Assembly (NCBI RefSeq): GCF_029531655.1
Contig: NZ_JANRMI010000002.1
Location: 806,001 to 870,000, forward strand
Direction of reading: 5' to 3'
Source of the DNA: Bdellovibrio svalbardensis
GTDB taxonomy: Bacteria > Bdellovibrionota > Bdellovibrionia > Bdellovibrionales > Bdellovibrionaceae
DNA length: 64,000 nucleotides
The translations under genes and the position numbers were made by a program. Positions 1 to 64,000 of the stretch are shown here, one piece after another; within the stretch, counting starts at the first letter, position 1; the number at the start of each line of letters is the position of its first letter. A model generated the notes under the pieces. The model saw only the letters and a list, made by a program, of their open reading frames with translations. It was not told the DNA's origin and searched no databases.

Positions 1-2
1 AT

Positions 3-206
3 GATGAAAGTTCCGAGGATGCACAAAAATCCAGAGTCGAACTCTGTCTTGATATTGTCGACCATGGAGTACAATGTGGTGTTTCTTCAGATCCCTTATT
101 GATGTCCTCGTTGAACGTCCTTCTTTCTCAAAAAGTTTCTGAAATCTGCATGAAATTTGATGATTCAACAAATCCCAGAACCATAGTGGGAGTCGAGGGT
201 CGTTAA
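3..206 (+). CDS. C-terminal part of an unidentified protein (5' truncated)
   Basis: An open frame runs from the window edge to a TAA at 204-206 and encodes 67 residues with no internal stop. The translation contains VELCLDIVDHGVQCGVSS and ends NPRTIVGVEGR. I recognise no family. It is called because the frame is open right to the edge, the amino-acid mix looks protein-like, and a good promoter for ffh follows only after its stop. The gene could equally be a chance open frame in a leader region. The sequence left of the window would settle this. Confidence 0.5.
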   Translation, partial: DESSEDAQKSRVELCLDIVDHGVQCGVSSDPLLMSSLNVLLSQKVSEICMKFDDSTNPRTIVGVEGR

Positions 207-336
207 ACTCTGGCCTGAAAAGTCATTATTGAGGTGAGTAAATTGCTAAAAAACTTAGATGGACTGTGGTCTGTTAATCTTTTGTGGAGGCGCGTGCTTT
301 TGACGCTCCTCGACGCCACGAGTTAAGTCCCAATCT

Positions 337-365
337 TTGTCATTCTCTCAGGGATAGGTTAATAA
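337..365 (+). promoter_or_regulatory. sigma70-type promoter of ffh
   Basis: TTGTCA at 337-342 and TAATAA at 360-365 are separated by 17 bp, a near-consensus housekeeping arrangement. Transcription would start around 372, giving a leader of about 40 nt that carries the hairpin at 378-394 before the ffh ribosome site GGGAG (401-405). Confidence 0.55.
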
Positions 366-377
366 ATCCTGTCTATA

Positions 378-394
378 CTCCGGCGAAGTCGGAG
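378..394 (+). repeat. Leader hairpin, 3-nt-loop family, copy 1 (ffh)
   Basis: CTCCGGC (378-384), loop GAA, GTCGGAG (388-394): a 7-bp stem with one G-T pair. It lies in the ffh leader, 6 nt before the ribosome site. The same layout recurs at 2574-2650, 12493-12509, 14869-14885, 26140-26158 and 32327-32345, with different but paired stem bases. Confidence 0.7.
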
Positions 395-412
395 CAGCTC
401 GGGAGTTTCACA

Positions 413-1744
413 ATGTTTGAAAACTTATCAGATAAAATCATGACAAGCCTCAAGAAGGTTCGTGGTCAAAGTAAGATCAGCGAAGCCAATATTGAAGAGG
501 TTATCAAAGAGATTCGCTTAAGCTTGCTTGAAGCGGACGTGAACTTCAAAGTCGTCAAAAACTTCATCGACAAAGTAAAAGCGAAAGCTCTGGGAGCGGA
601 AGTTCTTGCGAACATCAATCCCGGCCAGCAATTCGTTAAAATTGTGCATGACGAACTCGTACAAACTTTGGGCGGTGGTGCCGTTGATATCAATGTGCGC
701 GAAAATCCCAGCGTGTTGTTCTTGGTGGGCTTGCAAGGGGCGGGTAAGACGACTTCCGCGGCAAAATTAGCTCTGTATATCCGTCAGAAGCTTGGTAAAA
801 AACCAGGACTTGTTCCTGCGGATATCTATCGTCCGGCAGCGATTGATCAACTTCAAGTTCTTGGAAAGCAAAACAATATTCCGACATTCCCAACTCCATT
901 GGGAATGAAGCCTGAAGAAATTTTGGAAAAATCAAAACAATGGGCCCGCGACAATATGGTCGACGTGGTTATTGTGGATACAGCGGGTCGTTTGCAAATC
1001 GATGACGAACTGATGGGGGAGCTTGGACGTCTGAAAGAGATCTGGACTCCGCAGGAAATTCTTCTTGTTGCCGATGCGATGCTCGGTCAGCAATCCGTCA
1101 ATGTGGCTGAGGGCTTCCATAAGCGTTTATCGCTGACGGGCTTGGTTCTGACGAAGGTGGACGGTGATGCTCGTGGCGGTGCTGCGCTCTCAATCCGCGA
1201 AGTCACAGGCATTCCTATTAAGTTCTTGGGTGTGGGTGAAAAAGTAACGGCTCTTGAGGTTTTCCATCCAGACCGTTTGGCTGGACGTATCCTCGATATG
1301 GGTGACGTCTTGTCTTTGGTTGAGAAGGCTCAGGAAGTGATCGATGAAAAATCGGCTCGTGACTCTGCAAAGAAGCTCATGAAGAACGAATTCACTCTGG
1401 AAGACTTCTTGACGCAAATCCAGCAGCTTAAGAAAATGGGCGGGTTTGAATCTATCTTGAAGTTTTTACCTGGTATGGGAGAGATCTCCAAGCAGCTCAA
1501 AAACATGACCCCTCCGGATGCGGAAATGAAGAAGATTGAAGCGATCATTCACTCTATGACGATCCAAGAACGTCAGAATCATAAGATTTTGAACGCCTCG
1601 CGTCGTCAAAGAATTGCAAAAGGTAGCGGCACTCAAGTTCAGGACGTTAACAAGCTTATTAAGCAGTTTGAAGACGCAAAGAAGATGATGGGCGGCCTTA
1701 TGAAGATGGGAATGGGTCGAGGTGGGATGAAGCTCCCATTTTAA
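413..1744 (+). CDS. ffh: Signal recognition particle GTPase Ffh
   Basis: Ffh binds the 4.5S RNA and signal sequences of nascent membrane and secreted proteins, and delivers ribosomes to FtsY. The 443-residue protein has an N-terminal helical N domain and a GTPase domain with P-loop GLQGAGKTT (106-114), DTAGR (189-193) and TKVD (247-250). A methionine-rich M domain ends GGMKLPF. The frame is open back to 284, but the start at 413 is chosen because MFENLSDKI is the usual N terminus and GGGAG lies 7 nt upstream. It heads a translation gene cluster with rpsP 78 bp downstream. Confidence 0.97.
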   Translation: MFENLSDKIMTSLKKVRGQSKISEANIEEVIKEIRLSLLEADVNFKVVKNFIDKVKAKALGAEVLANINPGQQFVKIVHDELVQTLGGGAVDINVRENPSVLFLVGLQGAGKTTSAAKLALYIRQKLGKKPGLVPADIYRPAAIDQLQVLGKQNNIPTFPTPLGMKPEEILEKSKQWARDNMVDVVIVDTAGRLQIDDELMGELGRLKEIWTPQEILLVADAMLGQQSVNVAEGFHKRLSLTGLVLTKVDGDARGGAALSIREVTGIPIKFLGVGEKVTALEVFHPDRLAGRILDMGDVLSLVEKAQEVIDEKSARDSAKKLMKNEFTLEDFLTQIQQLKKMGGFESILKFLPGMGEISKQLKNMTPPDAEMKKIEAIIHSMTIQERQNHKILNASRRQRIAKGSGTQVQDVNKLIKQFEDAKKMMGGLMKMGMGRGGMKLPF

Positions 1745-1822
1745 GACACGATATTTAGCTTGATATTTAATTGAGACCACAGTACACACTTGGTCTTACT
1801 GTTTTGAACAAGAGGTTTAGAA

Positions 1823-2071
1823 ATGGCAGTTGTAATTCGTTTGGCTCGTATGGGCGCTAAGCATGAACCTAAATACCGCATCACTGTTGCGGATTCTCGT
1901 CGTTATGTGACTGGTAAATTCCTTGATATTCTTGGAACTTACATTCCATCTCCAAAAGGCAACGACAAGAAAGTTGAAATTGATCTAGCTAAAGTTGAAG
2001 AGTGGATCAAAAAAGGTGCTCAACCTACTGATCGTGTAAAACACGTTATCAAGTTGGCCCAGGCCAAATAA
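1823..2071 (+). CDS. rpsP: 30S ribosomal protein S16
   Basis: S16 is a small primary binder of 16S rRNA needed for 30S assembly. The 82-residue protein starts MAVVIRLARMGAKHEPKYRI and carries the conserved ADSRR and FLDILGTY segments, full length for the family. A ribosome site (AGAGG) precedes the ATG. It follows ffh after 78 bp, which contain a weak inverted repeat (AGACCA / TGGTCT near 1773-1795). It is part of the classical ffh-rpsP-khpA-rimM-trmD-rplS order. Confidence 0.97.
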   Translation: MAVVIRLARMGAKHEPKYRITVADSRRYVTGKFLDILGTYIPSPKGNDKKVEIDLAKVEEWIKKGAQPTDRVKHVIKLAQAK

Positions 2072-2100
2072 TCGGCTAAATAAATAGATTGGCATCCGGG

Positions 2101-2120
2101 CTATATTCGATAGAATATAG
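2101..2120 (+). other. Perfect 8-bp hairpin between rpsP and khpA
   Basis: CTATATTC (2101-2108), loop GATA, GAATATAG (2113-2120). There is no T-tract behind it, so it is not a standard terminator. It may be an RNA-processing or stability element that lets rpsP and khpA differ in expression. Function is inferred only from position. Confidence 0.5.
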
Positions 2121-2176
2121 TTTATAGCGAGTTTGTCTCACTATAATTCGAAAAGATGCCTTTTTATGGGGGTAAT

Positions 2177-2416
2177 ATGGATAGCTTGAAAGACCTCGTT
2201 GAATTCATGGCAAAGTCACTTGTCGACAAGCCTGAAAAAGTTGAAGTGGATGAAATTCCAGGTCAACAAACCACTTTGCTTGCGCTTAAGGTTGATAAAG
2301 AAGACCTAGGCAAGGTAATTGGTAAACAAGGTAAAACTGCAGCAGCAATGAGAACAATCATTCGTGCGGCAGGAACAAAACTCAATAAACGTTATCACCT
2401 AGATATCGTTGAGTAG
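2177..2416 (+). CDS. khpA: KH-domain RNA-binding protein KhpA (YlqC family)
   Basis: KhpA is a single-KH-domain RNA chaperone-like protein usually encoded between rpsP and rimM. The protein has 79 residues. The KH signature is GKVIGKQGKTAAAMRTIIR (the GxxG loop is GKQG), and the length matches the family. The frame opens at 2156, but the ATG at 2177 (MDSLKDLVEF) is preferred because GGGGGT lies just upstream and family members start here. A strong terminator (2486-2520) follows. A second KH protein of the same type is encoded at 63499. Confidence 0.9.
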   Translation: MDSLKDLVEFMAKSLVDKPEKVEVDEIPGQQTTLLALKVDKEDLGKVIGKQGKTAAAMRTIIRAAGTKLNKRYHLDIVE

Positions 2417-2485
2417 GCTTATACTGGCTTAGTCAGTGTTCGTTTATCGAGTAAGTAATACTTAAAGCAAAATTTAGATTCTCAT

Positions 2486-2520
2486 AAAAGGGGTTGTGTA
2501 ATAACAACCCCTTTTACTTT
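2486..2520 (+). terminator. Rho-independent terminator after khpA
   Basis: AAAAGGGGTTGT (2486-2497) pairs perfectly over 12 bp with ACAACCCCTTTT (2504-2515) across a 6-nt loop and is followed by a T-rich stretch. It separates the ffh-rpsP-khpA unit from rimM. Confidence 0.88.
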
Positions 2521-2573
2521 TATGCCAACACTGTTGGCGAGCTGCAGCTGCTGACTCCGTCAGAGCGCACGTT

Positions 2574-2650
2574 ACTCCGGCCTTGCCGGAGTGTAGACCA
2601 GCTACTCCGGCGAAGCCGGAGGGCAGACAGTACTCTAGCAAAGCTAGAGT
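2574..2650 (+). repeat. Triple array of 3-nt-loop hairpins before rimM
   Basis: Three tandem units start at 2573, 2603 and 2631 (spacing 30 and 28). The hairpins are ACTCCGGC-CTT-GCCGGAGT (2574-2592), CTCCGGC-GAA-GCCGGAG (2605-2621) and ACTCTAGC-AAA-GCTAGAGT (2632-2650). Two units are followed by GTAGACCAG or GTAGACAGG and the middle one by GCAGACAGT. The third unit changes both stem arms together, so pairing is preserved. Two shorter hairpins precede the array: GCCAA/TTGGC near 2524-2538 and CTGAC/GTCAG near 2551-2563. Confidence 0.8.
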
Positions 2651-2665
2651 GTAGACAGGATAGTT

Positions 2666-3181
2666 ATGAAAATGATCGGTAAAGTTAGAGAAGCTCACGG
2701 ACTTAAAGGTGACCTTTATGTTCTTATTTTTTCCGGAGACATCTCTTGGGCAAAACGCCTTAAAAAATTCTCTCTTCAACTTAAAGGCTCTGATGAGTCT
2801 CAAGAGTTTACTGTAGAGCGCGTAAAGCCTTTTAAAAAAGGTATTATCGTTAAAGCGGCTGAAGTGGCAGATCGTACAGCGGCTGAAGCTTTAGAGCATT
2901 TTGAGTTTTCTATTGAAGAAGATCTTTTGACCTCTAAACCAGGCGAAACGATCTATCTTTCTGAAATCAAAAACTTCAAATTAAAAGATCCAGAACAAAA
3001 TATTCTTGGTGAAATCGTGGATTTCTCAAGCAATGGCGCTCAAGACCTTTTGGTTGTTGATATCAAAGGTAAAAAAGTTGAAGTGCCGTTCGTTGATGCT
3101 TTCATCAAAAAAATCGATTTCAAACATCAATCTGTAGTTATGGATCTTCCTGAAGGCTTGCTCGATATCGAGAACGCTTAA
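2666..3181 (+). CDS. rimM: 16S rRNA maturation factor RimM
   Basis: RimM helps S19 and 16S rRNA assemble into the 30S head. The 171-residue protein has an N-terminal beta-barrel RimM domain ([15 protein letters not shown] near the start) and a C-terminal PRC-barrel domain ([18 protein letters not shown], then [12 protein letters not shown]). Its leader carries three tandem hairpins, the last ending 16 nt before the ATG. The stop codon overlaps the trmD start by one base, so the two are probably translationally coupled. Confidence 0.95.
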
Positions 3182-4008
3182 TGCTACAAATTGATGTGAT
3201 CACGCTTTTTCCTGAGATGATAGAGAACGCCGCCAGTTTCGGCGTTCTTGGTCAGGCCTTAAAAAGTGATCTCCTCAAAGTTTTCTCGCACACTCCTCGT
3301 GAATTTGCACAAGATCGCCATCGCACCGTCGATGATCGTCCTTTCGGAGGCGGCGACGGCATGATCATGCTCGCAGAGCCCCTCGAAAAAACCATTCAAA
3401 AAGTGCAACATAAGAATTCAAAGGTCATCTACATGTCTCCGCAGGGCGAAGTGTTGAGTGATATGAAAGCCCGGGCTTTGGCAAAAGAAGAGCATCTGGT
3501 GATTATCTGCGGCCGCTACGGCGGTATTGATCAGCGAATCATCAACAACTATGTCGATGAAGAGATCTCTATCGGCGACTATGTTTTGTCAGGTGGGGAG
3601 CTAGGGGCTTTGGTGGTGATTGACGCAGTTTCTCGTATGGTGCCAGGAGTGCTGGGGCATAGTGAAAGCGCAAATCAAGACAGCTTCTCTGAGGGGCTTT
3701 TGGAGCAACCGAATTTCACAAGGCCTCGTCAGTATTTAGGGGCGGAAGTTCCGGAAGTTCTTTTGGGCGGAAATCATAAGCTGATGGCGGACTGGAAGAA
3801 AAAGGTTTCGGCTTTGGTGACCCTGGTGAAGCGCCCTGATTTATTTCAAGCATACCTTGAAGAAGAAAACCTAAAATATCGTTCCCTGAAAAAGAAAAAA
3901 ACAGAAGCCCCACTTAAGGAGCTTCAAAAATTTTGGAATAATTTATCTCTTCAAGATCGTAAAGTGTTGGGTCTGGAAGAGCTTAGCGAGGAAGATTTCA
4001 ATGGCTGA
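3181..4008 (+). CDS. trmD: tRNA (guanine37-N1)-methyltransferase TrmD
   Basis: TrmD makes m1G37 next to the anticodon using S-adenosylmethionine and prevents +1 frameshifts. The 275-residue SPOUT protein shows the FGGGDGMIM region, the [11 protein letters not shown] segment and the knot motif [21 protein letters not shown], followed by [10 protein letters not shown]. It is longer than typical TrmD (about 230-255). The extra 30-40 residues at the C terminus include a lysine run ([15 protein letters not shown]) and an acidic end. Start and stop overlap both neighbours (1 bp with rimM, 8 bp with the next gene), a tight operon. Confidence 0.96.
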
Positions 4009-4582
4009 AGAGGCAATCTATGTCCCGCGTTTAGCGATAGGCCTAGTTCATTACCCGGTCCGCGACCGTCAAAACAAGACAGTGGCAACCAATGTCACTA
4101 ATTTCGACATTCATGATATTGCGAGAGCCGCTCAAGTGTACGGGGTGGAAAGATATTACATCATCCATCCCATGCAGGATCAGTTGATGTTCGTGGAAAG
4201 GGTCTTAGATCACTGGAGAACCGGGCAAGGGGCGAAGTACAATCCTAAGAGAAAAACCGCGCTAGGGCCCGTACACACCTCTGAGAGCGTTGAAAAGGCC
4301 ATAGCGGATTGGAATGTCCCTGGCGCCCTGATTATTTCGACTTCAGCAAAGGACGAGGGCTTAAAAAAGTATACTTTTGCTGAGCTGCGCCATGAAATGC
4401 ATGTAGAAAAAAGACCAGTATTTATGCTATTTGGTACTGGCAACGGAATGACAGAGGACCTCTTAAAATCCTGTTCAGGGACTTTGGAGAGTATTCGGGG
4501 AGCACCACCTCAGGATTACCGCCATCTTTCAGTGAGATCGGCAGTAAGTATCTGTCTTGACCGCGTGATGGGTCCATGGTAG
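4001..4582 (+). CDS. SPOUT-type RNA methyltransferase, Methyltrn_RNA_4 family
   Basis: This 193-residue protein belongs to a SAM-dependent RNA methyltransferase family often encoded beside trmD in deltaproteobacteria-like genomes. Visible features are the N-terminal [41 protein letters not shown], and a C-terminal trefoil-knot segment ([15 protein letters not shown], then [14 protein letters not shown]). The RNA target is unknown. It overlaps trmD by 8 bp, which points to coupled translation and a related role in tRNA or rRNA modification. Confidence 0.85.
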
Positions 4583-4632
4583 ACCCTTGTTTTACTTTTG
4601 GTGAAAATTCGATTGGCATAAGGGACTAAGCA

Positions 4633-5043
4633 ATGGCTAAAGCTGCAAAAAAAACTACGACTGTTAAAAAAGAAGTTAAAGAAACTAATCTTGTTCGTCG
4701 CGTGAGCATTAAACCTGCTAACACAAACATTCAATCTTTCGACTCTGGCGATACAGTAAACGTATTCGTTAAAGTAAAAGAAGGCGAAAAAGAACGCGTT
4801 CAGCTTTACAAAGGTATCGTAACTAAGATCCAAGGATCTGGCGCAGCGAAATCTTTCACAGTTCGCAAAATGTCTGCAGGTGTAGGCGTTGAAAGAACTT
4901 TCCCGTTCAACTCACCAGCTCTTGATAAAGTTGAACTAGTAAACGTAGGTAAAGTACGTCGTTCTAAACTTTATTTCTTGCGTAAACTTTCTGGTAAAGC
5001 TGCTAAAATCGAATCTGAATTGGTAGCTCAAACTAAAGCTTAG
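4633..5043 (+). CDS. rplS: 50S ribosomal protein L19
   Basis: L19 sits at the 30S-50S interface. The 136-residue protein has the conserved core FDSGDTVNVFVKVKEGEKER, YKGIVTKIQGSG and RSKLYFLRKLSGKAAKI. It carries about 20 extra basic residues at the N terminus (MAKAAKKTTTVKKEVKE) compared with typical L19 of about 115. The Lys/Ala-rich tail resembles those on RNase HII downstream and on the 27225 protein. A strong terminator follows at 5071. Confidence 0.96.
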   Translation: MAKAAKKTTTVKKEVKETNLVRRVSIKPANTNIQSFDSGDTVNVFVKVKEGEKERVQLYKGIVTKIQGSGAAKSFTVRKMSAGVGVERTFPFNSPALDKVELVNVGKVRRSKLYFLRKLSGKAAKIESELVAQTKA

Positions 5044-5070
5044 TTCTCTAAATTCATAATATGAATTTCC

Positions 5071-5108
5071 AAAGACCTGGTTCTTGCGAATCAGGTCTTT
5101 TTGTTTTT
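5071..5108 (+). terminator. Rho-independent terminator after rplS
   Basis: AAAGACCTG (5071-5079) pairs with CAGGTCTTT (5092-5100) over 9 bp with a 12-nt loop, followed by a T-rich run. It closes the rimM-trmD-methylase-rplS unit. Confidence 0.88.
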
Positions 5109-5113
5109 GTGCG

Positions 5114-5156
5114 ACGTGTGAAGCAAAGGTGTCTGATGTTTTTATGGCGCCTTTTG
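5114..5156 (+). repeat. Degenerate copy of the palindromic repeat at 29097
   Basis: The left arm (ACGTGTGAAGCAAAGGTGTC) and the right arm (GGCGCCTTTTG, 5146-5156) match the arms of the perfect palindrome at 29097-29125 with few changes, but they are separated by about 13 extra bases. Both copies lie just behind a rho-independent terminator in non-coding DNA, suggesting a dispersed intergenic repeat family. Confidence 0.55.
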
Positions 5157-5201
5157 TAAAATCAGAATAAGATTCCGCTTCAACTTGAGGCGAAAATACG
5201 A

Positions 5202-5924
5202 ATGGCATCTACAAAAAATCCGGCAAAAACATCTCAGAAGAAAATTTCCGTAAAGACCGCTACTAAAAGCGCTAAGTCAGCTTCAAGCAAGGCTGCGAAG
5301 GTTCCGAAAAAGAAAGCAGCACTGGAGCTTCCTAAAATTATGTGGCGTGAGTTTTCTCCCTCCCCAATTATTGGAGTTGATGAAGTCGGACGCGGTTGTC
5401 TTGCGGGGCCGGTCTATGCGGCGGCTGTTATTTTTAAATCAGATGAGCTGATTGATCTGGTCACGGACTCTAAGCTGATATCCGAAGAACGTCGTGAGGA
5501 ATTGGCGGAACTAATTTGTAAAGCGCACCACGTGGGTATCGGTCATGCAACAGTTGAGGAAATTGATGAACTCAATATTCTTCAAGCTTCCTTGCTCGCT
5601 ATGAAGCGAGCGATCGAAGCCTTGGGAGTAAAGGGTGGCCATGTTCTTGTTGATGGAAATCAAAAGATTCCAAATCTTCAAGGTTATGAGCAAACCACAA
5701 TCATCAAAGGGGATTTGCGAGCAGCACCTATTTCAGCGGCATCTATTGTTGCTAAGGTGACCCGTGATCGCTTGATGAAAGAGTTGGGAGTGCAATATCC
5801 TGTCTATGGTTTCGAAGCGCACAAAGGGTACTCAACGCCCATCCATAAGAACTCCATCGCAGAACACGGTCCCTGCATCGTGCATCGCAAGTCCTTCGCC
5901 GGAGTTAAAGAACACCTCGGCTAA
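5202..5924 (+). CDS. rnhB: Ribonuclease HII with a basic N-terminal tail
   Basis: RNase HII cuts RNA in RNA/DNA hybrids and removes single ribonucleotides from DNA. The catalytic domain starts near residue 54 with [14 protein letters not shown] (first acidic pair D-E) and continues through [22 protein letters not shown] and [13 protein letters not shown]. The first 45 residues are a Lys/Ala/Ser-rich tail, not part of the family fold, probably disordered and nucleic-acid binding. A GAGG ribosome site supports the ATG at 5202. The next gene starts 1 bp after its stop. Confidence 0.95.
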
Positions 5925-5925
5925 A

Positions 5926-6261
5926 ATGTATTGGGCCCACTTTCGTGGGCTCGAATCTGAAAAAGCAGTCATTCACTTCTATTCCAAGAAAAAATTTAAA
6001 CTACTAAAGCAAAGGTTGAAAACGCCTTTTGCGGAAATTGATTTGTTGTTTCGCTCCCCTGAAGGACATCTTTTGATGGTGGAGGTGAAATCAGCCAATC
6101 AATCTTGTTTCTATTCTGCACGGATTTCAAAACGACAAATGCAGCGCCTGGGTCGAGCGGCAAGCTTTCTTGCGGCTCGTTTTAACTGTTTGGTTGAGTA
6201 TCACTGGGCTTTTGTTGATCAGAACTACAGTGTGACAGTAGTCGAAGATGTTTCTCTTTGA
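5926..6261 (+). CDS. yraN: YraN/UPF0102 family predicted nuclease
   Basis: UPF0102 proteins have a PD-(D/E)xK endonuclease-like fold and are commonly encoded next to rnhB; their cellular role is not well defined. The 111-residue protein has the core AEIDLLFRSPEGHLLMVEVK, containing the acidic and lysine residues of that fold. The frame extends upstream inside rnhB to 5806, but the ATG at 5926, directly after the rnhB stop, fits family length. It converges with lptD, whose stop lies only 7 bp beyond. Confidence 0.85.
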   Translation: MYWAHFRGLESEKAVIHFYSKKKFKLLKQRLKTPFAEIDLLFRSPEGHLLMVEVKSANQSCFYSARISKRQMQRLGRAASFLAARFNCLVEYHWAFVDQNYSVTVVEDVSL

Positions 6262-6268
6262 CGGGAAG

Positions 6269-8683
6269 CTAGAATCCGAATTGATCCAAGGCTTCAGGTT
6301 GAAGCGGTGGTTTTGGATTTCCATCGAAGGTGAATTCAAAATTCAATCGAGTGTTCGTCTCACCACCGGTCACTTGATCTTGAATGAGCGTCACGAGCCA
6401 GCAGTCTCCAGGTGGTTTGAATTGTGCGATATAGGCCCATGACTTAACGGGCTTACCGAATTTGGCAGCTTGCCAGTTGGAATCATACACAATCTGTCCC
6501 ATTAGGTTGATATAAGGGGAAACGAAACCTGCTGCGAAAGTATAGTCTTCGGTGCGGCTTGACTGGACAACGGATTGGCCTGGAGTGATCTTATACTGCT
6601 GAGTTAAGCCAACCTGTCCAAATTGCCCCATGTCATTCATGACTCGAACACGAGAAGAAATATTCGTCACGCCCTGGTAGGGGAAGTAATCGAAAATAGA
6701 ATACGTCTGGAAGTTCTTGAGTCGTACATCAAGAATGGTCATAAGGTCTGACCAAGGCTCACGTGTGCTATTGCTGCGATCTTGTTGAGAGACGTCGTAG
6801 GATTGTAGCAACTTTAAAGAGGCAATTTGTTGATACTCGGGACGATCTCCCACCCATTCTTTTCGGGTGATTTTATTGGTGAGTCCGAAGGTGACAAGAT
6901 TGCGATCGTAGATTCTATCTTGATAGTCGAATTGCAATCCATAGGGACTTGTTAAGTCCCCGTCACTGATGCCATCTCGAGAGGAGTAAGGGGCTTCATT
7001 TAATGGACCTGTACCGAAGAAGGGGTGATCCTTCTGCTGAATCCAAGGTGTGTTTGTATAGACAACCTCAGGAATCACCTCATGCTTGTAGCGAGTGGAT
7101 TTTGGAGTAATGAGGTCACCATAAATGCCACTGAAAATCATTCGAGATGTGATAGAGGTGCGCAAATAACGACGAACGTAGCTTTGTTCCTCGCCGACAT
7201 TGAAATTATAATGTGTCTCACGGTAATTTAAAATGGGGACGATGTCGAAGCCGTCGCTGATTTGGAATGGGTAATAAAGCGCAGGTCGGAAATCAAGGCG
7301 TTGGCCTGTACGAATTAAGTCAATACTTGAATCATAAGAGCCGTCATAGGTGCGATGGCACGAAGGATTGTCGGACCAGTTCGGAAGATTACAGTCATTT
7401 TTTACGTACTTCGTCTTTCCATCGGCGGTGTAGGCCATGTCATCATAGGAATTTCCAGCTCTTGAGAAATTCACATAATTCAAATCCCAAAAATAGATGA
7501 AATTTGTTTCGCCGATATTTTTCTGTGTCGATGAATAACGAAGTTCAGGGGCGCGATGAACGGCGTCGTCATTGTTGGCCCGAGGATCTGATTGGAGCAT
7601 GTTTACATAATAAGAAGCATCGATGCTGGCGTGGGTGTCTTTGGTGTTCTTAGTGACGGAAATTCGATTTTCCATCGCAGAGTCACCATAGTTATCCGTT
7701 TCGAAGGGGAAGTCCTTCGGGTATTGGAGATCGCTGGCAAGATTGACTTGCGCGCGGGCCACAACATCATCAGGCATCGCATAGTAGTGTTGATAACGGA
7801 CGAACCATCGTTCCAAAGGAGCGCCGACAGCGCTTCCGGATCTAAAGGCATTGAGGCGTGGGTCTTCGCCAAAGGCTTTGTCGTTTAAGACAGCAGTATT
7901 TAAAGTTCCGCTGCTTTCATCGTTGAGCATATAGCGATACTCGAGCATTCCCTTGAGACCCCTGCGCTCATAGTTCTTTGCGGTGATGGTCGCATCGCTG
8001 CTTCTTGAGATGGCCCAGAAGTAAGGTTGCATGAGGGTGAATCCCCCAGTGTCAGATTGCTCAAAGCCTGGAGTTAAAAGTCCTGATTGTCGATCGCTCT
8101 TGAGGGGGACCACTAAGTAGGGGAACCAGAAAACGGGGACATCGCTAATTCTTAAAATTGCGTTTTTGATATAAGCGTAACCGCCCATCTCAGCGCGCAC
8201 ACTGGTTCCGGAAAAACTCCAGGTCGAGGGGCAGTTGGTGCAGGCCGTGTAGTCAGCGGAGGACACCAGAAATTCAGAATCTCCGATTTTTTCCAGACGA
8301 TCGCCACTGAAACGGACCAAGCCAGATTGAACGAAACCATTGTAGATAATTCCTGTATTGGTCTCGTAGTCTAAGAATATCTGATCACCCTTGATCGAGG
8401 TTTTAGTATCGACGATTTCGACATTGCCGAAAAGTTCTGCGCGTTTTGTGCGCAGAAGCACACGGGCTTTGTCGGCCTTAATGTGTTGACCTTGATAGAC
8501 GATTTGGATGTTGCCGCTCATCTCAATGGTCTCATTGACCGAGTCGCGGAACATTTCGTCAGCATTCATCAGGATGCCTTGAATTTTGGCCGCAGGCTGT
8601 TGTTCCTGCGCATAGGTTAACGATGTCGCGAGCGACAGCAATGAGAATAAGAATAGAACCTTGATGAACCAGCGTTGAAGCAC
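6269..8683 (-). CDS. lptD: LPS-assembly protein LptD
   Basis: LptD is the outer-membrane barrel that inserts lipopolysaccharide into the outer leaflet together with LptE. The 804-residue protein has a signal peptide ending near TYAQ. A periplasmic OstA/beta-jellyroll domain (ETIEMSGNIQIVYQGQHIKADKARV) follows, then a large C-terminal barrel. Only a few cysteines are visible, including the pair in TACTNCPS. The start codon is GTG at 8683 with no Shine-Dalgarno site; a promoter ends 6 nt before it (8690-8718), so the mRNA may be leaderless. Confidence 0.92.
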   Translation of the reverse strand: MLQRWFIKVLFLFSLLSLATSLTYAQEQQPAAKIQGILMNADEMFRDSVNETIEMSGNIQIVYQGQHIKADKARVLLRTKRAELFGNVEIVDTKTSIKGDQIFLDYETNTGIIYNGFVQSGLVRFSGDRLEKIGDSEFLVSSADYTACTNCPSTWSFSGTSVRAEMGGYAYIKNAILRISDVPVFWFPYLVVPLKSDRQSGLLTPGFEQSDTGGFTLMQPYFWAISRSSDATITAKNYERRGLKGMLEYRYMLNDESSGTLNTAVLNDKAFGEDPRLNAFRSGSAVGAPLERWFVRYQHYYAMPDDVVARAQVNLASDLQYPKDFPFETDNYGDSAMENRISVTKNTKDTHASIDASYYVNMLQSDPRANNDDAVHRAPELRYSSTQKNIGETNFIYFWDLNYVNFSRAGNSYDDMAYTADGKTKYVKNDCNLPNWSDNPSCHRTYDGSYDSSIDLIRTGQRLDFRPALYYPFQISDGFDIVPILNYRETHYNFNVGEEQSYVRRYLRTSITSRMIFSGIYGDLITPKSTRYKHEVIPEVVYTNTPWIQQKDHPFFGTGPLNEAPYSSRDGISDGDLTSPYGLQFDYQDRIYDRNLVTFGLTNKITRKEWVGDRPEYQQIASLKLLQSYDVSQQDRSNSTREPWSDLMTILDVRLKNFQTYSIFDYFPYQGVTNISSRVRVMNDMGQFGQVGLTQQYKITPGQSVVQSSRTEDYTFAAGFVSPYINLMGQIVYDSNWQAAKFGKPVKSWAYIAQFKPPGDCWLVTLIQDQVTGGETNTRLNFEFTFDGNPKPPLQPEALDQFGF

Positions 8684-8689
8684 CGAGAT

Positions 8690-8718
8690 AGTCTAGGGAC
8701 GCACAAGTCGTTTGTCGA
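8690..8718 (-). promoter_or_regulatory. Promoter directly at the lptD start
   Basis: On the minus strand TCGACA (8718-8713) and TAGACT (8695-8690) are spaced 17 bp. Transcription about 7 nt downstream would begin at 8683, the first base of the GTG start codon. No ribosome site is present. This points to a leaderless lptD mRNA. Confidence 0.5.
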
Positions 8719-8821
8719 GGTGGAAATAGCCTTTTTTTAACGACAATTCTGGCCTCCGAAATCGACGGGTTTTAGCCGTTAAGATATGGCACGTCATTTT
8801 TATCTTAAGAAGAGGTCTTTC

Positions 8822-9151
8822 ATGGAAGTTAGAATCTTGCTCGACGGCGATGTCGCTGTTGTATCTTTGAGCGGTCGCATTGAAATTGAAAAAGCGCAAT
8901 CCTTCAAAACAGCCTGCCTACAGAACTTCAAAAACAAAAAAATTGTCTTTTGCATGAAGAACCTCAATTTTGTAGGCTCGTCAGGCATTCAGTCTTTCTT
9001 TGGAATTCTCAATGACCTTAATGCTGCAAATAAAATGAACGCGAAAATCGCGGGTTTGAACCCGGATTTCCAGCGTCTTTTCAGTTTTACAGAATGTTCT
9101 AATTTGGAAGTCCACGAAAGCGTGGAAGGGGCCTTGCAGAGTTTTGTCTAA
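8822..9151 (+). CDS. STAS-domain anti-sigma-factor antagonist-like protein
   Basis: STAS proteins of the SpoIIAA/RsbV type are phosphorylated on a conserved serine and control anti-sigma factors or signalling complexes. The 109-residue protein starts MEVRILLDGDVAVVSLSGRI. It has the phospho-site region NFVGSSGIQSFFG, where the serine pair follows the usual hydrophobic strand. The start at 8822 is chosen over 8786 because AAGAGG precedes it. It stands alone between lptD and a convergent coiled-coil gene, so the partner kinase or phosphatase is not in this window. Confidence 0.85.
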   Translation: MEVRILLDGDVAVVSLSGRIEIEKAQSFKTACLQNFKNKKIVFCMKNLNFVGSSGIQSFFGILNDLNAANKMNAKIAGLNPDFQRLFSFTECSNLEVHESVEGALQSFV

Positions 9152-9161
9152 GAGCGGTGCG

Positions 9162-9191
9162 AAAAAAAAAGCTCCAGTGATGCTGGAGCTT
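9162..9191 (-). terminator. Terminator of the 9200 coiled-coil gene
   Basis: On the minus strand AAGCTCCAG, a 5-nt loop and CTGGAGCTT are followed by a run of T residues (the A-run on the plus strand at 9162-9170). It lies directly behind the stop of the 9200-10330 gene. Confidence 0.85.
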
Positions 9192-9199
9192 GACGCAAG

Positions 9200-10330
9200 T
9201 TAGCTGTCTTTACGTAATTCATTTAATTTCTGACTTAACTCAAGGTTTAGTCTCTCTAAAGCAGAGATGGCGACCTTGAGTTTTTCATTTTCCTCGTTCT
9301 TCGCTGTCCACATATAACGAAGGCTCTCGAGCTGCTCAATATATTGGCGATTGTCCCGCTCAAGCTTTTGAATAGTCTCTTGATCTTCGACCACGCGAAT
9401 TTGCAGATCAGCATGTTCAACGCCTAGTTTTTGATTCTGGCGAGTGAGTTCACTTTGACGTTCCTGCAGGCGCTGGATGTCTTTGTCCAGAGCTTGCTTC
9501 ATGTCCTCTTTTCTTCTTCTTAAAGTCACCAATTCGTTTTCAAGTGCATCTTGGCGTTCAAGTGATGCATTAAGTTTCATAGTCTTCACTTCAAGCTCTT
9601 CCTGGGCTTGATGAAGTACTTGAAGTTCTTTGCTCATGCTTTGAATTTGTTCTTCATAGAAGGAAATCATCTCTTGAGCCTTCTTTTCGGAGGCTTCAAT
9701 TTGATAACGGGAGTTTTTCGTCACTTCGATGATTTGATGGCGGATGTCGCGCAGCAGTGCTTCTTTGTGAGCGTGGCTGCTTTCAAGTTCCTGAAGTTTC
9801 AAATCTTGCGTGCGAGAGTACTCTTTGAGTTGCGTGATATAAGGTTTGACCTGAGTTTTGATGCGCTCATGGTATTTTTCATGGCGTACCAGATCGGCGG
9901 TCATATTTTGCACTTTTTCCTGAAGCGCGCGCAATTTTTCCGCTTGGATTTCTTTTTCTCGTTCGATTTGGTCGAACTTTTGTTTCCAAAGGTTGTCTTT
10001 TTCTTTCCAAACCAGGATTTGATCCGTGATTGACGACTGAGCAAGGCGAGTCTTGTTGGTCTCTTCGCTCATTCTTTGGTTTTCAGTTTCTAATAGGGAT
10101 AGACGGCGCAATGAAACTTTCAATCGAGCCATAAGATCTTCGTTCTGTGAAATAAGATTTTCCACAGTTGAAGATTTCAAGATTTCCTTTGGCAAATGAC
10201 TGAGGTCGGCTCTTTTTGGGAGCTCGTCTGGCAATGGGATATTGCCCACAGGCTGATGAGCCTGAGTCAGATGTTCTTTTTCAAAATCAAGATGTCCTAA
10301 TTTCGCGCTTTGGAATGATTCGGTGTCCAT
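9200..10330 (-). CDS. Long coiled-coil protein, unknown function
   Basis: The 376-residue protein has an N-terminal stretch of about 60 residues without heptads. Then near-continuous coiled coil follows from about residue 60 to the end, rich in Glu, Lys, Gln, Leu and Arg (for example LRRLSLLETENQRM). It has no signal peptide or membrane segment, so it is probably a cytoplasmic scaffold or filament-type protein. Bdellovibrio is known to carry an intermediate-filament-like coiled-coil protein (Ccp), but coiled coils resemble each other by composition and I do not assign it. Ribosome site GGAGGAGGG is strong. Confidence 0.8.
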   Translation of the reverse strand: MDTESFQSAKLGHLDFEKEHLTQAHQPVGNIPLPDELPKRADLSHLPKEILKSSTVENLISQNEDLMARLKVSLRRLSLLETENQRMSEETNKTRLAQSSITDQILVWKEKDNLWKQKFDQIEREKEIQAEKLRALQEKVQNMTADLVRHEKYHERIKTQVKPYITQLKEYSRTQDLKLQELESSHAHKEALLRDIRHQIIEVTKNSRYQIEASEKKAQEMISFYEEQIQSMSKELQVLHQAQEELEVKTMKLNASLERQDALENELVTLRRRKEDMKQALDKDIQRLQERQSELTRQNQKLGVEHADLQIRVVEDQETIQKLERDNRQYIEQLESLRYMWTAKNEENEKLKVAISALERLNLELSQKLNELRKDS

Positions 10331-10493
10331 AGCCCTCCTCCATGAAGTCTAGGTCGCCAGCCAGATCTAAGCATCTCAGGACGAGACGTTGGTCGTCAAA
10401 CCTTCGCCTTGAAAGCTAGACTTTGGGCTTATGGTTTTCTGGCAAATATACGATATTTAACTAAAACCAGGCTTTTGCCGACAAGTCCTGGGT

Positions 10494-11084
10494 ATGGCAT
10501 TACCAGCTTTAAAAGACGTCGTTGCGGTGACAGAAGAAAATAAAAAGAAGGAAGAGTCTGCATTCTTTGATGTTGGAGTGGATCGTTCTGACATGGGAAG
10601 GCCGGAATCTTTACGTTATAATATTCTGACCTGGGTTCTGAGTGAACGCTATGACAAGGCCATTGAGGAGCTGAAAGACTTTCTGGAGAAGCCTTCTGAA
10701 TATCCAAATTTCCAGGATAAAGTGACACGATATATTCATCACTCAATTGATTTGATTTATGCGATCAAGGCAAAGAGAAGTTTCCCCGGCATCAACTCTT
10801 TAACTCGCGCCAAACAACAGGAGCTGCGTGAGAAGTTTAAAGAGCACTATAAAGAACTGCAGTATATCCTTAAGGTTGTTGAGAAAATTCAGGGCGATCT
10901 AAGGGTGCAGGATGTCCGCTCAACTATATATGTAGTCAGGGCTCTGTGGTTGGCGACTTTAGGAGTGATTGTCCTGGCGTTCTGGCTGGATATTGTGAAT
11001 GGCCTGATGAAGACGAGTGTCATTGTTTTTGATGATGGCTATGGGAAGCTTGCTAATTGGCTTGCGGAGAAGATCGGTCTCTAG
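10494..11084 (+). CDS. Membrane-anchored protein of unknown function
   Basis: The 196-residue protein is not recognised. Residues 1-145 are soluble and helical (for example YNILTWVLSERYDKAIEELKD and a KEHYKELQYILKVVEKIQ helix). One membrane segment follows around 150-172 (ALWLATLGVIVLAFWLDIV), then a short C-terminal tail. There is no signal peptide, so the bulk is probably cytoplasmic. The start at 10494 has only a weak ribosome site (CCTGGGT). It is convergent with the VKOR-DsbA gene and shares a bidirectional terminator with it. Confidence 0.75.
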   Translation: MALPALKDVVAVTEENKKKEESAFFDVGVDRSDMGRPESLRYNILTWVLSERYDKAIEELKDFLEKPSEYPNFQDKVTRYIHHSIDLIYAIKAKRSFPGINSLTRAKQQELREKFKEHYKELQYILKVVEKIQGDLRVQDVRSTIYVVRALWLATLGVIVLAFWLDIVNGLMKTSVIVFDDGYGKLANWLAEKIGL

Positions 11085-11112
11085 GTATTGAATTTTAGAT
11101 GTAAAGAATAAA

Positions 11113-11150
11113 AAAAAGGCATTCCGACTTGGAATGCCTTTTTTGTTTTT
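11113..11150. terminator. Bidirectional terminator between 10494 and 11179 genes
   Basis: AAAAAGGCATTCC (11113-11125), loop GACTT, GGAATGCCTTTTT (11131-11143), with A-run and T-run flanks on either side. It can serve both convergent genes. Confidence 0.9.
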
Positions 11151-11178
11151 ACGGATCTGCGATCTTGCAGGAGAGCTG

Positions 11179-12393
11179 TTACTTCTTCAAAGACTTGTAA
11201 GCAGCATCAAGGACAGGCAAAAGTTGTCCGCCATTGAGCACTCGGCCGTTAACAAAGACAGTGGGTGTTCCTTGGATTTGAGCAGCGGCACCCTCGTTGG
11301 CCATTTTAATAACCATGGCTTTCACCTCAGGTCCTTCAACGCACTTTTTCAGGTCCTCTTTAGTGATTCCAATAACCGGAGAAACAGCTTCAAGATTTTT
11401 CTCTAAGTTTTGCGCTTGAATGATGTCCATTTGGTTGTCGAAGAAATAGTTGTGAGCTTTCCATCCAGATTTATTGATTTGCTCCGCGCACATCACTGCG
11501 ATAGCCAGGCCGCAAGAAATCCCGTCGCCGCCACCTTTGATGGCGTCATTGCAGGTTCCATCAAGAGGGAATGGCTTGAAGATCAATTTAACATCGGGGT
11601 GGCTGTTTGTGAAAGCATGCAGGCTGGGAACCGCATGTTTACAGTGCGGGCATCTGAAGTCAGCGAATTCAACGATTGTCATGATTGGTTCGCTGTTGCC
11701 GGCTTGCAAAGAAAGTCCTGTTGTTAGGTCGAAATTTTGCTGAGGCGATGATTGCCAGTAGATGACTTTGTCATTAGCGATTTTTTCAATATCACTCAAA
11801 CCGTGGCTTTCGAGATACATAAGATTTGCCAAAAAGGCAATGACAGGGACAGCGATGAAGTAGCCAAGGGCCCAGCGGTCCGTTACGAAAAGATCCTTGA
11901 TGTCGTCACTGATATTTCTGAGGTTGACCTTCTCCGCCCCAAGCCAGGTTGTTACGAAGCCAACGATAGAAAGGAAGTAAGCTGTAATACAGAAGATGCA
12001 GAGGTTCTTCATCGCTGTTAGGGAGATAGTCCCCATAACCACGGAGGCAATAACCGTCAATGCAGATAAGATGAATGCGTAACGAGATGTCTTCGCGCGA
12101 TCTTGGGTGAGATTGTAGCGAGTGAGACCCAGGAAGCAAAGAAGGATCAGGTTCGTTGCTACGCCCCAAAGAGCGATGGGAAGCCCCAGGAAAGATGAAA
12201 ATCGGCTGGCTGTGACAGCGTCGCAGTTTAGAACTTCATTGATATTGCAGACAGAGCCACCTTCGCCGAGGCCAAATTTCACTTGGTAAAAGTGCTGTGT
12301 AAGATAGATGTGGATGCCGATGGCGACAAGAGTGGATAGAAGAGCGAGAAGTAGAAATTTGTTTTTGTTGCCTGTGTTTGTCATGCCCTCCAT
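11179..12393 (-). CDS. VKOR-DsbA fusion (disulfide bond formation)
   Basis: The 404-residue protein joins a vitamin K epoxide reductase-like membrane domain (helices to about residue 195) to a periplasmic DsbA-like thioredoxin domain. VKOR cysteines are C49, C57 and the quinone-side pair CIFC (132-135). The thioredoxin motif is CPHC (248-251), with the cis-proline region GTPTVFVNG. The fusion would make disulfides in exported proteins and pass electrons to quinone, replacing DsbB. Start 12393 is the first ATG. An alternative at 12384 follows a GGAGGG with short spacing. Confidence 0.88.
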   Translation of the reverse strand: MEGMTNTGNKNKFLLLALLSTLVAIGIHIYLTQHFYQVKFGLGEGGSVCNINEVLNCDAVTASRFSSFLGLPIALWGVATNLILLCFLGLTRYNLTQDRAKTSRYAFILSALTVIASVVMGTISLTAMKNLCIFCITAYFLSIVGFVTTWLGAEKVNLRNISDDIKDLFVTDRWALGYFIAVPVIAFLANLMYLESHGLSDIEKIANDKVIYWQSSPQQNFDLTTGLSLQAGNSEPIMTIVEFADFRCPHCKHAVPSLHAFTNSHPDVKLIFKPFPLDGTCNDAIKGGGDGISCGLAIAVMCAEQINKSGWKAHNYFFDNQMDIIQAQNLEKNLEAVSPVIGITKEDLKKCVEGPEVKAMVIKMANEGAAAQIQGTPTVFVNGRVLNGGQLLPVLDAAYKSLKK

Positions 12394-12492
12394 TCAAACT
12401 TAGTTTGTCGCTTGAAATCAATATAATTTATGTGAAAATAAATCGACCTCAGCTTGATGCGAGCCCCAAGGGGCCAGGCAAGACTGCTGGGA

Positions 12493-12509
12493 TCTCGGCG
12501 GAGTCGAGA
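12493..12509 (+). repeat. Leader hairpin, 3-nt-loop family (gene 12533)
   Basis: TCTCGGC (12493-12499), loop GGA, GTCGAGA (12503-12509): a 7-bp stem with one G-T pair, 24 nt before the TTG start of the next gene. A second small hairpin, GCCCC-AA-GGGGC, lies upstream near 12464-12475. Confidence 0.6.
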
Positions 12510-12532
12510 GTTGGATAGCCAAGGATGACAGT

Positions 12533-14167
12533 TTGACTGATTTAGAAAAGTGGATTCGGATTCGCAAAGATCTGTACTTGCAAATGCAAAAGCAGGTTCA
12601 TCATCGCCTCGGAGAGAATACTCCTGAGTTGATGCGTTATCATAAGGTCTATGACCAAGAGTTTTCTAAAAAATGGCAGGCTGCAACCAAGGAAGACCTG
12701 TGGGCGCAGGCGGCTCAGTCTCAGGTTGTGTTGATGGGGGATTTCCATGCCCTTCATCAGTCACAAAAAGCCCAAGCGCGGGTCCTGCGAGGGCTTCCAA
12801 AGGGACGAAAAATCATTTTGGCGGTTGAGTTTTTTGAGGCTGCAGATCAAGAGCGAATCGATAAGTATCTGTCGGGCAAGATCACTGAAAAAGAGTTTCT
12901 AAAAGGGGTTCAGTGGCAAAGTCGTTGGGGCTTCCCGTGGGAACACTATCGACCGCTTTTGCGTTGGGCTCAGAAAAATAAAATCGCAGTTCATGGAATT
13001 AACAAGAGTTATAAAAAGCGCAATGCAACCACTTTAAAATCCCGGGATGTTTTCGCCGGGAAAAAAATATCGGAGTTGGTGCGCGCCAATCCAGAGGCTC
13101 TTGTTTTTGTGATCTATGGTGATCTGCATCTAGCCAGCTCCCATATTCCCGAGGAAATAATCAAATGCTTGGGACGGCCTTTTGCGAAAAAGATTTTACG
13201 CATTTTCCAAAATGCTGAAAAAATCTATTTTCAGCTCCTAAAACAGGAATTGGAAGCCACGACAGACGTGGTTCGTTTGTCGCAGAACACCTTTTGTCTG
13301 ATGAGTGTTCCTCCCTGGGTGAAGTGGCAGAACTACCTCATGTACTTGGAACAGACATATGACCAGGGCCTTTACTTTGATGAGGATGATGACGACGACG
13401 ATGATCAGTTGGATTACACAGACCATGTGGGGCGTTATGTCCAGATCATCTCTGAGGAGTTGGGGCAGCCTGTTTCGGTGGCTGGATTGTCGGTCTACAC
13501 GGCGAGGGATTCAGCTTTCTGGGTGCAGGTTCGCGAGAAGTGTGATGCAAAAACAGTAAAATGGGTTGAAGCCATGATTGCCGACGAGGTCTCGTTTTAT
13601 TTGCCAGAGATCCAAGGGGCTTATTTGGCGCGGGCTTCGGTGAATCACGCCGCTTCGCTGGCAATGCAGTTTGTGCATGCGCAGCTCAGTGGATATAAGG
13701 GAATGTTCACCGAGCTGCCGAAGGACTTTTTAAGGTTGATTTGGATTGAAGCAGTTTCTTACTTCGGGTCAAAGATTATCAATCATAAGAGAAAGACGGA
13801 CACCATCGCGGATATCAAATCAAGTTTGAGCGCAAAAGGGCCATCTGATTTAGGTAAGGAATCTTTGCAGTTGTCTCTTGCGCAAAAGATGCATGAATTG
13901 ATGGTTATTACAGGGGTGCCGCGGCATCGTTTGCAAGCGCAGCCACGCAAAAAATGGAGCTATGTTATGGCCTCACGTCTTTTAGGCGGGATGATGGGGG
14001 AGAGGCTTTATGCGGGCTATCATGAAAATCTGGTGAGCACGAAAAACATTTTAAGCTTCTTGAAAAAACCTTTGAGTAATGAAAACTTTGAAGTGGCCTA
14101 CTATGGAATCTTGGAAGTGATTGAATCTCTTCCAGCTCCGTTTTTGAGTAAGAAAGAAAAGCTATGA
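12533..14167 (+). CDS. ChaN/Tiki-superfamily protein (haem-binding uptake-like)
   Basis: The N-terminal half matches the ChaN/Tiki fold: GDFHALHQ (69-76), VEFF (98-101), the segment FLKGVQWQSRWGFPWEHYRPLL, and YGDLHLASSH (195-204). Members include iron-regulated haem-binding lipoproteins and Tiki-type metalloproteases. The His and Glu residues needed for metal or haem binding are present. There is no signal peptide, so it seems cytoplasmic. An acidic run (282-297, mostly Asp) separates it from an unrecognised C-terminal region of about 245 residues. The start is TTG with AAGGA upstream. The gene overlaps the next one by 4 bp. Confidence 0.75.
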   Translation: MTDLEKWIRIRKDLYLQMQKQVHHRLGENTPELMRYHKVYDQEFSKKWQAATKEDLWAQAAQSQVVLMGDFHALHQSQKAQARVLRGLPKGRKIILAVEFFEAADQERIDKYLSGKITEKEFLKGVQWQSRWGFPWEHYRPLLRWAQKNKIAVHGINKSYKKRNATTLKSRDVFAGKKISELVRANPEALVFVIYGDLHLASSHIPEEIIKCLGRPFAKKILRIFQNAEKIYFQLLKQELEATTDVVRLSQNTFCLMSVPPWVKWQNYLMYLEQTYDQGLYFDEDDDDDDDQLDYTDHVGRYVQIISEELGQPVSVAGLSVYTARDSAFWVQVREKCDAKTVKWVEAMIADEVSFYLPEIQGAYLARASVNHAASLAMQFVHAQLSGYKGMFTELPKDFLRLIWIEAVSYFGSKIINHKRKTDTIADIKSSLSAKGPSDLGKESLQLSLAQKMHELMVITGVPRHRLQAQPRKKWSYVMASRLLGGMMGERLYAGYHENLVSTKNILSFLKKPLSNENFEVAYYGILEVIESLPAPFLSKKEKL

Positions 14168-14607
14168 ATAACAAATGGTATTGTCATGTGAACTTAAAAC
14201 CACAAGGTCCATTCTCTTTGGAGGAAGTTCGTGCCAAGGTTCATAAGGGTGAGGTTGGTCCGCAGGATTTAATTTGTGATGAGACAAGCACATGGAAACC
14301 GGCTATGGAGTGGGGGATTTTTGAGTTTCAACTTTTCCCTGCGTCTCAAGGTTTTATTCAAGGGACTGAAATTGCAGATAATGTGCGCGAATGGGTGCTG
14401 TTGGTGGAACAGGCTGTGGGAGTTAAACCTTTACAGGAGGGGCCATTCACGGTGAGTGAGTTGCGTGAATCGTTGATAAATGGAAATGTTTCTCCATATC
14501 AATATGTTTGGAAAACAGGATTGAGTGGATGGTGTCAACTCAAGGATCGGCCTGAGTTTTCGATGGTGATTAGTTCAGAGCGTCTTTCAGATCCTTCCCT
14601 GGCTTAA
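14164..14607 (+). CDS. Protein with two GYF_2-type domains
   Basis: The 147-residue protein contains two copies of the bacterial GYF_2 pattern: WYCHVNLKPQGPFSLEEVRAK at residues 5-25, and LLVEQAVGVKPLQEGPFTVSELRE near residues 80-105, each followed by an aromatic W-K segment. GYF domains bind proline-rich peptides. It overlaps the ChaN-like gene by an ATGA, so the two are translationally coupled and may act together. Its last 38 bp overlap the 3' end of the convergent hupB gene. Confidence 0.8.
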   Translation: MNNKWYCHVNLKPQGPFSLEEVRAKVHKGEVGPQDLICDETSTWKPAMEWGIFEFQLFPASQGFIQGTEIADNVREWVLLVEQAVGVKPLQEGPFTVSELRESLINGNVSPYQYVWKTGLSGWCQLKDRPEFSMVISSERLSDPSLA

Positions 14608-14842
14608 AGCGAGGGATATGGGCGCTGGGGATCTTTACTGTTTCGCCGGTTTTAGGGTTGCGGCCCTGGCGAGATTTTCTAGTGGTTTTTGAGAATGTGC
14701 CAAAACCCACAAGTTTAACTTCATCGCCCTTTTTTAGTGCTTCTTGAATGGTTTTGAGTGTCGCATCCAAAATCTGTTCAGACTGAGATTTTGTGGACTT
14801 TGTTTTTTCAGCGACAATTTCAATCAGTTGAGCTTTGTTCAT
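14570..14842 (-). CDS. hupB: HU-family nucleoid protein
   Basis: HU bends and compacts DNA as a dimer. The 90-residue protein starts MNKAQLIEIVAEKTKSTK. It has the conserved VKLVGFGTFSKTTRKSRQGRNPKTGE arm region (shown here only in part) and ends RFKPGKDLKDALN, full length. An AAGGA ribosome site lies 9 nt upstream, and a good promoter lies at 14902-14930. The gene is single and convergent with the GYF gene, overlapping its coding end by 38 bp. Confidence 0.96.
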   Translation of the reverse strand: MNKAQLIEIVAEKTKSTKSQSEQILDATLKTIQEALKKGDEVKLVGFGTFSKTTRKSRQGRNPKTGETVKIPSAHIPRFKPGKDLKDALN

Positions 14843-14868
14843 TCAGAGAGTCCTTCAAGGGTCATATG

Positions 14869-14885
14869 CTTCAGCGAGGCTGAAG
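14869..14885 (-). repeat. Leader hairpin, 3-nt-loop family (hupB)
   Basis: On the minus strand CTTCAGC, loop CTC, GCTGAAG: a perfect 7-bp stem in the hupB leader, 27-43 nt before the ATG and downstream of the hupB promoter. It has the same architecture as the ffh and rimM leader hairpins but a different stem sequence. Confidence 0.6.
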
Positions 14886-14901
14886 AAATTGCCGGAAAAT
14901 G

Positions 14902-14930
14902 AAATTAAAATTTGCCCTAAAAATGGTCAA
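14902..14930 (-). promoter_or_regulatory. Promoter of hupB
   Basis: On the minus strand TTGACC (14930-14925) and TAATTT (14907-14902) are separated by 17 bp. Transcription would start near 14895, giving a leader of about 53 nt that contains the hairpin at 14869-14885. Confidence 0.55.
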
Positions 14931-14981
14931 GTTAAATAAGATGAAATAGTCTGTTAGTCTTGGAAAATGATGGGAGCGGTC

Positions 14982-15686
14982 ATGATGAATTTAATTTGGG
15001 CACTTATGTTTTCTTTGTCTTTTGCGCAGGAAAAATCTTCTGCTGTGCTCTATGACTTGAAATCCAATCAATCTAAAAAACTCTATACACTGAGTATTGA
15101 AGCGACATCCATCGACGGTGGAACGCGTTTGCAGACAACTTACCGGGATCTTGAGGGAAAAATTATCGCGCAAGAAAAGGGATTTTCAATCGGAGATGAT
15201 CTTAAAGAATACACCGTTGAGCGACCACAAACGAACGAAAAAGGTCACATTGAAGTTCGCGATGGACGGGTTTATTTTGAGTATGAAGGGCCAGGCGGTA
15301 AAACGAAAAAAGACGACGAAAAGGTGAAGGGCAAAGTCTTATGTGTTGCCAACTTTACCGCTTTTGTTCGGCAAAACTGGGACTCTTTGGTGGCGGGAAA
15401 GGCCATCCCTGTGCGCTATGCAGTTTGGGATCGTCGTGAAACAGTTGGATTCACTTTGGAGAAGATGGGCGAGTCAGATCATAGTGGTAAAAAATGGCTG
15501 GAGATTCGAATGAAGCCGACAAGTTTTGTTATTGCGGCCATCGTGGATCCGATCCATCTTTGGTATTCGGTGGAAGGTAAAAACTTGATGCTGATGAAGG
15601 GGCGCGTGCTGCCTAAGATCCAGGGATCGAGTCATTCAGATCAGTGGAAAGACCTCGACGCAGAAACTGTCTACACTAAAGACTAG
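14982..15686 (+). CDS. Exported protein of unknown function
   Basis: The frame opens at 14967, but GGGAG sits 5 nt before the ATG at 14982, which is preferred (234 residues). A signal peptide (NLIWALMFSLSFAQ) is followed by a beta-rich body with segments LYTLSIEATSIDGGTRLQ and FVIAAIVDPIHLWYSVEG. The latter resembles the end of DUF3108-type periplasmic proteins, but I do not assign the family. It precedes the TPR and FecR-like genes on the same strand. Confidence 0.75.
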   Translation: MMNLIWALMFSLSFAQEKSSAVLYDLKSNQSKKLYTLSIEATSIDGGTRLQTTYRDLEGKIIAQEKGFSIGDDLKEYTVERPQTNEKGHIEVRDGRVYFEYEGPGGKTKKDDEKVKGKVLCVANFTAFVRQNWDSLVAGKAIPVRYAVWDRRETVGFTLEKMGESDHSGKKWLEIRMKPTSFVIAAIVDPIHLWYSVEGKNLMLMKGRVLPKIQGSSHSDQWKDLDAETVYTKD

Positions 15687-15745
15687 TTCAAATTCTCAGA
15701 ATAAGACAGTCTCAATATTTATCGATTTTATCCGATAAGTGAGGC

Positions 15746-16426
15746 ATGAAAAACCAAAATTCATTATTTGTTGTTTTCTGCCTCTGTCTGACTGTGGGTC
15801 TGTTGGGTGTCTACAGTGTTTTTATTGGCTATTTCAATGGTCATCAAGAATATGAAATGCGCCTCTCTGCGCTTCGTAAGCAAGTCGACAGTGAGAAATT
15901 CAACAATTCACTTTTAAGCTATCAGCTGAAGGATTTTCAGCAAACGGTGGCTCAGGTTTTACCTGACAATAAAAAACTTCAAGCGAAGTATGAACTCAAG
16001 AATTTAGCTTCGTCAGTACGCGCTCCTGCCAGTGATGAGTCTATTGATCTCTCTCCAGTTCTATTTGAAAAAGGTAAGAAATACTTTAACTCCCAAAGCT
16101 ACGACAAAGCGATTCGCTCATTTTCCGATTTAGTGGAAAAATACCCGCTTTCGAATCACCACGTTGAGGCTCGCTTTTTTATCGCCGAAAGTTACTTCTT
16201 AAAGAAGGACTTTAAGAGCTGTCTGCAAGAGATCGACACTATGGTGTCACAGTATCCTGATAATGATCTGACGGGTTTCATTCTTTTACGAATGGGGCAA
16301 ATCAGTGAAATTAACAATCAGACTGAAGAGGCCTCAGAGGTTTATCAGGCAGTCCAGAAGAACTTCAAGAATGACAAGTTAAAGCAACAAGCCCGCAAAC
16401 TTGCGCAAAGTGTTGAGTTCAAATGA
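15746..16426 (+). CDS. Membrane-anchored TPR protein, CpoB/YbgF-like repeats
   Basis: The 226-residue protein has one N-terminal membrane anchor (residues 7-28), then a coiled-coil stretch. At least two tetratricopeptide repeats follow: LFEKGKKYFNSQSYDKAIRS and the region starting ARFFIAESYFLKKDFKSCLQ. The layout of anchor, coiled coil and TPR resembles CpoB/YbgF, which links peptidoglycan synthesis and Tol-Pal, though no Tol genes are adjacent. It overlaps the FecR-like gene by an ATGA. Confidence 0.8.
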   Translation: MKNQNSLFVVFCLCLTVGLLGVYSVFIGYFNGHQEYEMRLSALRKQVDSEKFNNSLLSYQLKDFQQTVAQVLPDNKKLQAKYELKNLASSVRAPASDESIDLSPVLFEKGKKYFNSQSYDKAIRSFSDLVEKYPLSNHHVEARFFIAESYFLKKDFKSCLQEIDTMVSQYPDNDLTGFILLRMGQISEINNQTEEASEVYQAVQKNFKNDKLKQQARKLAQSVEFK

Positions 16427-17160
16427 AGAAGTGGCTTAAGTTTTTAACCTTTTTGCTGGCATTTCAAATGGAGGTTCGAGTTCGAGCTTCCGGAGATGTT
16501 TTGCAGCAGCCTTCCGCGTGTATGAAGTCCAAAGAGACTTGTGCAATACATGTAACCGGCCCAGCCTTTCATATGATGAAGGATGACTTTGGAATTCATG
16601 CCAGAGAAAATTCAACTTTGATGCGATTATCAGCCGGCCAATGGCGCTTGTTGAAGGGGATTTTGTGGGTTGAAAAATCCACGGGGGTTGAGTTTGAAAC
16701 TCCCTATGCCAATGTGAAAGCTTCGCAAGGGCAGTATTGGTTGATTGAAAAAGGTTCCCAAGTAGTGATTCGAAATATTGATGCGGATCTTCAGGTGGTT
16801 CTGCGTGATGGAAAGAAACTTGAGGTGCCTGCTGGCTTTGAATTCTGGGTTTCTGGGATCAATTCGAAGGGACAGTCTGAGTACGGAATGATTCGTCCTA
16901 TTGATATGAAAGAGCATTTGCCGTTGTGGAATGCATTGTATTCTGGAAGCAAAGATAATTTTGTTAAAGAAGTGCAGAAACTAAAAGAGAATTGGGGCGA
17001 TCTGACTGAAAAGAGCGCCTTCATTTACCAGGCAGCAACGGAACGCAAATTGGCTTCTGTCGCTGAATCGAAGCGTCAAGAAGAGGAAAAAAGCCGCCAA
17101 CAGGCCGCTGAACGTCAAAAGTTGAAGAGTATCTATTTCCAAAGAACCTTTGAGCGCTAG
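16423..17160 (+). CDS. Exported FecR-domain protein
   Basis: FecR-type domains are found in periplasmic regulators and in envelope proteins that sense or bind sugars or peptidoglycan. The 245-residue protein has a signal peptide and a FecR-like core (STLMRLSAGQWRLLKGILWV, then TPYANVKASQGQYWLIEKG). A charged C-terminal helix rich in Arg, Lys and Glu follows (ESKRQEEEKSRQQAAERQK). No sigma-factor gene lies beside it, so a classic FecR signalling role is unlikely. It is coupled to the TPR gene by a 4-bp overlap. Confidence 0.75.
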   Translation: MKKWLKFLTFLLAFQMEVRVRASGDVLQQPSACMKSKETCAIHVTGPAFHMMKDDFGIHARENSTLMRLSAGQWRLLKGILWVEKSTGVEFETPYANVKASQGQYWLIEKGSQVVIRNIDADLQVVLRDGKKLEVPAGFEFWVSGINSKGQSEYGMIRPIDMKEHLPLWNALYSGSKDNFVKEVQKLKENWGDLTEKSAFIYQAATERKLASVAESKRQEEEKSRQQAAERQKLKSIYFQRTFER

Positions 17161-17246
17161 ATTTAAGTCCTGATTTTTGCAAATCAACAGAGGAAGTCCG
17201 AGGTTCAATCCAGAGCTCATGTTAACCTGAGGTCTGGGAGGATAGG

Positions 17247-18923
17247 ATGTCTTCTATTTCATCATCAGATCGTACACGTCAGGACGACAAAGTTCGTCAA
17301 ACTCGCGAAGAGTATGAAAATCGCGAAGCAGAAAATGCCAAACGTCGCAATGCGGAAGTAAAGCGTTTGGAGGGGCGTCATCACGAAGAAATCAAGAATA
17401 TCACTGATGAGTATGAAAATCGTATTGCGGAGCTTAAAGATCGCAATCGGGAGACATTGACGGATCGAGATTTCAATAACAATCGCAAGATTGATGAAGT
17501 TCGTCAGACCTATCGTGAGTCTCTGCGCAATAAAATGGAAGAAGCTTATAATGATCGTGAACAGCAAAAAGCTTCTTATGAAGGCACATTAGCCAAGCAA
17601 AAACAAATTGGTGAGTCGCAGAAAGAAAATCTTGTTGGTCAAATGACTGAGGAGTCGGCCAAGAGCAGTGAAAAATTCTCAAATGCGATCTCCGAAAATC
17701 GCGCCAAAGCCCAAGAGACTATCAAAGACAATGCGCGCAGATTGAATGATGCTCATGAGAAAGAAAAAACGGCGATTCGACAGGGGAATGAAGATGTCAT
17801 GGCGTCGAAGCAACGTTCTGCAAATGAAATGCGTAAGTCTTACGAATCCCGTTTGAAGAATAGTGAGAGACAGCGCGAGGCCGATAACTCTCGTTGGTCG
17901 CAAAAGTTGGCAGATACAGTCGTTAATGACCGCGAAGAATATTCTGACAATTTGAATATGAAGCAGATGATGATGGATGAAGAGCGTGGCGCGATTCGTG
18001 ACAAGTTCGATAATGCGCTTGCCAAGAAAACTGCTGCGATTGATGAGCAAAACGAATCATTCCGCGACTCAGTCAATGGGCGTCTGAACAGTCAGGTTCG
18101 TTCCCGTGATAGTCAAATTCAGAGATTGAATAGTAAATTGAATAATGAAATGACCAAAAATGAACGGCTTCGTGGCATTGAAAAGAAGAACTTGGTCAAT
18201 GCCTATGAAAAACGCCTTGATTTGGTCGAAGATCAGCGTGAAGACGCCATTGTCCGCATGAAGGAACTAAATGACGGCCGTGTTGATGCGATCAATGAAA
18301 AGACTCAGAAGCTTCTTCAATCCGCCGATCGTGAAAATAAGTCCAATGCGAATTTGACGAATGCGCGCAATCATCAGGAGCGTGAGTTGTTAAATCAGCG
18401 ACATTCGGACCAGGTGGCGCAAATTTCCAACACCGCTGAAAGTCGCGTACAAAAGATTGTGGATTTGACGAATAAAAATGAGAAAAATCTTGGAAAGTAC
18501 TATGCGGATTCATTAGAGCAAATGGCTGATAACTATTCGGAGCGAATGGATGGTCAGCGCGAGCGAGCAACGAATGATCAGGTTGCTTTGAATAAAGTTA
18601 TGACAGAACGCTTCCGTGGTATGGAGGCTTCATTTAATACGAAGCTCGAGAATACAGTTAAAAACTATGAAAATAAAATCAACCAGCTTAAGGAAAATCA
18701 AGAGCGGGAGTTGAAGCGTATTGAGGGCATGTATGCCCAGCGTTTGGATGAACGGGATAAATCGGGTAAAATGGAAAAACAATCCGTTGAGATGAAATAT
18801 GAAGCCAAGATGGCTCAGCTCAACGAGTCGCATCAAGATCAGCTTGATAGAATGAATAGACGTCACCAGGAGGATATGCAAAACTTATCTACAAAGATGA
18901 GTTCATACTCTAGGAAGGCGTAG
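17247..18923 (+). CDS. Very long charged coiled-coil protein upstream of pyk
   Basis: The 558-residue protein is almost entirely Arg/Glu/Asp/Asn/Lys-rich helix with no membrane segment or signal peptide. Repeated short elements such as EEYENRE, DEYENRIAELKDRNRE and NYENKINQLKENQ suggest a long rod. Leucine is scarce, so the coil is unusually polar. The ribosome site GGGAGGATAGG is strong. The stop lies 5 bp before pyk, so the two are co-transcribed. A filament, scaffold or spacer role is likely but unproven. Confidence 0.82.
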   Translation: MSSISSSDRTRQDDKVRQTREEYENREAENAKRRNAEVKRLEGRHHEEIKNITDEYENRIAELKDRNRETLTDRDFNNNRKIDEVRQTYRESLRNKMEEAYNDREQQKASYEGTLAKQKQIGESQKENLVGQMTEESAKSSEKFSNAISENRAKAQETIKDNARRLNDAHEKEKTAIRQGNEDVMASKQRSANEMRKSYESRLKNSERQREADNSRWSQKLADTVVNDREEYSDNLNMKQMMMDEERGAIRDKFDNALAKKTAAIDEQNESFRDSVNGRLNSQVRSRDSQIQRLNSKLNNEMTKNERLRGIEKKNLVNAYEKRLDLVEDQREDAIVRMKELNDGRVDAINEKTQKLLQSADRENKSNANLTNARNHQERELLNQRHSDQVAQISNTAESRVQKIVDLTNKNEKNLGKYYADSLEQMADNYSERMDGQRERATNDQVALNKVMTERFRGMEASFNTKLENTVKNYENKINQLKENQERELKRIEGMYAQRLDERDKSGKMEKQSVEMKYEAKMAQLNESHQDQLDRMNRRHQEDMQNLSTKMSSYSRKA

Positions 18924-18928
18924 TTCAA

Positions 18929-20416
18929 ATGTTAGCAGATCGAAGAGCGAAAATTGTGGCCACGATTGGGCCAGCTACTCGTGATGAGAAAAACCTAGAA
19001 AAAGCAATTAAGGCGGGCATGAACGTGGCTCGCCTTAACTTTTCCCACGGGAGTCATGAGGACCACTTGAAAGTGGTTCACTCTCTCAGAAAATTATCTA
19101 AAGAGCTCAGAGCTCCGGTTGCGATCCTTCAGGATCTTCAGGGACCGAAAATTCGTGTTGGAAAATTTGAAAATGGCTCTATTGAGATCAAGCCTGGGGA
19201 AAAGTTGGTTGTTACAACTGCCGCAGTGCTTGGTAAGCCTGGATTGGTGCCCTCAGACTTTAAGGAATTACCGCTGGCTTGTGTGCCAGGGACTAAAATT
19301 CTTTTAGATGATGGTTTGATGGAACTTAAGGTTCTAGCTGTCCGTGGCGAAGAACTTGATGTGGAAGTTATTTATGGTGGAATTCTAAAAGACCGTAAAG
19401 GTATGAATCTTCCTGGGGTTAATCTTCCCGTGGAATGCATGACTGAAAAAGATCTTACAGATTTGGAATTCGGGATCGTGAACAAAGTGGATTATATCGC
19501 TTTGAGCTTTGTGCGACATGCACGTGATATTCGCAAGCTTCGCGAAATTATAGAGTCCCGCGGTTCCTCAGCTAAAATTATTGCGAAGATTGAAATGATC
19601 GAGGCTATCGAGAACCTTGAAGAAATCTGCCGCCTCAGTGATGCGGTCATGGTGGCGCGTGGAGATTTGGCTGTTGAAGTTGGACAAAGCCGATTGCCGG
19701 GCTTCCAGAAACGTATTATCTCAGTTTGCAATCAACTGGGGCGTCCGGTTATTACGGCGACTCAAATGCTGGATAGTATGGTTGAGAATCCTCGCCCAAC
19801 CCGTGCAGAAATTACTGACGTGGCAAATGCCGTGTTGGATGGAACTGATGCCTTGATGCTCTCTGCGGAGTCTGCGAGCGGAAAATATCCATTTAAATGT
19901 ATTCGCACGATGCATGAGATTATTTGCGAAGTCGAAACCAATGAAGAGAAATACTATAAATTGTCATTGGAAAATGAGTTCTTGAGTGCGCCAGCGGCTA
20001 TTGCGGCGAGTGCCTCTTTGAGTGCTTTGAAGCTGAACGCAACCGCAATCATCTGTCTGACAACTTCAGGCAAAACGGCGAATATCATTTCAGGCTTCCG
20101 TCCGAAAGCTCGAGTTATCTCGGTGACTCAGCATATGGATGTTTTGAATGCGATGGAATTGAACTGGGGTGTGCAAACACATGTCATCAAGCCTTATAAG
20201 TCTATGGAAGACATCTTGGTGCAAGTTGACCAACTTCTTGTGACTCATGGTTTGGCGAAAACAGGGGATCGTGTGATTCTTACCTTGGGGCAGCCTATTG
20301 CTCAGGGTGCGAAGACCAATTCAATCTATGTACATACGGTGGGTGGAGAATCCTATTCGAAACTTCCTGATGATCAGTTGCCGTTGCGTTGCCAGCAAGA
20401 TCCAGAGATATACTAG
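18929..20416 (+). CDS. pyk: Pyruvate kinase
   Basis: Pyruvate kinase converts phosphoenolpyruvate and ADP to pyruvate and ATP at the end of glycolysis. The 495-residue protein starts MLADRRAKIVATIGPATRDE. It has the substrate and metal sites NVARLNFSHG, IIAKIEMIEAIENL, MVARGDLAVEVG and ITATQMLDSMVENPRPTRAE, and a normal C-terminal regulatory domain. It begins 5 bp after the 558-residue coiled-coil gene, so glycolysis and that structural protein share an mRNA. A terminator follows at 20436. Confidence 0.96.
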   Translation: MLADRRAKIVATIGPATRDEKNLEKAIKAGMNVARLNFSHGSHEDHLKVVHSLRKLSKELRAPVAILQDLQGPKIRVGKFENGSIEIKPGEKLVVTTAAVLGKPGLVPSDFKELPLACVPGTKILLDDGLMELKVLAVRGEELDVEVIYGGILKDRKGMNLPGVNLPVECMTEKDLTDLEFGIVNKVDYIALSFVRHARDIRKLREIIESRGSSAKIIAKIEMIEAIENLEEICRLSDAVMVARGDLAVEVGQSRLPGFQKRIISVCNQLGRPVITATQMLDSMVENPRPTRAEITDVANAVLDGTDALMLSAESASGKYPFKCIRTMHEIICEVETNEEKYYKLSLENEFLSAPAAIAASASLSALKLNATAIICLTTSGKTANIISGFRPKARVISVTQHMDVLNAMELNWGVQTHVIKPYKSMEDILVQVDQLLVTHGLAKTGDRVILTLGQPIAQGAKTNSIYVHTVGGESYSKLPDDQLPLRCQQDPEIY

Positions 20417-20435
20417 TTAATATATTTAAATGAAG

Positions 20436-20459
20436 CCCGGTTTAACACCGGGTTTTTTT
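20436..20459 (+). terminator. Terminator after pyk
   Basis: CCCGGT (20436-20441), loop TTAAC, ACCGGG (20447-20452), followed by seven T. It lies just before the convergent stop of the receiver gene at 20458. Confidence 0.88.
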
Positions 20460-20859
20460 ATAGGGGAATCCCATATTTCTGGGTGATCCGGAGTTTAATA
20501 TTGTGGTAGCTAACAGGCTTTGTGAAATATCCTGTCGCTCCGAGAGTCATGGATTTTTTAATATAATCCATGTTGTCGTAGGCACTCATCATAAAAACTT
20601 CTACATTGGGATGAGTTTTCTTTATTTTTTCAAGCAGATCAAAGCCGGAAATTTCCGGCATGTTGATGTCGGTAATAACCAGATATTGTCCCTTTTCAGG
20701 CGACTCATCCAAGTAAGTTAAACATTTCTGAGCATTTTCAAAGAAATGAAAGTCAATGGAGCCGTCGCGAATTGCAGTCTGGAAATTCAATTCGCTAATG
20801 AGTCCAACGTCTTGTTCATCATCCACAATGATAAGTTTGAGGTTGGGGGTTACTGTCAT
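20458..20859 (-). CDS. Single-domain response regulator (receiver only)
   Basis: The 133-residue CheY-like receiver has the acidic pair D13-D14, phospho-acceptor D64 (ITDINMPEISG), the switch Ser/Thr region MMSAYD and K114 (FTKP). It has no output domain, so it would act by protein-protein contact or as a phospho-relay. Its start overlaps the end of the histidine kinase gene by 4 bp (20856-20859), so the two form a cognate pair. Confidence 0.93.
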   Translation of the reverse strand: MTVTPNLKLIIVDDEQDVGLISELNFQTAIRDGSIDFHFFENAQKCLTYLDESPEKGQYLVITDINMPEISGFDLLEKIKKTHPNVEVFMMSAYDNMDYIKKSMTLGATGYFTKPVSYHNIKLRITQKYGIPL

Positions 20860-22205
20860 GGTTGTTCCTCTAAGCCTGGCACCAAAGGGAGGGTGATGTT
20901 TACCTCTGTAAAAATCCCCTCGCGACTGCTAATACTGATGTCGCCAAAATTTTTTGTGAGTGTGGATTTGGCAATTGATAGCCCCAGGCCGGTTCCTTCG
21001 CCAGGTGGTTTGGTTGTATAAAACTCACGAAATAAATTGAGAAGATGTTTTTCTGAGATACCAGTGCCGTTGTCTCGGATGACAGCGTCGATGGACTGGT
21101 CTGATGTTGTTAAGTTCACCGAAAGCTCCGGTTTAAAGGAATCCTTGGGGGAATGATTCAGTTTTTTTCGAAGAGCGTAAAGAGAGTTATCGAAAATATT
21201 TATAAAAGCTCGTTCGATGCTCGATGGGTTGATCACCCTCACTTTAATATGAGGGAGGATGTTTTTCTGAAGGGTCAGCTTTGACTTGAAATTCAAGTCA
21301 CTGAGAGATCTGATGCACATATCGAGCGAATGGTTGATGAGCTCAGAGAGATCAATAATTTCGGGTTCAGATTCAGTGTCTTGCCGAGCTTGTTTGAGCA
21401 TGGAAGTTATGATGGAGTTGGCGCGTTCGCCATGCTCATGGATCATATGAGACAGTTCTCGAAGGTGGTTGGGGTTTAGTTCGTTTTCTTCAAGTTCTTC
21501 AAGGATTTCAGCCGAGTTTATAATGACGTTGAGTGGATTTTTTAGTTCGTGAGCGATTCCAAATGTAATTCGCCCGATGGTGGCTAATTTTTCTTGAGAG
21601 ATCATTTGTTGTTGTGTTCGTTGTAGGTTTTTAAAAGCCATTCTGAGCTCATTGGTCCGCTCTTGAACTTGTTGCTCGAGTTTTTCATTGATTCTTTGTA
21701 GGGAGTCTTCGAAGGCGATTCGGCGATATTCGGTGCCGATTCGAGCCGCAAAGAATTCAGTGACAGCGGTCATGGTTTCAGTGTTTTCAATTTCACGATC
21801 ATCCATGATCACGAGCAAACCAATCAGGCTGCCGTCGGTATGTAAGAAAGGTGCGCCAATATAGGATTCAATTTTCAGATCTGTGAGCATTTGGTCTTTG
21901 GGAAAGATCTTTGCGACATCTTTGACGTAGCAGCTAGCTCTGGTTCCACAGATAACGTTGACGCAGGGGGTGCCGTTAAGCTCGTATATGACATTGTCTG
22001 TGAAGTGGTCTTCCGCCCACATGAAATCTGTTTGAATTTTTGTGCGCTCTGGTTCAATGGCATGGCCGACCATGACGTATTTAACATTAAGTTCTTGAGC
22101 AATATGTTGAACCAGCTCACGAATGTAGTCTTCACCGTACAGGAGCTGATCGACCTTACTAAGATTGCGCAGGGCTTTGACAATATGATAGCTCTCTCTG
22201 TCCAT
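20856..22205 (-). CDS. GAF-domain sensor histidine kinase
   Basis: The 449-residue kinase has a GAF-like sensor (about residues 25-160) and a coiled-coil linker. The HisKA dimerisation domain has phospho-acceptor H219 (FGIAHELKNPLN). The ATPase domain carries the N box (FINIFDNSLYALRK) and G boxes (DNGTGIS, GEGTGLGLSIAKS). No membrane segment is visible, so it senses a cytoplasmic cue. It is coupled to the receiver gene 20458-20859. The start has an AGGAG ribosome site and an extended -10 promoter upstream. Confidence 0.93.
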   Translation of the reverse strand: MDRESYHIVKALRNLSKVDQLLYGEDYIRELVQHIAQELNVKYVMVGHAIEPERTKIQTDFMWAEDHFTDNVIYELNGTPCVNVICGTRASCYVKDVAKIFPKDQMLTDLKIESYIGAPFLHTDGSLIGLLVIMDDREIENTETMTAVTEFFAARIGTEYRRIAFEDSLQRINEKLEQQVQERTNELRMAFKNLQRTQQQMISQEKLATIGRITFGIAHELKNPLNVIINSAEILEELEENELNPNHLRELSHMIHEHGERANSIITSMLKQARQDTESEPEIIDLSELINHSLDMCIRSLSDLNFKSKLTLQKNILPHIKVRVINPSSIERAFINIFDNSLYALRKKLNHSPKDSFKPELSVNLTTSDQSIDAVIRDNGTGISEKHLLNLFREFYTTKPPGEGTGLGLSIAKSTLTKNFGDISISSREGIFTEVNITLPLVPGLEEQP

Positions 22206-22223
22206 GAGGACTCCTTTGTGCTT

Positions 22224-22232
22224 ATCATAACA
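22224..22232 (-). promoter_or_regulatory. Extended -10 promoter of the histidine kinase operon
   Basis: On the minus strand TGTTATGAT (22232-22224) is an extended -10 element: TG, one base, then TATGAT. Transcription would start about 12 nt before the ATG and retain the AGGAG ribosome site. No good -35 box is visible. Confidence 0.4.
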
Positions 22233-22280
22233 TTTGCTGGCGGGTTGCAGTGAAGTTGAGCCGTAATCCTGTCAAAGTAC

Positions 22281-22308
22281 AAAAAGAAAAGCGCCCTTCG
22301 GGCGCTTT
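22281..22308 (-). terminator. Terminator of the cNMP-binding regulator gene
   Basis: On the minus strand AAAGCGCCC, loop GAA, GGGCGCTTT, then TCTTTTT. It lies 17 bp behind the stop of the 22325-23308 gene. Confidence 0.85.
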
Positions 22309-22324
22309 AGAGGAAGTTCAATTT

Positions 22325-23308
22325 CTATCTTAATTTCTTCTTTAAATTATTTACGAGGGACCAGTTGCGCGCCAGTGGCTCTACGTAGGGGAGTTCCACC
22401 AGGATATAGACGCCTTGTTCGTCCATAATCTTCTCAGTGAGATATTTTTTCTCAACTAAGGGATTGACGTCATCGACCTTGATTAAGTTTCCCGTTTCCT
22501 TCATGGAGTCGTTTTGAACGTCGTTAAGATTTACTTTATATAGGCCTTTTCTGTCTGGTTCGGCCTTCTTCGCAAATTGCAAAATGCCGCTAAGGATTTT
22601 TACCTCAGAATCGCTCATTTCAGGCAAGCGGTCTTTTTCCTGCTTGAAAAGCCAATCATTATACCAGTCCACAAAACTGAAGAGTTCCTGCGGCTTGAGA
22701 TTGGTAATTTTTTGTGAGCCATCGCCACGATCTTCTTGCTCTAAATAACCCAATTCAGTCAGAACATTCACCATGCTCTGCATTTTGTTGGTCGCTTCCT
22801 GGAAGATTTGAATGGTGTAGTTGCGCAGTAATACGGAAGAAATGCTGACCGCGTTGTTATCTTCAGTTTTTCCATACTTGTTGCAAACGAGATTGAGAAT
22901 GGAGAGGTATTTGTTTGTGATATGAGGTGGAAATCTTTCTTCGTTTGGATTGGAGTTTTCAAGAATTTTAATTTTCTTGTTAGCTTCGCGAAGATTCTCA
23001 TTGAGGTTCTTCATGATCGCGCGAACCCAAACAGGCAGCTCATTCATTTGTTTGTTTAAAGAATCATAGGGGAGTGAGATGACTTCAGTCTCTTTCAGCG
23101 CTTTGACATTTGCGCTGCGAGGTTTTTTATCAAACAAGGCCATTTCTCCAACCATGGAGCCGGCTTGTATTTCGGCGAGAACGACTTCGGAATTCCCTTT
23201 GGTTTTAGTGACAGCAAGGGTGCCCGATTTCACGATATACATCGCATCTGGCGCATCACCTTCGCGGAATAAGTAACTGTCTTTTGCGATTTTTTTTGCT
23301 TCTGCCAC
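22325..23308 (-). CDS. Cyclic-nucleotide-binding domain regulator (Crp/Fnr-like N-terminal half)
   Basis: Residues 1-115 form a cyclic-nucleotide-binding domain (SYLFREGDAPDAMYIVKSGTL, then GSMVGEMALFDKKPRSANV). This includes the phosphate-binding GEMALFD...RSA cassette, so cAMP or a related ligand is plausible. The remaining 210 residues are not a standard Crp helix-turn-helix. They contain winged-helix-like stretches (SMVNVLTELGYLEQED and KKYLTEKIMDEQGVYILVEL). It may be a transcription factor or an effector of cyclic-nucleotide signalling. The start is GTG with GAGAGG upstream, lying inside the inverted repeat at 23309-23334. Confidence 0.82.
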   Translation of the reverse strand: MAEAKKIAKDSYLFREGDAPDAMYIVKSGTLAVTKTKGNSEVVLAEIQAGSMVGEMALFDKKPRSANVKALKETEVISLPYDSLNKQMNELPVWVRAIMKNLNENLREANKKIKILENSNPNEERFPPHITNKYLSILNLVCNKYGKTEDNNAVSISSVLLRNYTIQIFQEATNKMQSMVNVLTELGYLEQEDRGDGSQKITNLKPQELFSFVDWYNDWLFKQEKDRLPEMSDSEVKILSGILQFAKKAEPDRKGLYKVNLNDVQNDSMKETGNLIKVDDVNPLVEKKYLTEKIMDEQGVYILVELPYVEPLARNWSLVNNLKKKLR

Positions 23309-23334
23309 AAGGATCCTCTCATTAACTGATCCTT
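23309..23334 (-). other. Inverted repeat around the ribosome site of the cNMP regulator
   Basis: AAGGATC (23309-23315) and GATCCTT (23328-23334) form a 7-bp dyad with a 12-nt spacer that contains the GAGAGG ribosome site. The dyad ends at the GTG start. It could be an mRNA hairpin or a DNA operator for autoregulation. Confidence 0.4.
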
Positions 23335-23396
23335 GATTATCCTCGGAAAGAAAGAGAGGTGCAATGCGACTTGATGGGGGTTCTGGACTTTTGAAT

Positions 23397-23425
23397 AGCC
23401 CCAGCAGCTAATTGCTCCTGGGGCT
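23397..23425 (-). terminator. Likely terminator of the thiolase/CoA-transferase operon
   Basis: AGCCCCAG (23397-23404) and CTGGGGCT (23418-23425) pair over 8 bp, 17 bp behind the scoB stop on the minus strand. The following T-tract is weak (ATTC), so termination may be inefficient. Confidence 0.6.
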
Positions 23426-23442
23426 GATGAGGTGTCTTAAAA

Positions 23443-24099
23443 TTAGAAAGTCATGGCTTTGCAGTCAGGGGCAATTTTCATTTTGCCTTCTGTGGCTGCG
23501 AGAACCTTTTCCGGAGTCAGATCTGGGGCGTATTCTTTAAGAACGAAGCCTTCAGGAGTGATCTCAATCACCCCAAAATCACTGACGATCTTTTTGATAC
23601 ATTTGATTCCAGTTAATGGCAGCGTGCACTTTGTGCGAAGTTTGGAATTTCCCTCTTTATCGGTATGTTGCATCGCCACGATAACATTGCGAGCCCCAGC
23701 GACAAGATCCATGGCTCCGCCCATGCCTTTGACCATTTTGCCGGGAACCATCCAGTTTGCGATAGAGCCTTGCTCGTCAACTTCCATAGCGCCCAAAACA
23801 GTCAAATCAACATGACCGCCGCGAATCATCGCAAAGCTGTCTGCGCTTGAAAAGAAGCTGGCGCCAGGAGCTGCCGTGACAGTTTGTTTTCCGGCGTTGA
23901 TCAAATCAGGATCAACAGCGGATTCTTTTGGGAAGGGTCCCATGCCCAAAAGTCCGTTTTCACTCTGTAACATAACCGTCTTATTGCTCGGAATGTAGTT
24001 TGCTACCAAGGTTGGAATGCCAATGCCGAGGTTTACGCAGTAACCATCTTCAACTTCTTGGGCAATTCTTTGCGCAATTTGTTCTCTAGTTAATGGCAT
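23443..24099 (-). CDS. scoB: 3-oxoacid CoA-transferase subunit B
   Basis: The B subunit carries the catalytic glutamate that forms a thioester with CoA. The 218-residue protein shows GIGIPTLVANYIP, then LQSENGLLGMGP with E47, GGHVDLTVLGAMEVDEQG and GSNLRTKCTLPLTG-like features, all of the SCOT/AtoA family. With subunit A it moves CoA between acetoacetate and succinyl-CoA or acetyl-CoA. It starts 3 bp after scoA and has an AAGGGG ribosome site. The operon also contains a thiolase, giving a complete acetoacetate-to-acetyl-CoA route. Confidence 0.92.
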   Translation of the reverse strand: MPLTREQIAQRIAQEVEDGYCVNLGIGIPTLVANYIPSNKTVMLQSENGLLGMGPFPKESAVDPDLINAGKQTVTAAPGASFFSSADSFAMIRGGHVDLTVLGAMEVDEQGSIANWMVPGKMVKGMGGAMDLVAGARNVIVAMQHTDKEGNSKLRTKCTLPLTGIKCIKKIVSDFGVIEITPEGFVLKEYAPDLTPEKVLAATEGKMKIAPDCKAMTF

Positions 24100-24102
24100 A
24101 AG

Positions 24103-24801
24103 TTACCCCTTGCTCACGGTACGTTGTTCGATGCGTTTTTGATAGTTGGTGCCTTGGAAAATGCGTTGTACGTACACTCCCGGCGTATGGATTTGATCCG
24201 GATCCAATTCCCCAATTTCAACCAATTCTTCAACTTCAACCACAGTGATTTTGCCAGCAGTTGCGGCCATCGGATTGAAATTACGAGCTGTTTTTCTAAA
24301 AATGAGGTTCCCGAATTTGTCGCCTTTCCAGGCTTTGACCAAAGCAAAGTCACCGACGATGCCGCGTTCAAGAACATAGTCGCGACCATCGAAGTTTTTG
24401 ATTTCTTTTCCTTCAGCAACCAAAGTTCCCACGCCTGTTGGTGTGTAGAATCCGGCGATCCCCGCGCCACCAGCGCGAATGCGCTCAGCGAGAGTTCCTT
24501 GTGGGCAGAATTCCAATTGCAACTCGCCGCTCATGTAGAGCTTTTCAAAAAGAGCATTTTCGCCGACATAAGAAGAAACCATCTTTTTGATCTGACGCTT
24601 TTGGAGAAGCAATCCCAAGCCAAAATCATCAACGCCGGCGTTATTTGAAACGCAGGTCAGATCTTTTACGCCCATTTCATGCAAGGCTGCGATGGAGTTT
24701 TCAGGGATGCCACAAAGTCCAAATCCGCCAACGATCAAAGTCATTCCGTCTTTAACGTCGGTCAGAGCAGACATCGCGTCTTTAAATACTTTCTTACTCA
24801 T
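24103..24801 (-). CDS. scoA: 3-oxoacid CoA-transferase subunit A
   Basis: The 232-residue A subunit has the family signature [32 protein letters not shown] and [16 protein letters not shown]. The frame is open to 24840, but the ATG at 24801 ([15 protein letters not shown]) with GAGG upstream is the likely start. It acts as a heteromer with scoB. It lies 75 bp downstream of the thiolase gene, and the gap carries the inverted repeat at 24819-24843. Confidence 0.92.
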
Positions 24802-24818
24802 TTTAACTACCTCAACAC

Positions 24819-24843
24819 ACCTTGGGGCGCGAGCACCCAAGGT
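24819..24843 (-). other. 8-bp inverted repeat between thiolase gene and scoA
   Basis: ACCTTGGG (24819-24826) and CCCAAGGT (24836-24843) pair perfectly across a 9-nt GC-rich loop, 18 nt before the scoA ATG. No T-tract follows, so it more likely tunes mRNA stability or translation inside the operon than ends transcription. Confidence 0.45.
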
Positions 24844-24876
24844 TGCAAAAAAAGAAAATACCTGGAGAAATTTGAA

Positions 24877-26052
24877 CTACGCTTTTTCTATAATTAATGC
24901 GACAGCTTCGCCGCCACCAATACACAAAGTCGCTAGACCATAGCGCTTGTTGTGAGTGTGGAGGGCGTGAACCAAAGTTGTAAGAATACGTGCACCAGAG
25001 GCTCCAATCGGATGTCCGATAGCAATCGCGCCACCGTGAACGTTGACTTTAGCTGCTGGGATTTCCAGCTCTTTCATCGCCACTTGAGTCACGACTGCGA
25101 AAGCTTCATTGATCTCCCAAAGATCAATATCACCAATTTTCAAGTTGGCTTTAGCCAAAGCTTTTTTGATCGCGCCCACAGGGGCTGTCGTGAAGTATTT
25201 AGGTTCGTGTGCGAAAGTTCCATGTGCTACGATTTTCGCAAGCGGTTTCAATCCACGCTTTGTTGCTTCGCTTTCAGACATCAAGACGTGAGCCGCGCCA
25301 CCATCATTGATTTTTGATGCGTTCGCAGCAGTGATGGTTCCAGCTTTATCAAAAGCAGGCTTCAAGCCAGGGATTTTGTCGAAGTTCGTATTGAACGGCT
25401 CTTCGTCTTTATCCACAGTCACTGCGCCTTTGCGGCCTTCAACCACAACAGGAACGATTTCGTTTTTGAATACGCCATCAGCCCACGCTTTTTGCGCTTT
25501 TTTGTATGAATCAACGGCAAAAGCATCTTGTGATTCTCTTGTGAAATTGTGCTCTTTTACGCAGATCTCTGCAGCATTTCCCATATGGAAATTGTTGTAC
25601 GGATCCCAAAGACCGTCTTTGATCATTGAGTCTGTCATTTGCGTTGGTCCCATACGGTAGCCAGAACGAGAGTTCTCAAGTAAATGCGGCGCCAGAGTCA
25701 TGTTCTCTTGTCCGCCAGCCACTGCAACTTTGGTGTTACCAAGGGCGATGTTGTCGGCTGCAAGCATCACAGCTTTAAGGCCTGATCCGCAAACTTTATT
25801 GATAGTTAAACAAGGAGTGTTGTTGCCGAGTCCGGCGAAAAGAGCTGCTTGACGAGCGGGAGCTTGTCCAACACCTGCAGTCAGGACCTCGCCCATGATC
25901 ACTTCATCAACTTCATTCGGAGAAACATTGGCGCGGTTCAAAGCTTCCTTGATCGCTGCCGCACCGAGCTTTGGTGCAGGTACAGATCCAAATCCACCTT
26001 GGAAAGAAGCCACTGGGGTTCTAACGCTGCTGACAATTACTACATTTTCCAT
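24877..26052 (-). CDS. atoB: Acetyl-CoA acetyltransferase (thiolase)
   Basis: The 391-residue biosynthetic-type thiolase interconverts acetoacetyl-CoA and two acetyl-CoA. Active-site residues are C88 (NKVCGSGLK), H347 (GHPIGASG) and C377 (LCIGGGEA). It heads the operon with scoA and scoB on the minus strand, consistent with acetoacetate or short-chain acid use, or polyhydroxybutyrate breakdown. The ribosome site AAGAGGTG is good. Substrate preference between acetyl and longer chains cannot be read from sequence alone; the symbol marks the family. Confidence 0.93.
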   Translation of the reverse strand: MENVVIVSSVRTPVASFQGGFGSVPAPKLGAAAIKEALNRANVSPNEVDEVIMGEVLTAGVGQAPARQAALFAGLGNNTPCLTINKVCGSGLKAVMLAADNIALGNTKVAVAGGQENMTLAPHLLENSRSGYRMGPTQMTDSMIKDGLWDPYNNFHMGNAAEICVKEHNFTRESQDAFAVDSYKKAQKAWADGVFKNEIVPVVVEGRKGAVTVDKDEEPFNTNFDKIPGLKPAFDKAGTITAANASKINDGGAAHVLMSESEATKRGLKPLAKIVAHGTFAHEPKYFTTAPVGAIKKALAKANLKIGDIDLWEINEAFAVVTQVAMKELEIPAAKVNVHGGAIAIGHPIGASGARILTTLVHALHTHNKRYGLATLCIGGGEAVALIIEKA

Positions 26053-26114
26053 CTATTCACCTCTTATGTTGAAAATCGTAAAAAGATTTACTTAAATAGA
26101 GTCTGAGTCAAGTC

Positions 26115-26158
26115 GCCGCGTGAAAAATGCGGCATACCTACTCCGGCAGTGCTGGAGT
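26115..26158 (+). repeat. Two adjacent leader hairpins; second is the 3-nt-loop family
   Basis: GCCGC (26115-26119) pairs with GCGGC (26129-26133). Seven bases later ACTCCGGC (26140-26147), loop AGT, GCTGGAGT (26151-26158) forms an 8-bp stem. Both precede the ribosome site AGGAGA of the gene at 26176. The second hairpin belongs to the ffh/rimM leader family. Confidence 0.65.
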
Positions 26159-26175
26159 GAATCAGGAGACAACGC

Positions 26176-27159
26176 ATGCCAGCGATCAGCCTTGTTTTAG
26201 TAAAGCTTTTACTTCAGCCTCTTTTCGCGGCGTCATTTGCTGTGCCGGTGCAGGAGGGGGATCGTTTGATCCTCAAAGGACTTGAAGCGCAGGTGCAGTT
26301 GGTCGTTATTCCTGGCAGCAATGCATTGAAGGTGTCGGGCGTCGAAGAAACATCTGGAGAGGGCGCTTATGTCGTTTCCAAGAAAGACAATATCATTGAA
26401 GTGCGTATGAATGAATACGATGGCAAGAAGGCCTGGATGAATATCCTGCCGAAAGCGAACTCGCAAATGAGAAAAATTGAAATTTCAGGCGCGGCGGTTC
26501 CCACAGAGATTCAGTTACGAGGAGGCTCCGTTGTTGCTCAAAAATGGAGCAAAGATCTGAAGGTGAGTATCACTCAAGGGCGTGTTTCATCACTCAATGG
26601 GGTTGGCTCTTTGCAGATCTATGTGCAAAAGGGGGATGTGAATGTTCAGGACCACACGGGAAGAGTCAATGCAGATGCCTATGCTGGCAGCATGACGCTT
26701 AAAAACATTCAAGGCGACGTCGATGCTTCGTTATTTACAGGTCCTCTTTTGGTTGAAAAAGTGCGCGGCTTCAGCTCGTTGGCCAGTCAGATTGGACCCG
26801 CAAAAGTTGTTCAAGGAACAGGCACATTGCAGTTTGAAAATGGCAAAGGTGGCTTGAATATCCAGGGCTTTCAGGGGCGCGTGGATGGACAAAACCAAGA
26901 AGGCAGTGTGACTGTACAGATGACCTTGGATTCGGAAATTGACATCAAATCCAAAGCAGGTCGCGTGCAAGTTCAAGCGCCAGCGGCTTCGGGAGCAAGC
27001 GTCAATCTCTTCACTGTAGAGGGGGATATTTTCGTTCCCAATGAGCTGCGCGTAAATAAATTGAGCTCCGAAAAAAGTGTTCGGGGGCGTTTGCGCGGTG
27101 AGGGTCAGCGCGGAAGTATTTTTGTGCGCAGTCAAGATGGCGCAATAATCGTGAAATGA
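26176..27159 (+). CDS. Exported beta-helix-like protein (DUF4097-type adhesin fold)
   Basis: The 327-residue protein has a signal peptide ending near FAASFA. A beta-rich body follows with repeating strand-turn units such as VNADAYAGSMTLKNIQGDVD, then ASLFTGPLLVEKVRG and KGGLNIQGFQGRVDG. This is the pattern of DUF4097/putative-adhesin right-handed beta-helices. No lipobox or C-terminal anchor is visible, so it is probably periplasmic or outer surface. AGGAGA lies 7 nt before the ATG, behind two leader hairpins. Confidence 0.75.
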   Translation: MPAISLVLVKLLLQPLFAASFAVPVQEGDRLILKGLEAQVQLVVIPGSNALKVSGVEETSGEGAYVVSKKDNIIEVRMNEYDGKKAWMNILPKANSQMRKIEISGAAVPTEIQLRGGSVVAQKWSKDLKVSITQGRVSSLNGVGSLQIYVQKGDVNVQDHTGRVNADAYAGSMTLKNIQGDVDASLFTGPLLVEKVRGFSSLASQIGPAKVVQGTGTLQFENGKGGLNIQGFQGRVDGQNQEGSVTVQMTLDSEIDIKSKAGRVQVQAPAASGASVNLFTVEGDIFVPNELRVNKLSSEKSVRGRLRGEGQRGSIFVRSQDGAIIVK

Positions 27160-27224
27160 GTTGACACATTTTCTTAAATGCTTCAGAGCTTGTAGATTAC
27201 TTCTGAAAGTAACTAGGTAGTATT

Positions 27225-28220
27225 ATGGCAAAAATCGTAAAAAAGAAGACGGCGTCAAAACCAGCAGCGAAAGCTGCGGCCAGTAAACCTGTAAAAAAAG
27301 CTCCAGCAAAAGCGGCTGTTAAGCCAGCTCCTGCTAAGAAAGCGGCACCTAAAACTGTCGTGAAGAAAAAGGTTGAAAAGGCACCTGTAAAGGCTGCTCC
27401 TAAAAAACCGGAGTTGAAAAAGAAGGTTGAACCTAAAGTTGAAGCGAAAGCCAAAGTTGCTGCTAAGGTTGAGCCGAAAGCTTTGCCAAAGGCGGAAGCA
27501 AAGGCGTCTGCGAAAGCGGCCCCTGCAAAACCTGCAAAAGAAGTAAAAGCAGAAGCTCCTAAAGAGACTGCTAAAAAAGTTGAGAAGAAAGCTATTCCTA
27601 CTCCAGTTGTTGTGGAAAAAGCGGCGTCTAAAAAAGATGTGAAAGCACCTAAAAAGGGCAAAGGTCCAAAAGGCAAAGAGAAGGACGAGACGGATCTTGA
27701 CGATGATTTTATCGCCGATGATGACATGATGGGTGATGAAATTGGTGAGTACGAAGACGAACTCAAAGCTGTCGAAGAGTCCGAAGAGGAAATCGAAGTT
27801 ATTGAGGAGTGGACAGGCGAAGAAAAAGCCAAAGTCGACGAAGAAGTCTTCCTGACTGATGCTGAAGGCAACCGTTACTGCCGCGCTCGTGATTGCGATC
27901 AGATCGCTGCTGTTGATGTTTACTGCCGTTATCACTATTTGATGTTCTGGAAGAAAATCCAAGTACGTAAGAAGATCCTTATCGATGGCAAGCTTGAGCG
28001 CTACATCGAGGAGCTGACTTCTCGCTATCCTGATAAGTTCCTGGAGATGATCCGTCGCGATTTGCGCACGGAAAAAGACTTCTTGGCTGCAATTCAAGAG
28101 TTGGAGTTGGACGAATCCACTAACGAGAACGAGTTTGAAGAGGATAACAGTGCCTTTATCGAAGAAGTTCGCGGTATGGGCGAAGGCAGCGGCAACGGTG
28201 TTGAGGATGACGAATACTAG
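27225..28220 (+). CDS. Histone-H1-like tail joined to a putative zinc-binding domain
   Basis: Residues 1-150 are almost only Lys, Ala, Pro and Val with repeated AKPAK/KKAP units, like histone H1 or HMGA tails. Residues 160-205 are strongly acidic. Residues 210-260 hold C219-x4-C224-x9-C234-x2-H237 inside GNRYCRARDCDQIA and VYCRYHYLMFWKK, a likely zinc site. A helical and acidic C terminus ends the protein. There is no signal peptide. The basic tail suggests DNA or RNA binding, as in Myxococcus CarD-like regulators, but the core is not CarD. The function is not known. A strong terminator follows. Confidence 0.8.
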   Translation: MAKIVKKKTASKPAAKAAASKPVKKAPAKAAVKPAPAKKAAPKTVVKKKVEKAPVKAAPKKPELKKKVEPKVEAKAKVAAKVEPKALPKAEAKASAKAAPAKPAKEVKAEAPKETAKKVEKKAIPTPVVVEKAASKKDVKAPKKGKGPKGKEKDETDLDDDFIADDDMMGDEIGEYEDELKAVEESEEEIEVIEEWTGEEKAKVDEEVFLTDAEGNRYCRARDCDQIAAVDVYCRYHYLMFWKKIQVRKKILIDGKLERYIEELTSRYPDKFLEMIRRDLRTEKDFLAAIQELELDESTNENEFEEDNSAFIEEVRGMGEGSGNGVEDDEY

Positions 28221-28289
28221 GGAAAAACCTAGGAAATACGTGGGTTTACAATTGTTAACCCACGAAAATCATATAAATATCGAGTATTT

Positions 28290-28321
28290 AAGGCCTGCGT
28301 CAAAGATTCAGGCCTTTTTTA
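28290..28321 (+). terminator. Terminator after the H1-like gene
   Basis: AAGGCCTG (28290-28297) pairs with CAGGCCTT (28309-28316) across an 11-nt loop, followed by a T-rich tract. Confidence 0.85.
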
Positions 28322-28327
28322 TTTTTA

Positions 28328-28356
28328 TTGCAACGAAGAAATTAGGCTGTTAGCAC
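28328..28356 (+). promoter_or_regulatory. Possible promoter of the riboswitch-nuclease transcript
   Basis: TTGCAA (28328-28333) and TAGCAC (28351-28356) are spaced 17 bp. Start of transcription near 28363 would place the whole aptamer (from 28371) at the 5' end of the mRNA. The -10 box is weak. Confidence 0.35.
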
Positions 28357-28370
28357 TAACCGCACGAACG

Positions 28371-28441
28371 CAAATATATGTCGGAGATACGGTCCGACGT
28401 TTCTACCCGTCGCCTTAAATGACGGTCTATTTGGAGATAGA
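28371..28441 (+). promoter_or_regulatory. Purine (guanine-type) riboswitch in front of a secreted nuclease
   Basis: All parts of the purine aptamer are present. P1 is CAAATA (28371-28376) with TATTTG (28428-28433). J1/2 is TAT. P2 is GTCGGA (28380-28385) with TCCGAC (28393-28398) and the 7-nt loop GATACGG. J2/3 is GTTTCTAC (28399-28406). P3 is CCGTCG (28407-28412) with TGACGG (28420-28425) and loop CCTTAAA. The loop GG and CC bases can form the known kissing pairs. The base equivalent to position 74 is C (28427), and positions 47 and 51 are U, as in guanine-binding members. TCTAT (28426-28430) can instead pair with ATAGA (28437-28441), enclosing the GGAG ribosome site (28433-28436). This alternative is exclusive with P1. 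Confidence 0.9.
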
Positions 28442-28918
28442 ATGAAGCAATTAATTGCTCTTGTCCTGATTACTCTGGTTTCTCTTTCGTCTCACGCTGG
28501 TGGCAACTTTCCGCAAGGACCAGATGCTACTCTGACTCCTGGCGCACTTTGCGACCGCCCAAGTTCACACCGTTATCCAGAAGGTATCAACTACTGCGAA
28601 CGCAATGTTGATTCTTCAACTAAAAAAGACATCTTCGTTCAGTACGATCAAATTGGATACCGCACGCGTTCAATGAACCGTATGGATTTCAAAATCGATC
28701 ATTACATCCCATTGTGCATGGGTGGTGCTAACGCTGAAGAGAACTTGTGGCCACAACACAAAAGCATCTACGCAATCACGGATCCTTTGGAGCCACTTCT
28801 TTGCAATAAAATGGCTGAAGGTAAGCTTCTTCAAAAAGACGCTATCCGTTTGATCAAGCAAGGTAAGGCTCACTTGGATCAAATCCCTGCAATCATGCAG
28901 CAAGTAGAAGCTCTTTAA
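28442..28918 (+). CDS. Secreted HNH-family nuclease
   Basis: The 158-residue protein has a signal peptide (to about residue 19, SSHA) and an HNH-type core DFKIDHYIPLCMGGANAEEN followed by NLWPQH. D86-H87 form the catalytic pair, and N97, N101 and H106 are further candidates. Four cysteines may form disulfides in the periplasm or prey. An upstream motif NYCERNVDSSTKKDI is also partly found in the esterase at 62598. It would cut DNA or RNA outside the cytoplasm, probably in the prey. Its mRNA starts with a guanine-type riboswitch, and ribosome site GGAG lies 5 nt before the ATG. Confidence 0.88.
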   Translation: MKQLIALVLITLVSLSSHAGGNFPQGPDATLTPGALCDRPSSHRYPEGINYCERNVDSSTKKDIFVQYDQIGYRTRSMNRMDFKIDHYIPLCMGGANAEENLWPQHKSIYAITDPLEPLLCNKMAEGKLLQKDAIRLIKQGKAHLDQIPAIMQQVEAL

Positions 28919-29036
28919 TCTACAGAAAATGCCAGGCAAGTTCCTCCGTATAAGGAATTTGCAATCAGCAGCTTAGATTCTCATCCGCGCATTACTTCCT
29001 TAAATAAAATAAAGAATAATCTCGTGAGGGGTAAAG

Positions 29037-29066
29037 CCCACGTCTGATAAAGGCGTGGGTTTTTTA
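29037..29066 (+). terminator. Terminator downstream of the nuclease gene
   Basis: CCCACG (29037-29042) and CGTGGG (29054-29059) pair across an 11-nt loop and are followed by a T run (29060-29066). Confidence 0.78.
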
Positions 29067-29096
29067 TTTGCACCTGTTAATAAAACGCAGCGTGTG

Positions 29097-29125
29097 AAGC
29101 AAAAGGTGCCAGGCACCTTTTGCTT
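29097..29125. repeat. 29-bp near-perfect palindrome (dispersed repeat candidate)
   Basis: Arms AAGCAAAAGGTGCC and GGCACCTTTTGCTT pair over 14 bp around a single A at 29111. A degenerate copy sits at 5114-5156. Both are intergenic, directly behind terminators. It may be a REP-like element, a protein-binding site or an extra terminator-like hairpin. Confidence 0.8.
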
Positions 29126-29158
29126 TGTGCGAAGAGTTGTCCTGTACATTGATTGCAT

Positions 29159-29206
29159 AAAAAAACGCTCCGAGAGTTCTTCCCAGAGGGAGTTCGTCGG
29201 AGCGTT
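29159..29206 (-). terminator. Terminator of the small exported protein gene
   Basis: On the minus strand AACGCTCCGA and TCGGAGCGTT pair over 10 bp (29206-29197 with 29173-29164), followed by TTTTTTT (29165-29159). Confidence 0.82.
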
Positions 29207-29237
29207 CTGTGAAAACTTCAAATCGAAAAAACGAGAA

Positions 29238-29543
29238 CTAGAAAGTTTGAGTTTGAACTTGAACTGGGACTTGTTGTTGAGATTGCGCTGTTGGATTAAC
29301 AACGCTGAAGTTAGTCGCTTCGATACGTTGCATGCGAGTGCGTTCTTCCTGAAGACGAGATTCTTCAAGTTTTTCAAGAATCTTTAATTCAGTTTCTTTT
29401 TCCAATTGAACGCGTTCATTTCTGATGTAGTCAGCTTGGGCGTGAGTTCTAAGAGTTTGAGTCTGAGGTTGTCCCAATGATTGAGCTTGAGCAGAAACTG
29501 CAGCCAATAAAACAAGTGCGAAAGAAAAAACGATATTTTTCAT
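29238..29543 (-). CDS. Small exported Gln/Glu-rich protein
   Basis: The 101-residue protein has a clear signal peptide (KNIVFSFALVLLAAVSAQAQ). A helical Glu/Arg-rich middle follows (NERVQLEKETELKILEKLEE), and then a Gln/Val-rich end. The frame extends far upstream (to 29840), but the AAGGGG ribosome site and signal peptide place the start at 29543. No family is recognised. A -10 box TATACT lies at 29620-29625 upstream and a strong terminator follows, so it is a single-gene unit. Confidence 0.8.
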   Translation of the reverse strand: MKNIVFSFALVLLAAVSAQAQSLGQPQTQTLRTHAQADYIRNERVQLEKETELKILEKLEESRLQEERTRMQRIEATNFSVVNPTAQSQQQVPVQVQTQTF

Positions 29544-29619
29544 AGTTGGTGCCCCTTTTAAGTCAGCTCTGACAAGACGGAGCTGTGTGCGGACATAGCT
29601 ACTGCAGAAAGAGGCAGAG

Positions 29620-29625
29620 AGTATA
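29620..29625 (-). promoter_or_regulatory. -10 box upstream of the small exported protein gene
   Basis: TATACT on the minus strand (29625-29620) lies about 77 bp before the ATG at 29543. No convincing -35 box is seen. A 6-bp hairpin (CAGCTC/GAGCTG) lies in the leader just before the ribosome site. Confidence 0.35.
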
Positions 29626-29645
29626 CAAGAATGCTGTGCGTCGAA

Positions 29646-29679
29646 ACGAAAAAGTGCCCGTAAAAGATACAGGCACTTT
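29646..29679 (-). terminator. Terminator of the 29686 gene
   Basis: On the minus strand AAAGTGCC and GGCACTTT pair over 8 bp across a 13-nt loop (29679-29651), followed by TTCG and T-rich DNA. It starts 7 bp behind the stop. Confidence 0.75.
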
Positions 29680-29685
29680 AAGGAC

Positions 29686-30306
29686 CTAATGAAGCTTCTT
29701 TTTGGATTTTCCACCGAACATGCGAGGACCTGTATCCTCGTCTTCATCTTCCTCGGCGTCTTCCGGAAGCTCCAAGGGTTCATCTTCGTCAGAACGAGGG
29801 GGTGAAAGCTCTTCCTTGATTTCGGCGACGGCCAAGGCATCTTCGCTGTCCTCGTCCTCTAGAACCATGGAGTCTTCCGTGATTCCCAGAAGCTTGTTGG
29901 CTTCAGCTTCTAAAGAGGAATTCTCTGTCGAGTACTTCAAGTAGAGTTTCTTTCCTTGAAATGGAAACTCTGTCCAAGTGTAAGGGAAATCCACGATGCC
30001 TTCGTTGTCGAAATATTCCAACATCATGCTGGCTGCCGCATCTACGCAGTTATGAATGCGCGTAAGGACATCCTGTTCGTTCTGAGAATAGTTCATAGAA
30101 ACTTCGAAGTTAGCTTGGGCTAAGCGGCCACTTTGATGGTAGCCAACGCGCAGCGCAATCTCTTCTGAATAGATTCTGCCTTCGATAACTAGCTCAGCAT
30201 CATCTAGAAATTGGGCAAAGTTCTCTTTGAACACCGCTTCAATTTGATCTGAGTATTCCTTCGGGAAATTTGTCCACTTTTTCGAGCTTTTGAGTCTTGG
30301 ATTCAT
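29686..30306 (-). CDS. Uncharacterised cytoplasmic protein with acidic C terminus
   Basis: The 206-residue protein has a folded N-terminal region of about 135 residues (for example GRIYSEEIALRVGYHQSGRL, then NCVDAAASMMLEYFDNEGIV and FPFQGKKLYLKYSTENS). A long acidic, probably disordered tail follows (EDEDSEDALAVAEIKEELS), and a basic end (KSKKKLH). There is no signal peptide. No family is recognised. It is transcribed divergently from miaB, with a terminator behind it. Confidence 0.75.
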   Translation of the reverse strand: MNPRLKSSKKWTNFPKEYSDQIEAVFKENFAQFLDDAELVIEGRIYSEEIALRVGYHQSGRLAQANFEVSMNYSQNEQDVLTRIHNCVDAAASMMLEYFDNEGIVDFPYTWTEFPFQGKKLYLKYSTENSSLEAEANKLLGITEDSMVLEDEDSEDALAVAEIKEELSPPRSDEDEPLELPEDAEEDEDEDTGPRMFGGKSKKKLH

Positions 30307-30389
30307 AGGTGGGTTCCTCCCGCGAACTTTGACATTTTTAAGACCGTTGTCTATAACTCACGATCTTTGAAGACACAAGAGGTAAGACC

Positions 30390-31760
30390 GTGCCCCAGAC
30401 ACCAGACAATTCCGAAACAACGACATCGCCCGTTCTAAATCATGATTTAGGGCAAGGTCGTGGTGTATGGATCTCCACTTACGGTTGCCAAATGAACGTT
30501 AACGACACGGAACGTATGTATTCCTTGTTGGAGATGCAAAACTTTGTTCCTGTCGACGAGCCTGAAAAAGCGGACTTGATCATCATCAACTCTTGCAGTG
30601 TGCGTGAAAAAGCCGTGCATAAAACAATGTCTGAGGTTGGAACCTTTAGAAAGTTAAAGGATAAAAATCCAGAACTTCGTATCGGCGTTGGCGGCTGCGT
30701 AGGGCAGCAGGAAAAAGAAAATCTCATCAAGTCGCAGCCAATGATTGATTTCGTATTCGGAACTGATCAGATCGACAATTTGCCGAGCCTGGTGGCGCAG
30801 ACCTATGAAAAGCGCGGCAAGCATGTCAGTGCAAAATTTGAACATCGTGCCCCTTATCATATCGAAACGATGGTGCGTAATCCGGGTGTTTCTACATTCG
30901 TGAATATCACCAAGGGCTGCGATAATTTCTGTACCTTCTGTGTGGTTCCTTACACTCGTGGCCGTGAAAAATCTCGACCGGTCCAGCACATTATCACGGA
31001 CATTCGTCACTTGGTAAAACGAGGGGTCAAAGAAGTCACTTTGGTTGGCCAGAATGTAAATTCTTATGCCGATGAAAATGTTGATTTTTCTGATTTGATG
31101 GCGAAAGTTGCAAAAGAAACAGATATCGAAAGAATCCGTTTTACGACATCTCATCCGAAGGACTTTGATCAAAAGTTGGCGGACACGATTGCTCAGCACA
31201 GCGATAAGATCATGGAATACATTCATTTGCCATTCCAGAGTGGCAATACTCGCATTCTGGATCGCATGAATCGTATTTATACGCGTGAAGAGTATTTCGC
31301 AAAAATTGAAATGCTCAAGAAGACCATTCCTAATGTGGTGTTTTCAACAGACATCATCGTCGGATTCCCAGGGGAAACCGAGGAAGAGTTTTTGGATACG
31401 GTGAGCATGGTTGAGCAAGTGCGTTTTGAGAACATCTTCGCGTTTGTGTACTCGCCTCGTCCGTTTACAAAAGCGGCGAAGTACGAAGATCAAGTTCCTG
31501 AAGAGATTAAGAGCGAGCGTTTGAATCGTCTTTTCGATATTCACGAAAAAATGGCATTTGAAATTGTTAAACGTTACGAGGGGCAAACTCTCAAAGTCTT
31601 GGTCGAGCACGCAGATCGCGAGCAAGGAAAAGCAAAGGGACGTAGCACTGCAAACAAGCTGGTGCATTTCTTGGGATCTGAGGATCTTGTCGGTAAAACC
31701 GTCGATGTTCGAATTACCAAGGCATTTCCGTCAGCCCTTAGAGGGGAATTGGTTCAATAA
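30390..31760 (+). CDS. miaB: tRNA-2-methylthio-N6-dimethylallyladenosine synthase MiaB
   Basis: MiaB is a radical-SAM methylthiotransferase that modifies A37 of tRNAs reading UNN codons. The 456-residue protein has the N-terminal UPF0004 domain with cysteines in TYGCQMN, INSCSVREKA and GVGGCVGQQ for one cluster. The radical-SAM motif CDNFCTFC follows, then a C-terminal TRAM domain. The start is GTG with AGAGG upstream; the first 25 residues are extra. It overlaps the next gene by one base. Confidence 0.95.
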   Translation: MPQTPDNSETTTSPVLNHDLGQGRGVWISTYGCQMNVNDTERMYSLLEMQNFVPVDEPEKADLIIINSCSVREKAVHKTMSEVGTFRKLKDKNPELRIGVGGCVGQQEKENLIKSQPMIDFVFGTDQIDNLPSLVAQTYEKRGKHVSAKFEHRAPYHIETMVRNPGVSTFVNITKGCDNFCTFCVVPYTRGREKSRPVQHIITDIRHLVKRGVKEVTLVGQNVNSYADENVDFSDLMAKVAKETDIERIRFTTSHPKDFDQKLADTIAQHSDKIMEYIHLPFQSGNTRILDRMNRIYTREEYFAKIEMLKKTIPNVVFSTDIIVGFPGETEEEFLDTVSMVEQVRFENIFAFVYSPRPFTKAAKYEDQVPEEIKSERLNRLFDIHEKMAFEIVKRYEGQTLKVLVEHADREQGKAKGRSTANKLVHFLGSEDLVGKTVDVRITKAFPSALRGELVQ

Positions 31761-32317
31761 TGAAAGATCTTTTGGATTTCGATAATTTTAAAGCTCAGAT
31801 CATTTTTGCAAATGAATCCCAAGATGAAGAAATGTTTCATCAGGACGATCTTGTTCGTTTGTTTCCTTATGGTCTTTCAGTCACGACGGATGCGGCTCGT
31901 CCGATGTTGCTTCTAAAAGATGAAGGTCACCAACACACTCTGCCGGTTGCACTGAGTCCTATCGAAGCAGGGGTGGCGTTGTCGCAATCCAACAAGACAA
32001 CGGTCCCTTCGACGCCGCATAAGTTTAGCGAGATCCTGATGCGGTCTTTGAATATTGAAATTAAACAAGCTGTGTTCGTAGAGATTCGTGGTGCAAATCA
32101 ATACATCCGTCTTTATCTGAGCGGTCATGCTGGAATGGATTCTGTTAAGCTTCGCGCTGACGAAGCGATGTCTTTGTGTCTGCATTTGAATGTTCCGATT
32201 TATGCGACTAAAAACTATATCGGTCGTTCTCGCGTGATGAGTGCCGAAGTGGAAGGCAATGGACAGCGCTTGCAGCATATGAGTTTCATGGCTGAGAAGA
32301 CGGGCTATCTTAACTGA
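31760..32317 (+). CDS. Bifunctional nuclease (BFN/DUF151) family protein
   Basis: The 185-residue protein has the BFN fold pattern ARPMLLLKDEGHQHTLPVAL, SPIEAGVAL, TPHKFSEILMRSL and VKLRADEAMSLCLHLNVPIY. Members in plants and bacteria have been linked to nuclease activity, but many are uncharacterised. The miaB stop and this start share one base, so it is translationally coupled to miaB. A role in RNA metabolism is an inference from context. Confidence 0.85.
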   Translation: MKDLLDFDNFKAQIIFANESQDEEMFHQDDLVRLFPYGLSVTTDAARPMLLLKDEGHQHTLPVALSPIEAGVALSQSNKTTVPSTPHKFSEILMRSLNIEIKQAVFVEIRGANQYIRLYLSGHAGMDSVKLRADEAMSLCLHLNVPIYATKNYIGRSRVMSAEVEGNGQRLQHMSFMAEKTGYLN

Positions 32318-32326
32318 TCTGCTGGC

Positions 32327-32345
32327 ACTCCGACTTCGTCGGAGT
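32327..32345 (+). repeat. Leader hairpin, 3-nt-loop family (before the antiporter)
   Basis: ACTCCGAC (32327-32334), loop TTC, GTCGGAGT (32338-32345): a perfect 8-bp stem, 10 bp after the stop of the BFN gene. The stem differs from the GGC versions at one pair with the partner changed too. Confidence 0.7.
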
Positions 32346-32424
32346 AGGTGAAGCGACATTATCAAGTGTTAACTGCCAAATGCGGGCTAAGGTAAAAAAC
32401 TCTTTAAATATGCCGTGATGCAAA

Positions 32425-32453
32425 TTGAATTCGGGAATCATGCTTGAAACAAT
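32425..32453 (+). promoter_or_regulatory. Possible promoter at the antiporter start
   Basis: TTGAAT (32425-32430) and AACAAT (32448-32453) are spaced 17 bp. The -10 box ends 5 nt before the ATG at 32459, and there is no ribosome site, so a leaderless mRNA is possible. The -10 match is only fair. Confidence 0.35.
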
Positions 32454-32458
32454 AAAGC

Positions 32459-34660
32459 ATGATTCATTTGCCATCTCTCATCTCTGATCTTGGTTTTATT
32501 CTACTTATTGGTGCCTTGGTGACTCTTCTGTTTAAGAAGCTTAAGCAGCCATTGGTTCTTGGTTACTTGATTGCAGGTTTCTTGGTAAGTCCGCATGTGC
32601 CCTGGTTGCCGACCGTGCAGGACAAAGAAAGCATCAGTGTTTGGTCCGAGATCGGCGTCATCTTTCTTCTTTTCAGTTTGGGTTTGGAGTTCAGTTTTAA
32701 AAAGCTTGTAAAGGTCGGCGGTTCTGCGGGCTTTACGGCTGTATTTGAAGTCCTCTTCATGGTGGGGTTGGGTTATCTTGTGGGCCGTTTGATCGGCTGG
32801 AACTCAATCGACAGTCTATTTATGGGTGGCATACTTTCCGTGTCATCGACGACGATCATCGTGCGTGCATTTCAAGAGCTGGGGATGAAAGGCAGTAAAT
32901 TCGTTGAGTTGGTTTTTGGAATTCTGGTGGTCGAAGATGTTGTGGCGGTCCTGTTGTTGGTCCTGCTGCCATCCCTGGTTTCCAGTGAGGGTTTTTCGGT
33001 GACCTCGCTGTTGGGAGTGACCACAAGAATGGTCTTCCTGATTTTGCTTTGGTTTATTTTGGGAATCTTTCTTTTGCCTGCATTTTTGCGAAAGATTCGT
33101 GATTTGCTGGACGAAGAAACAACCTTGGTCGTTGCCATTGGCCTTTGTCTTGTCATGGTGATTATTGCAACTTCGGCGGGATTCTCGCCGGCACTTGGAG
33201 CTTTCGTTATGGGTTCCTTACTGGCGGAAACACCGGAAGGTCATCATATAGAAAAGCTCTTTAATCCCATTAAGAATCTTTTTGCGGCAATTTTCTTCGT
33301 TTCTGTTGGCATGATGATTGATCCCAAGGTGATTGTCGATCACTGGGGCTTGGTGGCACTTTTCACTGCGGTCACTATTTTTGGGAAATTCATTAGCACT
33401 TATTTGGGAGCTTTGATTTCGGGGCAGTCGCGCAAAACTTCGGTGCAGGCCGGAATGAGTTTGGCGCAAATTGGTGAGTTCTCTTTCATTATTGCTTCAT
33501 TGGGTGTCACACTCAAAGTGACCAGTGACTTCCTTTATCCTTTGGCGGTAGCCGCTTCTGCTGTAACAACTTTTACAACACCTTACATGATTAAGTCTTC
33601 AGATGTGGTGTATCGTTGGTCTGAAAAATACGTTCCCGAGCGCATCCGGATGGTGCTGGATAGCTATAATAGCTCGGTGAAAAAGCAAAGTGGACAGGGT
33701 GTTGGTGGCCTGGTTCTGTCGCATTACGGAGTGAAGATCCTGCTCAATGCGGTCATTATCGTGGCGGTGATTTTCTCGGTGAAGAAATTTGTATTAGTGA
33801 AAATGGAAGATCACTTCTCCTCCAGTCCTTATGCGGGGGCTGTGGCTTTTTTAGTCTGTTTGCTGCTGTCGATTCCATTCTTTTGGGGACTGGTGCAAGG
33901 GCGGCCTGATAATGCTCGCCCGGAAGAGCTTCATCGCCTGAAGGGACTTTTGCCCGGAATTACTTTGGGGCGTGTGATTCTGGCGGTCTTGCTGTTGTCG
34001 GTGATGGTGGGACAGTTTATCTCGCTTCCAATTGCTTCGGGTGTTTTGGCGTTTATGGTGGTGGTCGCGGTTTTATTAACCGTCCGATATGGCGAAGCTC
34101 TGTATGCATTTTTTGAAAAAAGATTCTTAAGCAATCTGACTGAAAAAGAAAAAGCGGAACTGAAACCTCAAGATTTTGATCCGCAGCTTTTGCCATGGAA
34201 TGCATCGGTTGAAATTTTTGATCTGGGTGTTGAGACGGAAGGTTTGATCGGAAAAAGTTTGCGTGAACTTTCATTTAAGGAAAATTGGGGTGTAACAATT
34301 GCTTCCGTGATTCGCGGTGATCGTCAGACGTTTGCTCCGGGCGGCGATTTTGTTTTGTGGCCCTATGATCGCATCGTTTGTTTTGGCAGCGAGGAAGAAC
34401 TTAAGGAGCTGCATAAAAAGATCGTCAAGGATCAGCAGGAAAATCGTTGGACTCGGGGAGTTCCTGGGAAATACAGTTTGAGCTCCTTTGAAGTTTTTCC
34501 TGAACACTTGTTTGATGGAAAATCCATAGCTGAAAGTCGATTGCGCGAAGAACGCAATGTCCTGGTGGTCGGCGTGGAGCGGGGAGCTGAGAAGATACTA
34601 GGGCCTTCTTCGTCCTTTGTGCTTCGCAGAGGGGATTTAGTCTGGGTGGTTTCGGAATAG
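32459..34660 (+). CDS. CPA2-family monovalent cation:proton antiporter with RCK_C domains
   Basis: The 733-residue inner-membrane protein has about a dozen membrane segments in residues 1-400 with typical CPA2 motifs (LFSLGLEFSFKKL, STTIIVRAFQELG, VVEDVVAV, AQIGEFSFI). Further helices run to about 555. Two C-terminal TrkA-C/RCK_C-like domains follow (near LGVETEGLIGKSLRELSF, and at EVFPEHLFDGKSIAESRLRE). No Rossmann NAD-binding RCK_N domain is seen between them. It would exchange Na+ or K+ for protons. There is no Shine-Dalgarno site before the ATG. Confidence 0.9.
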   Translation: MIHLPSLISDLGFILLIGALVTLLFKKLKQPLVLGYLIAGFLVSPHVPWLPTVQDKESISVWSEIGVIFLLFSLGLEFSFKKLVKVGGSAGFTAVFEVLFMVGLGYLVGRLIGWNSIDSLFMGGILSVSSTTIIVRAFQELGMKGSKFVELVFGILVVEDVVAVLLLVLLPSLVSSEGFSVTSLLGVTTRMVFLILLWFILGIFLLPAFLRKIRDLLDEETTLVVAIGLCLVMVIIATSAGFSPALGAFVMGSLLAETPEGHHIEKLFNPIKNLFAAIFFVSVGMMIDPKVIVDHWGLVALFTAVTIFGKFISTYLGALISGQSRKTSVQAGMSLAQIGEFSFIIASLGVTLKVTSDFLYPLAVAASAVTTFTTPYMIKSSDVVYRWSEKYVPERIRMVLDSYNSSVKKQSGQGVGGLVLSHYGVKILLNAVIIVAVIFSVKKFVLVKMEDHFSSSPYAGAVAFLVCLLLSIPFFWGLVQGRPDNARPEELHRLKGLLPGITLGRVILAVLLLSVMVGQFISLPIASGVLAFMVVVAVLLTVRYGEALYAFFEKRFLSNLTEKEKAELKPQDFDPQLLPWNASVEIFDLGVETEGLIGKSLRELSFKENWGVTIASVIRGDRQTFAPGGDFVLWPYDRIVCFGSEEELKELHKKIVKDQQENRWTRGVPGKYSLSSFEVFPEHLFDGKSIAESRLREERNVLVVGVERGAEKILGPSSSFVLRRGDLVWVVSE

Positions 34661-34665
34661 CCAAA

Positions 34666-34683
34666 GCTGGATTAAGATCCAGC
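34666..34683 (+). other. Hairpin after the antiporter gene
   Basis: GCTGGAT (34666-34672), loop TAAG, ATCCAGC (34677-34683): a perfect 7-bp stem 6 bp after the stop. The T-rich tract comes only about 9 bases later, so it is a weak terminator at best. Confidence 0.45.
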
Positions 34684-34764
34684 GAGGGTGCTTTGATTTT
34701 TGCTGTCGGAAAAATCTCTAAATGTTAGTCTTGGTTGAATGTTTTTAATTTGAAGGAAGATTTC

Positions 34765-35271
34765 ATGAGTGTTTTTGTAAAAGCCCGCGGTGTGACCCCA
34801 GTCGTAAATGAAAAGACTTTTATTGCGGATAATGCGCGCATCATTGGAGATGTTGAAATCGGCGAGGGTTCATCCGTTTGGTACAACGTCACTATTCGAG
34901 GTGACGTTATGCCTATTCGCATTGGTAAAGAAGTGAATGTTCAAGATGGCACCGTGATTCATGGAACTTATCAGAAATTCGGCACAACTCTGCATGATCG
35001 TGTGACTATTGGGCATCTTGTGATGCTTCATGGGTGCGAAGTCGGCAAAGCAACTTTGGTTGGAATGGGTTCTATCCTTATGGATGGAGTCAAGGTCGGG
35101 GAGCATTGTCTGATTGGTGCGGGTTCTTTGTTGGTTGAAGGCACTGTTATTCCTCCTCGTAGCTTGGTCGTGGGGCGTCCAGCTCAAGTGAAGCGCGCCT
35201 TAACCGATGCGGAAGTTGAATTGCTGGAGAAATCCGCAGACAACTATCTTCTCTATCAAACTTGGTATTAA
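34765..35271 (+). CDS. Gamma-carbonic-anhydrase-family hexapeptide protein
   Basis: Left-handed beta-helix proteins of this family (YrdA/PaaY/CaiE type) bind zinc through three histidines, and some hydrate CO2. The 168-residue protein shows hexapeptide repeats (FIADNARIIGDVEIGEGSSV). It has histidines in TVIHG and GHLVMLHG, matching the metal ligands. The start at 34765 (MSVFVKARG) has GAAGGAAG upstream and is preferred to the open frame at 34735. It lies before guaBA. Confidence 0.88.
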   Translation: MSVFVKARGVTPVVNEKTFIADNARIIGDVEIGEGSSVWYNVTIRGDVMPIRIGKEVNVQDGTVIHGTYQKFGTTLHDRVTIGHLVMLHGCEVGKATLVGMGSILMDGVKVGEHCLIGAGSLLVEGTVIPPRSLVVGRPAQVKRALTDAEVELLEKSADNYLLYQTWY

Positions 35272-35294
35272 CTACCTTGCAAACTTGGTATTAA
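35258..35294 (+). repeat. 14-bp direct repeat duplicating the gene end
   Basis: AAACTTGGTATTAA occurs at 35258-35271 (the last codons and stop of the carbonic-anhydrase gene) and again at 35281-35294, a period of 23 bp. It looks like a small tandem duplication of the 3' end. Confidence 0.7.
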
Positions 35295-35336
35295 GTAACT
35301 GGTCTAAACCAATTTCTGACAGACTTGTGGTTGATC

Positions 35337-35357
35337 TCTGAGGGGATTCCCCTCAGA
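35337..35357 (+). other. 9-bp hairpin with 3-nt loop in the guaB leader
   Basis: TCTGAGGGG (35337-35345), loop ATT, CCCCTCAGA (35349-35357). It lies 40 nt before the guaB ATG. It could regulate guaB or be a DNA operator. Its trinucleotide loop resembles the leader hairpin family, but the stem differs. Confidence 0.55.
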
Positions 35358-35396
35358 ATTATACAAAACCACATAGATCTGGCAGGAGTTGGCAGT

Positions 35397-36872
35397 ATGG
35401 AACAAAACTCTAAATCGGGCATTCCTTTCGCCCTGACCTTTGACGATATTCTTCTTCTTCCGCAATATTCTGAAATCACGCCCACCGAAGTGGCACCGCG
35501 ATCTTTGTTTGCACGAAATAAGTTTTTATACACGCCGATTATCTCTGCGGCGATGGATACGGTGACGGAGAATCGCATTGCCCGGGTGATGGCGCAATTT
35601 GGTGGTCTGGGAATCATTCATAAAAATCTTGATATCGAAAAACAGGCTCTCGAAGTAGAGAAAGTTAAAAAATATGAAAGTGGGATGATCATGGATCCGC
35701 TCACTTTAAGTCCTCAGCACATGGTGCAGGATGCAGTTGATTTGATGGAAAGGTTTTCGATCAGCGGTGTGCCTATCACAGTGGATGGAACTTTGGTGGG
35801 AATTTTGACCAATCGTGATTTGCGTTTTGAGGAAAATTTCGATCAACCCATCAGCAATTTGATGACCAAAGAAAGTTTGGTCACTGCGAAAATGGGAACA
35901 ACTTTAGATGAAGCAAAAAAGATTTTGCAGAAACATCGCATCGAAAAACTTCCGGTGGTTGATGATAAGGGCAAACTCAAAGGCTTGATCACGATCAAGG
36001 ATATCGAGAAAGCAAAGAATTATCCTCATGCGACCAAAGATGAGCACGGTCGCTTGTTTGTGGGTGCGGCTTTGGGAGTTGGGGCGGACGGTAAGGACCG
36101 CGCTGAAGCTTTAATTTCAGCGAAAGTCGACGTGCTTTGTATCGATACCGCTCATGGTCATTCGAAAAACGTCATCGATATGGTTAAGTACATTTCCCAA
36201 AAATATCAGGATGTGATGATTGTGGCGGGGAATGTGGTCACCGCTGATGGTGCAACAGCTTTGTTTGATGCCGGCGCTGATGTTGTGAAAGTTGGTGTCG
36301 GGCCAGGAAGTATTTGTACCACTCGAGTGGTCGCAGGTGTTGGTATGCCGCAGATTTCTGCGGTGATGGAGTGTGCAAAAGTTGCCAAAGCTCGAGGTAA
36401 AACAATTATTGCCGATGGCGGAATTAAGTTCTCGGGTGATATTACGAAAGCTTTGGCGTTGGGTGCTAACTCCGTGATGATCGGAAATTTGTTGGCGGGC
36501 GCTGAAGAAGCTCCCGGAGAAACAATTCTTTTCCAGGGGCGCAGTTACAAAGTTTATCGCGGCATGGGGAGCATGGGTGCCATGTCTCGTGGTTCAAAAG
36601 ATCGTTATGGTCAAATGGATGTTGAAGATAACGATAAACTTGTTCCAGAAGGTATTGAGGGCAAGGTCGCTTACAAGGGACCTGCTTCCGGGATCATTCA
36701 TCAGCTTATTGGCGGCTTAAAGTCCGGCATGGGTTATTTGGGTGCAAAAAATATTGATGAGCTTCAAGTGAAAGCTAAGTTTGTACAGATCAGCGCTCAA
36801 GGTTTGCGTGAATCCCATGTGCATGACGTGAGTATCACCAAAGAAGCTCCGAACTACCGAATTGAGAGTTAA
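35397..36872 (+). CDS. guaB: Inosine-5'-monophosphate dehydrogenase
   Basis: GuaB oxidises IMP to XMP with NAD+, the committed step to GMP. The 491-residue protein has the N-terminal barrel start [17 protein letters not shown]. Two CBS domains lie near residues 95-205 ([36 protein letters not shown]). The active-site loop is [15 protein letters not shown] with the catalytic Cys, and the flap region includes GMGSMGAM. The start at 35397 has AGGAG upstream; the open frame to 35325 is not used. guaA starts 1 bp after its stop. Confidence 0.96.
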
Positions 36873-36873
36873 G

Positions 36874-38394
36874 ATGCGCGGGTTTATTATTTTAGATTTT
36901 GGTTCACAGTTCACACAACTTATTGCTCGTCGCTTGCGTGAGTTGGGTTTTTATTCAGAAATTCATTCTTATAAATATTCTGCTGAAGAGATTCGTAAAA
37001 AGAATCCTTACGGAATTATTTTGAGCGGCGGTCCCAATTCAGTCTACGAAGAAGGTTCCCCGCAAAGAGACATCAAAGAGCTGCGTAACATAAGTCCTCT
37101 TTTGGGCGTTTGTTATGGCATGCAGTTACTCAGTCATCAATTGGGTGGCAAAGTCACCAAAGCTCAGCATCGTGAATACGGCCTTAATTATGTAACATGG
37201 ACTTCGGTCTTAAAGGATGTTCCGAAAAAGCAAAAGGTTTGGATGAGTCATGGAGATGTTGTTGAAACTGCTCCAGAGGGCTTTGAGATCATCGCAAATT
37301 CAGATGGGAATCATCCCGCAGCAATGCGCTCTGAAAATGTGTTGGCGGTGCAATTTCATCCCGAGGTGGCGCATACTGAACATGGTTTGGATTTACTCAG
37401 GTATTTTGCGCAAGAGATGTGTCATGCTCCGGCGGATTGGGATGCTCCTCATATCAAAGATCATTTGATGGAGGAAGTTCGCAAGCAGGTCGGTGAAACA
37501 GATCATGTCTTGGTGGGCTTAAGCGGCGGTGTCGATTCGACAGTTGTGGCCACCCTGCTTACGAAAGCTCTGGGCGCAGAGCGTGTGCATTGTGTGTTTG
37601 TAGACAATGGACTTCTGCGCAAGAATGAATTTGAGAATGTTCTTGAAAGCTATAAAGGGCTTGGCCTTAACGTCAAGGGTGTTGATGCTTCCAGGGAGTT
37701 CCTTTCGGAGCTGAAGGGAAAAACTGATCCTGAGGAAAAAAGAAAAACTATTGGTCGCGTTTTTATCGAAGTCTTTGATAAAAGTTATGACAAGAAATTA
37801 CCTATAAAATGGTTGGCACAAGGAACCTTGTATCCCGATGTGATTGAGAGTGTCTCATCGATCGGTGGTAGTGTTACCATAAAGTCCCATCATAATGTCG
37901 GCGGATTGCCGGAAAAAATGCATTTGGGCCTTGTTGAGCCGGTTCGTGAACTTTTTAAAGATGAAGTTCGTGCTTTGGGGGCGCAACTGGGATTACCCCA
38001 TGCGATGTTGTGGCGTCACCCGTTCCCGGGGCCAGGCTTGGCAATTCGTGTACTTGGTGAAGTGACTGAGGAAAGGCTGCGTATTCTGAAGGACTGTGAT
38101 GATGTGTATATATCCGAACTTCGCAGGCATGGTCTGTATGAGAAAATCTGGCAAGCTTTCTGTGTTTTGTTGCCGGTCAAAACCGTGGGCGTGCAAGGTG
38201 ATTCGCGAACTTATGATCACGTGCTGGCTTTGCGTGCCGTGACTTCCAGTGATGGGATGACAGCGGATTGGTATCCATTCGAGTTTCAGTTTTTACGCGA
38301 TGTTTCGAATTTGATTACCAATAAAGTCAAAGGCGTGAACCGTGTGGTTTATGACGTGACTAGTAAGCCTCCTGGAACCATTGAGTGGGAATAG
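36874..38394 (+). CDS. guaA: GMP synthase (glutamine-hydrolysing)
   Basis: GuaA aminates XMP to GMP. The 506-residue protein has a class I amidotransferase domain (FIILDFGSQFTQLIARRLRE, nucleophile loop GVCYGMQ, VQFHPEVAHTEHG). An ATP pyrophosphatase domain with PP-loop VGLSGGVDSTVVA follows. The C-terminal dimerisation domain ends DVTSKPPGTIEWE, full length. It is in an operon with guaB. A hairpin overlaps its stop codon. Confidence 0.97.
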   Translation: MRGFIILDFGSQFTQLIARRLRELGFYSEIHSYKYSAEEIRKKNPYGIILSGGPNSVYEEGSPQRDIKELRNISPLLGVCYGMQLLSHQLGGKVTKAQHREYGLNYVTWTSVLKDVPKKQKVWMSHGDVVETAPEGFEIIANSDGNHPAAMRSENVLAVQFHPEVAHTEHGLDLLRYFAQEMCHAPADWDAPHIKDHLMEEVRKQVGETDHVLVGLSGGVDSTVVATLLTKALGAERVHCVFVDNGLLRKNEFENVLESYKGLGLNVKGVDASREFLSELKGKTDPEEKRKTIGRVFIEVFDKSYDKKLPIKWLAQGTLYPDVIESVSSIGGSVTIKSHHNVGGLPEKMHLGLVEPVRELFKDEVRALGAQLGLPHAMLWRHPFPGPGLAIRVLGEVTEERLRILKDCDDVYISELRRHGLYEKIWQAFCVLLPVKTVGVQGDSRTYDHVLALRAVTSSDGMTADWYPFEFQFLRDVSNLITNKVKGVNRVVYDVTSKPPGTIEWE

Positions 38395-38413
38395 CTGATT
38401 TTTTCAGCTATTC
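38389..38413 (+). other. Hairpin across the guaA stop codon
   Basis: GAATAGCTGA (38389-38398), loop TTTTT, TCAGCTATTC (38404-38413). No T-tract follows the 3' arm (ACCCCACAAC), so it is more likely a 3'-end stability element than a standard terminator. Confidence 0.5.
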
Positions 38414-38495
38414 ACCCCACAACACGCCTCATCATTTTACAATAAGTGATCAACAAAAAAACACTCATGAATTATAACTTTTGTGAGGGGGTTTT

Positions 38496-39131
38496 GTGTC
38501 TGATGAAGTAAAAAAGCTAGTCGACGGTTTTCATAAATTTAGAACTAAGTACTTTGTTAAAGATACTGAACTTTATGAGCACCTGAATACCGAAGGTCAG
38601 TCTCCTAAAACTCTCGTTGTCGGTTGCAGCGATTCACGTGTGGATCCCGCTCTTTTGATGCAGGCGAAGCCCGGCGATATCTTTGTGATCAGAAATGTGG
38701 CCAACCTCGTGCCTCCTTATGAAAAAGGCGGCGGATTTCACGGGGTCAGTTCTGCTATTGAGTTTGCAGTCAATGGCCTGAAGGTTGAAAGCATTATTGT
38801 TCTCGGGCACGAGCAATGCGGCGGTATTAATGCTCTATTGACCGGAGATTACAATAATCATTCAGACAGCTTCATTTCGTCATGGATGAAAATTGCGATT
38901 GAAGCAAAGTATGAAGTTCTTCGTGAGATGCCCAGTGCTCCCCTGAAAGACCAACTGAATTCCTGCGCAAAGAAATCTGTTTTGATTTCCATGGAAAATC
39001 TAATGAGCTTCCCTTTTATTCAAGCCAGAATGAAAGATCAAACCTTGAAAATCTATGGTTGGTTTTTTGAGCTTGATGGTGGACGCATGCTGGAGTTCGA
39101 TTACGAACAAAGAAAGTTCGTAGAAATCTAA
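38496..39131 (+). CDS. can: Beta-carbonic anhydrase
   Basis: The 211-residue zinc enzyme interconverts CO2 and bicarbonate. The motif CSDSRVD supplies the first Cys and the Asp-Arg dyad, and HEQCGG supplies His and the second Cys. VIRNVANLVPP is also conserved. It has no signal peptide, so it is cytoplasmic. The start is GTG with GAGGGGG upstream. It lies behind guaBA, and a gamma-type homologue of the same activity class lies before guaBA. Confidence 0.93.
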   Translation: MSDEVKKLVDGFHKFRTKYFVKDTELYEHLNTEGQSPKTLVVGCSDSRVDPALLMQAKPGDIFVIRNVANLVPPYEKGGGFHGVSSAIEFAVNGLKVESIIVLGHEQCGGINALLTGDYNNHSDSFISSWMKIAIEAKYEVLREMPSAPLKDQLNSCAKKSVLISMENLMSFPFIQARMKDQTLKIYGWFFELDGGRMLEFDYEQRKFVEI

Positions 39132-39180
39132 ATCATCTTATAAACATGTAATTTGTTTTTCGTCGCTCAGGATATCTTCG

Positions 39181-39220
39181 CGTGATTTTCTCAACTATAC
39201 CAGAGGAAATCACGAAGGAG
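39181..39220 (+). other. 12-bp hairpin abutting the ribosome site of gene 39227
   Basis: CGTGATTTTCTC (39181-39192) pairs with GAGGAAATCACG (39203-39214), with one G-T pair and a 10-nt loop. AAGGAG (39215-39220) follows at once and the GTG start is at 39227. The hairpin could act as a thermosensor-like or protein-binding control, or protect the 5' end. Confidence 0.55.
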
Positions 39221-39226
39221 ATATCT

Positions 39227-40156
39227 GTGTCATTTAATCATAAAACCCTTCTAGTGGGTGCTCTGTTATTGTCTTTGACGGCGGTCGCTGCCGAGACGAT
39301 TTATTATCAAACTTCAGGTCTATCTAACTTCAAATATTATACGAATTCAGATGGACAGAAGATCGCTGAAAAGACCATACAGAATTACGATGTTGTGCAC
39401 AGTTATGGTGATCCGGGCCAACTTTATTTGGTTGATTCACAACTCAATCGCCAAGAGTACATCAATGTTGATGGAGTCAGCGGAAGTTTAAAATGGAAAG
39501 TTCGTTCCGGGGCTGATTTTGGCAATGTTTTGTATGAAAAGTCTGAAGTGGCAACAGATTATGGATTCAGTGATTTGGGGCCTTTAATGCTCACAGCCTT
39601 GGATGGATGTTGTGCTTCGGTTTCGGGATATCGACTTTACGATGTGCCAACAGGTAAGTTGATTATTTCATTTAACGATTTTACGGATTCTGAAGTGGTT
39701 CGTCATCCGTTCACTTTGGATATTCCAAACTCCAAATTAGGCTATCGCTTTATTGGTGTGATCAGTGGCGACAGTACAAGGGATCTTGATTTCGTACCAC
39801 CGGAGTCTGGTTATACCAATACGCTGTTGCTGAAGTACGCGTCTCGCGCAGCCTTCCTCCAAAGAATACAGGTTGATATGCAAGTGGCAGATGGTTATGC
39901 CCCCAGCATTTTGGAGGCGAAACTCGAGGCAGACCCCACAGTCGTAAATAGTGATAAAATTGAATTTCGGGATGGTATAGCCTCTATGTGGAATATTGAT
40001 GGCGCCGCAAGTCCAAGTGCCATTGAGGGAGTCCAACTTCGTATTGTTGTCAATGGTGGAGAGGACGACAAAGTGATCATTATTCCAGTCGTAAATGACC
40101 GTTTAAATTTAGAGAAGGCTCAGATTCCGTCGGGAGTGAAAATTCACACTCTTTAA
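39227..40156 (+). CDS. Exported protein of unknown function
   Basis: The 309-residue protein has a signal peptide (MSFNHKTLLVGALLLSLTAVAA). A body rich in Tyr, Asp and Ser follows, with beta-type segments such as YDVVHSYGDPGQLYLVDSQL and one Cys pair in DGCCAS. No family is recognised. The frame opens at 39182, but GTG at 39227 has a near-perfect AAGGAG 6 nt upstream and begins the signal peptide. A 12-bp hairpin precedes the ribosome site. Confidence 0.78.
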   Translation: MSFNHKTLLVGALLLSLTAVAAETIYYQTSGLSNFKYYTNSDGQKIAEKTIQNYDVVHSYGDPGQLYLVDSQLNRQEYINVDGVSGSLKWKVRSGADFGNVLYEKSEVATDYGFSDLGPLMLTALDGCCASVSGYRLYDVPTGKLIISFNDFTDSEVVRHPFTLDIPNSKLGYRFIGVISGDSTRDLDFVPPESGYTNTLLLKYASRAAFLQRIQVDMQVADGYAPSILEAKLEADPTVVNSDKIEFRDGIASMWNIDGAASPSAIEGVQLRIVVNGGEDDKVIIIPVVNDRLNLEKAQIPSGVKIHTL

Positions 40157-40189
40157 GTGTAGTTTTGTAGACAACGCAGGGCTTCCAAA

Positions 40190-40218
40190 TTGAATAAAGC
40201 GGATGGCTAAGATATGAA
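40190..40218 (+). promoter_or_regulatory. Promoter directly at the dnaE start
   Basis: TTGAAT (40190-40195) and TATGAA (40213-40218) are spaced 17 bp. The -10 box ends 6 nt before the ATG at 40225, so transcription would begin at about the A of the ATG. No ribosome site is present. Confidence 0.45.
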
Positions 40219-40224
40219 TTTGTC

Positions 40225-43200
40225 ATGTCTTTTGTACATCTTCACGTTCACTCAGAATACTCTCTTTTGGAAGCGGCTTGCCGTGTAAAGGCCATTGCAA
40301 AAAAAGCGGCGGCGATGCAGATGCCCGCAGTCGCTTTGACTGACAATGGCAACATGTTTGGTGCTGTTGAATTTTACTTTGCCTGTAAAGATGCGGGCGT
40401 AAAGCCTCTCATCGGTCTTGATGCCTACATGGCGCCAGGGTCCCGCCATGAAAAAAAACAGGACCGCGATCAGGTCGCAGCGGGGCCTCGTCGTTTGGTG
40501 TTACTGGCGCAGAACACGACCGGATATCAAAATCTTTGCAAGTTATCGACTATCGGTTACCAAGAGGGCTTCTATTGGAAGCCTCGTATCGACTATGAGG
40601 TTCTTAAAGAATACAGTTCAGATTTGATCTGTCTGACCGGTGGTTTGCGTGGTGAAGTCGCAGATGCCTTTTTGCGTGAAGGTCCCGAAGCTGCATTAAA
40701 TAAAATACGTCAGCTGAAAGAAATTTTTGGCGATCGTTTGTATTTGGAAATTTGCCGTACCGGTGTGCCGGAGTGGGATCGTATTAATCCCTTCTTGTTG
40801 GAAGCTTCCAAGTCCTTGGATGTTCCTGTTGTCGCAAGTAATGACGTTCATTACATGACTCAAGATGATCAGATTGCGCAGGAAGTTCTAATCTGTATCG
40901 GCACGAATAAAACTTTGAGTGATGAATCCCGCTTTAGATTGGGAACTGATGAGTTCTATTTTAAGAAGCCGGAGCAAATGATCGAGTTGTTTGCGGATAT
41001 CCCTGAGGCGATTGCAAACACTCTGGTCATTGCGGATCGTTGTGATGTTAAATTTAAAATCAAAGATGATAAAGGAAAGCCAATTTATCATTTGCCAACA
41101 TTCCCGACGGAAAATGGTGAGACGCTGACAGATGCGATCGCCAGAAAAGCCAAAGAAGGCTTGTTGGTGCGTTTTGAAGAAGCGCAATTGCGCGGCGAAA
41201 CCGTTCCGGAAGAAAAGAAGCCAGAGTACTTTGATCGATTGAGTTTCGAATTGGGTATTATTGATCGCATGGGCTTTAACGGTTATTTTTTGATCGTCCA
41301 AGACTTCATTGGATGGGCTAAGGATAATGATATTCCTGTGGGTCCGGGGCGGGGATCTGGTGCCGGTTCTTTGGTTGCCTACTCTTTAAGAATTACGGAT
41401 CTGGATCCGATTCCAAACTTCCTGCTGTTTGAGCGTTTCTTGAATCCAGAACGTATCTCCATGCCCGACTTCGATATCGACTTCTGTCAAGATCGTCGTC
41501 AGGAAGTGATTCGCTATGTAACGCAAAAGTACGGGCAGGAATCAGTTTCGCAAATCATCACTTACGGTAAGCTTCAAACCCGGGCCGCGTTGAAAGACGT
41601 GGGGCGCGTTCTTGGTATGTTGTTTGCGGAAGTCGACGCCGTAACAAAACTCATTCCGGACAAGTTGGGCGTGTCTCTAAAAGAATCTTTGGAGATGGAA
41701 CCCCGACTGACTGAAATGATGGAGATGAACCCCACTGTCGCAACATTGATCGACCTTGCACAAAGAGTGGAAGGTATGGTTCGAAATGCGGGTATCCATG
41801 CTGCCGGCGTTATTATCGGTGATGGTCAACTCGTGAAGCATGCGCCTTTGTATAAAGGTGCGGACGGCGAGCAAGTCGTTCAATATGATATGAAGCATGC
41901 CGAGAAAATCGGTTTGATTAAGTTCGACTTCCTGGGGTTGAAGACGCTGACTCATATCAATATCGCGTTGAAATTGATTAAGAAAAATCGCGGTAAAGTC
42001 ATTACGACCAAAATGATTCCCATGAACGATGTGGCCACCTTTGAGATGATGTCTCGTGGGGATACGGCCGGAGTGTTCCAGTTCGAGGGTGAGGGCATCA
42101 CCGATGCCACTCGTAAAATTCGTCCTTCCAGTTTCGCCGATATCACTGCGATCACCTCTTTGTATCGTCCGGGTCCGATGGCGAATATTCCAGAGTTTAC
42201 GGATCGTAAGCATGGGAAGTCTCCGGTGGAGTATCTTTTGGAAGATACCAAGGAAGTGTTGTCAGAGACTTACGGGATCATGGTTTACCAAGAGCAGGTT
42301 ATGGGTATTGCATCTCGCATTGCCGGATACTCTCTGGGTGAAGCCGACATGCTTCGTCGTGCGATGGGTAAGAAAATTAAAGAGGAGATGGATCAACACC
42401 GTGAACGCTTCATGAAGGGAGCGGTGGAAAAAGGTCATGACAAAGCCAAATCTTCGGATTTGTTTGATCTCATGTATAAGTTTGCCGACTACGGTTTCAA
42501 TAAATCCCATGCCGCCGCTTATTCTGTCGTCACCTTGCAGACCGCTTGGTTAAAGTGTCATTACCCTGCTGAATTCTTTGCCGCCTTGCTCAGCACCGAG
42601 TTGTCGGATACCGAGAAAATCGTTAAGTACTCGAAAGATGCGGGTGCAAAGCGTGGTCTGACTGTTAAACCGCCGCATGTGAATTTTTCGGACTATCTGT
42701 TTGATGCTCATGGCGACGAGATTTACTTTGGTTTGGGCGGTATTAAAGGTGTGGGTCAGAATGCCGTTGAGGCCATTGTTGAGGCTCGCAATAGTTTGCC
42801 TGACAAAAAGTTCTCTTCATTGGATGAGTTCTTTAACACCATCGATCTTCGTCGTGTGAATAAGAAAGTGATCGAGTGTTTGATTAAAGCCGGTGCCTTT
42901 GAGGGCTTTGGTGCGCATCGTGCTCAGATCATGGGGGGCTATCAAAAGTTCCTGGATCGGGCGCAAGGATTGCAAAAAGATCGCGAGTTGGGACAGTCGT
43001 CATTGTTTGACCTTGGACCTTCTGCTGAAACGATTGTGAAGCTGGAAGACTGTAAGCCATGGACTCGTACGGCTGCCTTGGCTTATGAAAAAGAAGTTTT
43101 GGGTTTCTATCTAAGTGACCATCCCTTAAAGGGCTTTGATACTTTATCTGAGATCTGGACAACCTGTAAGGTGATTGATCTTCCAAAACAAATGCCTCCT

Positions 43201-43767
43201 CCGGGCTCCCCAGAGGCTGAAGCCATGAAGGCTGCCAAAAAGGATTGGAAGAACCGTGACGCTGCAAAGAAGCGCGTTTTGGTTGCGGGATTGATCACGG
43301 ATTTACGTGAGCTGATTACGAAAAAGGGAACCCGCATGGCCTTTGGTAAGATCGAGGATCTCACGGGGGCGGTGGAGTTGGTTATCTTCCCGGATGCTTT
43401 CTCCAAGAATGAGATGCAGCTTCGTGATGAACGACCGGTTTTGATCGGTGGTGGCCTCGAGGTTGAAGAAGGTGTTGCGAAAATCATGGTCGATTCCGTG
43501 GCGCCGATGGAAGATATTCTTAAGAAAACCAAGCGCATGGTCTTTAGGCTGGATAAGGTGCCTCATGAAGACTATCATCGTCTTCAGGCTCTCATGAAGG
43601 ATCATCCCGGTCCCACGGCTGTCAGTATAGAAATTGATGTGCCAGAAGTGAGTCGTCGTGTGATGATGGATATTGTTGAGGGTTCAGGCGTGAGCGTGAA
43701 TAATGAATTCTTTGAAGGGGTTCATTCTCTCTTTGGGCGTACGGACTTTATTGAATTGAGGAGTTAA
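40225..43767 (+). CDS. dnaE: DNA polymerase III alpha subunit
   Basis: DnaE is the replicative polymerase. The 1180-residue protein has an N-terminal PHP domain (FVHLHVHSEYSLLEAAC), then palm, thumb and fingers with catalytic aspartates in MPDFDIDFC (D417 and D419). Next comes a helix-hairpin-helix region (LGGIKGVGQNAVEAIV) and a C-terminal OB fold (AGLITDLRELITKKGTRMAF). Length is normal for DnaE1. There is no Shine-Dalgarno site; a promoter ends 6 nt upstream. The two exported-protein genes behind it appear to be co-transcribed (4-bp gap). Confidence 0.96.
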   Translation: MSFVHLHVHSEYSLLEAACRVKAIAKKAAAMQMPAVALTDNGNMFGAVEFYFACKDAGVKPLIGLDAYMAPGSRHEKKQDRDQVAAGPRRLVLLAQNTTGYQNLCKLSTIGYQEGFYWKPRIDYEVLKEYSSDLICLTGGLRGEVADAFLREGPEAALNKIRQLKEIFGDRLYLEICRTGVPEWDRINPFLLEASKSLDVPVVASNDVHYMTQDDQIAQEVLICIGTNKTLSDESRFRLGTDEFYFKKPEQMIELFADIPEAIANTLVIADRCDVKFKIKDDKGKPIYHLPTFPTENGETLTDAIARKAKEGLLVRFEEAQLRGETVPEEKKPEYFDRLSFELGIIDRMGFNGYFLIVQDFIGWAKDNDIPVGPGRGSGAGSLVAYSLRITDLDPIPNFLLFERFLNPERISMPDFDIDFCQDRRQEVIRYVTQKYGQESVSQIITYGKLQTRAALKDVGRVLGMLFAEVDAVTKLIPDKLGVSLKESLEMEPRLTEMMEMNPTVATLIDLAQRVEGMVRNAGIHAAGVIIGDGQLVKHAPLYKGADGEQVVQYDMKHAEKIGLIKFDFLGLKTLTHINIALKLIKKNRGKVITTKMIPMNDVATFEMMSRGDTAGVFQFEGEGITDATRKIRPSSFADITAITSLYRPGPMANIPEFTDRKHGKSPVEYLLEDTKEVLSETYGIMVYQEQVMGIASRIAGYSLGEADMLRRAMGKKIKEEMDQHRERFMKGAVEKGHDKAKSSDLFDLMYKFADYGFNKSHAAAYSVVTLQTAWLKCHYPAEFFAALLSTELSDTEKIVKYSKDAGAKRGLTVKPPHVNFSDYLFDAHGDEIYFGLGGIKGVGQNAVEAIVEARNSLPDKKFSSLDEFFNTIDLRRVNKKVIECLIKAGAFEGFGAHRAQIMGGYQKFLDRAQGLQKDRELGQSSLFDLGPSAETIVKLEDCKPWTRTAALAYEKEVLGFYLSDHPLKGFDTLSEIWTTCKVIDLPKQMPPPGSPEAEAMKAAKKDWKNRDAAKKRVLVAGLITDLRELITKKGTRMAFGKIEDLTGAVELVIFPDAFSKNEMQLRDERPVLIGGGLEVEEGVAKIMVDSVAPMEDILKKTKRMVFRLDKVPHEDYHRLQALMKDHPGPTAVSIEIDVPEVSRRVMMDIVEGSGVSVNNEFFEGVHSLFGRTDFIELRS

Positions 43768-43771
43768 AAGA

Positions 43772-44962
43772 ATGCGTTGGACATCTAGAGTGGCAGCATT
43801 GGTTTTACAGCTATTTTTGATTTTGATTGCAGGAACGACGGCCCTGGCTCAGCAAGCAGAACTCTTGGAGAGAACATTTTCAGGAGTTTCCAAAGAAGTC
43901 ACTCCTCAAGCCGCGAAGACGGATATTCAAAATCAAGCGTCTCAAAAAATCTCTGAAGAAGTGATTCGCGAGCTCATAGGTGAAGAGCGCTTCACTAAAA
44001 ATAAAACGTTGATTCAAAATAAAGTGATTAAAAATTCCGCTCGCTATATTCCATTTTCCAAGCCCTCAAGTCTGACTCAAGAGGGTGAGGAATTTAAAAT
44101 GGCTGTGGCCATGAAGGTTTCATTGAGGGATTTGAAGCAGATGCTTCAAGAAAACTCCCTTCTGAATGAAAATGACACAGTGCCAGTGGTGTTGCCGGTG
44201 ATCAGTCTGGTGGACCGAGTGCAGGGCCGCAGCTATCGCTGGTGGCAGCCCTTGGATAAAAATCCTCAAGGATTCTTGTTTAAAGAAGGTCGTGCCGTTG
44301 AAGAGGCACTTCGTAATTCTTTCCAGCTTAAAAATTTCTATGTGATTAAGCCTTTGGAGTCTGGCTTGGGTGCCAGTGTTCCAAGCAACTTTCAAAACGA
44401 AAAGATCACCGGTGAAGATGCGCAGTTCTTTGCTCATTACTTCAATGCTCCAGTGATCATTGACGGTCAGGTCCTGATGAGTAAGGAAGAAAAAGGCAGC
44501 AATTACAGCATTGAGATTCGCCTGACGGCCACTCAAGTTAGCAATGCTCGCCCGATTGCCGATGTATCTCGTCGTTTCACAACAGAGGCAGGACCCTTCG
44601 AAACTTCGGTGGATAAAAAGCTGCGTGAAGTATTGGAAAGCACCTCTAACGACCTTGCATCTCAGGTTTTTGAGGCTTGGCAACGTGGTTCCTTGGGGAC
44701 TTCTGTGATTCGTGTCACGATTCAAGGAAATCATGCACTTCCAGTTATGGAAGGCTTGAAAGAAAAAATTCGTTCGCAAATTACGCAAGTGAAGAATATT
44801 CGCGAGCGTGTCGTCAGCTCTGAGAGCACTAGCTATGAAGTGGACACGTCAGTGACTGCGGCGGAGCTGGTACAAAAGATGGAAGCATTGGATTTTAACG
44901 GCAAGAAGCTGTCTAAGGTTTCCGAAGAGCGCGACGAAGTTGTTTTGAAATTGGGACAATAG
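43772..44962 (+). CDS. Exported protein, partner of the FlgT-like lipoprotein
   Basis: The 396-residue protein has a signal peptide ending TTALAQ. A helical region rich in Glu and Gln follows, then alpha/beta segments (VVLPVISLVDRVQGRSYRWW, then AHYFNAPVIIDGQVLMSKEE). The body resembles periplasmic proteins that sense or assemble with CsgG/FlgT-type folds, but no family is certain. It starts 4 bp after dnaE and ends 10 bp before the lipoprotein gene, so the three are probably one transcript. Confidence 0.75.
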   Translation: MRWTSRVAALVLQLFLILIAGTTALAQQAELLERTFSGVSKEVTPQAAKTDIQNQASQKISEEVIRELIGEERFTKNKTLIQNKVIKNSARYIPFSKPSSLTQEGEEFKMAVAMKVSLRDLKQMLQENSLLNENDTVPVVLPVISLVDRVQGRSYRWWQPLDKNPQGFLFKEGRAVEEALRNSFQLKNFYVIKPLESGLGASVPSNFQNEKITGEDAQFFAHYFNAPVIIDGQVLMSKEEKGSNYSIEIRLTATQVSNARPIADVSRRFTTEAGPFETSVDKKLREVLESTSNDLASQVFEAWQRGSLGTSVIRVTIQGNHALPVMEGLKEKIRSQITQVKNIRERVVSSESTSYEVDTSVTAAELVQKMEALDFNGKKLSKVSEERDEVVLKLGQ

Positions 44963-44972
44963 GGAGGTTGTT

Positions 44973-45923
44973 GTGAAGGCAGTTGTTAATTATCTGGTGA
45001 CCATCGCATTCGCAGGTATGGTGTCTGGTGGCTTGCTTGGCTGTGTGACAACGGATCGCTCAGGTCCCTCCATGCGTCGTGAAATTAAAGATGAAAATCA
45101 AGTTGCCCGTAAAGATGACTCTGCTCCTCGCAAGCGCCTGATGGTTCTGCCTTTTCTGGATACTTCGGACAAGCGTCCTCAAGAGTTTCGTGATAGAGCC
45201 CGTACCGCTTTCATTCAAGACCTGAATCGCTCAGGTGATGTTATTGCTATCGACAGCCGTGAGCTGAATTTGGATCTGACCAAGATGATGGAAGGTGGGC
45301 AATACAAACTTTCTGAGGTTTCCAAAGCCGCCAAAGCTTTGGGTGTGAATGCGGTTCTGGAAGGTAAGATCAACGACATTCGCATTAAGAGAAAGTCTGA
45401 CAATGTGGGTGTGGTTCGTCATTTGACTTCTGTTTTTGAAGTTGTGGCGCAGGTTCGCGTCGTGACAGCTAGAACGGGAAATGAAGTTTTCAACACTGTG
45501 AAAACAGTCACTTTGGAAGAGCAAGGTGTGCGTGTCGCAGAACGTGTTGAGACTGATAAATATCTGCAAAACAATCCAGAGATGGTCGAAGTTTTGGTGA
45601 AGGATGCCTTCTTGGATTTTACTCCCCAGGTTTTGGGCTCTTTAGAGAAGATCTCTTGGGAGGGGCGTATTGCCGCGATTAACGGCGATCGTCTTTACTT
45701 GAATGTTGGAAAGATTTCGGGCCTTCAGATGGGCGATCTTTTGAAAGTCATGGAAGACGGTGATGACGTTTATGATCCAGAAAGTGGATCTCATATCGGT
45801 CGCGTTCCGGGACGCCTCAAAGGGACATTGGAAGTGATTAGTTATTTCGGCAATGATGGATCAATTGCGATCATTCACTCAGGTTCTGGATTTAAAGAGA
45901 ATGACAGGATTGAACTCTATTAG
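44973..45923 (+). CDS. Lipoprotein with CsgG/FlgT-like domains
   Basis: The 316-residue protein has a lipobox GGLLGC near residue 24. A CsgG-like central domain follows (RLMVLPFLDTSDKRPQEFRD, ALGVNAVLEGKINDI, FEVVAQVRVVTARTGNEVFN). A C-terminal FlgT_C-like barrel ends it (GRIAAINGDRLYLNVGKISG, then DLLKVM). FlgT helps assemble the H and T rings of sheathed flagellar motors, and CsgG-type proteins form outer-membrane assemblies. Bdellovibrio has a sheathed flagellum, so a flagellar role is possible. The start is GTG with AGGGAGG upstream. Confidence 0.75.
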   Translation: MKAVVNYLVTIAFAGMVSGGLLGCVTTDRSGPSMRREIKDENQVARKDDSAPRKRLMVLPFLDTSDKRPQEFRDRARTAFIQDLNRSGDVIAIDSRELNLDLTKMMEGGQYKLSEVSKAAKALGVNAVLEGKINDIRIKRKSDNVGVVRHLTSVFEVVAQVRVVTARTGNEVFNTVKTVTLEEQGVRVAERVETDKYLQNNPEMVEVLVKDAFLDFTPQVLGSLEKISWEGRIAAINGDRLYLNVGKISGLQMGDLLKVMEDGDDVYDPESGSHIGRVPGRLKGTLEVISYFGNDGSIAIIHSGSGFKENDRIELY

Positions 45924-45991
45924 TTATTGCTGCGGAGCAAAACAAAAAATGATTTATAAACATTAACATCTAGAAAGCTCAACAAACCAAT

Positions 45992-46019
45992 TTGCTTACC
46001 AGGACTAAATCGATAGACT
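45992..46019 (+). promoter_or_regulatory. Promoter directly at the 46026 start
   Basis: TTGCTT (45992-45997) and TAGACT (46014-46019) are spaced 16 bp. The -10 box ends 6 nt before the GTG at 46026, and no ribosome site is seen. Confidence 0.42.
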
Positions 46020-46025
46020 TAACAA

Positions 46026-47756
46026 GTGATTCGATCACTGATTATCTCTATTTTATTTTTAAGCAGTGCTGCTGAGGCGAAGACCTGGAAAGTTGCTGTT
46101 CTTTATTGGAGCATGCGAATCGAAGGCCAGGTCTTGATGCGCAAAGGCCTTGAAGAAGAGGCCCATAAATTCAATTCCACCAGCAGCATTAATAACGGCG
46201 ACCAGGTTGAGCTGATTCCCTTTGTCGCTGGCGAAGGCCGTGAAGGAATCATCAAGCAGATTGAGCAATTCACCCAAGCCAATAAAAAAAATCCGGATGC
46301 AATTATAATTCAGCCCACAGACAATGCAGCTCTTGCAGAGGGCCTGCAGGCTGCAAATCGGTTGAAAATTCCAGTAGTGGCTTACGACCAGTATATTGTC
46401 GGAGGCAATCTTGCGGCCTTCGTTACCAGCAATAACTACGGGGGTGGGGTTGATGGGGCAAATTACATCGACTCTATATTTCCCAAAAAGAAAAGTCTTC
46501 GCATCGTGGTTTTTGAATACCCTCAGGTATCGTCGACCACCGAACGCGTAGATGGGTTCTTTGATGGTCTGCGAGCGAAGCAGCGGCCCTTTGTGGTTTT
46601 AGAGCGCTATCAGGCTGTGGAGCCTGTGTCTGGAAAAAACGCCGCTCTAAAGTTTCTTAAAGATTATCCCAAAAAAGGCAGCGTGGATGTGGTCTTCACT
46701 GTGAATGATGGTGGTGGTCTGTCTGTGGTGAAGGAAATTTTAGCCAAGAAACGCAATGAGATTAAACATGCCACTTTTGATGGAGATCCTTTATCCGTTG
46801 AAAATATTCGCGAAGGCAAACTGACGGTCATTGATTCGGCTCAGTATTGTGCTGAATTAGGTCGTCGGGCCTTCCGCGAGATGATCAAAGTCGTCAAGGG
46901 TGGCAGTGCGGGAATTAAAGTGCGCGTGCCAACCTTTCCGGTCACCCCAGAGAGCATTAAAAACTATACGGGATGGATGGGTGTACCCGTCGATGAGCCC
47001 AAGGCAATAGTGCGGTCTGAAAAAAGCAAGAACACCGGGAATTTGATTTTTAGAGTGGGAGCGACACCTCTGTGCCCTTATGTCTGTGAAAAATCACCAG
47101 GAGTTTGGACGGGATACCTCTTTGAGATTCTGGGTGAGATCGCAAAGAAACAAGGTCTGGATTTGCGCTTGGAGAGTATTCCTAATTCGCGTCTAGTGAC
47201 AGCTTTGCAAACACATAAAGTCGACTATATTATCGCCCCTCAATATCTGGTTCGATATATTTCGGATATAAAAATTGTCGGACCAGAGTTAGGCGTTAAT
47301 TTTACTGGAGCCATACTTCCTAAAGAGTCTCAGATAGGTCTCATTGATACCGTGTCGTTGAAAAAGCTTAAGGTGGTATATTCTGACTTCGGATATCAAG
47401 GTGATCGTACGGCGCTGGGAACTATTTTAGAGCGGGCCAATCGTTTGACCGGTGTTGATGTGGCTGACCGAATGAAAAAGATGATGATGGATGGAAGAGC
47501 TGAAATTGCTTTAGGAGATTTCAATGTCATCCGCAATTCTTTTGATAGCAACAAGGAGACCAAGCTAAAGCTTGTTCCTACATCACTGACGGGTTTTAGT
47601 TTTTTCGTTATGGCAGGCTCACCCAAAAGTCCTCAAGTGGATTTTTTAGGAAATCGATTGAGCGAATGGTTTGAGGCTTCTCGAACAAACGGTCATTTGA
47701 GTGAAGTCTTGAATAAGTACAATCTGTCTGACTGGCAGATTCTGGATCGCAATTAA
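46026..47756 (+). CDS. Fused periplasmic binding protein: sugar-type plus amino-acid-type domains
   Basis: The 576-residue exported protein starts with a signal peptide (SLIISILFLSSAAEA). Residues 20-325 form a ribose-type (Peripla_BP_4) receptor: KVAVLYWSMRIEGQVLMRKG, DAIIIQPTDNAALAEGLQAA, PVVAYDQYI, FTVNDGGGLSVVKE. Residues 340-570 form an SBP_bac_3 (amino-acid-type) receptor: FRVGATPLCPYVCEKSPGVW, GYLFEILGEIAKKQGLDLR, DYIIAPQYLV. No membrane segment, kinase or permease is attached or adjacent. GTG start; AGTGAT-TCG-ATCACT forms a small dyad over it. Confidence 0.82.
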   Translation: MIRSLIISILFLSSAAEAKTWKVAVLYWSMRIEGQVLMRKGLEEEAHKFNSTSSINNGDQVELIPFVAGEGREGIIKQIEQFTQANKKNPDAIIIQPTDNAALAEGLQAANRLKIPVVAYDQYIVGGNLAAFVTSNNYGGGVDGANYIDSIFPKKKSLRIVVFEYPQVSSTTERVDGFFDGLRAKQRPFVVLERYQAVEPVSGKNAALKFLKDYPKKGSVDVVFTVNDGGGLSVVKEILAKKRNEIKHATFDGDPLSVENIREGKLTVIDSAQYCAELGRRAFREMIKVVKGGSAGIKVRVPTFPVTPESIKNYTGWMGVPVDEPKAIVRSEKSKNTGNLIFRVGATPLCPYVCEKSPGVWTGYLFEILGEIAKKQGLDLRLESIPNSRLVTALQTHKVDYIIAPQYLVRYISDIKIVGPELGVNFTGAILPKESQIGLIDTVSLKKLKVVYSDFGYQGDRTALGTILERANRLTGVDVADRMKKMMMDGRAEIALGDFNVIRNSFDSNKETKLKLVPTSLTGFSFFVMAGSPKSPQVDFLGNRLSEWFEASRTNGHLSEVLNKYNLSDWQILDRN

Positions 47757-47790
47757 TATTGTCGTGGATTTAAATATGTATCAGGAAAAT

Positions 47791-47866
47791 TGGTGGTCTG
47801 TACAAGACTCGAACTTGTGACCTCTCCCATGTCAAGGGAACGCGCTACCAACTGCGCTAACAGACC
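47791..47866 (-). tRNA. tRNA-Val (anticodon GAC)
   Basis: The reverse complement folds into a full cloverleaf. The acceptor is GGTCTGT with ACAGACC, the D arm GCGC with GCGC, and the anticodon stem TTCCC with GGGAG around loop TTGACAT (anticodon GAC). The T arm is ACAAG/CTTGT with loop TTCGAGT. CCA is encoded (47791-47793). It is 76 nt long. A promoter lies at 47880-47908. Confidence 0.97.
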
Positions 47867-47879
47867 AATCTGAAGGAAT

Positions 47880-47908
47880 AATCTAACCGAGCCTGTGAGT
47901 CTGTGCAA
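47880..47908 (-). promoter_or_regulatory. Promoter of tRNA-Val
   Basis: On the minus strand TTGCAC (47908-47903) and TAGATT (47885-47880) are spaced 17 bp. The start would be about 7 nt before the tRNA 5' end (47866). Confidence 0.5.
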
Positions 47909-47944
47909 GCGACAGTGATTGTCTCGATGACGCAATGTTTCACT

Positions 47945-48724
47945 CTAGAGTTTAAGGTTTTTAAAATCCCACAATTCTTGATCCATCATTTGGCTCGGCT
48001 TGACGTTGGACATGGCAGTTTGAATAGAGGCGTAAATGTTAGGGATCTCTTTTTCGAGATCGCGGACTAACTTCTTTACGCGGACACGCTTTAAGCCGTC
48101 TTGGGAACCGCAAAGATTGCAAGGAATGATTGGGAATCCCCACTCTGCAGCCAAATCTTCAATGTCTCTCTCTGAAACATAAGTCAGAGGTCTGACGACG
48201 ATATTTCGCCCATCATCTGATTTTAGTTTTGGAGGCATGGTCGCCGTGGTACCGACATAGAAAAGATTGAGTAAAGCCGTATGCACAACGTCGTCACGGT
48301 GATGTCCTAGCATCATTTTGTTGAATCCATTGGCGTGTGCGAAATCGTAAAGAATAGCGCGACGAAGGCGAGAGCAGAGAGAACAATAAGTGGCTCCCTC
48401 TGGCACTTTTTCCTTCACAATTGAATAAGTGTCTTTTTCCAAAACATTGAGTTTTACGCCCAGGCTTTCAATCCAGTTTTTGAAAGCCGTCGCATCAAAG
48501 CCGGGTTGCTTTTGATCAAGAATCGCTGCCTCTAAGGTAAACTTTCGTTCTGAACGCTTTTGAATTTCCGTTAGAAGAGCCAATAGAACACTGGAGTCTT
48601 TGCCTCCTGAAACGCAGACCATTAGCTTGTCGCCGTCCTCAATCATATTGAAGTCGTTCAAGGCTTGGACGATTTGCTTACGAATTTTGATCGCTAAAGG
48701 ACTCTCAAAGTTTACTGCTGTCAT
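47945..48724 (-). CDS. ttcA: tRNA 2-thiocytidine synthase TtcA
   Basis: TtcA thiolates C32 of some tRNAs using ATP and an iron-sulfur cluster. The 259-residue protein (from the ATG at 48724) has PP-loop CVSGGKDSSVLLALL and cluster-binding cysteines in CSLC and CNLCGSQDGLKR. LGHHRDDVVHTALLNLFY is also conserved. The frame opens at 48751 with TTG; the ATG is preferred though no clear ribosome site is seen. It overlaps the upstream MscS gene by 20 bp, so reinitiation is likely. Confidence 0.92.
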   Translation of the reverse strand: MTAVNFESPLAIKIRKQIVQALNDFNMIEDGDKLMVCVSGGKDSSVLLALLTEIQKRSERKFTLEAAILDQKQPGFDATAFKNWIESLGVKLNVLEKDTYSIVKEKVPEGATYCSLCSRLRRAILYDFAHANGFNKMMLGHHRDDVVHTALLNLFYVGTTATMPPKLKSDDGRNIVVRPLTYVSERDIEDLAAEWGFPIIPCNLCGSQDGLKRVRVKKLVRDLEKEIPNIYASIQTAMSNVKPSQMMDQELWDFKNLKL

Positions 48725-49763
48725 GGCCGTGGGTTTTATCCGAAAGCTCAATGACTTGTCGAGCTAATTTAATTCCCGCAGCACGTAAAGACTCAATGCC
48801 TCTGACATAAACTTTGTCGCCAATAGAGAACTGCGATCCGAAGTGGTCGATAAAATAAAGAATCTTCAATTCAACCCAATTTTCCGTCGAATCGCTCACG
48901 TAGGCCCAAGGAGTGGGAATGCCGCGAATCTCGCCAATACCGGCAACAGTTTGCTCGAGGATTTGCTTGGCCAGCTCAATGTTTTCTCCATAGGCAAGGC
49001 GAAAGATCTGTCGACGTAAAATAGGGTGATCCGGTGGCGAGTAATTTGAGATTTGCGCATTCGCCATGAAGCGATTCGGCAAAGTAATGATCTCATCTGA
49101 GAAGCCCACCAGGGTTACAGATCGCCAAGTCATCTCACGGACCTGTCCTGTGGTTTTTTGAATGCCGCTCACGATTTCAAGCCAGTCGCCCATTTCAAAA
49201 TTTCGATCCACCTGCAATGAGATTCCCGCAAACAGATTTCCCAAAGTGTCTTGCAGCGCCAAACCCAGAATGACCGAGGCCGCTGCCGATGTCGCTAAGA
49301 GAGGGCCAATTTCTAATCCAAAGATATGAGAAATTCCCCAGAACAGCAAAACGATGGATAGCAATAAAGAGAAGATATTCACAAGAAGCAAAGGCACGCC
49401 GTGCTTCATGGAGCCCAGGAAAAGATATTGTAAGACAATCAGGCGTGAGGTTTTAACAAAGACAATATTTCCCCAGATAAAGGTGAAAATTGCAATGTAA
49501 GGGGTGAAGCGGGTGACTCTGCCAATTTGCGCTTCAGAACTTTGCAGGAAGATAAATAAAACAAAAAGAAAACTTAAAATCACAAAGTGACGAAGCAAAA
49601 CACTGAAGTGATTGCGGATGCTTTTGTGACGCTCTTCGCTGACTTCCTTCAGGAAAAACTTGTAAAAAACCCAGGCAATCAAAATTAAACATCCTAGCAG
49701 GATGTAAGGTTCTATTTCCAGGAGCCCGTAGAGTGCTTGAATTTTGATGAACTTATCCGCCAT
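48705..49763 (-). CDS. MscS-family mechanosensitive channel
   Basis: The 352-residue inner-membrane protein has four or more membrane segments. The MscS pore and beta-domain follow: LATSAAASVILGLALQDTLG, NLFAGISLQVDRNFEMGDWL, and TWRSVTLVGFSDEIITLPN. The channel opens under membrane tension to release solutes during osmotic downshift. The start at 49763 (MADKFIKIQ) has AGAGGG upstream; the frame to 49886 would overlap the divergent gene. It shares a divergent promoter region with the NlpC/P60-like lipoprotein and overlaps ttcA. Confidence 0.9.
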   Translation of the reverse strand: MADKFIKIQALYGLLEIEPYILLGCLILIAWVFYKFFLKEVSEERHKSIRNHFSVLLRHFVILSFLFVLFIFLQSSEAQIGRVTRFTPYIAIFTFIWGNIVFVKTSRLIVLQYLFLGSMKHGVPLLLVNIFSLLLSIVLLFWGISHIFGLEIGPLLATSAAASVILGLALQDTLGNLFAGISLQVDRNFEMGDWLEIVSGIQKTTGQVREMTWRSVTLVGFSDEIITLPNRFMANAQISNYSPPDHPILRRQIFRLAYGENIELAKQILEQTVAGIGEIRGIPTPWAYVSDSTENWVELKILYFIDHFGSQFSIGDKVYVRGIESLRAAGIKLARQVIELSDKTHGHDSSKL

Positions 49764-49874
49764 GATCGTTTTCCCTCTAGAGTCCCTAGTATAATGACTA
49801 AGTTTTGGTCTAGTCGAGTATAAAAAATTGCGAGGCCTATAATTTGCTCTCTGAAACCTGCCGATAGAAGAGGC

Positions 49875-51461
49875 ATGAGAAAGCAATATATCTATCTAAG
49901 CATTTTTGGAATGATGACAGCCTGTGCACCGCAATTCAATCCCGCCGTTGAAGAGATTGCTTCGAATACCGCGCAGGATATCGCGTGTAAAAACCAAAAT
50001 CTCGAAACCAAGCTCTGGGATGGTTTGAAATCCTATTTGATCGAACAAAAGCAAATTCCAACGGCCAGCGAAATGAAAAGCGCGATGCATGGTCAGATTG
50101 AGAAACTAGCAGCTGACAATGCTCAATTGAGTTCTGCCGACGTAGCGAAGTTAAATGGCGATTTAGATGCCCTGGTTGACTCTTTGTTGACGGAAGCCCC
50201 ACAAGGTGAACGAGTCGAGTCTCCAGAACAGCTTTTGGGTCTGCTTTCAGCAATTGACGTTGGTGATCGCTCGACTGTATTTAGATCTTATATGCAAGAT
50301 CGGGTGCGTGGTAATTTCACGGCTCTTTCCAAAACAATTCAATCTTATGATTTGAACTGCAATACAAGTGCTGGAACTGGATCGGGCGCGGACTCAAATA
50401 TTGCAACGAGTACTCCGTCAGGATCGGGTTCGCTCGATGCGGTGGCGCCTCAGGCGCCCAATGAGGTAATGCCGCAAGCGCCTAACTATGACTATGAATA
50501 CCAAAAACAACAGGCTTTGGCAGCGGGTGTCTCTTTGGCGGCCTTTGGCGGTCGTTGGGCTATTGCAACAGCTTATCAGAGCTGTCAAAGCATGGAGATG
50601 AGCCCCTTGAATGCTCAGACTCCAGAAATACAAGGTATCAAAATTATCGGTAAACATTCTGATGGAGTGGGAAATAAGCGAACAATCGCAAGTTTACCGA
50701 GCGTACAGGCGACCCATCCTTATTTGAAGGGGGTCAGTTCGTATGGTCAATCCTGTGTCAACGTCCGTCAGAATCCTTTGATTTACGATTATGGCGGTAA
50801 GCCTTATGCAACCACAGCCGCAACTTCGCCGATCGATCTTCATAAAAACAACGGTGATGGAACCAGCGTTCTTGGTATCGACTGTTCAGGTTTTGTTTTC
50901 ACGGCCATGGCAACTGCTGGTTTGAAAATGAAGTCAGGTCGTGCTTTAAAAGCTTCAGATTCTTGGGCTTGGGGCTCAACCTCCTACGTTGAACCGCAAA
51001 ATAATGGTCTGACTTGTTTGTCTAAGATCTCCGTATCTCCGACTTCAACCATGAAAGCCGGAGATATTGTGGCCGTCCAGGGGCATGTGATCTTGATTGA
51101 TAAAGTGGGTGCAGATCCATTTGGTATTGCAGGGGCAAAAACAGAAAAAGATTGTGCTGCTTTGACGGCAAAAGGTTTTGATTTCATCGTCGCGCAAAGT
51201 TCACCCAGTGCGGGAGCCGTGGGTATCAACCGCTATGAGGCCAGAGACTATCTTCCAACCTCTGCGAAAATGAATGCCGGCTTGCAAAAATACGCTTACT
51301 ACACTTGCTTGGCGAAAGTGAACAACAAGACCTACACTCCAAATCTTGGAACTCTTTCTGTGGTTCGCCACAAGGGAACTGCGGATTGCATCGCACCTCG
51401 CGTGACCTTGGCTCACGAAAGCTGCATCCAGGGCTGTTCTTCAGGGACTTTTTCGAACTAG
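49875..51461 (+). CDS. Lipoprotein with NlpC/P60-like (C40) peptidase domain
   Basis: The 528-residue protein has a lipobox MMTAC with Cys17. A helical region of about 150 residues and a Pro/Ser-rich linker follow, then a C-terminal cysteine-peptidase-like domain. The motif GIDCSGFVFTAMA has nucleophile C337, and GHVILIDKVG supplies H404. C40 enzymes cleave peptidoglycan stem peptides. As a lipoprotein in a predator it may remodel own or prey wall. The third catalytic residue is not certain. GAAGAGG precedes the ATG. Confidence 0.82.
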   Translation: MRKQYIYLSIFGMMTACAPQFNPAVEEIASNTAQDIACKNQNLETKLWDGLKSYLIEQKQIPTASEMKSAMHGQIEKLAADNAQLSSADVAKLNGDLDALVDSLLTEAPQGERVESPEQLLGLLSAIDVGDRSTVFRSYMQDRVRGNFTALSKTIQSYDLNCNTSAGTGSGADSNIATSTPSGSGSLDAVAPQAPNEVMPQAPNYDYEYQKQQALAAGVSLAAFGGRWAIATAYQSCQSMEMSPLNAQTPEIQGIKIIGKHSDGVGNKRTIASLPSVQATHPYLKGVSSYGQSCVNVRQNPLIYDYGGKPYATTAATSPIDLHKNNGDGTSVLGIDCSGFVFTAMATAGLKMKSGRALKASDSWAWGSTSYVEPQNNGLTCLSKISVSPTSTMKAGDIVAVQGHVILIDKVGADPFGIAGAKTEKDCAALTAKGFDFIVAQSSPSAGAVGINRYEARDYLPTSAKMNAGLQKYAYYTCLAKVNNKTYTPNLGTLSVVRHKGTADCIAPRVTLAHESCIQGCSSGTFSN

Positions 51462-51470
51462 AAATGTCAT

Positions 51471-51499
51471 GAGCTTACATCTGTCATGGATGTGGGCTC
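51471..51499 (+). other. 11-bp hairpin after the NlpC/P60-like gene
   Basis: GAGCTTACATC (51471-51481) pairs with GATGTGGGCTC (51489-51499), with two G-T pairs and a 7-nt loop. No T-tract follows. A second hairpin with a TTCG loop (TGTATT/AATACA, 51566-51581) lies further on. Both sit in the gap before the L,D-transpeptidase gene. Confidence 0.55.
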
Positions 51500-51643
51500 C
51501 AAAAACCTCTGTCGAACAATCAGACAGAGTGCCGGAAAGAGTCTTCGCTAAAGCCACAAGCTATTTGTATTTTCGAATACACGGCTAATCAGCATTCCAA
51601 AAAAACATCCAAAAAATATAATCGCTAGATCCTCGAGAAAAAG

Positions 51644-51668
51644 AGGGGAGTGTGCTATAACTCCCCCT
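51644..51668 (+). promoter_or_regulatory. Extended -10 promoter and hairpin at the L,D-transpeptidase start
   Basis: TG, one base, then TATAAC (51653-51661) is an extended -10 element ending 7 nt before the ATG at 51669. This would give a leaderless mRNA, and no ribosome site lies close to the ATG. The same DNA also forms an 8-bp dyad (AGGGGAGT with ACTCCCC, 51644-51666). Confidence 0.45.
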
Positions 51669-52274
51669 ATGAAAAAGCTCATTTCTTTGCTCATTCCATT
51701 CGTGTTGTCGGGCCTTGCCTCTTCAGTCTCTTTTGCTGCGGAAACTCGTTACTGTGATGATATGGCTCGAGTGAATAACTTTCCCCACTTGAGCTCGGAT
51801 CAGTTTGCAAGACATCTTGAAGCCAAAGGCTCTGTGGATCGCATTCTGGTTTCCAAAGCTCGCAGAGAATTATATTTGTTAAAAGACGATGTGGTTTTAA
51901 AAACCTATCATGTCGCTTTTGGAATGGACCCACTGGGTGGACATAAGCAATTTGAAGGTGACAGTAAAACACCAGAAGGTATTTATACCATTGATGGAAA
52001 GAATCCCAACAGTGCTTACTATTTGAGTTTACATGTTTCTTATCCGAATGCAGCGGATGTGGCCTTTGCAAAATCCCGGGGGCGATCGCCAGGTGGCAAT
52101 ATCATGATACATGGCTTTCCGGTGATCCCAGCTAAGCACATCCAGGTTCAACAAATTCATCCGCTTGATTGGACCGCCGGTTGTATTGCGGTGACAGATA
52201 AAGAGATCAATGAGATTTACTCGTTGGTAAAAGAAAAAACGACCATTGAAATCTGCAAGTATCGCGACAATTAA
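51669..52274 (+). CDS. L,D-transpeptidase (YkuD family)
   Basis: YkuD enzymes make 3-3 crosslinks in peptidoglycan, attach proteins to it, or exchange D-amino acids. Bdellovibrio uses L,D-transpeptidases to reinforce the invaded prey wall. The 201-residue exported protein has a signal peptide ending SFAAET and the YkuD motif NIMIHGFPV with H148. The catalytic site is DWTAGCIAVTD with C172. It follows the NlpC/P60-like gene, pairing a wall-cutting with a wall-linking activity. There is no Shine-Dalgarno site. Confidence 0.92.
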   Translation: MKKLISLLIPFVLSGLASSVSFAAETRYCDDMARVNNFPHLSSDQFARHLEAKGSVDRILVSKARRELYLLKDDVVLKTYHVAFGMDPLGGHKQFEGDSKTPEGIYTIDGKNPNSAYYLSLHVSYPNAADVAFAKSRGRSPGGNIMIHGFPVIPAKHIQVQQIHPLDWTAGCIAVTDKEINEIYSLVKEKTTIEICKYRDN

Positions 52275-52344
52275 TGAATTCTGCGAAGGACCTAAACAAA
52301 CCTCGCTAACTAAAGTCCAGAAGTCTTTAAGTATGATCGTCAGA

Positions 52345-52378
52345 AGGCCCCCTTTCATTTAGCATGATTTGGGGGTCT
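52345..52378 (+). other. Hairpin hiding the ribosome site of the PilZ gene
   Basis: AGGCCCCC (52345-52352) can pair over 8 bp (one G-T) with GGGGGTCT (52371-52378), which contains the only Shine-Dalgarno-like sequence, 4 nt before the ATG at 52380. Opening it would be needed for efficient translation. Confidence 0.5.
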
Positions 52379-52379
52379 C

Positions 52380-53120
52380 ATGCAGAAAACAGAGCTTAAA
52401 AAGCCGACCGGCGTGTATGTATTAGCCGTGTTATTTCTTATCGCCCCAATTGGCAATCTTCTTCTAAGTTTCGCCGGCAGTGGGATTAAAAACTTCAGTC
52501 AGCCTTCTTTGATCTACGCCTTTCTTCAAGGGGTTTCTCCGCTCGATTGGTTTTGGCTCAGTCTTCTGGTTGTGACCGGAATTCTTCTGCTGCGCCCTCA
52601 TAAGACTTCGTGGACGATGGCGATTGTCACTTTGCTATTGGTCCTTGGAATCAATATTTACAGAGCGGTGACCGGAGGCTTGGGGGAAGTTCAATATGCC
52701 CACTGGCAGATTCTTTTTTCCAGTATGGCGACATGTGCGGTTCTCATCATGTCTTTCTATTTTAGATTTCCCTATTTGGACCGCCGTACGCGTTGGTTTA
52801 TTCCAGCAGCCCAACGTTATGATGTAAGAACACCCATCGAGGTGGTTGCTCAGGATATCTTTAGTGGTGTGACGGAATCGGTTTCAATCTCAGGGGCGCG
52901 AGTGCGCCTGCAAAGGGACATGGGGCCGATCATTAAACAGATTCGCTATGTCGATGTGATCTTCCCGGAAATCAAGAATGTGAAGATCAAGACTCAAGTC
53001 GTGGAATACGACGACAATATCCTTCGTTTGAAATTTAAAGAGCTTAGAGGCAAAGAATTGAACTATTTGAGGGATTGGCTCAGGTCTCAAGATGAGACAA
53101 ATGCCGATAATCCCGGTTAA
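52380..53120 (+). CDS. Membrane protein with C-terminal PilZ-like domain
   Basis: PilZ domains bind cyclic di-GMP, which governs the switch between attack and growth phases in Bdellovibrio. The 246-residue protein has four membrane segments in residues 10-130. A cytoplasmic PilZ-like domain follows, with RYDVR (an RxxxR motif) near residue 145 and SVSISGARVRL in place of the usual D/NxSxxG. The acidic or Asn residue of that second motif is missing, so binding may be weak or altered. The ribosome site is hidden in a hairpin. Confidence 0.8.
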   Translation: MQKTELKKPTGVYVLAVLFLIAPIGNLLLSFAGSGIKNFSQPSLIYAFLQGVSPLDWFWLSLLVVTGILLLRPHKTSWTMAIVTLLLVLGINIYRAVTGGLGEVQYAHWQILFSSMATCAVLIMSFYFRFPYLDRRTRWFIPAAQRYDVRTPIEVVAQDIFSGVTESVSISGARVRLQRDMGPIIKQIRYVDVIFPEIKNVKIKTQVVEYDDNILRLKFKELRGKELNYLRDWLRSQDETNADNPG

Positions 53121-53144
53121 GTCTGGGTTTCTCTTAAGTATTTC

Positions 53145-53150
53145 TATACT
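53145..53150 (+). promoter_or_regulatory. -10 box before the 53186 surface-protein gene
   Basis: TATACT at 53145-53150 lies 35 bp before the ATG. Transcription near 53157 leaves the GAGG ribosome site in a short leader. No good -35 is seen. Confidence 0.4.
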
Positions 53151-53185
53151 GTACCGAAAAGACTCAAAAGTATGAGGTCGTTATT

Positions 53186-55150
53186 ATGAGATGGAAGTTT
53201 AAACCAGTTCCTGCCATTAAAACTCTTGCTGCCACATTGTCTATGTGGACGATGTGTATTGCACCGGTCGCACAAGGCGCGGAAGCTGCACGCAACAAGC
53301 AACTCATCAATCAATATCTCAAGGAATCAGGATTGACGACGCAGAAGATGACCATCGGTCAATTCTGGGGAAAAGTACGTCATATCTATCCTTCTGTATT
53401 GCAAAAGCAATTGGATCCTTGGATGTCGATTCATAAAAATGAACCGATGCCATCCATTGAGGCGAGCAGCTTCAAAGATGCTGACAACAACGAGCAAGTT
53501 CGTATCGTGTTGAAGGCGGGAGCTGAAACAGGAACTTTGACTTTCACCGGTGATGACGAAAAACCATTGAAGGTTAACGGGGTGACTTTAAGCCGTGCGG
53601 AACTTGCTGATTACAACAAGTTTGAGCAACTGGCAGCTAAGATTGGCAATCAGGATCCAATGCTTAAGAAGTCACTCAAAGAGGGTGCAAAGAATTCATC
53701 TGCAAAATCTTCTAAATCTGTTGTGACTGAAAAGCGTTTCCTAAAAGGTAAAGACATTGCCAAGCTTCCTTTGCGTCAGCAAATGGATTACTTCCTTAAA
53801 ATGAGAACAGCAGTTCAAGCTGCGGATCGCGTTTTGGAAGTTAACAAAGGCAGTAAAGGTGCTTCATTTGATTACAGCACTTCAGACTCCGCAGTGGCTT
53901 CTTTGTGGCAAATTCTTTTGGGTGCCAATGCGGTAGCCAAAGTTGAGCAAGCTTGTATCGCCTCTGGTTGGGTTGCAAGTTATTATCAAGGTTCATGTGC
54001 TCGCCCTGAACAAGGTCAAGCAAGTTTGTTGCGTCAGGTGGAAGAACTTCCATTTAGCGCGACGGTAAAATCCAAAGTAACAAGTTGTGCAAAAGGTGGC
54101 GGTCTTCCATGTAATCCGCTGCTCTTTGGTTTCAGCGACAATTCTGGAAGCCCGATTTGTATTACTTCAAATTTAGCTTCAGCTACAAAGCAATGTAACG
54201 AAAAAGTTCCACTTCCTCAGGATAGAGAAAGAATTATTCAATCTATCGTAGCGGCTCGTGGTAACGATGGAAGTCTTTGTAAAGTAAAAGATGACAACAC
54301 GGTATCTCAGGTTTGTGCTGATAAATTGGAAAAGTACACAGATAATCTTCAAGCCCATTACTTGAATGCAGCTCAGTTCTGTACAAAAGGTGGCGTTTCT
54401 AGTATCGAATCACGCGCTGAGTGGGAACGCAAAGCACGTACGGATATTAAGAAAGACCAAAAAGAAGCTTGTGATAATTTGAAAGACAGATTCTTCGATT
54501 TGAAAGTTGAAGTTTCAGGTCCAGCAACACCAGCGCAACCATGTTCTGTCAGAATTCCTGGTTCGCATGAAGGTGATGGTGGCACATGTCTTTGTGAAGA
54601 CGGCAAACCGCCACGTCCACCAGCTCCAAAACCAACTTCAGGTGGTAAAGCTGGCAAGGCACTTCCTCCGCCTCCAGTTCCTGGTGAATCAGGCGCAGTG
54701 GCAGCTCCTCAGGAAAGTGATGGACAGTTGGTTTGTGAACCTGTCGTAATTGGCGATAGCGGTGATGTGACAAATACAGATCTGCCTCCTGGTAAAACTG
54801 TGAAAGAAGACACTTGTGGTTTCCTATGTAAATACAAAGGTATCTTGATCGCAGTGGGTGTTGGCTTGGTTGGTTTGGGATTGTTCTGGTGGTTGACTAA
54901 AAAGAAAACCAAAAAGAGCACTCCTGTATACACACCACCAGCTCCACCACCATTGCCAGATCCTACGGTGTCACCAACAACAGTTCCGACTGTGGACCCG
55001 GTTCCTCAGAACCCATGTCCTGCACCTAACACAGTGATTAATGGTGTCTGTACGGCTCCGATCTTTGTTCCGCCAGATCCTCCAGTAGTGACACCTCCAT
55101 CCACTGAAGGTGGCACAGGAACAGGGCCTACAGGCGGAGCGATTCGCTAG
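53186..55150 (+). CDS. Large cysteine- and proline-rich single-pass envelope protein
   Basis: The 654-residue protein has a signal peptide ending AQGAEA. An exported body of about 520 residues has more than a dozen cysteines (for example CSVRIPGSHEGDGGTCLCED) and Pro-rich segments (PPRPPAPKPTSGG). A membrane segment lies at about 552-571 (GILIAVGVGLVGLGLFWWLT), then KKKTKK and a Pro/Thr-rich C-terminal tail of about 80 residues. The topology is like a type I membrane protein. No family is recognised. The RDD gene follows 14 bp later and may be co-transcribed. Confidence 0.75.
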   Translation: MRWKFKPVPAIKTLAATLSMWTMCIAPVAQGAEAARNKQLINQYLKESGLTTQKMTIGQFWGKVRHIYPSVLQKQLDPWMSIHKNEPMPSIEASSFKDADNNEQVRIVLKAGAETGTLTFTGDDEKPLKVNGVTLSRAELADYNKFEQLAAKIGNQDPMLKKSLKEGAKNSSAKSSKSVVTEKRFLKGKDIAKLPLRQQMDYFLKMRTAVQAADRVLEVNKGSKGASFDYSTSDSAVASLWQILLGANAVAKVEQACIASGWVASYYQGSCARPEQGQASLLRQVEELPFSATVKSKVTSCAKGGGLPCNPLLFGFSDNSGSPICITSNLASATKQCNEKVPLPQDRERIIQSIVAARGNDGSLCKVKDDNTVSQVCADKLEKYTDNLQAHYLNAAQFCTKGGVSSIESRAEWERKARTDIKKDQKEACDNLKDRFFDLKVEVSGPATPAQPCSVRIPGSHEGDGGTCLCEDGKPPRPPAPKPTSGGKAGKALPPPPVPGESGAVAAPQESDGQLVCEPVVIGDSGDVTNTDLPPGKTVKEDTCGFLCKYKGILIAVGVGLVGLGLFWWLTKKKTKKSTPVYTPPAPPPLPDPTVSPTTVPTVDPVPQNPCPAPNTVINGVCTAPIFVPPDPPVVTPPSTEGGTGTGPTGGAIR

Positions 55151-55164
55151 GTTGTAAATAAAGA

Positions 55165-55803
55165 ATGTTTGAAATTAATAAAGACAAACAAAAGATCATA
55201 CCGCAGAGGGCTCCCCATAACAGGGAAGCCCCTCTGCCTTTAAAGAACCCGGTGGTTCGTCGTCGTAAACCGACCCGTCAACCCACAGATTCCAAGCTCA
55301 ATGAAATTTTTAAAAACAATAAAATGCAGTTCGATCAGAACACCGGCTTTCATGGGGGCCCCTCTGCGCGTCGCAAAGGTTACCGTTTGGCTTTGTGGTC
55401 CTGGTTGGCTTCGACTATTGATGCTTTGATTTTAGTTGCTGCCAGCTGTGTATTTCTTTTGGTTTTCTCGCTGATTGTTAAAAGTTCGATGGGTGGAATT
55501 CTTGCGGGTATCACTCAAGGGCAGCATCGATTGTTGTTGTTTGCGGAAGTCTATGCGATGTCATCTTGGATCTATATGATCTCGATTCGCAGTCTGATGG
55601 GGTCGTCGATTGGTGAGTGGGCTTGTGACTTGCGCTTGGGTCAACCTCATGAACGCTTGCAGGCCAATTACGTGTTGCGCGTGTTTTTACGCAGCACTTT
55701 GATTGTTCTTACAGGTGTGATCACCATGCCAATTTTATCTTTGGTGTTCGGCAAAGATATAGCGGGCGTATGCTCAGGGCTGCGTCTTTTTTCTCTCAAG
55801 TAA
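55165..55803 (+). CDS. RDD-family membrane protein
   Basis: The 212-residue protein has a basic, probably disordered N terminus of about 70 residues. The RDD domain follows with three or four membrane segments (RLALWSWLASTIDALILVAA, then YAMSSWIYMISIRSLMGSSI and GEWACDLRLGQ). RDD proteins are little characterised, and some are linked to transport or lipid handling. It lies 14 bp after the surface-protein gene. Its last 30 bp overlap the convergent methyltransferase gene. Confidence 0.8.
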   Translation: MFEINKDKQKIIPQRAPHNREAPLPLKNPVVRRRKPTRQPTDSKLNEIFKNNKMQFDQNTGFHGGPSARRKGYRLALWSWLASTIDALILVAASCVFLLVFSLIVKSSMGGILAGITQGQHRLLLFAEVYAMSSWIYMISIRSLMGSSIGEWACDLRLGQPHERLQANYVLRVFLRSTLIVLTGVITMPILSLVFGKDIAGVCSGLRLFSLK

Positions 55804-56931
55804 AGTCAGAACTTCATAGTGCGTGCTTTGTGGAAATTGATCCAGAATCACGCATTCTTTCATTTCATAACCATAGTTTTTCAACTTCACCAAATCCACC
55901 GCCATGGATTCTGGAAAGCAGGACATGTAAATAAAAAACGAAGGTCTTTGTTCGGGTTTAAGTTCCTCCAGAGGATTCAGGAAGCTCATCAGGCCTGAGC
56001 GAGGTGGGTTGGCTAAAATGCCATCAAACTCAGAGAAGTCTTTCAAAATCTTTTTTTGAAAATCTCCCCGATGGATTGTTAGTTTCTGCGCATGTGCTTT
56101 TAAAGAGCCCGGCAGCATTGCCACGGATTTCTCCAAACCTTCCAAAGATAAGGCATCAATTTCACAAGCTACTAATGACGAAGCGGAAGCCAGCGCAGGT
56201 AAGGTTAAGTTACCAATCCCTGAACCAAATTCAATCACCCGAGCCTTCGGGTATCGCCCCACCCACGAGGAAATCGTTTGGCCAATAAGCTCATTCGCCT
56301 TGTGACTGGGTTGTGTAAAGCTGGCGACATGACAGTAAAGTGAAACGGCATCTCCGTTCATCCACGTGTTAAACCAAACATTCAATTCGGGATCTTTAAG
56401 TTTAAACTCAGAACCATTCCAGAAAGGCACTTTGCGGCGCTGGCCGATCTCAACGAAGGCTGTTTTTTGCAGTCGTTGCAGAAGGGATTTTTCATCAAGA
56501 ATTTTTTTAATATCCACGTTCGCAAAATCCAACCACACGCCGCGCTCGCCGTGGGGGCCGACTCTTAAGCGGACGGAGCCCTTTTCCACGGGCCAGTTGT
56601 AAGTTCTGAATTCTGCGAGCCATTCCTGCAGGGCCGGCGATAGTTGGGCGCAAATATCAATATCAACAATATCGTGGGCGTCCTTGGCGTAAAGTCCCAA
56701 GCGGCCCCCTTGTAAGCTGAAATCCAGGCGATCTCGCAAATAAGCCGGTCCCGCTGTTAAAACTTCGACTCCCGGAGTAGAAAGGTTTTTCCTGCTGAGA
56801 AGGTCTGAAAGTTCGTTTTTTTTAAGATCTAACTGTTCCGAATAGGTTAGGTGCAGGTATTGGCAACCATTACAGCTATTCTGGTAGGGACAGGGGATCT
56901 TAATGGATGGATTAAATGATCGGCTTTGCAT
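55774..56931 (-). CDS. RlmD/TrmA-type RNA m5U methyltransferase with iron-sulfur motif
   Basis: The 385-residue protein has an N-terminal 4Fe-4S cysteine motif (CPYQNSCNGCQYL, plus a Cys in DIDICAQL). The SAM-binding segment is VIEFGSGIGNLTLPAL, followed by ILANPPRSGLM. The nucleophile region is IYMSCFPES, with the final DQFPQSTHYEVLTLLERK. It adds a methyl to uridine C5 in rRNA or tRNA; RlmD/RlmCD-type rRNA targets are most likely because of the cluster. It lacks the N-terminal TRAM domain of RlmD. It is convergent with the RDD gene. Confidence 0.85.
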   Translation of the reverse strand: MQSRSFNPSIKIPCPYQNSCNGCQYLHLTYSEQLDLKKNELSDLLSRKNLSTPGVEVLTAGPAYLRDRLDFSLQGGRLGLYAKDAHDIVDIDICAQLSPALQEWLAEFRTYNWPVEKGSVRLRVGPHGERGVWLDFANVDIKKILDEKSLLQRLQKTAFVEIGQRRKVPFWNGSEFKLKDPELNVWFNTWMNGDAVSLYCHVASFTQPSHKANELIGQTISSWVGRYPKARVIEFGSGIGNLTLPALASASSLVACEIDALSLEGLEKSVAMLPGSLKAHAQKLTIHRGDFQKKILKDFSEFDGILANPPRSGLMSFLNPLEELKPEQRPSFFIYMSCFPESMAVDLVKLKNYGYEMKECVILDQFPQSTHYEVLTLLERKKTQP

Positions 56932-57006
56932 AAAAATAAGGCTTTTGAGTCTTGCTCCAGAAGGTCGGCTGTTATATCACCTTCATATTAGCAGGAGTTT
57001 GAAACA

Positions 57007-57447
57007 ATGATGAGAGTTTTATTGCTTACTTTGGTTATCGGTCTTTCCTCTGGTACGGCTATGGCCCTGAATAATAACCCATGGATGAGAACCTGCCGCA
57101 TTGATCAGGGCATCTTTTGGATCCTGAAAGGCGCTCAACAACAAGAGTATGTAATGTGCTTCTTTGATAATGCCACCATCGGGGCTGAGGAATTCTTTAA
57201 ATTCAAATCAAACTATGGAGAGTCTTTGGCTATCCAGGCATACAAATACCGAGGCTTCTCTTCTGGTGCAGCGAATATTTGTGAAAATGCCGGAGCTAAG
57301 CATGTTCAAGGATCTGGCTATAACGGCAAAACTTTTGATATTTGCAAATTTAACGATGGATCGATGATTGATGCCACCAGTTTGTGGGCAGGGCCTGGGT
57401 CCCCAGAAACTGCGAAGCTGGACTCCGCTCTTTCTTCAACCTACTAG
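57007..57447 (+). CDS. Small exported DUF333-like protein
   Basis: The 146-residue protein has a signal peptide ending GTAMAL. Its C-terminal half, CENAGAKHVQGSGYNGKTFD followed by ICKFNDGSMIDATSLWAG, fits the DUF333 (putative hemolysin) pattern of a Cys-Gly start and a C-x-F-x-D-G-S core. Two further cysteines could form disulfides. AGGAG precedes the ATG. Function is unknown. It is convergent with the 2H phosphoesterase lipoprotein. Confidence 0.72.
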   Translation: MMRVLLLTLVIGLSSGTAMALNNNPWMRTCRIDQGIFWILKGAQQQEYVMCFFDNATIGAEEFFKFKSNYGESLAIQAYKYRGFSSGAANICENAGAKHVQGSGYNGKTFDICKFNDGSMIDATSLWAGPGSPETAKLDSALSSTY

Positions 57448-57451
57448 CTTC

Positions 57452-58123
57452 TTATTTCTTCTTGGCGTGCTCGCCCTCCTGCAGGGTGAGTATGCAGGAG
57501 CTGGCGTCCTTCGTGACGCCGTCTTCAAAGTGTAAATCACGCTTCGTGTATCCCAAAGTCACATGGGGAAAGAATGACTCTGCGTTAAAATCCTGAGCTT
57601 TCCCCCCGCGGGAAACATAGAGCTCTTGAATAGCCTTTCTGATTTCAAAAAGTCGATCCGAATGGATCACGACAAAATAAGTCTTCTGTTCAGCCCCATC
57701 AATTTTGCTGCTTCCTTTGCCTACACAGACTTTTTGATAAGGACTGTCTTGGATATTCATTTTCTCAGCAAGTGCGTGGATTTCTCTGATGGAAACCTTT
57801 TTGCTTAGAACCTTATCGTACTCGGGAGGCGTCACTACTGTGATATGGGCCTCGCCGCGATTGATCAGTTTGAGGTGCTCTTTGGTTTCAAGGCTTTCGC
57901 GAATCTTTTCAAACTCTGGATAAGGCAGATTCATGGCAAGATAGGACTTAAAGGCTCCTTTTTCCTCATGCTTCACAAAAGGGACTTGATCAGTATTGGC
58001 AATTCCACGTCTCTGGGAGGCTGGGATCTCAAGAGCAGTCAGGCCGGTTTGTTTTTGAGTGGCGCAGGAAGTCAGTAAACTCATTGATAGAGTGGTAAAG
58101 AAAACCACTTGAAACGCTCTCAT
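57452..58123 (-). CDS. Lipoprotein with 2H-phosphoesterase (LigT-like) domain
   Basis: 2H enzymes act on 2',3'-cyclic phosphates or 2'-5' RNA bonds. The 223-residue protein has a lipobox LLTSC near residue 20 and both HxT/S signatures: AHITVVTPPEYD and FFPHVTLGYT. Both strands around them are well kept, so the fold is probably active. Being a lipoprotein it acts in the periplasm or at the outer membrane, an unusual place for this family. GGGG lies upstream of the ATG. It faces the 58179 gene divergently. Confidence 0.82.
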   Translation of the reverse strand: MRAFQVVFFTTLSMSLLTSCATQKQTGLTALEIPASQRRGIANTDQVPFVKHEEKGAFKSYLAMNLPYPEFEKIRESLETKEHLKLINRGEAHITVVTPPEYDKVLSKKVSIREIHALAEKMNIQDSPYQKVCVGKGSSKIDGAEQKTYFVVIHSDRLFEIRKAIQELYVSRGGKAQDFNAESFFPHVTLGYTKRDLHFEDGVTKDASSCILTLQEGEHAKKK

Positions 58124-58140
58124 TCAAAACCCCCGTTTTG

Positions 58141-58169
58141 TTGACATAGGTCCGTCCTCCTTTTAGCGT
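58141..58169 (+). promoter_or_regulatory. Promoter at the start of the TolB/M28 lipoprotein gene
   Basis: TTGACA (58141-58146) and TAGCGT (58164-58169) are spaced 17 bp. Transcription near 58176 leaves at most a few bases before the ATG at 58179, with no ribosome site. Confidence 0.45.
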
Positions 58170-58178
58170 ACACAGACT

Positions 58179-61127
58179 ATGAAAAAAGTGAAAGTCCTTC
58201 TTACAGTTCCAGTTCTTTTGGTAGCTCTTTCGGGAGCCGTGTTCTCTTTAAGCTCATGCAAATCCAAAGACGCAAAATCGACTTCTTTGGCTCCGGCAGC
58301 AGCTCCAGAGGCAGCATCTCAGTTTGGGAATGAACCGAACACTTTAATTTCTGCAGCCCACCAGATTACATTTGTGGGGCAAAAATCAGGAGAAGGCTAC
58401 TTCAGTCCTGATGGAAAGAACATGATCTTTCAAAGCGAAAGAGAGCCCGGCAATCCCTTTTACCAAATGTTCGTAATGAACCTCACCAGTGGCGAGACGA
58501 CCCGGGTTTCGCCTGGTCACGGCAAGACAACTTGCGGCTGGATTCATCCTTCCATGAAAAAAGTGATGTATTCATCGACTCACTTGGATCCGGAAACAAA
58601 AAAGAAAACTGAAGCAGAGTTTGAAAATCGCAAGAAGGCGGTCAAGGCTCGTTACTCTTGGAGTTTCGACGACAGCTATGACATCTTTGAGTCTGATCTT
58701 AAAGGTGGCCATATCAAGCGTCTGACGAAAGAAAAAGGCTACGATGCAGAGGGTTCTTACTCTCCGGATGGTCAGTGGATTGCCTTTGCCTCAAACCGTG
58801 CGGGTTATACTGAAAAACTCGAGGGTGAGGATAAGAAGTACTTCGATCAAGATCCTTCTTATATGATGGATATCTATATCATGAAGGCTGATGGGACCCA
58901 GGTAAAGCGCCTGACGGATTCCAAAGGCTATGATGGAGGTCCCTTCTTCAGTGCTGATGGGAAAAAAATCACTTGGCGTCGTTTTGCTCCCAACGGGGCA
59001 ACGGCTGAAATCTATACGATGAATGTCGATGGTTCGAACCAAAAGCCGGTGACTCATTTAAAATCAATGTCTTGGGCGCCGTTCTTTCATCCTTCGGGAG
59101 ATTACATTATCTTTGGGTCCAGTGTTTTGGGCTATTCCAACTTTGAACTGTTCATTGTGGATAGTGAAGGCAAGCATGCACCTGTGCGCGTGACCTTTAT
59201 GGATGATTTTGATGGTCTTCCTGTATTCACGCCGGATGGCAATCACTTGTCCTGGACTCATCGAAATACCAAGGGTGATTCGCAAATCATGATGTCTAAT
59301 TGGGATGATGTTCAGGCTCGCAAGCTGTTGGGGTTGCCAGCAGCTGACCCCATGGGGAATGGAGCTCTTTCTGCGAATATCACGGTCGATGATGCTAAAA
59401 AGTGGGTTTACTATTTAGCGTCGGAAGAATTGGGCGGTCGTGCCACAGGCAGTGCTCAAGAAAAGATTTATACTGAAAAGTTCGCGCAGGCCTTTAAGTC
59501 TTGGGGTCTTGTTGGCGGTGCTCAGGATGGCAGCTTCTTTGAGACCTTCGAATTCACTTCAGGTGTGAACCTGGGAGTTAAGAATTCACTTGAAGTTGTG
59601 GGCTCTTTTAAAAAGAAGTACACGGTTTCTAAGGATTTCGAACCTCTGTCATTCTCTCGTGTAGGTAATTTTAGAGAAGCGCCGATTGTTTTTGCAGGAT
59701 ATGGAATCAAGGCTCCGGCCAGCGATAAAGAAGCCGCTTATGATTCTTATAAAGGTCTGGATGTAAAAGGCAAATGGGTCATGGTCCTGACCGATCTCCC
59801 AGCAGAGATTTCTACGCAAAGACGCCAGTACTTGAATCTTTACTCCCGATTGCAACATAAGTTAACGGTCGCAAAAAATGAAGGCGCGATTGGCTTGGTC
59901 TTGGTTAATGGCCCATTAAGCGGTCTTCCTGAAAAGTTTGGCAAAGTGAAGTACGAAGGCTCTTTGTCAGATGGAAGTCTTGCAGTTGTGCGTCTGTCGA
60001 CAAATGCGGCGATGGAAATGATCAAATACGCATGGAAAGATCTGTCGGTGATCCAGCGCAATTTGGATAAGGGTGAGATGGTGGAGGGATTTACGATTCC
60101 TTCTACTTATATGACTGCCAATATTGATCTTCAATTCGAGAAAGCAAAGGGTGTCAATGTTGTCGCCAAGTTGCCTGTTCGCGGTGCGAAGTCTTCCATT
60201 TTGGTAGGGGCACATGGGGATCATTTGGGGCATGGTGAGTTTGGCAATACTTTGGCCAAAGGAGCTGAGCTTGGAAAATCTCATGTCGGTGCTGATGATA
60301 ATGCTTCCGGCGTTGCAGGAGTTATGGAGACAGCCCAATACTATGCAAACCTCAATAAGACTTCCCCTGAAAAGTTAAAGAAGAACCTTTACTTTGCTAT
60401 TTGGTCTGGTGAGGAGCTCGGCGATCTGGGATCAAGCAATTTTGCGAAATCTCTAAAAAAGAATCACACGATGGAAGCTTACTTTAACATGGATATGATC
60501 GGTCGCCTCAGGGATCGTCTGTTTGTGCAAGGTCTAGGTTCAGGGGATAAATGGGCGGGGATTGCGGAAAAAATTTCTGTGAAAGTAAATACTCCGCTGG
60601 TTGTTCAAGAGGACCCTTATCTGCCAACAGACTCAATGGCCTTGTACCTGGTGAACATTCCAACCGTGAATCTATTCACGGGTTCGCATGTGGATTATCA
60701 CACCCCAAGAGACACTGCTGAATTGATCAATTATGAAGGTATTGTGAAAACCTTAGAAGTTCTGCAGGGTTTTATCGACACACTTCAAGTTGCGCCTGCG
60801 AACTTCGTGAAATATCAAAAGGTCGGAAGCTCTCAAAACAAACTCGAAGGCCGCACCTTCCGCGTCTACTTGGGGACAATCCCAGACTACTCCCAAGAAG
60901 GAGTGAAGGGTGTTAAGATCTCAGGTGTTTCAAAGGACAGCCCTTCTGAAAAAGCAGGTCTTAAAGAAAACGATATCATCACGGAATTCGATAACACCAA
61001 GATCGAAAACCTTTATGATTACGTTTATACACTGCAAAGTGTGAAACCAAACAAAGAGACCACAATCAAGGTCCTAAGAAACGGATCTCCGATCGAACTT
61101 AAGATCACTCCGAAGCTTAAAGAGTAG
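58179..61127 (+). CDS. Lipoprotein: TolB-like propeller, PA domain, M28 peptidase and PDZ
   Basis: The 982-residue protein starts with a lipobox SLSSC near residue 27. A WD40-like beta propeller of PD40 units follows to about residue 385 (EGSYSPDGQWIAFASNRAG, GGPFFSADGKKITW, GLPVFTPDGNHLSWTH). A PA-like domain comes next, then a zinc peptidase of the M28 family with all ligands (GAHGDHLGH, GADDNASGVAG, SGEELGDLGSSNF, FNMDMIGRL, SHVDYHTP). A C-terminal PDZ domain ends it (ISGVSKDSPSEKAGLKENDI). It would trim peptides in the periplasm or on the surface, with the propeller and PDZ positioning substrates. No Shine-Dalgarno site. Confidence 0.88.
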   Translation: MKKVKVLLTVPVLLVALSGAVFSLSSCKSKDAKSTSLAPAAAPEAASQFGNEPNTLISAAHQITFVGQKSGEGYFSPDGKNMIFQSEREPGNPFYQMFVMNLTSGETTRVSPGHGKTTCGWIHPSMKKVMYSSTHLDPETKKKTEAEFENRKKAVKARYSWSFDDSYDIFESDLKGGHIKRLTKEKGYDAEGSYSPDGQWIAFASNRAGYTEKLEGEDKKYFDQDPSYMMDIYIMKADGTQVKRLTDSKGYDGGPFFSADGKKITWRRFAPNGATAEIYTMNVDGSNQKPVTHLKSMSWAPFFHPSGDYIIFGSSVLGYSNFELFIVDSEGKHAPVRVTFMDDFDGLPVFTPDGNHLSWTHRNTKGDSQIMMSNWDDVQARKLLGLPAADPMGNGALSANITVDDAKKWVYYLASEELGGRATGSAQEKIYTEKFAQAFKSWGLVGGAQDGSFFETFEFTSGVNLGVKNSLEVVGSFKKKYTVSKDFEPLSFSRVGNFREAPIVFAGYGIKAPASDKEAAYDSYKGLDVKGKWVMVLTDLPAEISTQRRQYLNLYSRLQHKLTVAKNEGAIGLVLVNGPLSGLPEKFGKVKYEGSLSDGSLAVVRLSTNAAMEMIKYAWKDLSVIQRNLDKGEMVEGFTIPSTYMTANIDLQFEKAKGVNVVAKLPVRGAKSSILVGAHGDHLGHGEFGNTLAKGAELGKSHVGADDNASGVAGVMETAQYYANLNKTSPEKLKKNLYFAIWSGEELGDLGSSNFAKSLKKNHTMEAYFNMDMIGRLRDRLFVQGLGSGDKWAGIAEKISVKVNTPLVVQEDPYLPTDSMALYLVNIPTVNLFTGSHVDYHTPRDTAELINYEGIVKTLEVLQGFIDTLQVAPANFVKYQKVGSSQNKLEGRTFRVYLGTIPDYSQEGVKGVKISGVSKDSPSEKAGLKENDIITEFDNTKIENLYDYVYTLQSVKPNKETTIKVLRNGSPIELKITPKLKE

Positions 61128-61291
61128 GACAAGGTTCGCCTCATTAGACCACTCCCCTTCTGAATATTTGAAGCGGGGAGTGCTCGATGGATAAGAAGAG
61201 TGCTTGGAAGTGGTCTATTAAAAAGAAAAAGCCAGGAGGTGATCCTGGCTTTTTTAGTTTTAGAGCATGAAGAGATTCGACAGTCTTTAAA
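61128..61291 (+). other. Gap with a long imperfect hairpin and a shared terminator
   Basis: CACTCCCC (61150-61157) pairs with GGGGAGTG (61175-61182). TAGACCAC (61145-61152) can alternatively pair with GTGGTCTA (61210-61217), so two exclusive folds are possible. The terminator at 61227-61255 follows. Confidence 0.5.
61227..61255. terminator. Bidirectional terminator between 58179 and 61292 genes
   Basis: AAAAGCCAGGA (61227-61237), loop GGTGA, TCCTGGCTTTT (61243-61253), with T and A runs on either side. It serves both convergent genes. Confidence 0.87.
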
Positions 61292-62002
61292 TTAAAGAGC
61301 TGGGAATTTCAGTTTAGGGCATTTCGTTTTCAAGAAAGCCATTAGACCTTTGTCAGAATATCTGAAGGCAACGTCACCGTCAGCGCTATACTTAAAGAGA
61401 TCACCGTTTTTAACCTTACAAGTAAGTCCCGCTTCATCTGTGAAAGTTGAAGAACCCGCAGCGCTTTGAGTTGGGGCTCTACCAAGAGTAAAGCCGGCAT
61501 CAAGCATAAGGCCTTTAAACTTAGAAATATCTACGCCACCTTTGTTTGTGTTGATAACTTCATGGGCTACTTTAACTGTTGCTTTGTCGATGCCTGTAAT
61601 TTGTGCATCTTCATAATCAAAGAAGAACTTGCTGCCGCTGACGTCCGTCACTTCCAAACGACGAGTTTCATCGTTCCAATTAAATGAAGGCTGTGTTGCC
61701 GGACGTGGGAAGAAGAAGAATTCACGTGCGCCAGTAAATTCACTTTCAGGACCCTTGCCGAATGAATTGAAGACCATGAAGTTACCATCGCTGGCAAAAA
61801 GATAATCGCGATAGATCAATCCGCCTTCTTTGAAGTTATGAACTGAAACAAAACAGTTCGCGTTATTGCTGGAAGCGATCTGTTGTACCTGGATGCTGCC
61901 GCGTCTTTCAACTCTATCGGGACATTGTTGCTGTTCGGCGAAAGAAGACATCGGGACTGACACTGAAAGGGACAATAATAAAAAGGACCAAATAAGTTTC
62001 AT
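61292..62002 (-). CDS. Exported protein of unknown function
   Basis: The 236-residue protein has a signal peptide (KLIWSFLLLSLSVSVPMSSFA). A body contains four cysteines and beta-rich segments (GGLIYRDYLFASDGNFMVFN, then PSFNWNDETRRLEVTDVSGS). No family is recognised. The ATG at 62002 with CGAGG upstream is preferred to the frame start at 62032. It is divergent from the 62154 gene. Confidence 0.72.
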   Translation of the reverse strand: MKLIWSFLLLSLSVSVPMSSFAEQQQCPDRVERRGSIQVQQIASSNNANCFVSVHNFKEGGLIYRDYLFASDGNFMVFNSFGKGPESEFTGAREFFFFPRPATQPSFNWNDETRRLEVTDVSGSKFFFDYEDAQITGIDKATVKVAHEVINTNKGGVDISKFKGLMLDAGFTLGRAPTQSAAGSSTFTDEAGLTCKVKNGDLFKYSADGDVAFRYSDKGLMAFLKTKCPKLKFPAL

Positions 62003-62153
62003 AAGTACCTCGTGAGCACTAGCAGAAATCAATTAGAAACATAAGTACAGCGGGGGAGCAGGGCGGCACGAAAAATAACCAAATCTGGACTCGATAGTCC
62101 CTAACCTTTCGTGATTGTATATGAGTCTCAATCTGTAGTGAGGGACTCAAAGC

Positions 62154-62552
62154 ATGTCCTCTTTTGCCGAAGAATTCAAAAAATATCAAAAACAAGAACG
62201 ACTGCTGACCGGCGGAATCGTATTGGTTTCCGTTTTAGCGCCGGTCTCATTCACGTGGCTCTTGGATCATAAGGTCAGCTGGGCCATTTCAGGTTTGGCA
62301 GCATTAGCCTGTCTTGCTACAGCCTCATGGCTTCATTATGTTCGCACTCAGGTCGCACAAAAGCTTCTTGGCAAATATGAAAAGTTGGATGTTGGAGCGG
62401 TGTTGGCTAAAAAGATCTCGCCAATCATGCCACATCGCTTTGTGATCACCAATCGTGGCTACAATCACTATTATCTAAAATGCCTGAAAACGGGTGAGCA
62501 AGTTCTTGTGTCTAAGGACAGAGTTCGCGAAGATTTCGATATTGCAAATTGA
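62154..62552 (+). CDS. Small membrane protein of unknown function
   Basis: The 132-residue protein has two membrane segments (LTGGIVLVSVLAPVSFTWLL and WAISGLAALACLATASWLHY). A basic cytoplasmic C terminus follows, with a possible beta segment (HRFVITNRGYNHYYLKCLKT). No family is recognised. The GAGGG ribosome site lies 9 nt before the ATG. The esterase gene starts 45 bp after its stop. Confidence 0.7.
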   Translation: MSSFAEEFKKYQKQERLLTGGIVLVSVLAPVSFTWLLDHKVSWAISGLAALACLATASWLHYVRTQVAQKLLGKYEKLDVGAVLAKKISPIMPHRFVITNRGYNHYYLKCLKTGEQVLVSKDRVREDFDIAN

Positions 62553-62597
62553 TTTTCACTGAACCTCGCGGGAGCCTTGATCAACAGGAGGTTCCCG

Positions 62598-63506
62598 ATG
62601 AAACATATCACGTCAGTGATCGCACTTCTTTTGGTGTTGGTTTCATCTGCGGTTTTTGCGGAAGCCAATCGGGATCTCTCTCAGCAAACAGAACATAATA
62701 ATTCAGGCTATCAATCGGACTACTACTGCGGAACTGAAACTCAATTGGGCATCAGTTTTAATTACTGCATCCGCAATGTGGATCGGACCAAAAATAAAGA
62801 CATAGTCTACTTTTTTCACGGACTGATGGGTGACGAACAGAGCTGGTTCACGCAAAAGTTTGGCACAGGTATGGTCGAAAGAAAGTGGCATTTTCGAGGC
62901 TACGATCCTACGGTAATAACGATCTCCTTTGGTGAAGTTTGGCTCTTAGTTAATAATCATCGGTTTCCACTTTTACCCTATTTTAAAGACATCATTGTTC
63001 CTTTATTAGAGAAGAAAGTCGGTGGGCTAGGTAAGGGGAGGAGAATGTTGATTGGTCAATCCATGGGGGGATTGAACGCGCTTGAAGCCGCTCTTCAGCT
63101 TCCTAACCTCTTTTCTAAAGTGGCCCTGTTATGTCCTGCCATCACAACTGTTGGCCCCTTTGCCTCTCAAGACGAAATCGATGCTTATATTCAAAGAACT
63201 GGTGCCAACCCTAAAAATGTGAAGTTGATGCTCAGTATTTCAAAAAAGGTTTTCATAAACCAAAATGACTGGGACAAGCACGATCCTTTGAAGCTGGTAT
63301 CAAGATATCATGGTCGCAAGCCAGAGTTTTATAACTCTATAGGCATGCAGGATGACTTTGGATTCCAAGAAGGTGCTGAAAAGTTTAGTAAGCTTGCTGC
63401 AAAATATGGTTTTAAATCCCAATGGGTCCCACTGCAAGGGGGTCATTGTAACTTCGATCGCAGAACGACCGCGAATTTCATCATGGAGGGCTATAAAAAT
63501 GACTGA
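62598..63506 (+). CDS. Secreted alpha/beta-hydrolase, esterase-D-like
   Basis: The 302-residue protein has a signal peptide ending SSAVFAEA. The hydrolase core has oxyanion-hole FHGLMGD, nucleophile elbow GQSMGG (Ser) and a catalytic His in GGHCNF, as in esterase D/antigen-85-type enzymes. Near residue 50 the stretch NYCIRNVDRTKNKDI resembles the same region of the secreted nuclease at 28442. AGGAGG lies 6 nt before the ATG at 62598; the frame start at 62577 (TTG) is not used. It overlaps the KH gene by 8 bp. Confidence 0.85.
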   Translation: MKHITSVIALLLVLVSSAVFAEANRDLSQQTEHNNSGYQSDYYCGTETQLGISFNYCIRNVDRTKNKDIVYFFHGLMGDEQSWFTQKFGTGMVERKWHFRGYDPTVITISFGEVWLLVNNHRFPLLPYFKDIIVPLLEKKVGGLGKGRRMLIGQSMGGLNALEAALQLPNLFSKVALLCPAITTVGPFASQDEIDAYIQRTGANPKNVKLMLSISKKVFINQNDWDKHDPLKLVSRYHGRKPEFYNSIGMQDDFGFQEGAEKFSKLAAKYGFKSQWVPLQGGHCNFDRRTTANFIMEGYKND

Positions 63507-63816
63507 TATCGAGCCACTGAAACCCTATAATCCTGAACTCAAGCCAAAAGGTTCTGATGTCGATCAAGATGCCTATCGTGAGGAAATCCGAGTCCTCATT
63601 GAAAAGGTCATTCGCTTCCTGGTAGATGAAGCTGACAGTGTCACAGTGACAACTTATGTTGGCCCGAAGACAACGGTTTATCGCGTGAATTGCGCTAAAG
63701 ACAACCTGGGTCAGGTGATCGGCGCACAAGGAAAGACAATCATGGGGCTTCGCGCGGTTGTGCATGCAATGACAGCGCGTAATGGAATTCGCTCGATTGT
63801 CGAGATCCCAGTTTAA
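63499..63816 (+). CDS. Second KH-domain protein (KhpA-like)
   Basis: The 105-residue protein carries a C-terminal KH domain, NLGQVIGAQGKTIMGLRAVV followed by HAMTARNGIRSIVEIPV, with GxxG loop GAQG, like KhpA at 2177. An extra N-terminal part of about 30 residues precedes it. The start at 63499 overlaps the esterase end by 8 bp; the longer frame to 63352 would run inside that gene. Two KhpA-like proteins in one genome may pair with each other or with KhpB. Confidence 0.82.
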   Translation: MTDIEPLKPYNPELKPKGSDVDQDAYREEIRVLIEKVIRFLVDEADSVTVTTYVGPKTTVYRVNCAKDNLGQVIGAQGKTIMGLRAVVHAMTARNGIRSIVEIPV

Positions 63817-63905
63817 TAAATTTATAAAAAAGGCATCTAAATGCTGCGGCCGGATCATGTTGAATTCTCATGACTGGCCCATTTCTTTGGTGTCTGCTAA
63901 CAGAC

Positions 63906-64000
63906 ATGAGCGATAAGTTTAAGATCCTGGCGATTTCAGGCAGCACCAGAAAAAGCTCCTCCAATTTGAATCTCATCAAAGCAATTGCTGAGCTCAGTTC
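63906..64000 (+). CDS. NADPH-dependent FMN reductase (3' truncated)
   Basis: The frame encodes MSDKFKILAISGSTRKSSSN and continues LNLIKAIAEL to the window edge. The pattern SGSTRxxSxN is the phosphate-binding loop of flavodoxin-like NADPH:FMN/quinone reductases. A 6-bp hairpin (TGTCTG-CTAA-CAGACA, 63891-63906) ends at the first base of the ATG, and no ribosome site is clear. Confidence 0.75.
   Translation, partial: MSDKFKILAISGSTRKSSSNLNLIKAIAELS

What the first reader, a model, noticed from the sequence alone, without database searches (positions are those of the whole stretch)
28371..28441. Guanine-type riboswitch controlling a secreted nuclease
Every conserved element of the purine aptamer is present: three stems, the two 7-nt kissing loops, J2/3, and a C at the equivalent of position 74, which specifies guanine. 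Usual targets are purine uptake or synthesis genes. Here the target is an exported HNH nuclease. TCTAT (28426-28430) can pair with ATAGA (28437-28441), enclosing the GGAG site. Since P1 uses the same bases, ligand binding would break this hairpin and favour translation. A predator could thus sense released purine and make more nuclease, or sense 2'-deoxyguanosine from prey DNA.
Basis: partly seen in the sequence, partly recalled or inferred. Interest (0 to 1): 0.88.

Follow-up and report, generated by a model that had tools for sequence, protein, structure and literature searches.

The report
Guanine riboswitches controlling predator's secreted nucleases
A predatory bacterium places a guanine-sensing RNA switch directly on the ribosome-binding site of a DNA-digesting enzyme that it exports, and its whole phylum does the same for at least five unrelated kinds of secreted nuclease, so prey digestion is probably throttled by the purines it yields.

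Summary
Window 28352-28449 matches Rfam RF00167 (51.7 bits, cut-off 37). All guanine-type pocket bases are present, and the RNA ends on the Shine-Dalgarno (SD) of a signal-peptide HNH nuclease.

It is not an isolated oddity. The genome has two purine aptamers, both before secreted nucleases (HNH and endonuclease I). Across 369 genomes of the phylum (plus one weak hit from a smaller scan) I found 150 aptamers in 94 genomes. Of these, 134 precede secreted nucleases of five kinds (HNH 76, endonuclease I 39, PD-(D/E)XK-like 11, Exo_endo_phos-like 6, EndoU RNase 2), 12 EamA transporters and 4 DUF3465 proteins. None lies at purine biosynthesis or salvage genes. In genus Bdellovibrio all 23 HNH orthologues carry it. 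The held literature has no such report.

The proposed ON hairpin exists but occurs in 2 leaders only. What is conserved is P1 running into the SD at a fixed register. No ligand-free SD-sequestering structure shows selection. I favour a translational OFF switch: guanine stabilises P1, occludes the SD and lowers nuclease synthesis (product feedback). 2'-Deoxyguanosine sensing is not supported by the pocket. Direction and ligand remain untested.

The parts
28328..28356 (+). putative promoter of the leader: TTGCAA (28328-28333), 17 nt, TAGCAC (28351-28356); start of transcript expected near 28363
   Evidence: TTGCAA is conserved at this distance in most genus Bdellovibrio HNH leaders, with a looser TA-rich -10 region; the consensus scan did not flag it, so inferred
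28371..28433 (+). purine riboswitch aptamer core: P1 28371-28376/28428-28433, P2 28380-28385/28393-28398, L2 28386-28392, J2/3 28399-28406, P3 28407-28412/28420-28425, L3 28413-28419, C74-equivalent C28427
   Evidence: RF00167 51.7 bits; R1 79.4 bits; covariation in 100 leaders; invariant J2/3, GG/CC loop bases and C74
28433..28436 (+). Shine-Dalgarno GGAG; its first G is the last base of P1
   Evidence: sequence; P1-SD register fixed across leaders
   Evidence: folds at -2.5 kcal/mol at 37 C; present only here and in L077
28442..28918 (+). 158-aa secreted HNH-type nuclease (signal peptide MKQLIALVLITLVSLSSHA; motif KIDHYIPLCMGGANAEENLWPQH)
   Evidence: weak fold matches to HNH domains; only copy in the genome
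29033..29063 (+). intrinsic terminator after the gene (13-bp stem, T tail); gene looks monocistronic

Best explanation
This is a guanine-class purine riboswitch used as a minimal translational OFF switch on a secreted nuclease, and one member of a phylum-wide purine-to-secreted-nuclease regulon of Bdellovibrionota. The transcript begins just upstream of P1 (inferred). When guanine (or hypoxanthine) in the predator's cytosol is low, the short A/U-rich P1 is loose, the SD that abuts and overlaps its 3' strand is open to the ribosome, and the nuclease is made and exported into the prey. When digestion and salvage have raised the purine level, the ligand locks the three-way junction and P1, the first bases of the SD are buried next to a rigid helix, and synthesis falls. 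Shown here: aptamer, its conservation, target identity and P1-SD overlap. Inferred: ligand, direction and physiological role.
For: Aptamer above Rfam cut-off with all pocket bases; C74 in 100 of 100, J2/3 UUUCUAC and loop GG/CC essentially invariant; strong covariation. Both aptamers of the genome precede secreted nucleases. Of 150 aptamers in 94 genomes of the phylum, 134 precede nucleases of five kinds. All 23 HNH orthologues of the genus lie directly behind an aptamer. One endonuclease I copy per genome carries it in most genomes, while the other paralogues do not. OFF direction: P1 pairs 2-5 form far above reshuffled partners; pairs 6-7, whose 3' bases fall in the SD in 97-100% of leaders, form in about 70%; P1-to-start spacing is 12-16 nt in nearly all leaders, leaving no room for a terminator or separate anti-SD. 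SD pairing with early codons is no stronger than in synonymous recodings or in aptamer-free orthologues, so there is no conserved ligand-free sequestration. In the paralogous endonuclease I leader (L033) the predicted P1 pairs GGAGG itself. External: the HD100 copy is very probably bd3507, whose deletion raises extracellular DNase activity, left unexplained (PMC7925074), as product feedback predicts.
Against: No binding or expression data. Covariation at pairs 6-7 is weak (z 2.4 and 1.8) because the SD bases hardly vary, so overlap could be tolerated rather than selected. Predicted SD accessibility without P1 is only about 0.3 on average. The bd3507 deletion phenotype has other possible causes.
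Confidence: 0.68

Rival explanations
1. Translational ON switch: without ligand UCUAU pairs AUAGA and hides the SD; ligand-stabilised P1 takes UCUAU away and frees the SD, so prey-derived purine switches nuclease synthesis on (feed-forward).
For: The hairpin is in the ligand-free minimum-energy fold of this leader, -2.5 kcal/mol alone, and it shares bases with P1, so the two are mutually exclusive. ON purine switches exist (B. subtilis pbuE, cited in PMC12268651).
Against: Exact hairpin only in the window and L077. P1 itself takes SD bases in most leaders. No selected SD sequestration downstream. Guanine-class switches on acquisition genes such as xpt-pbuX are OFF (PMC12268651).
Confidence: 0.16
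2. Same architecture, but the natural ligand is 2'-deoxyguanosine (or another nucleoside) released from prey DNA.
For: Targets degrade DNA; purine-class variants with this specificity exist (M. florum). Ligand cannot be tested here.
Against: J2/3 GUUUCUAC and C74 are the guanine pattern in essentially all of 100 nuclease leaders, while the 2'-dG pocket uses C52, C53, C54 (PMC12268651). EndoU RNase is also a target, so DNA products are not the common theme.
Confidence: 0.07
3. OFF control acts mainly on mRNA (faster decay or Rho-dependent termination once translation stops) rather than purely on translation.
For: Untranslated mRNAs are often degraded or terminated (general knowledge); transcript levels of Bdellovibrio nucleases change over the cycle (PMC7925074).
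Against: No intrinsic terminator between aptamer and start codon, and P1 abuts the SD, which points to translation as the first step.
Confidence: 0.07
4. Decayed or non-functional aptamer kept by descent.
For: P1 is short and A/U rich here.
Against: Pocket invariance and two-sided pair changes in 17 of 18 pairs, and association of the same aptamer with five unrelated nuclease kinds.
Confidence: 0.02

Closest known systems
Purine (guanine) riboswitch, Rfam RF00167, as in B. subtilis xpt-pbuX
   Same: three-way junction, kissing loops, J2/3 UUUCUAC, C74; by analogy an OFF switch on purine acquisition
   Different: target is an exported nuclease; no terminator; the expression platform is only the P1-SD overlap within about 15 nt of the start codon
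2'-Deoxyguanosine riboswitch (Mesoplasma florum)
   Same: same fold and family, C at the Watson-Crick contact
   Different: J2/3 pocket bases differ (C52-C54 there, UUUCUA here); target there is ribonucleotide reductase
Riboswitches whose ligand-bound helix takes up the SD (SAM-II, preQ1-II; from general knowledge)
   Same: works-like: ligand-stabilised pairing occludes the ribosome site without a separate expression platform
   Different: unrelated aptamer; there the SD pairs in a pseudoknot, here it is the tail of P1
Bd3507 / Bd0934 / Bd1244 endonuclease I of B. bacteriovorus HD100 (PMC7925074, PMC3593177)
   Same: secreted nucleases of the predatory cycle; the bd3507 leader very probably carries the same aptamer
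   Different: no riboswitch was reported; the HNH nuclease is not in the published list of 20 HD100 nucleases

Membership tests
Purine riboswitch (RF00167) | covariance score above curated cut-off | tested here: met
   51.7 bits vs 37
Purine riboswitch (RF00167) | three helices around a junction, supported by compensatory change | tested here: met
   17 of 18 pairs with two-sided changes in 100 leaders; 93.8% of cells paired, 68.9% shuffled
Purine riboswitch (RF00167) | 7-nt L2 and L3 with the GG/CC tertiary pairs | tested here: met
   L2 GAUACGG, L3 CCUUAAA in the window; GG and CC essentially invariant in 100 leaders
Guanine subclass | C at position 74 and U47/U51 in J2/3 | tested here: met
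   C28427; C in 100 of 100 leaders; J2/3 GUUUCUAC
Guanine subclass | binds guanine with discrimination | not testable with these tools
   needs in-line probing or calorimetry
Adenine subclass | U at position 74 | tested here: not met
   C28427
2'-Deoxyguanosine riboswitch type I | C-rich J2/3 pocket (C52-C54) | tested here: not met
   J2/3 is UUUCUAC; pocket of the dG switch from PMC12268651
Translational OFF switch by P1-SD occlusion | SD bases lie in P1 and no other platform is present | tested here: met
   SD bases at P1 pairs 6-7 in 97-100% of leaders, pair formed in about 70%; one G only in the window copy; no terminator between aptamer and start codon
Translational OFF switch by P1-SD occlusion | expression falls with ligand | not testable with these tools
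   needs a reporter
HNH endonuclease | HNH motif with conserved DH, N, H residues | tested here: met
   D86 H87, N97, N101 invariant and H106 nearly invariant in 32 proteins
HNH endonuclease | Pfam HNH score above cut-off | tested here: inconclusive
   window protein 12.9 bits vs 21.4; 29 of 32 orthologues match HNH_5 at E up to 0.1, best 6.6e-5
HNH endonuclease | beta-beta-alpha metal fold | tested here: inconclusive
   model pLDDT 89.8; many matches are HNH domains but Z is only about 4

The most novel reading that the evidence does not exclude
The phylum's purine switches act as a feed-forward prey sensor: purine released from the first prey nucleic acid turns on secreted nucleases (ON mode), at least in the Bdellovibrio branch that has the AUAGA hairpin, so that the same aptamer would be an ON switch in some leaders and an OFF switch in others.
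Probability: 0.15. Interest if true: 0.88.

Novelty: new variant of a known kind. Interest (0 to 1): 0.73.

Why it matters
Purine riboswitches are known for purine synthesis and transport genes. Here a whole phylum, including the model predator, has wired the guanine aptamer to exported digestive enzymes of five unrelated kinds and to no purine biosynthesis or salvage gene. It gives a concrete molecular candidate for an old question in Bdellovibrio biology: how prey DNA breakdown is kept in step with the predator's own DNA synthesis. It also offers an explanation for the unexpected rise of DNase activity when bd3507 is deleted. It is directly testable with existing strains and plasmids.

Tried and rejected
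A loose search for any 4-bp stem closing the SD found 40 of 85 but had no control, so it was not used.

SD sequestration by early codons: looked real at first (SD unpaired about 0.3) but equals synonymous recodings and aptamer-free orthologues.

First P1/SD script mis-anchored the 3' strand and gave no signal; it was replaced by a model-anchored alignment. The earlier regex table also mis-anchored a few leaders.

Another known RNA element in HNH leaders without the aptamer: none in Rfam for 20 loci.

Other folds among the structure matches (affibody, DXR) are low-Z side matches and were not used; a family absent from those lists is not excluded.

Full report
Observation. The Rfam purine model matches window 28352-28449 on the + strand with 51.7 bits against a cut-off of 37, the only riboswitch in the window. 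P1 is six pairs (28371-28376 with 28428-28433), and its last G is the first base of the Shine-Dalgarno GGAG 28433-28436; the start codon is 28442.

Target. The 158-aa product has a signal-peptide-like N terminus and the motif KIDHYIPLCMGGANAEENLWPQH. It is below the Pfam HNH cut-off on its own, but 29 of 32 orthologues match HNH_5, the catalytic-type residues are invariant or nearly so, and many of the matches to the AlphaFold model (pLDDT 89.8) are HNH domains, though weak. It is the only such gene in the genome.

Not an isolated case. The genome has exactly two purine aptamers. The second precedes a secreted endonuclease I (PF04231). Among 60 relatives 42 carry RF00167. In the phylum sample 93 of 369 genomes do; with one weak hit from the smaller scan this makes 150 aptamers in 94 genomes. 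Reading the gene behind each: 76 HNH, 39 endonuclease I, 11 with GELD...EVKCW, 6 Exo_endo_phos-like (some below the Pfam cut-off), 2 EndoU (PF14436), 4 DUF3465, 12 EamA transporters. None is a purine biosynthesis or salvage gene. The GELD/EVK group has no Pfam family, but its model (pLDDT 91.1) matches mostly PD-(D/E)XK enzymes (NucC, Can2, restriction enzymes; Z up to 7.6) and the motif residues are invariant. So the common denominator of the targets is function (secreted nuclease), not descent.

Association. In genus Bdellovibrio 23 of 24 genomes have the HNH gene; by comparison of coordinates all 23 start within a few bases of an aptamer (the 24th genome is 88% complete). Endonuclease I has 57 matches in the 24 genomes, and usually one per genome is behind an aptamer. 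In an independent search for HNH loci in GTDB genomes 37 of 80 have the aptamer in the same place. The rest are mostly labelled Bacteriovorax or Bacteriovoracaceae, and 20 of them have no known RNA element. Phylum-wide HNH coordinates agree: nearly all family f1 genomes with the gene have an aptamer before it; family f12 genomes do not.

Constraint. On 100 nuclease leaders aligned to a model built from 34 leaders, 93.8% of cells pair (68.9% shuffled), 17 of 18 pairs change on both sides, and the covariation score is 0.741 (0.241 shuffled). C74 is C in 100 of 100; J2/3 and the loop GG/CC are essentially invariant. This is the guanine pattern. The 2'-dG switch pocket uses C52-C54 (PMC12268651), which is absent here.

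Direction. The start codon lies 12-16 nt after the first base of the P1 3' strand in nearly all leaders, so there is no room for a terminator or separate anti-SD; the terminator scan flags only the P3 helix itself in the leader. P1 pairs 2-5 form far more often than with reshuffled partners (z 7 to 11; pair 1 is invariant). Pairs 6 and 7, whose 3' bases lie in the SD in 97-100% of leaders, form in 69-72%, with little covariation because SD bases hardly vary. In the endonuclease I leader of the same genome the predicted P1 takes in GGAGG. SD pairing with the first codons is as expected from synonymous recoding and the same in aptamer-free orthologues. So the only conserved structure that touches the SD is P1, and P1 is what ligand stabilises. 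I take OFF as most likely (about 0.7), ON as possible for this branch.

Biology. G006 is very probably HD100: its single contig is 3,782,950 bp (the size of HD100 is from my memory) and it contains the published bd1244 primer inside an endonuclease I gene. Its three endonuclease I genes, at 0.89, 1.18 and 3.41 Mb, fit bd0934, bd1244 and bd3507 in order, and the aptamer is before the last. Bd3507 is exported into the bdelloplast and expressed mid-cycle; its deletion, alone or with bd0934, raises extracellular DNase activity, which the authors could not explain and for which they considered increased translation of another nuclease (PMC7925074). Feedback through an OFF switch predicts this, but other causes are possible. 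The same paper quotes older work that released nucleotides are used about as fast as they appear, as feedback would give. The HNH gene is absent from the published list of 20 nucleases (PMC3593177).

Novelty. Ten full-text searches of the held library found no report of purine riboswitches in Bdellovibrio or before nucleases; subscription papers are mostly not covered. The aptamer is a known class. The regulon and the minimal P1-SD platform are, as far as I can see, new. Ligand, direction and physiology remain to be tested.

Noticed in passing
L068, L095, L096, L101, L102, L107, L109, L126, L166, L171, L174, L191: Twelve purine aptamers precede EamA-family transporters. They have J2/3 GUCUCUACC in nearly all and a longer region before the gene; several (for example L095, L096, L101) have UAGUCA that could pair with UGACUA of J3/1-P1, a conventional switching platform unlike the nuclease leaders.
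   Followed up: partly
L055, L072, L134, L173: Four aptamers precede signal-peptide proteins matching DUF3465 (some weakly); in this company DUF3465 may be nuclease-related, function unknown.
   Followed up: no
L045:2092-2664 and ten relatives (alignment A6): A family of about 190-aa signal-peptide proteins without Pfam match is predicted to be a secreted PD-(D/E)XK nuclease with GELD/EVKCW motif and conserved cysteines.
   Followed up: yes
L199-L201, L205, L210 and other Bacteriovorax-labelled HNH loci: Same HNH nuclease, often in several copies per genome, without purine aptamer or any Rfam element upstream; regulation there unknown.
   Followed up: partly
window 27225-28220: Upstream gene encodes a 331-aa protein with a long Lys/Ala/Pro-rich N-terminal tail followed by a Cys/His-containing segment (CRARDCDQIAAVDVYCRYH); function not examined.
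   Followed up: no
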